Source: a virus
Length of the DNA: 26,918 nucleotides
Reading direction: 5' to 3' (one strand)
IMG/VR virus record: IMGVR_UViG_3300032323_001205
Location: 1 to 26,918 of that record
The position numbers and the translations under genes were made by a program. The notes under the pieces are model-generated. The model was not told where the DNA came from. It saw nothing but the letters and a program-made list of their open reading frames with translations, and ran no database searches. This document shows positions 1-26,918 of the stretch, in pieces; positions within the stretch are counted from its first letter, which is position 1, and each line of letters opens with the position of its first letter.

Positions 1-127
1 AGTCTTTGAACCGAAAGGCCGCTAGCAATGCGAGAACGGTCCCTGTCGGGAAGCGGGTGGAAGGTACGTGTGATGACTCCAAAGGTCTGATGTACTATAA
101 TTACCGCCGAGGGATGCAGAGCAATAT
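1..127. other. Non-coding, probably structured stretch before the tRNA cluster
   Basis: No open reading frame with a ribosome binding site and no complete tRNA can be seen here. Several short complementary segments (for example TCCC/GGGA around 40-50 and GAC/GTC around 76-88) suggest a folded transcript that enters from the left of the window. It may be the 3' part of an RNA or simply a processed spacer of the tRNA precursor. Nothing specific is recognised. Confidence 0.3.
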
Positions 128-203
128 GTAGGTGTGACCCGAATGGTGAGGGCCCGGATTGCAAATCCGTAATATGCAGGTTCGAGTCCTGTCACCTACT
201 CCA
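128..203 (+). tRNA. tRNA-Cys (anticodon GCA)
   Basis: This is a full cloverleaf. The acceptor GTAGGTG pairs with CACCTAC, the anticodon loop is TTGCAAA (anticodon GCA), and the T loop is TTCGAGT. The 3' end is T-CCA with CCA encoded. It is the first of the cluster and lies 8 bases before the next tRNA. Confidence 0.95.
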
Positions 204-211
204 GAATACAT

Positions 212-285
212 GCGGGGTTCGTATAGTGGTAATACCTCAGCCTTCCAAGCTGATGCGGAGAGTTCGATTCTCTTACCCCGCTCCA
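212..285 (+). tRNA. tRNA-Gly (anticodon TCC)
   Basis: Acceptor GCGGGGT pairs with ACCCCGC. The anticodon loop CTTCCAA gives anticodon TCC, which reads GGA. The T loop is TTCGATT and CCA is encoded. A second glycine tRNA (GCC) occurs at 2815. Confidence 0.95.
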
Positions 286-301
286 AGTTATCCAAAAGCA
301 G

Positions 302-330
302 TAGACAGATAAATAGTTTTCTGTTATACT
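302..330 (+). promoter_or_regulatory. Sigma70-type promoter upstream of tRNA-Leu
   Basis: The -35 box TAGACA (302-307) and -10 box TATACT (325-330) are separated by exactly 17 bases, the same spacing as all other promoters in this window. It would start transcription at about 337, just ahead of tRNA-Leu. Confidence 0.6.
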
Positions 331-367
331 GTCTTTTGTTCTTTAAAAATTTAAATGACAGTTTTTT

Positions 368-444
368 GCCCCGGTGACGGAATTGGTATACGTGTTGGTC
401 TTAGAAGCCAAATTTTAGGAGTTCGAGTCTCCTCTGGGGCACCA
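368..444 (+). tRNA. tRNA-Leu (anticodon TAG) with a short variable loop
   Basis: Acceptor GCCCCGG pairs with CTGGGGC. The anticodon loop is CTTAGAA (TAG) and the T arm is AGGAG/CTCCT with loop TTCGAGT. The terminal A-CCA is encoded. The D loop has the GAATTGG pattern usual for leucine tRNAs. The variable region between the anticodon and T stems is only about 5 bases (ATTTT) instead of the long arm expected for class II tRNA-Leu. By contrast the tRNA-Ser at 4604 keeps its long arm. Confidence 0.9.
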
Positions 445-517
445 TATAAAAACATATTTGATTAAACTCGGGTTCATCCGTGATAGCATTGCTACTATAT
501 CAAGTGTGTTTTTATAT
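444..517 (+). repeat. Long inverted repeat (19-bp hairpin) between two tRNAs
   Basis: Bases 444-462 are complementary to 499-517 over 19 consecutive pairs (11 Watson-Crick, three with two G-T wobbles, then five Watson-Crick). The loop is 36 bases. The stem begins at the final A of tRNA-Leu and ends at the base before tRNA-Ala. In a polycistronic tRNA precursor it would bring the two tRNA ends together and could be a double-strand RNase processing site. Confidence 0.75.
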
Positions 518-593
518 GGGGGCGTAGCTCAGTTGGGAGAGCGGTTGCTTTGCAAGCAATAGGTCGCAGGTTCGATCCCTGTCTCCTCCACCA
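518..593 (+). tRNA. tRNA-Ala (anticodon TGC)
   Basis: Acceptor GGGGGCG pairs with CTCCTCC, with one C-T mismatch and one wobble. The D stem GCTC/GAGC, anticodon loop TTTGCAA (TGC), T loop TTCGATC and encoded A-CCA are all present. Confidence 0.95.
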
Positions 594-872
594 ATAAACC
601 CGGCTTACACTTTCACGTTATGAAAGTGCGTCCCTGTAACGATAGACCAGGGGGTACACTAGGACCTGACCTTACAGTCCCTGTTGGGGGATACTGAAAA
701 CTCCTGGGGTGAGGAACGCTAACCTTTACCAGAAGAAGAAATACGTGGACAGTGTAACAACTCAGAGATTGGGCTTATGTGGTGTAAGTAGCAGTCTCAT
801 TTTATAAGTGTGTTTCGCACCCAGCTGATAAGACTGGCTCTGTAAGTGAAAAAGAAATACATTTATAAATTA
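594..872 (+). ncRNA. Structured intergenic RNA between tRNA-Ala and tRNA-Met (unassigned)
   Basis: This 279-base stretch has no credible gene but many strong hairpins. CACTTTCA (608-615) pairs with TGAAAGTG (621-628). CCCTG (632-636) pairs with CAGGG (648-652). GGAC (662-665) pairs with GTCC (677-680). CAGTCT (792-797) pairs with AGACTG (831-836) and encloses GTGTG/CGCAC (808-820). It is presumably transcribed with the tRNAs. No known RNA family is recognised, so the boundaries are simply those of the gap. Confidence 0.45.
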
Positions 873-947
873 CGCGGGTAGGGTTGGTCACCACTCCAGT
901 CTCATAAGCTCGGAGCATCGGCAGTTCGAATCTGTCACCCGCATCCA
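873..947 (+). tRNA. tRNA-Met (anticodon CAT), with an initiator-like C1-A72 mismatch
   Basis: The anticodon loop is CTCATAA (CAT) and the T arm is GGCAG/CTGTC with loop TTCGAAT. CCA is encoded at 945-947. Counting back from CCA puts position 1 at C873 opposite A943, an unpaired C-A like bacterial initiator tRNA. The three G-C pairs of an initiator anticodon stem are absent, and that stem has a C-C mismatch. It could be elongator Met, initiator Met or Ile(CAU, lysidine-modified). The sequence alone does not decide. Confidence 0.85.
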
Positions 948-961
948 ATTAGGAGAATTAT

Positions 962-1111
962 ATGCCAATGTATGAAACAACAGTTCGCACACCAGAAGGC
1001 GACAAGAAAGATAAAGTCTATGCTCCCAATGTACAAGAAGCCAAAAAGCTTTTTGAACAAAGACATGGTCCACGAAATGTTCCATACATACCACATATGA
1101 TACCAAGTTAA
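962..1111 (+). CDS. Small hypothetical protein (49 aa)
   Basis: A 49-residue gene starts at ATG 962, about 5 bases after a clear Shine-Dalgarno AGGAGA (951-956), and ends in TAA at 1109-1111. The protein is rich in charged residues and ends with a tyrosine/proline stretch (VPYIPHMIPS). It has no membrane segment or motif I recognise. It sits between tRNA-Met and a broken tRNA-Val, so it is probably translated from the tRNA precursor transcript. Good ribosome binding site and codon structure support a real gene; the function is unknown. Confidence 0.75.
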   Translation: MPMYETTVRTPEGDKKDKVYAPNVQEAKKLFEQRHGPRNVPYIPHMIPS

Positions 1112-1113
1112 AT

Positions 1114-1158
1114 CCGAGTGTAGCGCAGCCTGGTTAGCGCATCTGCTTTACAGGCATA
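1114..1158 (+). pseudogene. 5' half of a tRNA-Val (anticodon TAC), interrupted
   Basis: Bases 1114-1120 (CCGAGTG) form an acceptor strand. They are followed by TA, a perfect D arm GCGC/GCGC (1123-1140) and an anticodon arm whose loop TTTACAG gives TAC. Pairing stops after GCA (1154-1156). The expected variable loop, T arm and CCA do not follow; instead the start codon of the endonuclease gene comes 10 bases later. An intact tRNA-Val with the same anticodon lies at 2589, so loss of this copy would be tolerated. Confidence 0.85.
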
Positions 1159-1167
1159 AATACATAC

Positions 1168-1788
1168 ATGCTAATATGTAAACACTGCAATAAAGAATGC
1201 AAGAATCTTAATTCTCTACGCAACCACGAAAGGTTGTGCAAATCTAACCCCTATCGACAAACTACATTCATTGAGGCTTATAATGAAAATCGTGTAGGGT
1301 CTTGGAATTCAGGCCTTACTAAGGAAAACAATTCTTCATTGAAGTCTGCCGCCGACAAGTTAAAAAAGAAATATGATTCGGGTGAACTTACTGCGCAGTC
1401 ACCTGCTTGTACTAAAGAATACTGGACAGAAGAAAAAAGAAAAGAAAAATCAGAGTGGCGCAAGCAATTGCACCGAGACTTCCCAGAAATGCATCCAAAT
1501 CGCAAATTGGCAGGGAATAGAAAGAAAATGTCTTACCCTGAACAAGTTGCATTTGACTTCTTAACAAGACATAATATAGTCTTTGAACACAATAAAAGGA
1601 TTGACAAGTATTACCCAGATTTTGTAATAGGAAATACTGTCATAGAAATTGACGGTGTTCAATGGCACGACAAAGAAAAAGATAGGATCCGTGATGAAGT
1701 AATAAGTAGTTATGGATATCAAGTTGTTCGTATTCTCTCAACTGAGAACATAGAAGAACGATTAACAATTTTACTCGGATTCGCCTAG
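1168..1788 (+). CDS. Homing-type endonuclease with N-terminal zinc finger and Vsr/EDxHD-like nuclease domain
   Basis: The 206-residue protein starts with a zinc-finger-like pattern (C4, C7, H20, C24). A basic linker follows (about 45-120), then a C-terminal nuclease of the Vsr/DUF559/EDxHD type. Candidate catalytic residues are E125, D151 (YPDF), E160 and D162 (EIDG), H167 and D172. Such proteins are known as free-standing phage homing endonucleases. The gene has no convincing ribosome binding site and begins inside what should be the 3' half of tRNA-Val. Its stop codon TAG (1786-1788) lies in the D arm of tRNA-Pro, so the coding region overlaps that tRNA by 15 bases. Insertion into the tRNA is inferred from this arrangement. 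Confidence 0.85.
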   Translation: MLICKHCNKECKNLNSLRNHERLCKSNPYRQTTFIEAYNENRVGSWNSGLTKENNSSLKSAADKLKKKYDSGELTAQSPACTKEYWTEEKRKEKSEWRKQLHRDFPEMHPNRKLAGNRKKMSYPEQVAFDFLTRHNIVFEHNKRIDKYYPDFVIGNTVIEIDGVQWHDKEKDRIRDEVISSYGYQVVRILSTENIEERLTILLGFA

Positions 1789-1853
1789 TCTGGTCGATGG
1801 CACCTGCTTTGGGAGCAGGAATAACGTGAGTTCAAATCCCACATCCGAGACCA
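1774..1853 (+). tRNA. tRNA-Pro (anticodon TGG)
   Basis: Acceptor CTCGGAT pairs with ATCCGAG. The anticodon stem CCTGC/GCAGG has loop TTTGGGA (TGG), the T loop is TTCAAAT, and A-CCA is encoded. The first 15 bases also encode the end of the upstream endonuclease. Confidence 0.95.
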
Positions 1854-1877
1854 ATTTAAATTTTAAAAGGAGTTAGT

Positions 1878-2039
1878 ATGACATGTAGAGGTTATGATCC
1901 TAAAGCGGTCAAAGTTGATAAAACAGTAAAACGCATGGCGTCAACGATTTGTGATAATCACGTTCGTGGTGCATACATTCGTAGCTTTGTCGAGATTGCA
2001 AAATCACAATCACGAGGTGCTCGAAAGGACTCAAAGTGA
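1878..2039 (+). CDS. Small basic hypothetical protein (53 aa)
   Basis: ATG 1878 follows a strong AAGGAG ribosome binding site (1867-1872). The protein is basic with two cysteines (MTCRGYDPKAVKVDK..., SFVEIAKSQSRGARKDSK) and no membrane segment. Its stop TGA (2037-2039) overlaps the GTG start of the next gene, so the two are probably translationally coupled. No family is recognised; a small nucleic-acid-associated protein is possible from charge alone. Confidence 0.75.
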   Translation: MTCRGYDPKAVKVDKTVKRMASTICDNHVRGAYIRSFVEIAKSQSRGARKDSK

Positions 2040-2221
2040 GTAAAGGTAGTAGACCACGTCCCTACAGTGTTGATTTAAACACTTTTAATAATAATTGGGA
2101 TAGCATCTTTAAAAAAAATCAAGTAGATGAAGACAAACAACCTTTATCGGGAACTAGTCGTATTGAATCATCCACTATTGATATTGATACAGAAGTTAAA
2201 GATAGTAACCATGGTGGATAA
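2036..2221 (+). CDS. Hypothetical protein (61 aa, GTG start)
   Basis: The start is GTG 2036, inside the GTGA overlap with the upstream stop codon and 6 bases after AAAGGA (2024-2029). The protein is polar and looks partly disordered, with many Asn, Asp and Ser and a Gly-Gly end. The gene overlaps the SpeD-like gene by 11 bases in another frame. The tight packing supports a three-gene unit 1878-2573. Function unknown. Confidence 0.6.
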   Translation: MSKGSRPRPYSVDLNTFNNNWDSIFKKNQVDEDKQPLSGTSRIESSTIDIDTEVKDSNHGG

Positions 2222-2573
2222 TACATATTGGGGATATCATTTGATGTTAGATTGTAGTGGATGTAAAAACATTGACAATCGGCAAACTATTTATAACTTT
2301 GTAAAGGCTTTGGTAAAAGAAATCGATATGGTAGCGCATGGTGAACCTATTATTGAATATCTATTATCCGGAGATCCTAAACAAGGTTATAGTTTGATGC
2401 AGTTAATTACTACTAGCAATATATGTGGACATTTTATGGAATTAGATAGTACTGCATATTTTGATATCTTTAGTTGTAAAGAATTTGATATCAACAAAGC
2501 ACAGAATATTGTGAGAAAATATTTCAGTCCAAAAAAAGTTAGAGTTAATTTCTTAACAAGACATGCAGATTGA
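2211..2573 (+). CDS. speD: SpeD-like pyruvoyl-dependent decarboxylase (S-adenosylmethionine decarboxylase family)
   Basis: The 120-residue protein matches the class 1b AdoMet decarboxylase fold in length and motifs. It has an N-terminal YWGYHLMLDCSGC strand, candidate pyruvoyl serine S69, catalytic histidine H74 five residues later, and catalytic cysteine C89 (FSCK) fifteen residues after that. This is the same spacing as S63/H68/C83 in known bacterial enzymes. The residue before S69 is Thr instead of Glu. The family makes decarboxylated AdoMet for spermidine, but phage relatives may have changed to arginine or ornithine decarboxylation. I chose ATG 2211 because homology begins there; an in-frame ATG at 2127 would add 28 unrelated residues. 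There is no strong Shine-Dalgarno, so coupling to the upstream gene is likely. Confidence 0.8.
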   Translation: MVDNTYWGYHLMLDCSGCKNIDNRQTIYNFVKALVKEIDMVAHGEPIIEYLLSGDPKQGYSLMQLITTSNICGHFMELDSTAYFDIFSCKEFDINKAQNIVRKYFSPKKVRVNFLTRHAD

Positions 2574-2588
2574 ATTAAATAAAATTAC

Positions 2589-2663
2589 GCATCGTTAACT
2601 CAGCGGTAGAGTGTCTCCTTTACACGGAGAGGGTCGGCGGTTCGATCCCGTCACGATGTACCA
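2589..2663 (+). tRNA. tRNA-Val (anticodon TAC)
   Basis: Acceptor GCATCGT pairs with ACGATGT (one wobble). The D stem is ACTC/GAGT, the anticodon loop TTTACAC (TAC), the T loop TTCGATC, and A-CCA is encoded. It has the same anticodon as the broken copy at 1114. Confidence 0.95.
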
Positions 2664-2680
2664 AATACATAGGAGTAATT

Positions 2681-2814
2681 ATGAGCAAGAGTAAAGATGT
2701 TATTGATCGTGCTTATGGAAACATTTCCAAAGAAGTTACTCCTATTATAGAATTTAATTTATTTCCAACATGGCGTGGTATTAAATACTACTACATCATG
2801 TTGAAACGAAAAAT

Positions 2815-2824
<10 letters not shown>
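2681..2824 (+). CDS. Small hypothetical protein (47 aa) overlapping a tRNA
   Basis: ATG 2681 is preceded by AGGAG (2671-2675). The 47-residue product is basic at its end (MLKRKMRV) with an aromatic YYYI stretch. Its last codons and TGA (2822-2824) lie inside the acceptor strand of tRNA-Gly(GCC), so translation runs into the tRNA. The ribosome binding site supports a real gene. Function unknown. Confidence 0.7.
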
Positions 2825-2889
<65 letters not shown>

Positions 2890-2911
2890 AGTTGATAAGG
2901 GTGAAGTACAA

Positions 2912-4063
2912 ATGTTTTTTTATATAGGCGAATCTAGTCCTATCAAAGCTTTAACTCATGTACACACTAGCCTATACATAGATGATGCATGGTTTCATTC
3001 AGAAGTGTTCGGAGTACCAGTTTGGTACAAAGGATATAGTACTGACTGCGTACTTGCTGATGCACTCCAAGATATATTAAATGGTTATCAGCCAGCCGGC
3101 AAGTGGTGTGTCATCTCATATGACAATACTTACAAGATACATCACTACATTATTCGTCCTTTTCCTATTTTTCAACGCGGGGAAGAGTATACAAATATTA
3201 ATTTAGATGGGTTTATTCGAACTCCTTATGAGTTACCGCAAGAACCTATATATACTTCTCCTATATCTATTGACGATGCGGCAGAAAGAATAGGCGATGT
3301 ATTGCATAAAAACACAATCAACTTTTACAAGTACAATCAGATTGGCAGAATGAATGTATTATTTTCTGGTGGACTAGATACATTAACTAGTTGGGCGATA
3401 TTAGACAGTATTAGACATGATTATGATCTTAATGTTTATTTGCCTAAATTGGGTGATACTGGTGTTAAGCATACTGGACGAATACGAGAAGTAGAATCTG
3501 ATTTGATCGACAACCTTACTAATAACTATTGGGGTTACACTATAACTAGTACGTACAAAAACCCATCCTGGTATATTACTGGTTTTTACGGTGAAAGATT
3601 TACTTTGCGAGAAGTAACGCAATCTTTATCCATAGCCAAGTATTTAAAAATATTGCAGGAAGATATGTTGAAAGAAACTGACTACATGTATTGGTTTATG
3701 AAAAGACCGTCTAATCATCCTAGTCAAGTAGGCGTCAGCGACTTTGATAACGAAGCCGAATTAAGAAAGTATTTTTTCAATACATGTTACCATGACCATC
3801 AGATGTGGCACCTAAATAACAATTTTCATTTTAGTCCTTTCTTTGATATAAGAATAGCCAAGATATCACACAACCTGTCATTACATGACATTATGAAAAA
3901 TAGTGCTAATGGTATAACTCAACGAAAAGTTATAGAACGATTTAGACCTGAGTTCATACAGTTACTTTCGGACTACAAGAATGCAAAAGACATATTCAAA
4001 AACTTTAAGAAAAATTTCTTAAGTATCAAACTGAATCCAGAAGTCAAAGTAAAGTTAAGATGA
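2912..4063 (+). CDS. Asparagine-synthase-like PP-loop protein with degenerate glutaminase-like N terminus
   Basis: The 383-residue protein carries the PP-loop ATP pyrophosphatase signature SGGLDT at residues 152-157, which binds ATP in asparagine synthases, tRNA thiolases and argininosuccinate synthases. The first ~110 residues resemble a class II glutamine amidotransferase sandwich in layout but start MFFYIG, so the catalytic N-terminal cysteine is absent. If it amidates or adenylates a substrate, it must use free ammonia or another donor. ATG 2912 follows AAGGGTG at a normal distance. A short gene follows 6 bases downstream. The substrate is unknown; a second, unrelated PP-loop gene is at 10093. 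Confidence 0.7.
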   Translation: MFFYIGESSPIKALTHVHTSLYIDDAWFHSEVFGVPVWYKGYSTDCVLADALQDILNGYQPAGKWCVISYDNTYKIHHYIIRPFPIFQRGEEYTNINLDGFIRTPYELPQEPIYTSPISIDDAAERIGDVLHKNTINFYKYNQIGRMNVLFSGGLDTLTSWAILDSIRHDYDLNVYLPKLGDTGVKHTGRIREVESDLIDNLTNNYWGYTITSTYKNPSWYITGFYGERFTLREVTQSLSIAKYLKILQEDMLKETDYMYWFMKRPSNHPSQVGVSDFDNEAELRKYFFNTCYHDHQMWHLNNNFHFSPFFDIRIAKISHNLSLHDIMKNSANGITQRKVIERFRPEFIQLLSDYKNAKDIFKNFKKNFLSIKLNPEVKVKLR

Positions 4064-4069
4064 GAGGGG

Positions 4070-4258
4070 ATGACAAGAAAAAATATTGATTTTGTTCCGT
4101 TGTATTATGAAACTATACTAGATTATGCTAGGGACAACTGGAACAATGTAAATCAATTTCGGTGGTCTGCTACTGAGTATAACTATCGTAAAATTTTTAC
4201 GAACTACGATCTAATATCATCTATAGTTCAAAATACCCAAAAACTGCTTACACTTTAA
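4070..4258 (+). CDS. Hypothetical protein (62 aa)
   Basis: ATG 4070 lies 6 bases after the stop of the PP-loop gene. The purine run GAGAGGGG directly abuts the start, closer than usual for a ribosome binding site, so coupling to the upstream gene is likely. The product is rich in Tyr, Trp and Asn (YYETILDYARDNWNNVNQF) with no recognised domain. Its end overlaps the -35 region of the next promoter. Confidence 0.55.
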   Translation: MTRKNIDFVPLYYETILDYARDNWNNVNQFRWSATEYNYRKIFTNYDLISSIVQNTQKLLTL

Positions 4259-4275
4259 CAAAACTAAGCTATAAT
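4247..4275 (+). promoter_or_regulatory. Promoter for the omega-like gene
   Basis: The -35 box CTTACA (4247-4252) is weaker than the window's usual TTGACA. A perfect -10 TATAAT (4270-4275) follows after 17 bases. It would start transcription at about 4282, 17 bases before the ATG. Confidence 0.65.
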
Positions 4276-4298
4276 ACAATTTTTAACTGAAAGAAAAT

Positions 4299-4520
4299 AT
4301 GACAGAAAGCCGTGCAAGATACACTAGTGAAGATGCAGTTAATATGGTGGGGAATCGTTTTGATTTAGTCCTCATTGCCTCACAACGAGTACGAGAACTG
4401 AAACGAGGGCATAGGTCTACACTTAATATTAAAGCAGGTCCTATTGTTACTGCACTACAAGAAGTTGAAGCAGGACTTGTAGGTCGTGAATATCTAAAAC
4501 GTATTAGAAAAAATCTATAA
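4299..4520 (+). CDS. rpoZ: RNA polymerase omega subunit homologue
   Basis: The 73-residue protein has the omega signature. RYTSEDAV (7-14) corresponds to the N-terminal helix, and VGNRFDLVLIASQRVREL (17-34) is the most conserved segment of bacterial RpoZ. It is followed by ALQEVEAGLV (52-61), matching the A-x-x-E-I-x-x-G-x-I motif. Omega binds the beta' C terminus and helps assemble RNA polymerase. A phage copy suggests remodelling of the host enzyme. The gene has its own promoter (4247-4275) and only a weak purine-rich ribosome binding site (GAAAGAAA). Five bases downstream starts tRNA-Trp. Confidence 0.85.
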   Translation: MTESRARYTSEDAVNMVGNRFDLVLIASQRVRELKRGHRSTLNIKAGPIVTALQEVEAGLVGREYLKRIRKNL

Positions 4521-4524
4521 ATAT

Positions 4525-4598
4525 ATCTCTCTGATGTAATGGCAGCATGTCGGTCTCCAAAACCGTTCGTGGGGGTTCGAGTCCCTCGGGGGATGCCA
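4525..4598 (+). tRNA. tRNA-Trp (anticodon CCA)
   Basis: Acceptor ATCTCTC pairs with GGGGGAT (two wobbles). The anticodon loop CTCCAAA gives CCA, the T arm is GGGGG/CCCTC with loop TTCGAGT, and G-CCA is encoded. Confidence 0.93.
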
Positions 4599-4603
4599 TA
4601 TAT

Positions 4604-4691
4604 GGAAACGTGGTCGAGTGGCCTATGGCGTCGGTCTTGAAAACCGAAGAACCGAAAGGTTCCGTGAGTTCGAATCTCACCGTTTCCGCCA
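4604..4691 (+). tRNA. tRNA-Ser (anticodon TGA), class II
   Basis: Acceptor GGAAACG pairs with CGTTTCC. The anticodon stem TCGGT/ACCGA has loop CTTGAAA (TGA). The variable arm is long (AACC-GAAA-GGTT), the T loop is TTCGAAT, and G-CCA is encoded. Length is 88 bases. Confidence 0.95.
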
Positions 4692-4711
4692 AGAACATTG
4701 CTCAAAAGCAA

Positions 4712-4740
4712 TTGTCAATAAATCAATACAGTGATACAAT
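4712..4740 (+). promoter_or_regulatory. Promoter of structured RNA copy A
   Basis: The -35 box TTGTCA (4712-4717) and -10 box TACAAT (4735-4740) are 17 bases apart. The sequence after -35 (ATAAATC) matches the promoter family seen between 12309 and 17969. Predicted start is near 4747, 14 bases before the closing helix of the RNA. Confidence 0.8.
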
Positions 4741-4746
4741 ACGTGT

Positions 4747-4926
4747 ATTGAAAGATTAAAAGGTTAGTCACATCAATACACCATTTATTTGAACTGATAG
4801 AATGTATGGTAGTTATTGGAGTCTACGGACGTTGAAGGTAACTATTGAAATGCACCTATCGCAATAGGAGTGATGGCCCTATTCAAAAAGCAGTCAACAA
4901 CTAACCTGTTTGTATTCTAGGATGAT
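4747..4926 (+). ncRNA. Structured RNA family, copy A
   Basis: A non-coding transcript is predicted between a promoter and two convergent minus-strand genes. AGGTTAG (4761-4767) pairs with CTAACCT (4901-4907), closing a 147-base domain. AATAGG (4863-4868) pairs with CCTATT (4878-4883) around the 9-base loop AGTGATGGC. AGTTA (4811-4815) can pair with TAACT (4839-4843). The conserved strings GGTAACTATTGAAATG (4837-4852) and AAGCAGTCAACAAC (4888-4901), plus a 3' tail to 4926, recur in copy B at 5806-5990. The two main helices differ in sequence between copies but keep pairing. No known RNA family is recognised. Confidence 0.8.
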
Positions 4927-4931
4927 ATATA

Positions 4932-5072
4932 TTAAACCCTCTCTACAGCATTTTGATTAGTGTTCTTAGAAATTTTAGGTATATATCTCATTTCCTTATT
5001 CCATAATGACCAACATTGTTCCCAGTCGGATGATTTGATTATAGTCATAGGAGTAGAGATTATATTATTCAT
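4932..5072 (-). CDS. Small hypothetical protein (46 aa), coupled to the oxygenase-like gene
   Basis: On the minus strand an ATG at 5072 overlaps the TAA of the upstream gene in a TAATG arrangement, the usual sign of translational coupling. The 46-codon frame ends at TAA 4934-4932. The product contains DWEQCWSLWNKEMRYIPK, rich in Trp, with no membrane segment or family I know. An internal ATG at 5048 is a possible alternative start. The gene converges on structured RNA copy A, ending about 6 bases from its 3' tail. Confidence 0.65.
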   Translation of the reverse strand: MNNIISTPMTIIKSSDWEQCWSLWNKEMRYIPKISKNTNQNAVERV

Positions 5073-5698
5073 TAATTATAAATTATATAGTTTTTATATT
5101 TTTCAAAACTTCTTTCTAGTAAGTCTTGATGTTTTTTTTCATCTAGCGGGCCTGCAAAAAACATTGTAATCTTTTTAAATTTTTTTGGAGCAAGAAAAGA
5201 TCCGTGAAAACCTTTGTGATTATTCAACGCAAACCAATTAGTATCTTCAGGTAATATAGGAAATACTGGATTAAATTCAAATCTAGATCGAGAATCGTAT
5301 TGAACCACATTTGGATTACTAGAATTTGGCAATACATAAAATGTTTCCAAAACATCTCTCATTACAAGATTTTTATATGATGTAGGTCCTATTATATTGC
5401 CCACTATATTTTTTGAAATAGGATCTTGATGAGGTTTATTGTATAAAATCTGTTCTCTAAAATCAATGTGTAATTTATTATCAAAATCCTCAAATGGCAG
5501 CATACGAACAATTTTTTCAAGATTGGGAAAAATTTCACGCAAATCAGAATCTATAGGTTGATTATATTTTTTAAATTCAACCCAGTCCCAATCCTGATGC
5601 CTAGTTTTTCGATCATTAAAATATTCGAGAACTTGATTTCTATCCAAATTGAGTCTAGGAATATCAATTGGTAAAAAGATGATGTTGTCCAGATTCAT
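5072..5698 (-). CDS. Putative 2-oxoglutarate/Fe(II)-dependent oxygenase
   Basis: The 208-residue protein has the layout of a small 2OG-Fe(II) oxygenase. A HxD iron pair is seen as PHQD (H90, D92), a distal histidine in GFHGS (H165), and a basic residue about ten positions later (K175/K176) that could bind 2-oxoglutarate. Around them are predicted beta strands (NWFALNN, ITMFFAG). The likely start is ATG 5698; the frame can be extended 16 codons to a TTG at 5746, but that overlaps the RNA B promoter and has no ribosome binding site. The gene lies alone with its 46-codon partner on the minus strand, between the two RNA copies. Substrate unknown; the family call rests on few motifs. Confidence 0.5.
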   Translation of the reverse strand: MNLDNIIFLPIDIPRLNLDRNQVLEYFNDRKTRHQDWDWVEFKKYNQPIDSDLREIFPNLEKIVRMLPFEDFDNKLHIDFREQILYNKPHQDPISKNIVGNIIGPTSYKNLVMRDVLETFYVLPNSSNPNVVQYDSRSRFEFNPVFPILPEDTNWFALNNHKGFHGSFLAPKKFKKITMFFAGPLDEKKHQDLLERSFEKYKNYIIYN

Positions 5699-5739
5699 AT
5701 ATTTATTTAATCTTTTGGAAAACAAACTTAAAAAAGTTG

Positions 5740-5768
5740 TTGACAAGTTGATTCAATTAGTATATAAT
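5740..5768 (+). promoter_or_regulatory. Promoter of structured RNA copy B and the DUF2828 gene
   Basis: A perfect -35 TTGACA (5740-5745) and perfect -10 TATAAT (5763-5768) are 17 bases apart. The predicted start is near 5775. No other good promoter is seen before 6320, so this one probably drives both the RNA and the protein. Confidence 0.85.
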
Positions 5769-5774
5769 TAACAC

Positions 5775-6319
5775 ATAGTAAGCAGAGATGCTTGTAGAGA
5801 GTTTTAGGATCGGTACAGCAACATTCATATTATTATGGATCGCTGGTCACCATGGTAGTTAACTGGAGCAGAGTGCGTAAAACCACCGAGTGTTGAAAGG
5901 TAACTATTGAAATGGCCCAGCAAACTCAGAGTGATGGCCTGAGTAAAATAAAAGCAGTCAACAACGATCCTGTTTGTATTCTAGGATGATTACAGCAAAT
6001 TAAACATTAAATCTGAACTAACTGCTATAGAAGATGGTCGCAGGACACCGTAGAAATACTGTTCTAGGAAACTAGACATTGAAGGAATAGACGACACATT
6101 GGAAAGACTTTGTATGTTGCTAGTAGCAGACACAATTACTAGATAGTCAACATGAATTGTTGATAGGGTCAAGGTAACTGAACCGATATACAGGGGAAAG
6201 GCTGACCAGAAAATAAAAACACCAGTTACGCTCATCCTGCTAGAGACATAGAATGTTAACAGCAAATTTAAATTTCAACCAATAACTGAAAAAAACACAT
6301 TCTGATAAAGGAAAAGAAA
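5775..6319 (+). ncRNA. Structured RNA family copy B plus long structured leader of the DUF2828 gene
   Basis: AGGATCG (5806-5812) pairs with CGATCCT (5965-5971). ACTCAG (5924-5929) pairs with CTGAGT (5939-5944) around the loop AGTGATGGC, as in copy A. AGTTA (5857-5861) can pair with TAACT (5901-5905). The conserved 3' tail runs to 5990. Beyond it, 5991-6300 has no gene but folds locally: TCTAG-GAAA-CTAGA (6063-6076), TCAAC/GTTGA (6147-6163) and GTAACTG/CAGTTAC (6174-6229). No terminator separates RNA and gene, so the RNA may be processed from, or act within, a ~545-base 5' untranslated region. Confidence 0.75.
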
Positions 6320-7735
6320 ATGAACGCATTTGTAAACGCAGTAGCAAATCAAGAAGCCCGTACTGCCAATGGCATGAAGGCTCGTAAGTCAACCGCTAAC
6401 TCAGTGGTTGATCTGTTCTACAACATCGGTGCAAGCCGTGGTAAGAACATTATCCCAGCATTCACTGCGGCTTATGTGCAAGACAAGGACCTCGCACTGC
6501 GTGTGGCTTTGTGGGCACGTGATGCACGTGGTGGTGCAGGCGAACGACAACTGTTCCGTGATATCTTGTCATACTTGGAAAAGCATGACCCAGAAGCGGC
6601 AGCACGTTTGCTAGTTAAGATTCCTGAAGTAGGTCGTTTCGATGACTTGTTTGTCTTTAAGGACAAGGATCTTAAGGCTAAGGCATATACTTTGCTAGGT
6701 GAAAACCTTCGTGCAAAGAATGGCTTGGCAGCTAAGTGGACTCCTCGTAAGGGCGAAGTTGCACGTGAAATCCGCGAATTCTTCGGAATGACTCCTAAGC
6801 AATATCGTAAGCAACTTGTGTCAATGACTAAGGTTGTTGAAACACAAATGTGTGCGAATGATTGGGATAATATCAACTACTCACATGTGCCTTCACAGGC
6901 ATCACGAATCTATAAGAAGGCGTTCAACCGTCATTCTACTACATTCGCTGAATATGTGGCTAAGTTGGTGAGTGGTGACAAGACTGTGAAGGTCAATGCT
7001 TCGGCAGTGTTCCCTCATGAAGTCTTGAAGGGTATGATTTCCCCGTACGGCCGTGCTAACTTGGGTAAGACTGAGTTGGATCACGTAACCGCACAATGGG
7101 ACGCATTGCCTAACTACATGAACGATGCAAACATTCTACCATTGGTAGACGTATCTGGTTCTATGTCTTGCCCAGCAGGCGGAACTGGTTCTGTAACATG
7201 TTTGGACGTTGCTGTTTCGCTTGGTCTATACCTAGCTGACAAGAACAAGGGTGCGTTCAAGGACACATTCTTGACTTTCAGTGGTACCCCTGAACTACTT
7301 ACTCTGAAGGGTGATATCGTTCAGAAGATTAACCAAATGGTTCAATCTAAGTGGGCAATGGACACTAACTTGCACAAGGCTATGGACAAGATCCTAAGTG
7401 TTGCAGTCAAGAACTCTGTTCCTGAAAGCGATATGCCTAAGATGTTGTTGATCCTTTCTGACATGCAGTTTAATCAATGTGTAACCCACGATGATTCTGC
7501 AATGGAAATGATCCAACGCAAGTATGAAGCAGCCGGCTACACTGCGCCTAGCGTAGTGTTCTGGAACTTGAACAGTAAGGGCAATGCTCCTGTCAAGTCA
7601 GACAATAGTGGTGCGGCTCTAGTCTCTGGCTTTAGCCCAAGCATCATGGCAAGTTTGCTAGGTGCTGATCCTTCTGAATTCACCCCAGAAGGCGTAATGC
7701 TAAAGACAATTATGAACTATCGTTACGCATGTTAA
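6320..7735 (+). CDS. DUF2828 / von Willebrand A domain protein (Ro60-like architecture)
   Basis: The 471-residue protein has an alpha-helical N-terminal domain (about 1-260) and a C-terminal von Willebrand factor A domain. Landmarks of the N-terminal domain are ALWARDARGGAGERQLFRDIL (64-84) and IPEVGRFDDLF (101-111), typical of DUF2828. The vWA metal site is complete: D277-x-S279-x-S281, T349 and D381. A helical repeat followed by a vWA domain is the layout of TROVE/Ro60 proteins, which bind misfolded and Y RNAs; direct kinship is inferred. The start has a good AAAGGA site 7 bases before ATG. The gene is preceded by the structured RNA leader (5775-6319) and followed by a strong terminator, so it forms its own unit. 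Confidence 0.8.
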   Translation: MNAFVNAVANQEARTANGMKARKSTANSVVDLFYNIGASRGKNIIPAFTAAYVQDKDLALRVALWARDARGGAGERQLFRDILSYLEKHDPEAAARLLVKIPEVGRFDDLFVFKDKDLKAKAYTLLGENLRAKNGLAAKWTPRKGEVAREIREFFGMTPKQYRKQLVSMTKVVETQMCANDWDNINYSHVPSQASRIYKKAFNRHSTTFAEYVAKLVSGDKTVKVNASAVFPHEVLKGMISPYGRANLGKTELDHVTAQWDALPNYMNDANILPLVDVSGSMSCPAGGTGSVTCLDVAVSLGLYLADKNKGAFKDTFLTFSGTPELLTLKGDIVQKINQMVQSKWAMDTNLHKAMDKILSVAVKNSVPESDMPKMLLILSDMQFNQCVTHDDSAMEMIQRKYEAAGYTAPSVVFWNLNSKGNAPVKSDNSGAALVSGFSPSIMASLLGADPSEFTPEGVMLKTIMNYRYAC

Positions 7736-7753
7736 AGTGCTAACGTAACCCCC

Positions 7754-7782
7754 AAAGGTGTTGTAGAAATACAACACCTTTT
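7754..7782 (+). terminator. Intrinsic terminator of the DUF2828 unit
   Basis: A perfect 12-bp stem (7754-7765 with 7770-7781) has a GAAA tetraloop and ends in a short T run. Confidence 0.9.
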
Positions 7783-7796
7783 CCCATATCCAAAGT

Positions 7797-7825
7797 TTGA
7801 CAATAAAAGAGTTTGGGTATATAAT
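7797..7825 (+). promoter_or_regulatory. Promoter of the phosphatase operon
   Basis: TTGACA (7797-7802) and TATAAT (7820-7825) are separated by 17 bases. The spacer keeps the TTTGGGTA element shared with promoters at 12590, 12852 and 17941. Confidence 0.9.
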
Positions 7826-7845
7826 AAGGTATTAAGGAGTTAGAA

Positions 7846-8316
7846 ATGTGGATTGAAAACGTAGCCGCCGCAGATATACCTACTAGGTTTCATCACGAAG
7901 CCGGCGAGAATAGTATGCTGATTAGCATTGTTGACCCAGGTAGTTGGAGACCAACACCTGCTCACAAGTTCAAAGAGATTCACAATTTTGAATTCTTAGA
8001 CGTAGAAAAGAATGATGTGGTTCTTGATGAGGCAATGCGTTGCAGTCAAGAACAAGCAAACGAATTGGTAAGACTATTGCAACATGCCAAAGACAATAGA
8101 ATGAATGTTGTTGTTCATTGCTTTGCAGGTATCTGTCGCAGTGGTGCAGTTTGTGAAGTAGGTGTTATGATGGGGTTTGATGACACTGGTAGGTTTCGCA
8201 GTCCAAACTTATTGGTCAAGCATCGTATGATGAAGGCATTAGGTTGGACATATGACGAAGATGAAAAGCCAAACGTTGATAACTGGAGAACGTTTAAACT
8301 AGGATGGGAAAGATGA
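7846..8316 (+). CDS. Dual-specificity/tyrosine-phosphatase-like protein
   Basis: The 156-residue protein contains the cysteine phosphatase loop HCFAGICRSG (91-100), with nucleophile C92 and phosphate-binding R98 in CX5R. The order (N-terminal strands, acidic segment, P-loop, helical end) fits small phage dual-specificity phosphatases. An additional cysteine, C97, lies inside the loop and could be redox active. AAGGAG precedes ATG 7846 at a normal distance. The stop overlaps the next start (ATGA), so it leads a four-gene operon ending at 9475. The target may be a phosphoprotein or RNA 5' phosphate; this is not shown by the sequence. Confidence 0.8.
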   Translation: MWIENVAAADIPTRFHHEAGENSMLISIVDPGSWRPTPAHKFKEIHNFEFLDVEKNDVVLDEAMRCSQEQANELVRLLQHAKDNRMNVVVHCFAGICRSGAVCEVGVMMGFDDTGRFRSPNLLVKHRMMKALGWTYDEDEKPNVDNWRTFKLGWER

Positions 8317-8621
8317 ACAAGTTAAGCGAAGATGGAAATGTAGCAGTGTTGTATAGTCCTGGCTTTGGTGCAGGATGGTACACATGGAACTATGAGTATC
8401 CTGAAATTCTTTTTGATCCAGCAATCGTAAAGTTTGTTGAGAAAAAACAGTTTGAGGAATTGGCAACATATGTAACATTGAAGTATCCAGATATATACAC
8501 AGGTGGCATGAAAGACTTGGAGGTTATGTGGATACCAGAAGGTACATTGTTTAAAGTAAATGAGTATGATGGCTCTGAATCAATTGAATTGAAAGAAAAC
8601 GACAATTGGTTAGTGGCGTAA
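8313..8621 (+). CDS. Conserved-looking hypothetical protein (102 aa)
   Basis: ATG 8313 overlaps the upstream TGA (ATGA) and has GGGA just before it, so it is preferred over the in-frame ATG at 8304. The acidic protein begins with a VAVLYSPGFGAGWYTWN segment and ends in beta-strand-like sequence. I recognise no domain or membrane segment. It is the second gene of the phosphatase operon. Confidence 0.7.
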   Translation: MNKLSEDGNVAVLYSPGFGAGWYTWNYEYPEILFDPAIVKFVEKKQFEELATYVTLKYPDIYTGGMKDLEVMWIPEGTLFKVNEYDGSESIELKENDNWLVA

Positions 8622-8630
8622 AGGAATGTA

Positions 8631-8846
8631 ATGTATAAAATAAAGGAACTAGAATTTACAGACTTGCTATCAGCAATGGATTATGCTAAGTCACTGAATG
8701 AGTTTGTATCTATCGTGGGTCCAAACTTTGAAGTATGTGGTATGTTCGGTGTTGATAGTGTAACTGACGGCAAGTGCCCAGATGGCATTGCGTATGACTG
8801 GAACAAAGAAAGCCGAATAGGTAGAGTAAAGAAAGAGAGGGTATAA
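8631..8846 (+). CDS. Small hypothetical protein (71 aa)
   Basis: ATG 8631 follows AAAGGA with 5-6 bases between. The product has a helix (DLLSAMDYAKSLN), a strand pair (EFVSIVGPNFEVCGMFGVDSV) and a basic end (RIGRVKKERV), suggesting a compact domain. Its TAA overlaps the next start codon by one base. Third gene of the operon; function unknown. Confidence 0.7.
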   Translation: MYKIKELEFTDLLSAMDYAKSLNEFVSIVGPNFEVCGMFGVDSVTDGKCPDGIAYDWNKESRIGRVKKERV

Positions 8847-9448
8847 TGCCTGCAACCTTTTTAACAAGTGACACCCACTTTGGTCATGCCGGAGTGTGTA
8901 AGTTTACAGAAGCAGACGGAGTCACAAAGATTCGTCCATGGACTGATCCAGATGAAATGGATGAGGAAATGATTAAACGTTGGAATGCAACGGTACGCCC
9001 TAACGATAAAGTTTATCACTTAGGTGATGTAGTTATCAATCGTAAGGCATTAAAGACGTTAGCACGATTAAACGGTGATAAAGTCTTGATTCGTGGCAAC
9101 CATGATATCTTCTGTGATGATGAATATAGAACTTACTTCCGTGAATTACGTGCATATCATGTAATGAACGGAATGATATTAAGTCATATCCCGTTACATG
9201 AAGCAAGTTTAGGTAGATTTGGCGTCAACATTCATGGTCACTTACATACTAGTAGAGTGAAAAAGGCTAGGGGAATTGACGCTAAGACAGGTGCAACATT
9301 ATACAGCATAGAAAACGATGTCCGTTATCATTGCGTATGTGTTGAACAAACTGATTTTACTCCTATCTTATTCGAGGATGTTATCAAACGAATCGAGGCA
9401 GAAGGTGGAACAGTTGGTATGCGAAGTGGGAACGGACCCACAATGTAA
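8846..9448 (+). CDS. Calcineurin-like metallophosphoesterase
   Basis: The 200-residue protein carries all blocks of the family: D9-x-H11 (SDTHFGH), GD61 (HLGDV), GNHD 84-87, H114 (SHIP) and GHLH 131-134. Together they form the two-metal site. Phage relatives are phosphodiesterases or phosphatases of nucleotides or nucleic acids; the substrate here is not evident. The start codon overlaps the upstream stop (TAATG) after a GAGGG site. The gene is last in the operon and is followed immediately by a terminator that overlaps its stop codon. Confidence 0.88.
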   Translation: MPATFLTSDTHFGHAGVCKFTEADGVTKIRPWTDPDEMDEEMIKRWNATVRPNDKVYHLGDVVINRKALKTLARLNGDKVLIRGNHDIFCDDEYRTYFRELRAYHVMNGMILSHIPLHEASLGRFGVNIHGHLHTSRVKKARGIDAKTGATLYSIENDVRYHCVCVEQTDFTPILFEDVIKRIEAEGGTVGMRSGNGPTM

Positions 9449-9475
9449 AATAGACCCTTCGGGGTCTATTTTTTT
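9448..9475 (+). terminator. Intrinsic terminator of the phosphatase operon
   Basis: A 10-bp stem (9448-9457 with 9462-9471) has a TTCG tetraloop and is followed by a run of T. Confidence 0.93.
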
Positions 9476-9517
9476 GTTTATAATTTTTGATATGCAAAGT
9501 AATCGGCTCTAATAGGA

Positions 9518-10096
9518 TTATTTAATACCAATCATCATATAACGTATATAAGATAATCCAGAATATTCGATTTTCTTTTGTTCACTATAAAGTAATGTAC
9601 TGACTTTATATCTTTCAGTAAACTCTACAATTGAATCTACTGATTGTTTTATTTCCCACAATGAGTGACCAACATTCAAGTTAGTTGTTTGTAAACATAC
9701 TAAACGGTTATCAGGAATCTTATCATACCATTCGACTCCTTCAAATTGATCAACACTACAGTTAATAAAAATAGATTCACTACCTGTTGCAGTAAAATTT
9801 ATTTTTGACGCATCAGCCACGTGATTATATACCTTTGGATATTCATATTTCCATGTATCACATATTTTATTTGCAACGTCAATTGAATTACTGTCTAAAT
9901 CATAACAATTAAATACACCATAGTATTTTGGTTTTCTAACAATCATCATAAATGCTAGTGTGTTATGCCAAGAGCCAAGTATATTAACAGCAGGATTAAC
10001 CATTCCTCTATTATGCATTGCTTTTTCTAATTCATCACATAGCCAAATCTTACTAGATATTAAACCATGTGAAAATGATTCATACGCATTATTCAT
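9518..10096 (-). CDS. Putative class I SAM-dependent methyltransferase
   Basis: The 192-residue protein shows a Rossmann start (VNILGSWHN, 38-45) and an acidic strand end (CYDLDSNSIDVA, 64-75) that would bind AdoMet ribose. DASK near 95-98 and FINC follow as later strands. It lacks the classical GxGxG, so the call is tentative. Its ATG overlaps the TGA of the upstream PP-loop gene by 4 bases, so the two are translationally coupled and probably act on one pathway. The gene converges on the terminated phosphatase operon. The target of methylation is unknown. Confidence 0.55.
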   Translation of the reverse strand: MNNAYESFSHGLISSKIWLCDELEKAMHNRGMVNPAVNILGSWHNTLAFMMIVRKPKYYGVFNCYDLDSNSIDVANKICDTWKYEYPKVYNHVADASKINFTATGSESIFINCSVDQFEGVEWYDKIPDNRLVCLQTTNLNVGHSLWEIKQSVDSIVEFTERYKVSTLLYSEQKKIEYSGLSYIRYMMIGIK

Positions 10097-10974
10097 TTGA
10101 AGCTTTTATTCTCACGTTCAGTAGTATCTAACAATTTTGCAATAGTATCACCCCATTGAATGCCTGGAGTAACTAGTCCCGATTTTTTTATTAGTTCGAT
10201 CTTATATTTTATTATATCAAATGTTTTTTTAGGACATCTTTCCCATCCATAGCTTCTTAGTCTAGTCTCTATTGATGGATATAATTTGCTATACATTTCA
10301 TTCTTAATTAGGTAATCTTTATCAGGGTGTGAAATACTATCTAACTGTAATTGAATAAATTTACATGTTGATTCTAAGCTATGATTTATCATATTGCCTA
10401 TGCCGTCGATATTTTTATCTTTCATAAACAATTCATAACACCCATAACTTAATCTAATTGGGCTAATTACCTTTTGTAATTTATTTTTATGCACCCACGG
10501 CCAATCACCGCCCATAATAGGATGTTTTAATTGTTCTATTAACCAAAAATGACTAGCAACATGTGGTTCTATTATTCTGTATGGAGTCAAGTAATCTAAG
10601 TAATCGCCGTTTTCATAAAAAGAACCTGCATTAAAATCTATATTTTTTTGGTCAATATTGTGTTCTCTACAAAACTTTTCAGCATAATATAAATCGTGGG
10701 TGTTTAATATGCATCCGTCTACTTTAATTACCATTGTTACAGCGGTAAATGGTATTTTTGCTTTAAGCAGTGTTAACAAAACTAATTCACTATCGGTACC
10801 ACCGCTGTATAATACTTCTACATGATTTTTACCCTCAATATGATCTTGGAAAATAGATGTTATATCTCTATCCTTTTTGACTTCACAATCAGTTAATGTG
10901 GTGATAAACTCATTATCAGATAGGATGTGTTTCTTATATCCATTTAAGCCCGACGACCAAGTTTTATATTCCAT
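10093..10974 (-). CDS. PP-loop ATPase (PAPS reductase/QueC/tRNA thiolase superfamily-like)
   Basis: The 293-residue protein has the ATP pyrophosphatase motif SGGTDS at 57-62, preceded by a hydrophobic strand and followed by a helix (ELVLLTLLKAKIPF). No CxxC or iron-sulfur motif typical of thiolases is seen. The rest is unlike the asparagine-synthase-like protein at 2912. Enzymes of this superfamily activate a substrate by adenylation before amidation, thiolation or cyclisation. The overlapping methyltransferase-like gene downstream suggests a two-step modification of a nucleoside, peptide or small molecule. No Shine-Dalgarno is seen; a GATAAATA box lies 4 bases before the ATG. Confidence 0.7.
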   Translation of the reverse strand: MEYKTWSSGLNGYKKHILSDNEFITTLTDCEVKKDRDITSIFQDHIEGKNHVEVLYSGGTDSELVLLTLLKAKIPFTAVTMVIKVDGCILNTHDLYYAEKFCREHNIDQKNIDFNAGSFYENGDYLDYLTPYRIIEPHVASHFWLIEQLKHPIMGGDWPWVHKNKLQKVISPIRLSYGCYELFMKDKNIDGIGNMINHSLESTCKFIQLQLDSISHPDKDYLIKNEMYSKLYPSIETRLRSYGWERCPKKTFDIIKYKIELIKKSGLVTPGIQWGDTIAKLLDTTERENKSFK

Positions 10975-10978
10975 ATGC

Positions 10979-11013
10979 TATTTATCAGCATATTTTGTTA
11001 CCTGTACTAAATA
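10979..11013. promoter_or_regulatory. Possible divergent late-type promoters
   Basis: GATAAATA on the minus strand (10986-10979) and ACTAAATA on the plus strand (11006-11013) resemble the T4 late element TATAAATA. They lie 4 and 5 bases from the start codons at 10974 and 11019. No sigma70 pair is evident for either gene. If real, both messages would be nearly leaderless. Confidence 0.35.
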
Positions 11014-11018
11014 ACATT

Positions 11019-11477
11019 ATGCTACACTTCATAACAGACCTAACACACAAATTATTAAGCTTTATAAAAGATGACCCGGTAAGACCGGAAATACCCACTG
11101 ATTTCCGAGTAAGTGATGGTAGAATAGTAGCGGCTCTTGCAGAAAATCAAGACGATCCAGATGCAATGGTCTGTGTCAGTTTTCATGATTTTGTTCCAGT
11201 GGGGGTAGATGATTTACATAATGTTTCTCATGTCCCTACAACGGCAGTATTTTATACTATATGGAGTTATAAAGCTGGAAAAGGTGCAGAATTACTTATT
11301 CGTGCAGTTAAGGGTATACAGGAACAATATCCAAGTGTTACTAGATTTGTAACATTAAGTCCTAAAACTAATATGGCAAGAAGATTTCATTTAAAAAACG
11401 GTGCTATTGTTTTCAGAGAAAATATAGAAACTGTAAATTATGAATATACTAATGTAGCAAATAATGTGAAAGATTAA
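11019..11477 (+). CDS. GNAT-like acetyltransferase
   Basis: The 152-residue protein has the later GNAT blocks. A strand VFYTIWS (77-83) leads into YKAGKGAELLIRAV (84-97), which resembles the acetyl-CoA-binding R/Q-x-x-G-x-G/A turn. SPKTNMARRFHLKNGAIVF (114-132) matches the N-x-x-A-x-x-x-Y/F-x-x-x-G segment. I used ATG 11019; an upstream TTG at 10995 has no ribosome binding site. Two short genes follow closely (gaps of 1 and -1 bases), giving a three-gene unit. Substrate unknown; medium confidence in the family. Confidence 0.55.
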   Translation: MLHFITDLTHKLLSFIKDDPVRPEIPTDFRVSDGRIVAALAENQDDPDAMVCVSFHDFVPVGVDDLHNVSHVPTTAVFYTIWSYKAGKGAELLIRAVKGIQEQYPSVTRFVTLSPKTNMARRFHLKNGAIVFRENIETVNYEYTNVANNVKD

Positions 11478-11478
11478 A

Positions 11479-11766
11479 ATGAATGATGAAAATCCTCAAG
11501 TTGATGTAGACGAAGAAGAATATGAAATCTGGCAGTTTGAGCATAGTATCAATCTAGCTCAAGAATTTATAGATGAAGTTATTTTCCCACAAATCGATGA
11601 ATTTGAATGTGAAAATGAAGATGAAAAATATGTAGACGGCACCTTAACTTTTGGATTATTTTGTGAATTAGTTTCTAGATTAGGTGAAATGGGTTATACC
11701 GAAGAAGAACTACACCTTTATATAAAAGAATATTTAAACACATCAATAGGACAGGTAATACATTAA
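11479..11766 (+). CDS. Acidic hypothetical protein (95 aa)
   Basis: The gene starts one base after the stop of the GNAT-like gene and its TAA overlaps the next ATG. The protein is very acidic (DVDEEEYEIW, ECENEDEKYVDG) and mostly helical. No domain is recognised. A highly acidic small protein might mimic nucleic acid or bind a basic partner, but nothing here shows it. Confidence 0.65.
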   Translation: MNDENPQVDVDEEEYEIWQFEHSINLAQEFIDEVIFPQIDEFECENEDEKYVDGTLTFGLFCELVSRLGEMGYTEEELHLYIKEYLNTSIGQVIH

Positions 11767-12212
11767 TGCCGAAAATTAGATTTATTTACCAAAGTGATGA
11801 TCAGGATATTGAGAGAGAATCAATAAGTATCAAAGTATGTGAATTTGTTTCTACCATATTAGATATTCCAGATACTATTGAAATTGTATTTGCACAAATG
11901 CATGTGTCAGTATACGGCAATACTGTTGTAAATCCTAGATTTAAAAATAGAATTAATATTAATAATGTTTTAACTAGTACCGAGATTCCGCAGGTATTGG
12001 TGCATGAGTTAATACACTTAAATCAAATCAAAACTGGTAAATTGGGAATTACTAGTAATGGCAGATATATTTGGAATGGTCGCCAAATCTCAGTGGACCC
12101 AAACATCAATTATGATACACTACCGTGGGAAAAGGATGTTCTATCAAAACAAACTGCTATTTTAATTAAAACAGTTGAACACTTAAGTACTTATAATAGC
12201 GACACCGTTTAA
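11766..12212 (+). CDS. HExxH zinc metallopeptidase-like protein
   Basis: The 148-residue protein has a zinc-binding helix VLVHELIHLNQ with H80-E81-x-x-H84, and a downstream E122 in LPWEKDV that can act as third ligand, as in gluzincins. The rest contains two beta strands before the helix, a minimal zincin fold. It is the last gene of the 11019-12212 unit, with a TAATG overlap. It may process a phage or host protein; no signal peptide is present, so it acts in the cytoplasm or virion. Confidence 0.7.
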   Translation: MPKIRFIYQSDDQDIERESISIKVCEFVSTILDIPDTIEIVFAQMHVSVYGNTVVNPRFKNRININNVLTSTEIPQVLVHELIHLNQIKTGKLGITSNGRYIWNGRQISVDPNINYDTLPWEKDVLSKQTAILIKTVEHLSTYNSDTV

Positions 12213-12219
12213 GTATAAA

Positions 12220-12299
12220 AGTACTCATTTTGCCCCCTCAGGGGCTTCAAAATCGCTAGAGGATTCAGGGATAGACTCTGACACACTTCTAGCGATTTT
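12220..12299 (+). ncRNA. Hairpin RNA element, copy 1 (possible terminator)
   Basis: AAAATCGCTAGA (12249-12260) pairs perfectly with TCTAGCGATTTT (12288-12299) around a 27-base loop containing a GACACA box (12280-12285). A GCCCC/GGGGC hairpin (12232-12245) precedes it and AGTACTCATTTT lies at 12220-12231. A related element with a different stem sequence but the same boxes occurs at 17468-17547. Both stand just before a TTGACAATAAATGG promoter. It may end the upstream transcript. Confidence 0.7.
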
Positions 12300-12308
12300 A
12301 GCCAATAT

Positions 12309-12337
12309 TTGACAATAAATGGATTCTCTGCTATACT
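12309..12337 (+). promoter_or_regulatory. Promoter of gene 12378
   Basis: TTGACA (12309-12314), 17-base spacer starting ATAAATGG, TATACT (12332-12337). Confidence 0.85.
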
Positions 12338-12377
12338 GTAGTTACAGTAGATATTAACCCCGAGAAAGGAAGACGAT

Positions 12378-12566
12378 ATGGCAGAAGTCAAACTAAGTGG
12401 TGTGTATAAAGTCACTGTCACCGAATATGACTGTGGTGTGCAACGTGTTGACCCCGACGACACTAGGTATTACACTACACTGGAAGAAGCCAAAGCCTAC
12501 AAAGCTCACTGGGAAACAGGCGGAAGCCGTGAATGCTACTGGAGAGCAGAAATTACAAAAGTGTAA
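12378..12566 (+). CDS. Small hypothetical protein (62 aa)
   Basis: ATG 12378 follows an AAAGGAAGA ribosome binding site. The protein reads as an all-beta start (GVYKVTVTEYDCGVQRV) followed by a helix (TLEEAKAYKAHWETGG), the layout of a compact one-domain phage protein. It is monocistronic between its own promoter (12309) and the next (12590). No function is recognised. Confidence 0.75.
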   Translation: MAEVKLSGVYKVTVTEYDCGVQRVDPDDTRYYTTLEEAKAYKAHWETGGSRECYWRAEITKV

Positions 12567-12589
12567 CTAAAAGTACTATATACCCGAAT

Positions 12590-12618
12590 TTGACAATAAA
12601 TCAATTTGGGTATATAAT
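12590..12618 (+). promoter_or_regulatory. Promoter placing transcription start at the ATG (leaderless)
   Basis: TTGACA (12590-12595) and TATAAT (12613-12618) are 17 bases apart. The ATG starts 7 bases after the -10 box, which is the expected transcription start. Confidence 0.9.
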
Positions 12619-12624
12619 ACACTT

Positions 12625-12849
12625 ATGAATAGAACAAATGACATTTTGCAGTGGGTAGGGGTAGTTTTCATCGTAGCAGGTCACATCCTGAATGCTATTG
12701 GAAACATGGATCCTTATAATATTATAGCATTCAGTTTTGGAACTGTATTCTTTCTTTCATGGGCTTACAGGGTCCGCAACAACGCCCAAGTTGTTGTAAA
12801 TGTAGTGTCTGTTGGAATCTGTATGCTTGGTTTGTACCGAGCAGTCTAA
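12625..12849 (+). CDS. Small membrane protein (74 aa), probably leaderless
   Basis: The product has two to three hydrophobic segments: WVGVVFIVAGHILNAIG (10-26), IIAFSFGTVFFLSWAYR (33-49) and VVVNVVSVGICMLGLY (56-71). It is therefore an inner-membrane protein. The ATG coincides with the predicted transcription start and there is no ribosome binding site, so translation is probably leaderless. The next promoter begins 3 bases after the stop codon. Function unknown. Confidence 0.78.
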   Translation: MNRTNDILQWVGVVFIVAGHILNAIGNMDPYNIIAFSFGTVFFLSWAYRVRNNAQVVVNVVSVGICMLGLYRAV

Positions 12850-12851
12850 GG

Positions 12852-12880
12852 TTGACAATAAATCATTTTGGGTATATAAT
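12852..12880 (+). promoter_or_regulatory. Promoter placing transcription start at the ATG (leaderless)
   Basis: TTGACA (12852-12857), 17 bases, TATAAT (12875-12880). The ATG at 12887 is again 7 bases beyond the -10 end. The sequence from -35 to ATG is almost identical to 12590-12627. Confidence 0.9.
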
Positions 12881-12886
12881 ACACTT

Positions 12887-13225
12887 ATGAACTCAAAAAT
12901 CGTCCGCAAGCGTAGAACTGATCGTAACCAAGTGATATACTATATCCAAGATACTGTAACACTTGAGTACTACATTGGTTTGACTGCTATGGAATTCAAC
13001 GGTAATGTTTTCAAGACATTGAAACGCCGTATGCAAAAGCATATGCAAAGGGCCATGACAGAAAACAAAAACTGGGGCTTGAGCCGTGCTTTGCGTGAGC
13101 GTGGTGCCGAGCGTTTTGTATTCGGTAAGTTGGAAGTTGTACGTGGCAAGCGTCCTGCACATAGTCGTGAAACAGAATTGATCAACACATTGCAACCAGC
13201 ATTGAACACATTCGGAGTAAAGTAA
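12887..13225 (+). CDS. GIY-YIG nuclease-domain protein
   Basis: The 112-residue protein consists of a GIY-YIG domain. IYYIQ (17-21) and YYIGLT (28-33) form the name motifs. KRRMQKHMQRA supplies the catalytic arginine helix, and E in SRETELI the metal ligand, before the NTLQPALN segment. Phage relatives are free-standing homing endonucleases or small nucleases. The start chosen is ATG 12887, directly at the predicted transcription start; a longer frame back to 12812 lies inside the previous gene. No DNA-binding extension is present. It heads a group 12887-13712 with overlapping starts. Confidence 0.75.
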   Translation: MNSKIVRKRRTDRNQVIYYIQDTVTLEYYIGLTAMEFNGNVFKTLKRRMQKHMQRAMTENKNWGLSRALRERGAERFVFGKLEVVRGKRPAHSRETELINTLQPALNTFGVK

Positions 13226-13479
13226 TGAAATATCATGTAACAAACACTGATAACCCGGTTGACTTTCCTGTGACAAAATTTGTACACATAGTTTATGTCC
13301 ATCCCGTAGAGAACGGACTGCCTAACCTGTACAAGGTCAAACACGAGGCAGAGTTTCAATTTTATGGTGAGGCTGATAAGTATGTCAAACAGCAGAACCG
13401 TAAATTTAAAAAGGCAGGCGATGCACTGCAGGCAGTGTACTACGGTTGTGTTGACGATAATACAGGAGAATTGGTATGA
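13225..13479 (+). CDS. Hypothetical protein (84 aa)
   Basis: The start overlaps the upstream stop (TAATG) and the stop overlaps the next start (ATGA). The protein has strands (TKFVHIVYVHPV) then a charged helical region (GEADKYVKQQNRKFKKAGDALQAVYYG). No membrane segment or known motif. It is the middle gene of a coupled trio after the GIY-YIG nuclease. Confidence 0.72.
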   Translation: MKYHVTNTDNPVDFPVTKFVHIVYVHPVENGLPNLYKVKHEAEFQFYGEADKYVKQQNRKFKKAGDALQAVYYGCVDDNTGELV

Positions 13480-13712
13480 GTCCTAAACTTAAACTAAATG
13501 TTATCTTTTGGATGATTACTATTCCAATGATCCCATTTGTAACACTTTTGTTAATACTGTCACTTATCATCAGTCCTATTCCAGTAATCGGAAACAATTT
13601 ACTAGACAGAACTGAACGGTTAATAACAAAGTTTGCAATTTGGCGTAACAATCTTCCTGTAGTAAAAAATGCTTATGATAAGGCGCACCTGTTCGACTAT
13701 ATCAAAGGTTGA
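13476..13712 (+). CDS. Small membrane protein (78 aa)
   Basis: One long hydrophobic stretch (LNVIFWMITIPMIPFVTLLLILSLIISPIPVIG, in pieces 7-39) can make one or two membrane helices. A soluble C-terminal tail with mixed charge follows (DRTERLITKFAIWRNN). ATG overlaps the upstream TGA. The -35 box of the next promoter overlaps its stop codon. Likely an inner-membrane early protein of unknown role. Confidence 0.72.
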   Translation: MSPKLKLNVIFWMITIPMIPFVTLLLILSLIISPIPVIGNNLLDRTERLITKFAIWRNNLPVVKNAYDKAHLFDYIKG

Positions 13713-13737
13713 CATTAAATCAGTTTGGGCATATAAT
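13709..13737 (+). promoter_or_regulatory. Promoter of the 13770-14413 gene group
   Basis: TTGACA (13709-13714), 17 bases, TATAAT (13732-13737). The first T of the -35 box lies just before the TGA stop of the upstream gene. Confidence 0.9.
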
Positions 13738-13769
13738 AGAGTCTTAGACAGTTAAGCAACGGAGCAAAC

Positions 13770-13967
13770 ATGTCAGGTGCATTCTTCTACATTGAATACA
13801 ACGACGGTAAGGTCACTGAGATTGAATTTAAGACAGCCCAAATGGCTCGCAAAGCATACAACCTGTATGAAAAAGAACCCGAAGACAATGCCAAAGGTTG
13901 GGGTTGGGACACCAAGTATGAAGCTCCTACCCTGGCTCAACAAATCCGCGCAAGGAAGGCAGCATAA
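13770..13967 (+). CDS. Hypothetical protein (65 aa)
   Basis: ATG 13770 follows GGAG at 13761-13764. The protein starts with two strands (AFFYIEYNDGKVTEIEF), then a helix (TAQMARKAYNLYEKEP), and a Trp-Gly-rich turn (GWGWD). Its TAA overlaps the next ATG. First of four coupled genes; function unknown. Confidence 0.72.
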   Translation: MSGAFFYIEYNDGKVTEIEFKTAQMARKAYNLYEKEPEDNAKGWGWDTKYEAPTLAQQIRARKAA

Positions 13968-14110
13968 TGAAACGTAAATTTAAAAAAGGCTATTACGCCG
14001 CATGGCGTGAAGTAATGAAGGAATACGGCTTTGCCCTAAACACCGTGCTCTGCGGTAAAATGGTCAACGGTCGTTATATTTTCACACACAGAACAGGATT
14101 TAAAAAATGA
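13967..14110 (+). CDS. Small basic protein (47 aa)
   Basis: The ATG overlaps the previous TAA (TAATG) after an AAGGAAGG site, and the TGA overlaps the next ATG (ATGA). The protein is strongly basic (KRKFKKGYYAAWREVMKEYG, HRTGFKK) and could bind nucleic acid, but no family is recognised. Confidence 0.68.
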   Translation: MKRKFKKGYYAAWREVMKEYGFALNTVLCGKMVNGRYIFTHRTGFKK

Positions 14111-14190
14111 CTGCACTTACTAATCTCATTATCGTCCTCATGCCTGTTATCATCATGGGCCTGGCAATCATTGTTAAGGATGGTTTCTAA
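14107..14190 (+). CDS. Membrane peptide (27 aa)
   Basis: This very short gene starts in an ATGA overlap with the upstream stop. The product is almost wholly hydrophobic (LTNLIIVLMPVIIMGLAIIV), a single membrane helix with a short KDGF tail. Tight coupling on both sides supports translation. Its AAGGA near the end serves the next gene. Function unknown. Confidence 0.6.
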   Translation: MTALTNLIIVLMPVIIMGLAIIVKDGF

Positions 14191-14191
14191 A

Positions 14192-14413
14192 ATGAACGAA
14201 CGAATTAAAGAACTTATGGGAAAGACACTGGATAGTGAATTCAGTCACACTTGGGATACTATGACATATGAGGGCTTGCTACAGTTTTCAGAAAAGTTCG
14301 CCGAGTTGATTGTCAGGGAATGTGCTGATTTGATAGATTCAATGGATCATTCATCACAGTATTTCCCGCATGTAGCAGATACTATTAAACAACATTTCGG
14401 AGTTGAAGAATGA
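14192..14413 (+). CDS. Hypothetical protein (73 aa)
   Basis: ATG 14192 lies 1 base after the upstream stop, with AAGGA at 14177-14181. The helical protein contains FAELIVRECADLIDSM (33-48), a segment seen in many small phage proteins of unknown role. It ends with HVADTIKQHFGVEE. An in-frame upstream TTG (14171) is not needed. Last gene of the group. Confidence 0.75.
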   Translation: MNERIKELMGKTLDSEFSHTWDTMTYEGLLQFSEKFAELIVRECADLIDSMDHSSQYFPHVADTIKQHFGVEE

Positions 14414-14436
14414 ACATCAAATCCTTCCCAATTCTA

Positions 14437-14465
14437 TTGACATTCAATAGATATTGAAGTACAAT
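14437..14465 (+). promoter_or_regulatory. Promoter of the 14492-16074 gene group
   Basis: TTGACA (14437-14442), 17 bases, TACAAT (14460-14465). The spacer differs from the common TTTGGGTA type. Confidence 0.8.
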
Positions 14466-14491
14466 GTAACATCTAAAATATAGGAATCATC

Positions 14492-15010
14492 ATGCATCTA
14501 AGTAAGTTTATCGAATGTTTCAGTCACCGAATTACAGACGGTAGCGAGTACCAGTGGCAATCGTTTGGTCCCAATGCACGATATCTGGACTTTGAATCTG
14601 ACTATGCACATGGTTCGGTTATCTTTGATACAGTATCTCAAACAGTATATCAAGCCGATGTTAGTGCTAAGCCTGACGGTGATGACAACTTGCCAGGTCC
14701 ATATCGATTTCTAAATCCAGAATTTCGTGAAACATTCATCAATGAATGTAAACAACGGAAAGTAGAACCTTTTCATGCTTGGGACGATACCAACTATACT
14801 GAGTTGGAAGTCTGCGAAGACTTTTTAGAAAAAGCACATGCCATATTTAATAATCTTCCGTTTGACAAACGCATTGTTGTTCCGGTTGATCTAGATGATG
14901 ATTTAATCCTCAAGTTGGCAATGGAAGCACATAAGCGTGATATCACTTTAAACAAAATGGTAGAACTTGTATTGTTAGAGGCAATTGCTTTTCATGGTAA
15001 ATCGGTATGA
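14492..15010 (+). CDS. Protein with possible C-terminal ribbon-helix-helix-like segment (172 aa)
   Basis: ATG 14492 follows TAGGA at a normal distance. The first ~120 residues are an uncharacterised soluble domain rich in aromatic residues. The last ~45 (RIVVPVDLDDDLILKLAMEA..., ITLNKMVELVLLEAI) resemble a ribbon-helix-helix: a short strand, a helix, a turn with N, and a second helix. Such an end would bind DNA as a dimer, perhaps regulating early promoters. Stop overlaps the next start (ATGA). Domain call tentative. Confidence 0.65.
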   Translation: MHLSKFIECFSHRITDGSEYQWQSFGPNARYLDFESDYAHGSVIFDTVSQTVYQADVSAKPDGDDNLPGPYRFLNPEFRETFINECKQRKVEPFHAWDDTNYTELEVCEDFLEKAHAIFNNLPFDKRIVVPVDLDDDLILKLAMEAHKRDITLNKMVELVLLEAIAFHGKSV

Positions 15011-15303
15011 ATTTTAAACAAGGTGTTGCCTCTACTGTAGCGTGGATCAAGGAAGACTATCAATCTAATCAGATACGATTTTTTTTAGAAGTTATTGCCT
15101 GGATAATTAGTATAGGATGTACGATAGCAGTAGCGGTGTACGCACCATATCCTCCTATGTTTGTATTATATCCTTTCTTTATTTTACAATGTACAATTTT
15201 TGCATATTGCGCATGGACAAGAAATAGTATGGGAATGTTTGCCAATTACCTTCTTATATCTACAATCGATTTAATTGGTTTAATTAAAATTTGGATGATG
15301 TAA
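15007..15303 (+). CDS. Membrane protein with three predicted helices (98 aa)
   Basis: After a short soluble N terminus (MNFKQGVASTVAWIKEDYQ), helices are predicted at about 26-46 (LEVIAWIISIGCTIAVAVY), 50-70 (MFVLYPFFILQCTIFAYCAW) and 77-97 (FANYLLISTIDLIGLIKIW). Starts in an ATGA overlap and ends in a TAATG overlap, so it is coupled on both sides. No transporter motif is certain. Confidence 0.72.
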   Translation: MNFKQGVASTVAWIKEDYQSNQIRFFLEVIAWIISIGCTIAVAVYAPYPPMFVLYPFFILQCTIFAYCAWTRNSMGMFANYLLISTIDLIGLIKIWMM

Positions 15304-15767
15304 TGACAAAACGATGGTTAGCAGATGTAAAGGAAGATCCAGTTACTGGAGATGGCATCATTGAATTTCCTCCTGAAATGATGGAAGAAACTGGTTGGAA
15401 AGAAGGCGATGAACTTGTTTGGACTGATAATAAAGACGGAAGTTTCACTCTAACCAAAAAAGAAACACAGTGGGTATTAGTTGAAGCAGTATCTACTTTT
15501 CGTGAACGCTATATGGTTGAAGTACCAATTGGCATTGATAACTATGGTAAAGATAAAAGTGAATGGGCGCTTGATACTGTCACACTGAATGAAGCAAAAT
15601 CATTTTCATCAGAACATTTAGGCGAACAGATTGTCTCTCATCGTGTTATTACCATAACCGAAGCATTGGCTATATGCGATAAAGATAATGATTACACAAA
15701 ATCATGGCCCGATGACAAAAAGATCGAAACATTTTTTACACCATGGAAAGAACAAAATGACAACTGA
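15303..15767 (+). CDS. AbrB/SpoVT-like domain protein (154 aa)
   Basis: The first ~50 residues (DGIIEFPPEMMEETGWKEGDEL, then DGSFTLTKK) match the AbrB/MazE swapped-hairpin pattern: strand, P-x-x-x-x-x-x-G-W-K-x-G-D-x-L, strand. Such domains bind DNA as dimers or act as antitoxins. The remaining ~100 residues are an unknown soluble domain with repeated acidic and aromatic residues. I chose ATG 15303 in a TAATG overlap; the TTG at 15291 is weaker. Stop overlaps the next gene by 11 bases. Confidence 0.7.
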   Translation: MTKRWLADVKEDPVTGDGIIEFPPEMMEETGWKEGDELVWTDNKDGSFTLTKKETQWVLVEAVSTFRERYMVEVPIGIDNYGKDKSEWALDTVTLNEAKSFSSEHLGEQIVSHRVITITEALAICDKDNDYTKSWPDDKKIETFFTPWKEQNDN

Positions 15768-16074
15768 ATTTATTGCACCCTCTATCCCATCTGAAATTGA
15801 TGACAAGTTGGAAAAACAAATTTACAAATGGTTGAAAAGTATATTGCCAACCACAGCAGCCACAATCACATTCACAAAGGTAGACGGTACCGAACGTGTG
15901 ATGAAGTGTACATTGGAAGAAAGTAAATTGCCACCTGTTGTAATTAAAGAAGATGCTAAGCCTCGCAAGCAATCCGACAGTACAAAGGCATTGCGTGTCT
16001 TTGACTTAGAAAAAGGTGAGTGGCGTAGCTTCACTATCAAAAACATCAAGCGTATTGAACTATCCATTAGTTGA
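15757..16074 (+). CDS. SH3-barrel-like protein (DUF2693-like, 105 aa)
   Basis: The signature is TFTKVDGTERVMKCTLEESKLP in the middle and ALRVFDLEKGEWRSFTIKNI near the end. This is typical of the small phage SH3 beta-barrel proteins grouped as DUF2693. The start ATG 15757 overlaps the upstream gene by 11 bases in another frame. The stop TGA is part of the next promoter's TTGACA. The role is unknown; such barrels often bind peptides or nucleic acid. Confidence 0.75.
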   Translation: MTTEFIAPSIPSEIDDKLEKQIYKWLKSILPTTAATITFTKVDGTERVMKCTLEESKLPPVVIKEDAKPRKQSDSTKALRVFDLEKGEWRSFTIKNIKRIELSIS

Positions 16075-16099
16075 CAATAAATATAACTCATGCTATAAT
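16071..16099 (+). promoter_or_regulatory. Promoter placing transcription start at the ATG (leaderless)
   Basis: TTGACA (16071-16076), 17 bases, TATAAT (16094-16099). The ATG at 16107 begins 8 bases after the -10 box end. Confidence 0.88.
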
Positions 16100-16106
16100 A
16101 TGGGTT

Positions 16107-16262
16107 ATGAAACGAGAAATAATATCCTTCAAACTTGAGCCGATGAAACATCGTGCCCATCGTGTGTTGTTTGATGACAACACACCGTTCAAACCTAAGG
16201 TTGCAAAATCTAAGGTTCAGTACCGTCGTAAAGACAAACATCCCAACCGCACCGAAATTTAA
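16107..16262 (+). CDS. Small basic protein (51 aa), probably leaderless
   Basis: ATG 16107 sits at or one base from the predicted transcription start, and no ribosome binding site exists. The protein is strongly basic with many Lys, Arg and His (PMKHRAHRVLF, KVQYRRKDKHPNRTEI) and no membrane segment. A longer frame from TTG 16071 would start in the -35 box and is rejected. A lipoprotein gene follows after 16 bases on the same transcript. Confidence 0.7.
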   Translation: MKREIISFKLEPMKHRAHRVLFDDNTPFKPKVAKSKVQYRRKDKHPNRTEI

Positions 16263-16278
16263 CAATAAGGAGTTACTA

Positions 16279-16485
16279 ATGAAAGTAATATTATTGTTCA
16301 CGGTCGCAATGCTTACCGGTTGTGCATCTAATATTCAACGCCCGAACTATGGTTACATGGTTCCAATGTGTCAAGGATTTCACAATAAAGGTGAGTTTGC
16401 CATCCACGCACAGTGTTCACAAAGTATCCGCAATGTTGAAGCACAAGTTGGTCAAAAAATTATCATGGAATTGATACGCCGATAA
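16279..16485 (+). CDS. Small lipoprotein (68 aa)
   Basis: A perfect AAGGAG (16267-16272) precedes ATG 16279. The N terminus MKVILLFTVAMLTGC is a lipoprotein signal with lipobox L-T-G-C and lipid-accepting C15. The mature part (53 aa) is polar with two further cysteines, C38 among them (MVPMCQGF, AQCSQS). It would be anchored in a Gram-negative envelope. Possible roles are superinfection exclusion or outer-membrane spanin; an adjacent inner-membrane spanin partner is not evident. Confidence 0.78.
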   Translation: MKVILLFTVAMLTGCASNIQRPNYGYMVPMCQGFHNKGEFAIHAQCSQSIRNVEAQVGQKIIMELIRR

Positions 16486-16486
16486 T

Positions 16487-16515
16487 TTGACAATAAATCC
16501 AATTCCTGATACAAT
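16487..16515 (+). promoter_or_regulatory. Promoter of the 16547-16913 pair
   Basis: TTGACA (16487-16492), 17 bases, TACAAT (16510-16515), right after the lipoprotein stop codon. Confidence 0.85.
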
Positions 16516-16546
16516 ACATGCATTGAAACGATAAGGAATTGGAAGT

Positions 16547-16693
16547 ATGAAATTCACGTTGATTACAAGTAACGGTAAAGTATTCACTTTCTACGTTAAG
16601 GCTGTAGCAGAAACGTTTCAACAGGCATACGGTGGCACTCTGATCACCGGTTCTATTCTTACAAAGGAAAATCAAAATGCAATTCTCTCTTAA
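16547..16693 (+). CDS. Small hypothetical protein (48 aa)
   Basis: ATG 16547 follows AAGGAATTGGAAG. The product reads as beta strands (FTLITSNGKVFTFYVKAVAETF) then a loop and strand (GGTLITGSIL). It overlaps the next gene by 17 bases in another frame and is too short for usual gene calling. Promoter, ribosome binding site and overlap support it. Confidence 0.65.
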   Translation: MKFTLITSNGKVFTFYVKAVAETFQQAYGGTLITGSILTKENQNAILS

Positions 16694-16913
16694 ACAAAAA
16701 GCACTATTTCAAACCGTCGGTTTGTTTGCCCTCGCTATTCCGGTAGCTATAATCGCAACCTTCATTGTATCAAATGTTAGTACTGTTGTACTACTCAATG
16801 CCTTAGGTGTAGGATTATTTGTTTGGTTCGGTTACCTCTTCTATAATGTTACCCTCAGTCGCCTTGAGCATGAGGAAACATTGAAGGAATTGAACAAAAA
16901 ATTTGACAAATAA
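16677..16913 (+). CDS. Membrane protein with two predicted helices (78 aa)
   Basis: ATG 16677 follows AAAGGAAA. Helices are predicted at about 14-33 (VGLFALAIPVAIIATFIVS) and 36-58 (VVLLNALGVGLFVWFGYLFY). A charged cytoplasmic tail with coiled-coil character follows (LEHEETLKELNKKFDK). The next promoter's -35 box overlaps the end of the gene. Function unknown. Confidence 0.75.
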   Translation: MQFSLKQKALFQTVGLFALAIPVAIIATFIVSNVSTVVLLNALGVGLFVWFGYLFYNVTLSRLEHEETLKELNKKFDK

Positions 16914-16931
16914 TCGTTTTGGGCATATAAT
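16903..16931 (+). promoter_or_regulatory. Promoter of the 16964-17438 pair
   Basis: TTGACA (16903-16908), 17 bases, TATAAT (16926-16931). The -35 box lies inside the last codons of the upstream gene. Confidence 0.9.
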
Positions 16932-16963
16932 AGAATCTTAGATAGTTAACTAAAGGACTTAAA

Positions 16964-17248
16964 ATGACTTTGCAGGAAATCAATCGTGCTATCATCGCCG
17001 GCACTTTTTCTAATGAAGACCTCAACTCTATCGGGGATGCTATCAAGTTTGCAAGGGGCCAACTTGCACAGAAAGCCAAGTTCACCTTGCGGACAGGTTC
17101 GCAAGTAAAATTTACTAATTCCCGATCTGGTCAAACTGTACTCGGTACTGTTGAAAAAGTCAATCGTAAATATATCATCGTCCGTGAACACGGCAAAGCA
17201 TTTGGTGGTAATTGGAGAGTGCCCGCTAACATGTTACAAGCGGCTTAA
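16964..17248 (+). CDS. Hypothetical protein with a small beta-barrel-like second half (94 aa)
   Basis: AAAGGA precedes ATG 16964. The N-terminal half is helical (LQEINRAIIAG, DLNSIGDAIKFARGQLAQKAK). The C-terminal half (GSQVKFTNSRSGQTVLGTVEKV, KYIIVRE, NWRVPANML) looks like a KOW/SH3-type strand pattern with G-x-V-x-K-V. Such proteins are frequent in phages and may bind nucleic acid; no function is established by this sequence. Confidence 0.75.
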   Translation: MTLQEINRAIIAGTFSNEDLNSIGDAIKFARGQLAQKAKFTLRTGSQVKFTNSRSGQTVLGTVEKVNRKYIIVREHGKAFGGNWRVPANMLQAA

Positions 17249-17264
17249 ACACAAAGGATATAAA

Positions 17265-17438
17265 ATGAGCAAAGTAAACGAATTGTATATGGATATTGAA
17301 TTGATGCTGGAAAAGGGCACACATCCTGCTACAATTTCCGCTGTACTTGATGTTCCGGTTTCTTGGGTCTATGAGGTTCTAGATGAAGCCGAAAAATCTG
17401 ATGAAGATTTTAGTCCCTTTAAAACAATCAATAGTTAA
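17265..17438 (+). CDS. Small helix-turn-helix-like protein (57 aa)
   Basis: ATG 17265 follows AAAGGA (17253-17258). The segment PATISAVLDVPVSWVYEVLDEAE (21-43, given in parts: ISAVLDVP then WVYEVL) resembles the helix-turn-helix pattern of small regulators. Flanks are acidic. The longer frame from 17151 lies inside the preceding gene and is rejected. Second gene of its unit; the RNA element at 17468 follows. Confidence 0.7.
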   Translation: MSKVNELYMDIELMLEKGTHPATISAVLDVPVSWVYEVLDEAEKSDEDFSPFKTINS

Positions 17439-17467
17439 TACTGTAGTATTACTTTTTGGCGAACTAA

Positions 17468-17547
17468 AGTATTCATTTTAATGCCACAGGAACGCTAGGA
17501 CCGATACTTTATCTAGGAATAGATACAGACACAATCCTAGCGTTTTT
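17468..17547 (+). ncRNA. Hairpin RNA element, copy 2 (probable terminator)
   Basis: AACGCTAGGA (17491-17500) pairs with TCCTAGCGTT (17535-17544), and a T run follows to 17547. Inside, TATCTA (17510-17515) pairs with TAGATA (17520-17525) around GGAA, followed by the GACACA box (17528-17533). AGTATTCATTTT precedes it (17469-17480), as in copy 1. The stem sequence differs from copy 1 by paired changes. It probably terminates the 16964-17438 transcript. Confidence 0.75.
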
Positions 17548-17555
17548 GCCAAAAT

Positions 17556-17584
17556 TTGACAATAAATGGACATGGTGATATACT
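17556..17584 (+). promoter_or_regulatory. Promoter of gene 17615
   Basis: TTGACA (17556-17561), 17 bases beginning ATAAATGG, TATACT (17579-17584). This is the same variant as the promoter at 12309, which also follows a copy of the hairpin element. Confidence 0.87.
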
Positions 17585-17614
17585 ATGTCTATAGATTGAT
17601 TAAAGGAGCTTGAA

Positions 17615-17944
17615 ATGCGTGAACAGGAAAAAGAGTACAAATCTGCTGGTCAATGGGCTTGGTTTGCTGAACGTGACGCACGTATGCGTAGTGCAGTCAA
17701 TAGTACTACTTTTAGCGATGCTCAAAAGCTGAAAGCCGAACGAGTTAAATTGGCCCTAGAACTGGTCTACAGTGCTGAAAAAGTATTCATCGAATATCGC
17801 AAAAAATTTATTAGTGTAAAAGTACACAAAGCACAAGTCCGTGATCGAAAGGGCCTGATTCTCTTGGAAATGTGCTATGAGAACGAAGGTCTGGAAAAGG
17901 TAAAAACTGCTCAGGGCGTGACTTACCGAATTCTCAAGGCTTGA
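17615..17944 (+). CDS. Hypothetical protein (109 aa)
   Basis: AAGGAG (17604-17609) precedes ATG 17615. The product is mostly helical and basic (SAGQWAWFAERDARMRSAVN, KLKAERVKLALELVYSAEKVFIEYR) with a beta end (KGLILLEMCYENEG, GVTYRIL). No known domain. The stop TGA is inside the next promoter's TTGACA, so gene and promoter share bases. Confidence 0.75.
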   Translation: MREQEKEYKSAGQWAWFAERDARMRSAVNSTTFSDAQKLKAERVKLALELVYSAEKVFIEYRKKFISVKVHKAQVRDRKGLILLEMCYENEGLEKVKTAQGVTYRILKA

Positions 17945-17969
17945 CAATAAATCAGTTTGGGTATATAAT
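17941..17969 (+). promoter_or_regulatory. Promoter of the 18002-18681 group
   Basis: TTGACA (17941-17946), 17 bases with ATAAATC and TTTGGGTA, TATAAT (17964-17969). Confidence 0.9.
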
Positions 17970-18001
17970 AGAATCTTAGACAGTCAACTAAAGGAAACGA
18001 A

Positions 18002-18427
18002 ATGGCTTACTTCAATCAAGAACGCAAACAGCAAAAAGCTCCTGCTATCAAGGCTATCCTGAAAAAGTACGGTGTCAAAGGTTCGCTTGCTGTTCGTAAT
18101 CATTCTACTTTTGTCCTGAACATCAAGTCGGGTTCGATTGACTTTATTGAAAACTTTATCGAAACCGATACCAAAGTTGTCTATGGCAAAAAAATGTCTC
18201 AGGAACAAATTGAGTACATTCGTAAGAATCGTTCGTTGGATGTTAACGTATACTGGTACAAAGAACACTTCAACGGCAAGGCATTGTCGTTCCTCAAAGA
18301 AGTTATCACTACAATGAACAGTGGTAACCACGACAATTCGGACGTCCAAACTGACTACTTTGACGTGGGTTGGTATGTGGATGTGAACATCGGTAACTGG
18401 AACAAACCTTATATCTTGGAGAGCTAA
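18002..18427 (+). CDS. Hypothetical protein (141 aa), possibly a polyvalent-protein-associated domain
   Basis: AAAGGAA precedes ATG 18002. The protein has a basic N terminus, then IKAILKKYGVKGSLAVRNHSTF, VNVYWYKEHF, and a C-terminal DYFDVGWYVDVNIGNWNKPY. The pattern (small alpha-beta domain ending in paired aromatic strands) recalls the large-polyvalent-protein-associated families found in phages. I cannot name the family securely. First gene of a three-gene group. Confidence 0.72.
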   Translation: MAYFNQERKQQKAPAIKAILKKYGVKGSLAVRNHSTFVLNIKSGSIDFIENFIETDTKVVYGKKMSQEQIEYIRKNRSLDVNVYWYKEHFNGKALSFLKEVITTMNSGNHDNSDVQTDYFDVGWYVDVNIGNWNKPYILES

Positions 18428-18529
18428 ATGCTGAGTAAAATTTTTGAATTTATTGGGTCATATGCTAACACAATTGGCTGGGCACTATTGGTAATCGTAG
18501 GTTTAACACTTCTTTGGGGAAACAAATGA
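18428..18529 (+). CDS. Membrane peptide (33 aa)
   Basis: ATG 18428 immediately follows the upstream stop and has GAGAG just before. The 33-residue product has one membrane helix (IGWALLVIVGLTLLW) and a charged end. Its TGA overlaps the next ATG (ATGA). Size and packing are like the peptide at 14107. Function unknown. Confidence 0.6.
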   Translation: MLSKIFEFIGSYANTIGWALLVIVGLTLLWGNK

Positions 18530-18681
18530 ACAGTTATTTTGTAATGGTAAAATACAAAGATGAACCGGGCGCTGGATTCGGTCGTGTATACCTTAATGCT
18601 GACAATCCATATGCGGCAATCAGTATGGCCCGTGCTATGTATGGCAGGTTGTTGATTTCTGAATCGGCCATTCCGGCCTAA
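18526..18681 (+). CDS. Small hypothetical protein (51 aa)
   Basis: ATG 18526 follows GGGGAAA and overlaps the upstream TGA. The protein has strands (YFVMVKYKDEPG, GRVYLNAD) and a helix (PYAAISMARAMYGRLL). This layout of strand, strand and helix resembles small phage proteins of unknown role. Last gene before the promoter at 18704. Confidence 0.68.
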   Translation: MNSYFVMVKYKDEPGAGFGRVYLNADNPYAAISMARAMYGRLLISESAIPA

Positions 18682-18703
18682 CGAATAATGGGCAACACAA
18701 TGG

Positions 18704-18732
18704 TTGACAATAATGTCCTTTTGTGTTATCAT
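18704..18732 (+). promoter_or_regulatory. Promoter of gene 18795
   Basis: TTGACA (18704-18709), 17 bases, TATCAT (18727-18732). The leader to ATG 18795 is about 55 bases, longer than for the other early genes. Confidence 0.75.
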
Positions 18733-18794
18733 TATAACAGTGCTGAGTAATATCAGTACATTTTTAAACTTAGCTTTTATTTAAAGGAAACAAA

Positions 18795-19178
18795 ATGGCT
18801 AATTCTAATCAAACTTTCAAAGTCGCTGGTATTACTATTCACAATGGTAACGCTAAGGTTCGTTTCACTGATGACATGGTTCGCCGCATCAAACAATTTA
18901 CGAAAGGTGGCGCTACCCGTGTCGATTTCGTAGAGTTGCCGTCAGAGATGACTAAGGTTGAAGCATTGAAGTATATTGCTACTCTTCCCGAGTTCGCTAA
19001 CCCATCAGATCAGGCAACTATTGCTGATACCCTGGCTGATAAGACTAAAGAAGCAAATAAAGGTGAAGTCAAAGTTAAGAAGACTAAGCCAAGCCTCGAT
19101 GCTATCAAAGCACGTGGCAAAAAGAAAGATGTGACTCCTGAGCAAATCCTTGCTGTAGTAGAAGACGCTCCTTTCTAA
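18795..19178 (+). CDS. Basic hypothetical protein (127 aa)
   Basis: AAAGGAAA precedes ATG 18795. The N-terminal ~60 residues form a small domain (VAGITIHNGNAKVRFTD, MVRRIKQFTKGGATRVDFVELP). The second half is a lysine-rich linker (KVKKTKPSLDAIKARGKKKD) with a short C-terminal acidic tail ending in F. Such architecture suggests nucleic-acid or polymerase binding, but no family is recognised. A GC-rich hairpin follows the stop codon. Confidence 0.73.
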   Translation: MANSNQTFKVAGITIHNGNAKVRFTDDMVRRIKQFTKGGATRVDFVELPSEMTKVEALKYIATLPEFANPSDQATIADTLADKTKEANKGEVKVKKTKPSLDAIKARGKKKDVTPEQILAVVEDAPF

Positions 19179-19183
19179 TTAAC

Positions 19184-19197
19184 GGGGCTTCGGCCCC
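19184..19197 (+). terminator. GC hairpin after gene 18795
   Basis: GGGGC-TTCG-GCCCC forms a stable hairpin, but no T run follows. It may stabilise the 3' end or terminate only partly. Confidence 0.5.
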
Positions 19198-19209
19198 TAA
19201 TATACTAAT

Positions 19210-19416
19210 ATGAATCTACAAACATTTCGCCGATCGTTTAATCCTCGTAAAGAGTTTGATCCTGCAAATAAAAAAGATTTGCTGGAATTGAAGTTCTTTA
19301 AGAAAAATGGTAAATGGAAAAACGGATGTCCATTCTACCTAGAAGATCCGTTTATTGAAGTGCCCGCCATGTGTGAAAGTAAGTTTACTAATCATATGCT
19401 AGATAAAATAAAATAA
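19210..19416 (+). CDS. Small basic hypothetical protein (68 aa)
   Basis: ATG 19210 lies 12 bases after the hairpin and lacks a clear ribosome binding site. The protein is basic and aromatic (MNLQTFRRSFNPRKEFDP, LKFFKKNGKWKNGCPFYLEDPF), with two cysteines. It ends right at a bidirectional terminator. Probably the last early gene on the plus strand; function unknown. Confidence 0.68.
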   Translation: MNLQTFRRSFNPRKEFDPANKKDLLELKFFKKNGKWKNGCPFYLEDPFIEVPAMCESKFTNHMLDKIK

Positions 19417-19443
19417 AAAAAGCCCTTTAAGTGGGGCTTTTTT
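19416..19443. terminator. Bidirectional intrinsic terminator
   Basis: AAAAAAGCCC (19416-19425) pairs with GGGCTTTTTT (19434-19443) around 8 bases. A runs before and T runs after serve both the plus-strand early genes and the minus-strand structural genes. Confidence 0.92.
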
Positions 19444-19469
19444 ACGGATTGTATCAACTTAAACTAAAT

Positions 19470-20591
19470 TCAGATATTCACGGGTAGTTGCTTAGTCAAC
19501 CAGTTCAAGTCACTACGATTATGTCTACGATACCAGCCCTTGTCTTGATATACATCTAAAACCATTTGAAAGTATTCTTCATACATAGGTGCTACTTTCT
19601 CAAATGTAAAGTTTTCAGCAAACTTTCTACAATTCTCGGGTTTGATGTTTTCTATATTTTCAGTAGCCCATACAAAATGATCGAATGTGCGACAACGGTA
19701 TCCCGTCAATCCATGTATATTGTTCTCTGTAAAACTACCCCAATCAGTTGTTATAGTAGGGGTACCACTTAACAACATTTCTACTTGAACTCCGCCAAAA
19801 GGTTCTATATACATACTTGGAACAAAAGCTCCTTTTGCTTTGCTCATTAGTTCTTTGCGCTTCTGAATATCGGCATAGCCCACAAATTCTACATGTTTGG
19901 GAAATGTCATACTGTCGGGCTTTTGTCCCGCAATTACTAGTTTCTGTCCTGCCGCCTCTGTTGCTTGTATAGCAACATGTACGCCCTTGCCCTCGTATAC
20001 ACGACCCAAGAACAAGAAATAATCTTCCTTTTTATCGTTGTATGTAAAATCGTCTGTGTCAAAGTAGTTTGGTATCACAGCATCATACCAATCTTGCTTA
20101 CAATTCCCCACAGCAGGTAGTCCATAGTATGCGTGATAGATAGCATAACTCTCAAATATCTTCCATCGTGCCCAATGTCCACCTGCATAACCAATACCGG
20201 GTTCTACGGTTATTAGATCAGGATGTGCGTCACACACAGGTCTTACACCACTACCCCAGAAGGGTAATATGAAATCGTGTTTTTGTTTGCGCCTGGACAC
20301 TTCAGTGATTGCGTTTTTATAGAATGTTTGATATGCGTGGTCGTTAATATCAAACTTAAAAAAGTTCTTACGCCAGTCATAACTGCCATATGCTTTTTGT
20401 AAGTCACTATTGCCTATAACCGTGACATGCTCATCACACACTAGGTCACTATCTTCATGACCATAATGTATGATTTCATGCCCTCTTGCCTTCATCATCT
20501 TGCCAAACTTGACAACTTTCTGCGTGTAGGCACAAGCATTGTATTCTTTGCTTGTGACCGTATGGGGGAGGCCTAAAATATGGAAGCGCAT
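19470..20591 (-). CDS. GT-B glycosyltransferase (family 4-like)
   Basis: The 373-residue protein has a two-Rossmann GT-B layout. The N-terminal acceptor half starts MRFHILGLPH. The C-terminal donor half starts FLFLGRVYEGKGVHVAIQA (192-210) with the K of the phosphate-binding turn. It includes VPSMYIEPFGGVQVEMLLSG (257-276) with the E263-x7-E271 motif of retaining family 4 enzymes. It transfers a sugar from a nucleotide donor. It lies just downstream of the collagen-like fibre gene, whose threonines or the phage capsid may be the acceptor. The start region is covered by a hairpin (20601-20638). Confidence 0.85.
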   Translation of the reverse strand: MRFHILGLPHTVTSKEYNACAYTQKVVKFGKMMKARGHEIIHYGHEDSDLVCDEHVTVIGNSDLQKAYGSYDWRKNFFKFDINDHAYQTFYKNAITEVSRRKQKHDFILPFWGSGVRPVCDAHPDLITVEPGIGYAGGHWARWKIFESYAIYHAYYGLPAVGNCKQDWYDAVIPNYFDTDDFTYNDKKEDYFLFLGRVYEGKGVHVAIQATEAAGQKLVIAGQKPDSMTFPKHVEFVGYADIQKRKELMSKAKGAFVPSMYIEPFGGVQVEMLLSGTPTITTDWGSFTENNIHGLTGYRCRTFDHFVWATENIENIKPENCRKFAENFTFEKVAPMYEEYFQMVLDVYQDKGWYRRHNRSDLNWLTKQLPVNI

Positions 20592-20600
20592 ATGTGGTTT

Positions 20601-20638
20601 ACCTAGTATAAAAATCTATATGATTACTTATACTAGGT
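20601..20638 (-). promoter_or_regulatory. Inverted repeat masking the glycosyltransferase start region
   Basis: Bases 20601-20611 and 20628-20638 are perfect 11-bp complements with a 16-base loop. Read on the minus strand, the 3' arm ends TAGGT about 9 bases before ATG 20591, so the only Shine-Dalgarno-like bases would be buried in the stem. No T run is present, so it is not a typical terminator. Confidence 0.6.
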
Positions 20639-20654
20639 GAAGTCTTGCGTAAAT

Positions 20655-21611
20655 TTATGGAGTAGGATTGATTGCCGTTCCACCATCACTTACATACCAG
20701 CTACTAGTTGCAGATGAACCACCCGCGACCCAAATTAAATTACCGGTTGTGCTAAACACCATTAGACCTTGACTCTTGCCTGTTGTGTTGATAGTAGCAG
20801 CAGAATTACCTAAATCAGTGTCATTGGTAACAGTCAACACATTCGTTGCTGTAGCACCTGTAGCTCCTTGCGGCCCGGTAGCACCAGTAGCACCATCAAT
20901 ACCAGTAGCACCGGTAGCACCTGTTGCTCCTTGTGGACCAGTAGCACCGGTAGCACCTGCATCACCTTGGATACCTGTTGCTCCTTGAATGCCGGTAGCA
21001 CCTGCAGCACCTGTTGCTCCTTGTGGACCAGTAGCACCTTGTGGACCAGTAGCACCGGTAGCACCTGCAGCACCTGTTGCTCCTTGTGGACCAGTAGCAC
21101 CTGCAGCACCTGTAGCTCCTTGCGGCCCGGTAGCACCTGCAGCACCTGTTGCTCCTTGAATGCCGGTAGCACCTGCAGCACCTGTTGCTCCTTGAATGCC
21201 GGTAGCACCTGCAGCACCTGTTGCTCCTTGTGGACCAGTAGCACCTTGAATGCCGGTAGCACCTGCAGCACCTGTTGCACCGGTGGCTCCCGCGCCAGTC
21301 GCTCCTTGAATGCCGGTAGCACCTGTAGCGCCCACCCCTTTATAATTGTTGATAGTTTGATCTACTGCTGTTACGCTGATTGCACTAGGACCGGTGTACA
21401 CAGTTACAATATCACCGCTGTCATTACTTGTAGACTGAGTAATTGTTACTGAATTTGTGCCGGTGGTAGCAACGGCTTGATTGAATGTTGTTTCACTTCC
21501 TGAAACAACTGTCGGCCGATTAACTGCAATAAGATTTTGTTGCGCTGTTTCTCTTTCAAGTTGACGCAATATTGCTGGATCACCGACTCCTGCTTGTGGA
21601 TTTGTAGCCAT
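20655..21611 (-). CDS. Collagen-like tail fibre protein
   Basis: The 318-residue protein has an N-terminal part (1-91) that may attach to the virion. Residues about 92-253 are collagen-like Gly-X-Y repeats, mostly GAT, GPQ, GIQ and GAA, with one interruption near 107. The C-terminal ~65-residue head contains a GNLIWVAGG strand and the end INPTP. Such repeats form trimeric rods. Thr dominates the Y position and Pro is rare, so threonine glycosylation instead of hydroxyproline may stabilise the helix. A CATAAATA late-like box and AAAGGGA precede the ATG. Likely a fibre or receptor-binding appendage. Confidence 0.85.
20853..21338 (-). repeat. Tandem collagen-coding repeats
   Basis: Short repeats in multiples of 9 bases encode Gly-Ala-Thr, Gly-Pro-Gln and Gly-Ile-Gln triplets. 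The same 18-36-base blocks recur many times, which favours copy-number change by recombination. Confidence 0.85.
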
Positions 21612-21632
21612 TTTAAGTTCCCTTTATTATAC

Positions 21633-21640
21633 TATTTATG
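21633..21640 (-). promoter_or_regulatory. T4-late-like promoter of the collagen-like gene
   Basis: CATAAATA on the minus strand matches the T4 late element TATAAATA in 7 of 8 bases. Transcription would start about 16 bases before the ATG, leaving room for the AAAGGGA ribosome binding site. Confidence 0.55.
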
Positions 21641-21702
21641 TGAAAGTCTCATTTTATTTCGGATATCACCGACTAATTGTGCCGATAAAGTTAACATTTC
21701 AA

Positions 21703-24700
21703 TTAAGCGTTAGGTGCCTTGATAACCATAAATCTAATAGTGATTGCCTCGTTACTACTAGGACCTCCACTAATATTTTGAATGGTTAAAAAGAACCCGT
21801 TATTAAAACTACTAATAACCGAAGATGGCTGTGCTACAACGTTATACATTCCAAAGTTAGGGCTAACTACTTGTACCAACACAATATCATTGTTAGGATC
21901 AACTTGATTGTTTGATACACCAAATGTATCAAGTTGCCCTGCTACCATACTAGCACTAGTAGTAATGATAGTACCTGCCAGTGCGTTAATGGTTACACTA
22001 TTGCCCCTGTTTGTAGTTTGAGTAACAGTAGAGCCTGATGCATAACCAATCTTACCAGTTGCAGTCACTGTACCTGTAGCAGATATATTACCGCCTGTGA
22101 TGTTGCCTGTTACGCTAGCCAACCCGCCAATGTAGACGTTACCAGCAATACCAGAACCACCTGAAACTATCAAGCTACCTGATGTAGTATTGGCTGCGGC
22201 TGTGGCTGAGGTGACACGCAATTGAGGAATGTTGGCACCGCTGTTGTTGGTTTCAATACTGGCAGCACCACCGGGACTTAAAATTCTACCAGTGCCGCCT
22301 AGTCTGATGTTACCTTCAAAGCTCGTGGTTCCGTTAGCAACCCAGCTGATGTTGGCACCAGTGAATGCTGTAGATTGTATTTGCCCACCGGTTCGAATAT
22401 TTGCTGTGGTTATAACATTGCCAGCTGAAATATTACCAGTAGTAGAAATTGTATTGCTACCATAACTAGCCAAGAAGGTTGCTACATTACTGTCACCGTA
22501 ACTTCCACCGCCTCCGCCACCATAGATAGTACCATTGGCATAATAAATGTTACCACCTGTAGGTAATGTTAGATTACCTGTGTTATCAAAGTCCCAAACA
22601 TATGTAGTGCCAGCAAAGTTACCGGTTAGCACAGTCATTGAACCTGGAGTAGAATCATTCAATCCTACTTGAACAACATTGCCTGGACCAGTTGGGTTCT
22701 CATACCAAATTAGTGACGCTCTACCATTGGCTTCTGATGATCCCAATAGTAATGGTGAGTTTGATTGTGTAAAGCCAGTACCTGCACCGAATCCAGTTGG
22801 ACCAATTACTAAATTACTTGGTGTAGTTAAGTTACCAGTACTATCAAATATCCAAGTGTTTGAGTTAGCATTGATGGTAACATTGCTGTTGCCGTTAGTA
22901 AATTCTGGTGCGCTTATGAGGCCGAATCCACTTAGAGTTGGGGCTGGGCTAGCGGGTGGGTTTGTTGATACATTCAAAGACAATTCGTTGAATGTGTAAC
23001 TAGTGCCACCAGTATTAATAACTACATTTCCTGCATTACCTACTGGATCTGCGCTAAGTCCAGCACTAATATTAACACTACCACCTGGACCACCACCACC
23101 GCCATCATCACTAGCACCTAGTCCACCTGTGATGTTTACATTACCACCAGCACTAGTATTGAAAGTAGATTGATCTGCGGCTCCACCTGCAATAGATATG
23201 TTTCCACCTGCGGCATTGCCTACAACCCCAACACTTGCAAATATTTCTGGGTTACCTGCATTAGGATTGATTGTCAACCAAGTTCTGTTATTTGTTGGAA
23301 TTAGGCCAGTCTGTTCTAAAAACAACCCACCGTTAGTACCAAGTCTCATGTTTCTACTGATGCTATTTGGTGTATCATAAGATTGTAAGATAATTGTGTC
23401 ATCGTTGGATCTAATAGCACCTTCGAATGGAACAGTTAACGTACCATCATCACCGAATGTCCAACTGTATTGAGTATTGCTGGCTGCGTTAGTCCAAATT
23501 TGAACATTTACATCTCCTGAGATTTCACCATCATCAGGATAAATTGTAATTGCTTCTCCACTGGAACCAGTGAACTTAGTATATAGAGCCGTAATCTCAA
23601 GATTAGCAGGGCCTGCTAAACTAGCATCTTCTGACAAGATTCTTGGATTTGTACCACCTGTAATTCTTAAGAAAGGATCACCATTAGCATCATCACGAGG
23701 GAATACTAGATTTCCATCATTGAGGAATTCCCAAGTGTTACCACCGCTATGAATGAATAGGTTAGGAGTAGGACCGTAGCCTACTTCAAAGCTTGATGTT
23801 TCACCACCTAAGAATATATTAGCATCCGGATTATCAATGTTTGCACCTGGTGCTCGTAAGTGAATATGTCCAGGAGCAGTTGGATCAAGCACTAATGACT
23901 GTGAACTATATCCGGAATCCGGTGTAAAGATCATCGTACTGACATTAGGATTTATTGGATCCAATGAACTGTTAGCAACGCTTCTAACTATACTGCCACC
24001 GCCCGCCAAGATTAAATTACCAGAAGCATCAAATGTCCAAGTAGATGCGGAATTGGAATTAGCCGCTATGGTCACAACACCCCCGGCGTTCAACCCAATG
24101 TCTCGTTGACCTGTGGTTTCTAACTTGATATCAGCCTGATTAGCATAGATATTAACTTCGTCAGAATCATAATCTACTTCAAAGCCTGACTTGTAACTGT
24201 AATAATATGTGAAACTAGTTACTGGGGTGGGATCGTTTTCTGGCAGTGTGGGTGTGTAGAATGTGATAGCACCGTCACCACTGCTGGTCCCGTCCCAGAC
24301 CAACTGTGATCCACCATTGACACTAAAATAAATTTGACCTACTCCATTCAATGAGTTAATAAAGTTGATGATGTTAGTAGCATCGGTGAATTGAACAGCA
24401 CCCTGTCCAGCTTCAACGGTGTAAGTGCCTGTGTCCCAGTCCGAGTTGTTAAATGTCTCAGCCTGTTGACTGCTCCATTGCTCTACTCGGGTGAGTGTAT
24501 TATTAGGCGACATCTCAAGAGATGAATTTATAATACCGTTGTTGTCTGTTATTACTGTAAGATCACTTCCCACGTTATTGACGATTTTTCCGTTCTCGGG
24601 CAGTTCGAAGTTGCCTGATGCGTAAAACGTCCACTGACGATTATTGCCACCGTCATAGGTATGGATTCTTACTTTACCGTGATCACCGTCGCCGTTGCCG

Positions 24701-26918
24701 TCGGTTGTATATAGGTTAATATCGCCAGCACTGCCTGTAGCAGAGCCAGCTGAACCACCGGTAAGATGCACACCGCCAGCTTGGTTAGGGCCCGTACTAC
24801 GACCACCTTGTATGTATACGGTACCACCGGTGTTACCTAAACTCGTTATTCCATCGTTTTCACCAGCATCGCCACCACGAATATTTAGAGAGCCGCCGGT
24901 GCCTGCTTGAGCATTGATTTCTCGTTGTCCAGGACTACCATCACCTGCATCAATGTTGAGAGTTGGACCTGCCTCACCAATGCCATTTTGATTGACACGG
25001 GTTTGTATGAACATTTCATTGTAACTTTGAACATACAAGTTATCTTGACTTTCTACACGCCAACTATTGTTGCTACCGAAGAAATAGTCATTGACATTGT
25101 TGTCATAATAAGCATAGAATCCATCAAGGTTAATACCTGCCGAATCTAATGTCATATTGTATCTGAGACCAACAGAAGGAGTTAACTCACCGTCTAAATA
25201 TTCACAGTCAAAGTAAGCATAGCGAGCATTGTTGTTCGCCACAACATTCTGGGGACTTCTCAAGCCAGTCCAGTTTAAGAAACCGTCACCATCAAACCCT
25301 AAGTTACCTGAATAGAACAAGTTAGAGACACTACTACTAACACCAGTTGCTATCATACAGAAGAAACTTTGATCGTACATTACACAATAGTCTCCGCCAC
25401 CAAATGCTGCTGAGTCTGTTTGTGTTATACCATTAGCATATGAAATTTGACTTGCTAAATTGGTGTTGAGATAGTTGCCAGTGTCATATTGGTCATCGCC
25501 GCCGTCATTGATTCTGTTTGATGGCCAAGGATACGCACCTGTACCGCTTAAGAAGCTGACTGCTGTTACTCTACCTTCAAGATCAACCGAATCAATTAAC
25601 AGTGTTAAATCATTGGCAGGACTTGCACCACCAAGGTTTGTTCCAGCTACAAACAGATTGTCACCATCTACATAACCAATACCTGGATTGGCTATACCTA
25701 ATACTGTATAAGTGTTGTTAGGATTTACTCTAATACGAACTGTAGCACCTGTACCCTCACTGGCTGTTGTTGGTGCTGTGCCAAAGTAATCAGCACCGTT
25801 ACTATTAGTGAATATAAAATACTGGAACAGATCCGCAGTGGGAATCTCCCCTCTGAAGTTGCCAGCATTGTTGTAGAACTGTGTTTTCATACTGTCAACA
25901 TCAGTTCTTAATGTTGATCCATCGTATAACACGTTGTTTACAAATGATGTAAACATGTACCATAAGTTTTCTGGATTGATTGGATTATACTGACTGCTAC
26001 CATAGACATTCAACATTATGTGAGTATTACCGGTAGCCAACCCACTTGCATTGAACACATCATTTTCTACTAAAAATTCAGTGTTGTAGAAGTTTGGTGC
26101 TGATGCGTTTGTAATAATCAATTGATTAATGCTACAATCGTCACCCCAAATCTGGTTTAAGCCTGCTTTGAAACCACGATATGTTTCTGGTTCAAAATAT
26201 GTTCTACCGTTGCTAATGTTAAATGTTGCTTGACTGTCACCACCGTTGTTTAGACTTAGTGTACCACGATATGAGTTACTTGTCCATTGTTGGAATATAG
26301 TTCCCATTGATTGTTCGTTATCGGATGCTTCATTGATAAACAACTTTTGAGCAGTATCTGGCAAACTATTAGCACCTTCAAAGTTAGCAAACTGTATCTC
26401 TCCAAATCCTGGTTGTGTGTTAGCAACGAATGTAGCTACTGTATATGGAGTTGTAAATCCGCTACCGCCACCAATTGGCACTTGAGAACCATTGGCATAG
26501 TTAACAGCAAAAGTATTAGCTGGTAATGTTAGGTTGCCATTACCGTCAAATGTCCAAGTACCACCGTTAGCAGTAGCACTGCTAGGTGTTATTATTTGTA
26601 CTCGTCCAGCCAATGCGTTTCCGCCACCAAGACCTGTGGTTAGGAATATATCGCCACCCGTCTGTCCACTACCAGTACTATCGCCGGCATTTATGGATAC
26701 ATCACCACCGCTAGCCCCTCGGGAAACATTGCCATTGTTTGTACCACCGTCGCCTGCATTAAGTGTAAGTTGACCGCCACTTAACGCAGAGAAACCATTA
26801 GCCTCAGTAGAGGCAGCACCGCCTCGACCAGCCTCTATACGAATAAATCCACCTGACCCACCGTAGTCAACGTTGGCTGCTCCACCATTACCTGCTTCAA
26901 TAACAACATCACCGCCAC
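21703..26918 (-). CDS. Giant repetitive tail/fibre structural protein (N terminus outside window)
   Basis: The frame is open from the right end of the window to TAA 21705-21703, more than 1,730 residues, so the true start lies beyond 26918. A TTG-started frame from 26613 is only internal. The sequence repeats a W-x-F-x4-G-N/T-L motif at least seven times (for example WTFDGNGNLTLP, WIFDSTGNLTTP, WDFDNTGNLTLP). Three Gly-rich blocks of the type GG-N/D-h-x-I-x-x-G (GGDVSINAGD, GGNVNITGG, GNVVINTGG) also occur. The C-terminal ~110 residues (NRGNSVTINALAGTI onward) form a distinct end domain. No cysteine clusters or enzyme motif are seen. This is a beta-rich fibre or baseplate protein, probably virion surface. 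Confidence 0.8.
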   Translation of the reverse strand, partial: GGDVVIEAGNGGAANVDYGGSGGFIRIEAGRGGAASTEANGFSALSGGQLTLNAGDGGTNNGNVSRGASGGDVSINAGDSTGSGQTGGDIFLTTGLGGGNALAGRVQIITPSSATANGGTWTFDGNGNLTLPANTFAVNYANGSQVPIGGGSGFTTPYTVATFVANTQPGFGEIQFANFEGANSLPDTAQKLFINEASDNEQSMGTIFQQWTSNSYRGTLSLNNGGDSQATFNISNGRTYFEPETYRGFKAGLNQIWGDDCSINQLIITNASAPNFYNTEFLVENDVFNASGLATGNTHIMLNVYGSSQYNPINPENLWYMFTSFVNNVLYDGSTLRTDVDSMKTQFYNNAGNFRGEIPTADLFQYFIFTNSNGADYFGTAPTTASEGTGATVRIRVNPNNTYTVLGIANPGIGYVDGDNLFVAGTNLGGASPANDLTLLIDSVDLEGRVTAVSFLSGTGAYPWPSNRINDGGDDQYDTGNYLNTNLASQISYANGITQTDSAAFGGGDYCVMYDQSFFCMIATGVSSSVSNLFYSGNLGFDGDGFLNWTGLRSPQNVVANNNARYAYFDCEYLDGELTPSVGLRYNMTLDSAGINLDGFYAYYDNNVNDYFFGSNNSWRVESQDNLYVQSYNEMFIQTRVNQNGIGEAGPTLNIDAGDGSPGQREINAQAGTGGSLNIRGGDAGENDGITSLGNTGGTVYIQGGRSTGPNQAGGVHLTGGSAGSATGSAGDINLYTTDGNGDGDHGKVRIHTYDGGNNRQWTFYASGNFELPENGKIVNNVGSDLTVITDNNGIINSSLEMSPNNTLTRVEQWSSQQAETFNNSDWDTGTYTVEAGQGAVQFTDATNIINFINSLNGVGQIYFSVNGGSQLVWDGTSSGDGAITFYTPTLPENDPTPVTSFTYYYSYKSGFEVDYDSDEVNIYANQADIKLETTGQRDIGLNAGGVVTIAANSNSASTWTFDASGNLILAGGGSIVRSVANSSLDPINPNVSTMIFTPDSGYSSQSLVLDPTAPGHIHLRAPGANIDNPDANIFLGGETSSFEVGYGPTPNLFIHSGGNTWEFLNDGNLVFPRDDANGDPFLRITGGTNPRILSEDASLAGPANLEITALYTKFTGSSGEAITIYPDDGEISGDVNVQIWTNAASNTQYSWTFGDDGTLTVPFEGAIRSNDDTIILQSYDTPNSISRNMRLGTNGGLFLEQTGLIPTNNRTWLTINPNAGNPEIFASVGVVGNAAGGNISIAGGAADQSTFNTSAGGNVNITGGLGASDDGGGGGPGGSVNISAGLSADPVGNAGNVVINTGGTSYTFNELSLNVSTNPPASPAPTLSGFGLISAPEFTNGNSNVTINANSNTWIFDSTGNLTTPSNLVIGPTGFGAGTGFTQSNSPLLLGSSEANGRASLIWYENPTGPGNVVQVGLNDSTPGSMTVLTGNFAGTTYVWDFDNTGNLTLPTGGNIYYANGTIYGGGGGGSYGDSNVATFLASYGSNTISTTGNISAGNVITTANIRTGGQIQSTAFTGANISWVANGTTSFEGNIRLGGTGRILSPGGAASIETNNSGANIPQLRVTSATAAANTTSGSLIVSGGSGIAGNVYIGGLASVTGNITGGNISATGTVTATGKIGYASGSTVTQTTNRGNSVTINALAGTIITTSASMVAGQLDTFGVSNNQVDPNNDIVLVQVVSPNFGMYNVVAQPSSVISSFNNGFFLTIQNISGGPSSNEAITIRFMVIKAPNA

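What the first reader, a model, noticed from the sequence alone, without database searches (positions are those of the whole stretch)
4747..5990. A new structured RNA family present in two copies with compensatory base changes
Copies A (4761-4926) and B (5806-5990) share conserved loops (AGTGATGGC, AAGCAGTCAACAAC, GGTAACTATTGAAATG and a ~20-base 3' tail). Their helices differ yet still pair: AGGTTAG/CTAACCT versus AGGATCG/CGATCCT, and AATAGG/CCTATT versus ACTCAG/CTGAGT. Each has its own 17-spacer promoter. Paired changes in two helices are the classical sign of a functional RNA. I recognise no known family.
Basis: seen in the sequence. Interest (0 to 1): 0.9.

Follow-up and report, generated by a model that had tools for sequence, protein, structure and literature searches.

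The report
Phage Ro60-protein partner RNAs (Y-RNA-like)
The two look-alike RNAs are real and belong to a large, previously unnamed family of phage RNAs that sit beside a phage version of the Ro60 RNA-binding protein and look like that protein's Y-RNA-type partners, a partnership known in animals and bacteria.

Summary
Copies A (4761-4907) and B (5806-5971) fold alike, and 25 homologues show strong covariation. The gene just downstream (6320-7735) is a Ro60-fold protein (DUF2828+vWA). Between B and that gene lie two more RNAs of the same class: RNA2 (5983-6238) and a 54-nt hairpin abutting the Shine-Dalgarno site (6250-6303). All share one signature: a 7-bp terminal stem whose 5' strand is followed by two bases and ACAGCAA. 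All 65 homologous loci with more than 600 nt upstream carry 1-5 such modules. A protein-blind scan ties stem, motif and Ro gene together (p=1.6e-16). The module recurs in phages of enterobacteria, Vibrio, Listeria, Mycobacterium, cyanobacteria and others. There it often encloses a permuted, capped tRNA mimic matching Rfam YrlA, a bacterial Y RNA (E to 7.5e-9, below cut-off). Short modules resemble Dictyostelium Class I RNAs (E to 1.9e-5, below cut-off). Best reading: phage Y-RNA-like partners of a Ro60-like protein, with a probable autoregulatory site in the Ro leader. Protein binding and function are inferred, not shown.

The parts
4712..4740 (+). sigma70-like promoter of copy A (TTGTCA-17-TACAAT, TG before -10)
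   Evidence: consensus match only
4761..4907 (+). Module RNA1-A: P1 AGGTTAG/CTAACCT; motif TC-ACATCAA (one base off consensus); P3 GATAG/CTATC; P4 TAGTTA/TAACTA; P5 GTC/GAC; P6 AATAGG/CCTATT with loop AGTGATGGC; linker AAGCAGTCAACAAC
4908..4935 (+). Remnant of the start of RNA2 after copy A (GTTTGTATTCTAGGATGAT...)
5072..5746 (-). ORF of 224 aa between A and B; no Pfam/PHROG family; absent from all 80 related loci, so probably a late insertion, not part of the system
5740..5768 (+). Consensus sigma70 promoter TTGACA-17-TATAAT of copy B
5806..5971 (+). Module RNA1-B: P1 AGGATCG/CGATCCT, GT-ACAGCAA, P2 ATTCAT/ATGGAT, P3 GCTGG/CCAGC, P4, P5, P6 ACTCAG/CTGAGT
5983..6238 (+). Module RNA2: P1 AGGATGA/TCATCCT, TT-ACAGCAA, 256 nt, interior conserved in related loci but different from RNA1; deleted in L032
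6250..6303 (+). Leader (5'UTR) module: P1 AGAATGT/ACATTCT, TA-ACAGCAA, 54 nt; ends 16 nt before the Ro-like start codon, next to AAAGGA; P1 is TGAATGC/GCATTCA in L050-L052
6320..7735 (+). Ro60-like RNA-binding protein, 471 aa: helical-repeat part + vWA (DUF2828 + DUF7788; phrog_850)
7846..8316 (+). Dual-specificity-phosphatase-like protein, found in 62 of 80 Ro-like loci; possible accessory
8846..9448 (+). Metallophosphoesterase (phrog_547), found in 59 of 80 Ro-like loci and near the gene in three isolated phages; possible accessory

Best explanation
The two copies, RNA2 and the leader hairpin are Y-RNA-like partner RNAs of the phage's own Ro60-like protein. Shown here: a constant terminal module (7-bp stem, two bases, ACAGCAA) encloses interchangeable interiors, and the array is tied to the Ro-like gene. 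Inferred: the Ro-like protein grips the stem and motif; the interior (a YrlA-type tRNA mimic in many phages, the RNA1 or RNA2 fold here) is a second module that gates the protein's RNA-binding cavity or docks it to another factor during infection, plausibly in tRNA/RNA surveillance, repair or protection near the phage tRNA cluster. Inferred: the 54-nt module against the Shine-Dalgarno site lets free Ro-like protein bind its own leader and damp its own synthesis.
For: (1) The adjacent protein has the Ro60 fold: the top five Foldseek hits in the PDB are all Ro60/TROVE, including Thermus phage phiLo Ro60, E 1.2e-6 to 1.9e-4; Pfam DUF2828+DUF7788, phrog_850 'RNA-binding protein'. (2) All 65 related loci with >600 nt upstream carry 1-5 modules; 64 of 70 have one ending within 40 nt of the start codon. 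(3) Stem at exactly 2 nt from the motif: 189 of 289 motifs on the gene strand, 0-22 at other spacings, 1 of 56 on the other strand. (4) Protein-blind scan: of 78 AGAATGT-NN-ACAGCAA sites, 25 have the complement downstream and 22 the Ro gene; all 22 lie among the 25 (p=1.6e-16). (5) 64 distinct P1 stems with all Watson-Crick types at five positions; RNA1 helices covary. (6) In the 90.9-kb genome the exact module occurs only in this array. (7) Same modules near the homologous gene or in the tRNA cluster of phages of many hosts. (8) Many are permuted tRNA mimics with the acceptor stem capped by a short loop, and some match Rfam YrlA full length (E 7.5e-9, 1.2e-8). (9) In Listeria phage CKA15 three very abundant unannotated transcripts lie within 2 kb upstream of the homologous gene; its authors suggested Y RNAs (PMC12282133); List-36, a Listeria phage carrying the same gene, has three modules there.
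Against: No binding or transcript data exist for this phage. RNA1 and RNA2 themselves show no tRNA-like module and no YrlA match. The YrlA stem consensus lacks the CAGCAA motif, so the protein-binding part differs from known Y RNAs. YrlA and Class I hits are all below Rfam's curated cut-offs, and the control genomes also give weak hits. In some phages (KVP40, Ochrobactrum OC, Serratia BF) the modules are kilobases from the gene. The protein model is of moderate quality (pLDDT 64).
Confidence: 0.8

Rival explanations
1. tRNA-mimic or anticodon-loop decoys: the RNAs soak up host anticodon nucleases or other tRNA-binding enzymes, and the Ro-like protein stabilises them.
For: Capped tRNA mimics are common; some short modules hold anticodon-stem-loop-like hairpins, e.g. 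TTTGA-CTTTTAA-TCAAA; modules sit among phage tRNA genes. PMC7790460 suggests YrlA could compete with an anticodon nuclease.
Against: RNA1, RNA2 and many short interiors show no tRNA feature. The two readings are compatible, since a decoy could be one job of a Y-like RNA.
Confidence: 0.3
2. The stem plus motif is an RNA-processing or splicing signal: permuted tRNAs and interrupted tRNAs are joined or circularised, with the Ro-like protein as cofactor.
For: The same stem and motif occur in opposite order inside unpermuted tRNA genes of Ci1, S13, LAh9, KVP40 and BUCT194, with a related insert in ZZ01 tRNAs; RtcB or an RNA ligase is nearby in some phages.
Against: Acceptor stems are capped with no mature 3' end in most permuted cases; permuted and inserted forms give the same spatial arrangement, so a binding site explains both; non-tRNA interiors are common.
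Confidence: 0.12
3. Only cis-acting leader elements of the Ro-like operon, with no separate RNA products.
For: The last module abuts the Shine-Dalgarno site in most loci and the array is upstream on the same strand.
Against: Copy B has a consensus promoter whose -10 ends 38 nt upstream of its stem; modules lie downstream of the gene or kilobases away in several phages; abundant transcripts at the equivalent place in Listeria phage CKA15 (PMC12282133).
Confidence: 0.08
4. Chance similarity or a recent duplication without function.
For: A and B are only about 1 kb apart; single-sequence folding is weak.
Against: Covariation, exact 2-nt spacing, strand bias and the protein-blind association.
Confidence: 0.01

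Closest known systems
YrlA bacterial Y RNA (Rfam RF02553)
   Same: Lies by a Ro60/Rsr gene; terminal stem from the two ends; tRNA-like body read in permuted order (T arm, capped acceptor, D arm) in many related modules, with full-length matches at E 7.5e-9 to 1.9e-6
   Different: Terminal stem is 7 bp + NN + ACAGCAA rather than YrlA's longer bulged stem; window RNAs have other interiors; all scores below the curated cut-off
Class I RNA of dictyostelid amoebae (Rfam RF01414)
   Same: Short terminal stem with freely covarying sequence, conserved unpaired motif CCUUACAGCAA next to its 5' strand, variable interior, about 55-60 nt, 3' CUG (PMC7919456)
   Different: Eukaryotic; known partner is an RRM protein; scores below cut-off; common descent not tested; whether dictyostelids have a DUF2828 protein not tested
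Ro60 / Rsr / TROVE proteins
   Same: Fold and domain order (helical repeats + vWA)
   Different: Sequence falls in DUF2828/DUF7788, not TROVE, in Pfam; no significant sequence match to solved Ro60
Putative Y RNAs of Listeria phage CKA15 (PMC12282133)
   Same: Abundant unannotated RNAs upstream of a homologous Rsr-like gene
   Different: The passages read give no structure, motif or family; the present work supplies a signature and its spread

Membership tests
Y RNA / YrlA | Encoded beside a Ro60/Rsr-type protein | tested here: met
Y RNA / YrlA | Terminal stem formed by 5' and 3' ends, conserved by pairing | tested here: met
Y RNA / YrlA | YrlA covariance-model match (RF02553) in the window RNAs | tested here: not met
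   no match in own genome; none at E<=10 in the array
Y RNA / YrlA | tRNA-like module in the window RNAs | tested here: not met
   doubled-interior ARAGORN finds none for the window modules
Y RNA / YrlA | tRNA-like module in sister modules with the same stem and motif | tested here: met
   18 modules with a T arm, most with a capped acceptor stem; full-length YrlA hits, below cut-off
Y RNA / YrlA | Direct binding by the Ro protein | not testable with these tools
   needs biochemistry
Dictyostelid Class I RNA (RF01414) | 6-bp terminal stem starting with G, 11-nt motif CCUUACAGCAA, 3' UG | tested here: inconclusive
   features shared; hits coincide with modules (E 1.9e-5 best) but all below gathering 41.5 bits; 8 of 14 control genomes also give weak hits
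Dictyostelid Class I RNA (RF01414) | Same protein partner | not tested
   no eukaryotic genomes on hand
Ro60/TROVE protein | Ro60 fold | tested here: met
   top five PDB matches
Ro60/TROVE protein | Pfam TROVE domain match by sequence | tested here: not met
   DUF2828 + DUF7788 only

The most novel reading that the evidence does not exclude
Phage Ro-like proteins, YrlA-type tRNA mimics and the orphan Class I RNAs of social amoebae belong to one ancient RNP superfamily defined by a short terminal stem + (A)CAGCAA. Class I RNAs would then be bound by an amoebal Ro60/DUF2828-type protein, and phages would use the same module as an interchangeable handle placed on RNA1, RNA2, tRNA mimics and even real tRNA genes.
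Probability: 0.3. Interest if true: 0.95.

Novelty: new variant of a known kind. Interest (0 to 1): 0.85.

Why it matters
Hundreds of sequenced phages (676 records) carry this Ro60-like protein with no established partner or role. A simple signature now names its likely RNA partners in phages of many hosts, including laboratory phages such as KVP40, Felix-type phages and LeBron. It extends the Ro60/Y RNA system to a large viral reservoir, predicts leader autoregulation, explains odd 'interrupted' or pseudo tRNAs in phage annotation, and gives a testable lead on the unexplained Class I RNAs of Dictyostelium.

Tried and rejected
Known Rfam family for A/B: none at E<=10. BLASTN of copy A against isolated phages: nothing useful. 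Exact loop pattern in IMG/VR: 26 hits, mostly coding chance matches, two real. MFE z-scores: uninformative. Protein search of solved structures by sequence: no significant hit. Bacterial genome scan with the Ro-like alignment: one hit, a Rickettsiales MAG contig that also carries a 57-nt module. Group I intron or homing element: no support in Rfam. The splicing/permuted-intron idea was considered after finding permuted and interrupted tRNAs and ranked below the binding-site reading because acceptor stems are capped. Papers on YrlA (PMC4201824, PMC10870794) are not held; no paper on the phiLo Ro60 structure was found, so parallel work may exist.

Full report
Observation. The RNA units are 4761-4907 and 5806-5971. 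No Rfam family matches either copy. Single-sequence folding is not striking, so the case rests on comparison.

The gene 6320-7735 is phrog_850 'RNA-binding protein' and Pfam DUF2828+DUF7788. An AlphaFold model from 15 phage homologues (pLDDT 64) retrieves only Ro60/TROVE structures at E<0.001 in the PDB, including a Ro60 from Thermus phage phiLo. Relatives are in 676 isolated-phage records; mycobacteriophage annotators call it Ro-like.

Comparison. Eighty viral contigs with this gene were fetched. RNA1 lies upstream of it in about thirty. In a 25-sequence alignment, 21 pairs in four helices are 99.2% paired (shuffled 85.7 +/- 0.9), 11 pairs change on both sides, 66 double-changed cells against 15.9 +/- 3.9, and slid partners give 16-42%. 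P2, P4's upper half and P5 covary by eye but sit in shifted registers and were left out of that count.

The general module. The region between B and the gene holds two further structures. A scan showed the shared rule: a 7-nt 5' strand, two nucleotides, ACAGCAA, and the exact complement 25-400 nt downstream. On the gene strand 189 of 289 motifs have the stem at spacing 2 (0-22 at other spacings); on the other strand 1 of 56. Inside this 90.9-kb genome the exact module occurs only at 5806, 5983 and 6250; copy A has ACATCAA. All 65 loci with enough upstream sequence have 1-5 modules and 64 of 70 have one ending within 40 nt of the start codon. Among 207 distinct modules there are 64 distinct stems, with all four Watson-Crick types at stem positions 3-7; module lengths range from about 40 to 300 nt. 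The scan imposes pairing, G at position 2 and G after the stem, so those columns are not independent evidence; its strand control is 206 against 2.

Unbiased test. Twenty-five have ACATTCT downstream; 22 stretches encode the Ro-like protein; all 22 are among the 25 (hypergeometric p 1.6e-16).

Spread. The module is near the gene in Synechococcus ZZ01, Cronobacter S13, Citrobacter Ci1, Stenotrophomonas DLP6, Rhizobium I1_18, Vibrio BUCT194, Aeromonas LAh_9 (eight upstream of the gene), Felix-type TP1, Campylobacter CPX, Klebsiella KP13-26, Listeria List-36 and Mycobacterium LeBron, and in the tRNA-rich regions of KVP40, Ochrobactrum OC, Serratia BF and S13. It was not found in the stretches read of Enterococcus VRE9, Fusobacterium KSUM or Bacillus 136.

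tRNA mimics. Several 103-135-nt modules contain tRNA bodies in permuted order. T arms pair and the acceptor stem is usually capped by 3-8 nt: LeBron CGCCACC-CTA-GGTGGTG, Felix TP1 ACTCGGC-AGAT-GTCGAGT, L059 ATTTGGC-TTCAGT-GCCAGAT. This is the order of the YrlA consensus, which also has a CUA cap. YrlA matches full length at E 7.5e-9, 1.2e-8 and 1.9e-6 on modules of LeBron and KP13-26, below the curated cut-off of 69 bits. In S13, Ci1, LAh_9, BUCT194 and KVP40 the same stem and motif, in inverted order, is inserted in otherwise ordinary tRNA genes; ZZ01 tRNAs carry a related insert.

Class I resemblance. Dictyostelium Class I RNA (RF01414) hits fall on the short modules of many phages, with E-values down to 1.9e-5, none above the cut-off. 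PMC7919456 describes Class I RNAs as a 6-bp covarying terminal stem, a conserved unpaired 11-nt motif beside its 5' strand and a variable rest. Module 2872-2926 of LAh_9 contains CCTTACAGCAA exactly. Descent or convergence cannot be told here.

Mechanism. Shown: constant stem and motif, variable interiors, fixed association with a Ro60-fold gene, a module against the ribosome-binding site. Inferred: Ro-like protein binds the stem and motif; interiors act as gate, tether or mimic; the leader module gives feedback. Transcript support exists by homology only: Listeria phage CKA15 makes three very abundant RNAs within 2 kb upstream of its Rsr-like gene, and its authors suggested Y RNAs (PMC12282133).

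Verdict. The finding is real and more important than stated. The window RNAs work like Y RNAs in layout but are not filed as YrlA members, because the YrlA model and the tRNA-like module were tested and not met for them. Y RNAs of mycobacteriophages are cited in the literature (via PMC12282133), so the kind is known; this motif-defined, phage-wide variant with new interiors was not found in the papers searched.

Noticed in passing
window 7846-8316 and 8846-9448: A dual-specificity-phosphatase-like gene and a metallophosphoesterase (phrog_547) follow the Ro-like gene; homologues are in 62 and 59 of 80 related loci; possible RNA-end-processing accessories.
   Followed up: partly
window 5072-5746 (-): 224-aa ORF of unknown family between copies A and B, absent from all 80 related loci; looks like a recent insertion.
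   Followed up: partly
L115, L116, L117, L123, L125 and KVP40 (L255): Phage tRNA genes interrupted by the inverted stem+motif, often annotated as pseudo or odd tRNAs; either Ro-gated tRNA mimics or a new kind of tRNA insert.
   Followed up: partly
L123 2390-2519, L125 2626-2688 and 2937-2987: Short modules whose hairpins look like anticodon stem-loops (Lys UUU, Ser GCU, Arg UCU, Met CAU).
   Followed up: no
window 2127-2573: S-adenosylmethionine decarboxylase-like gene (phrog_3125) within a ten-tRNA cluster.
   Followed up: no
L066: A further ORF is inserted between RNA2 and the Ro-like gene (Ro start about 870 nt after RNA1).
   Followed up: no
L183 and L204: 188-189-nt modules with stem and motif but no Ro-like gene on the fetched stretch; contigs may be truncated.
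   Followed up: no
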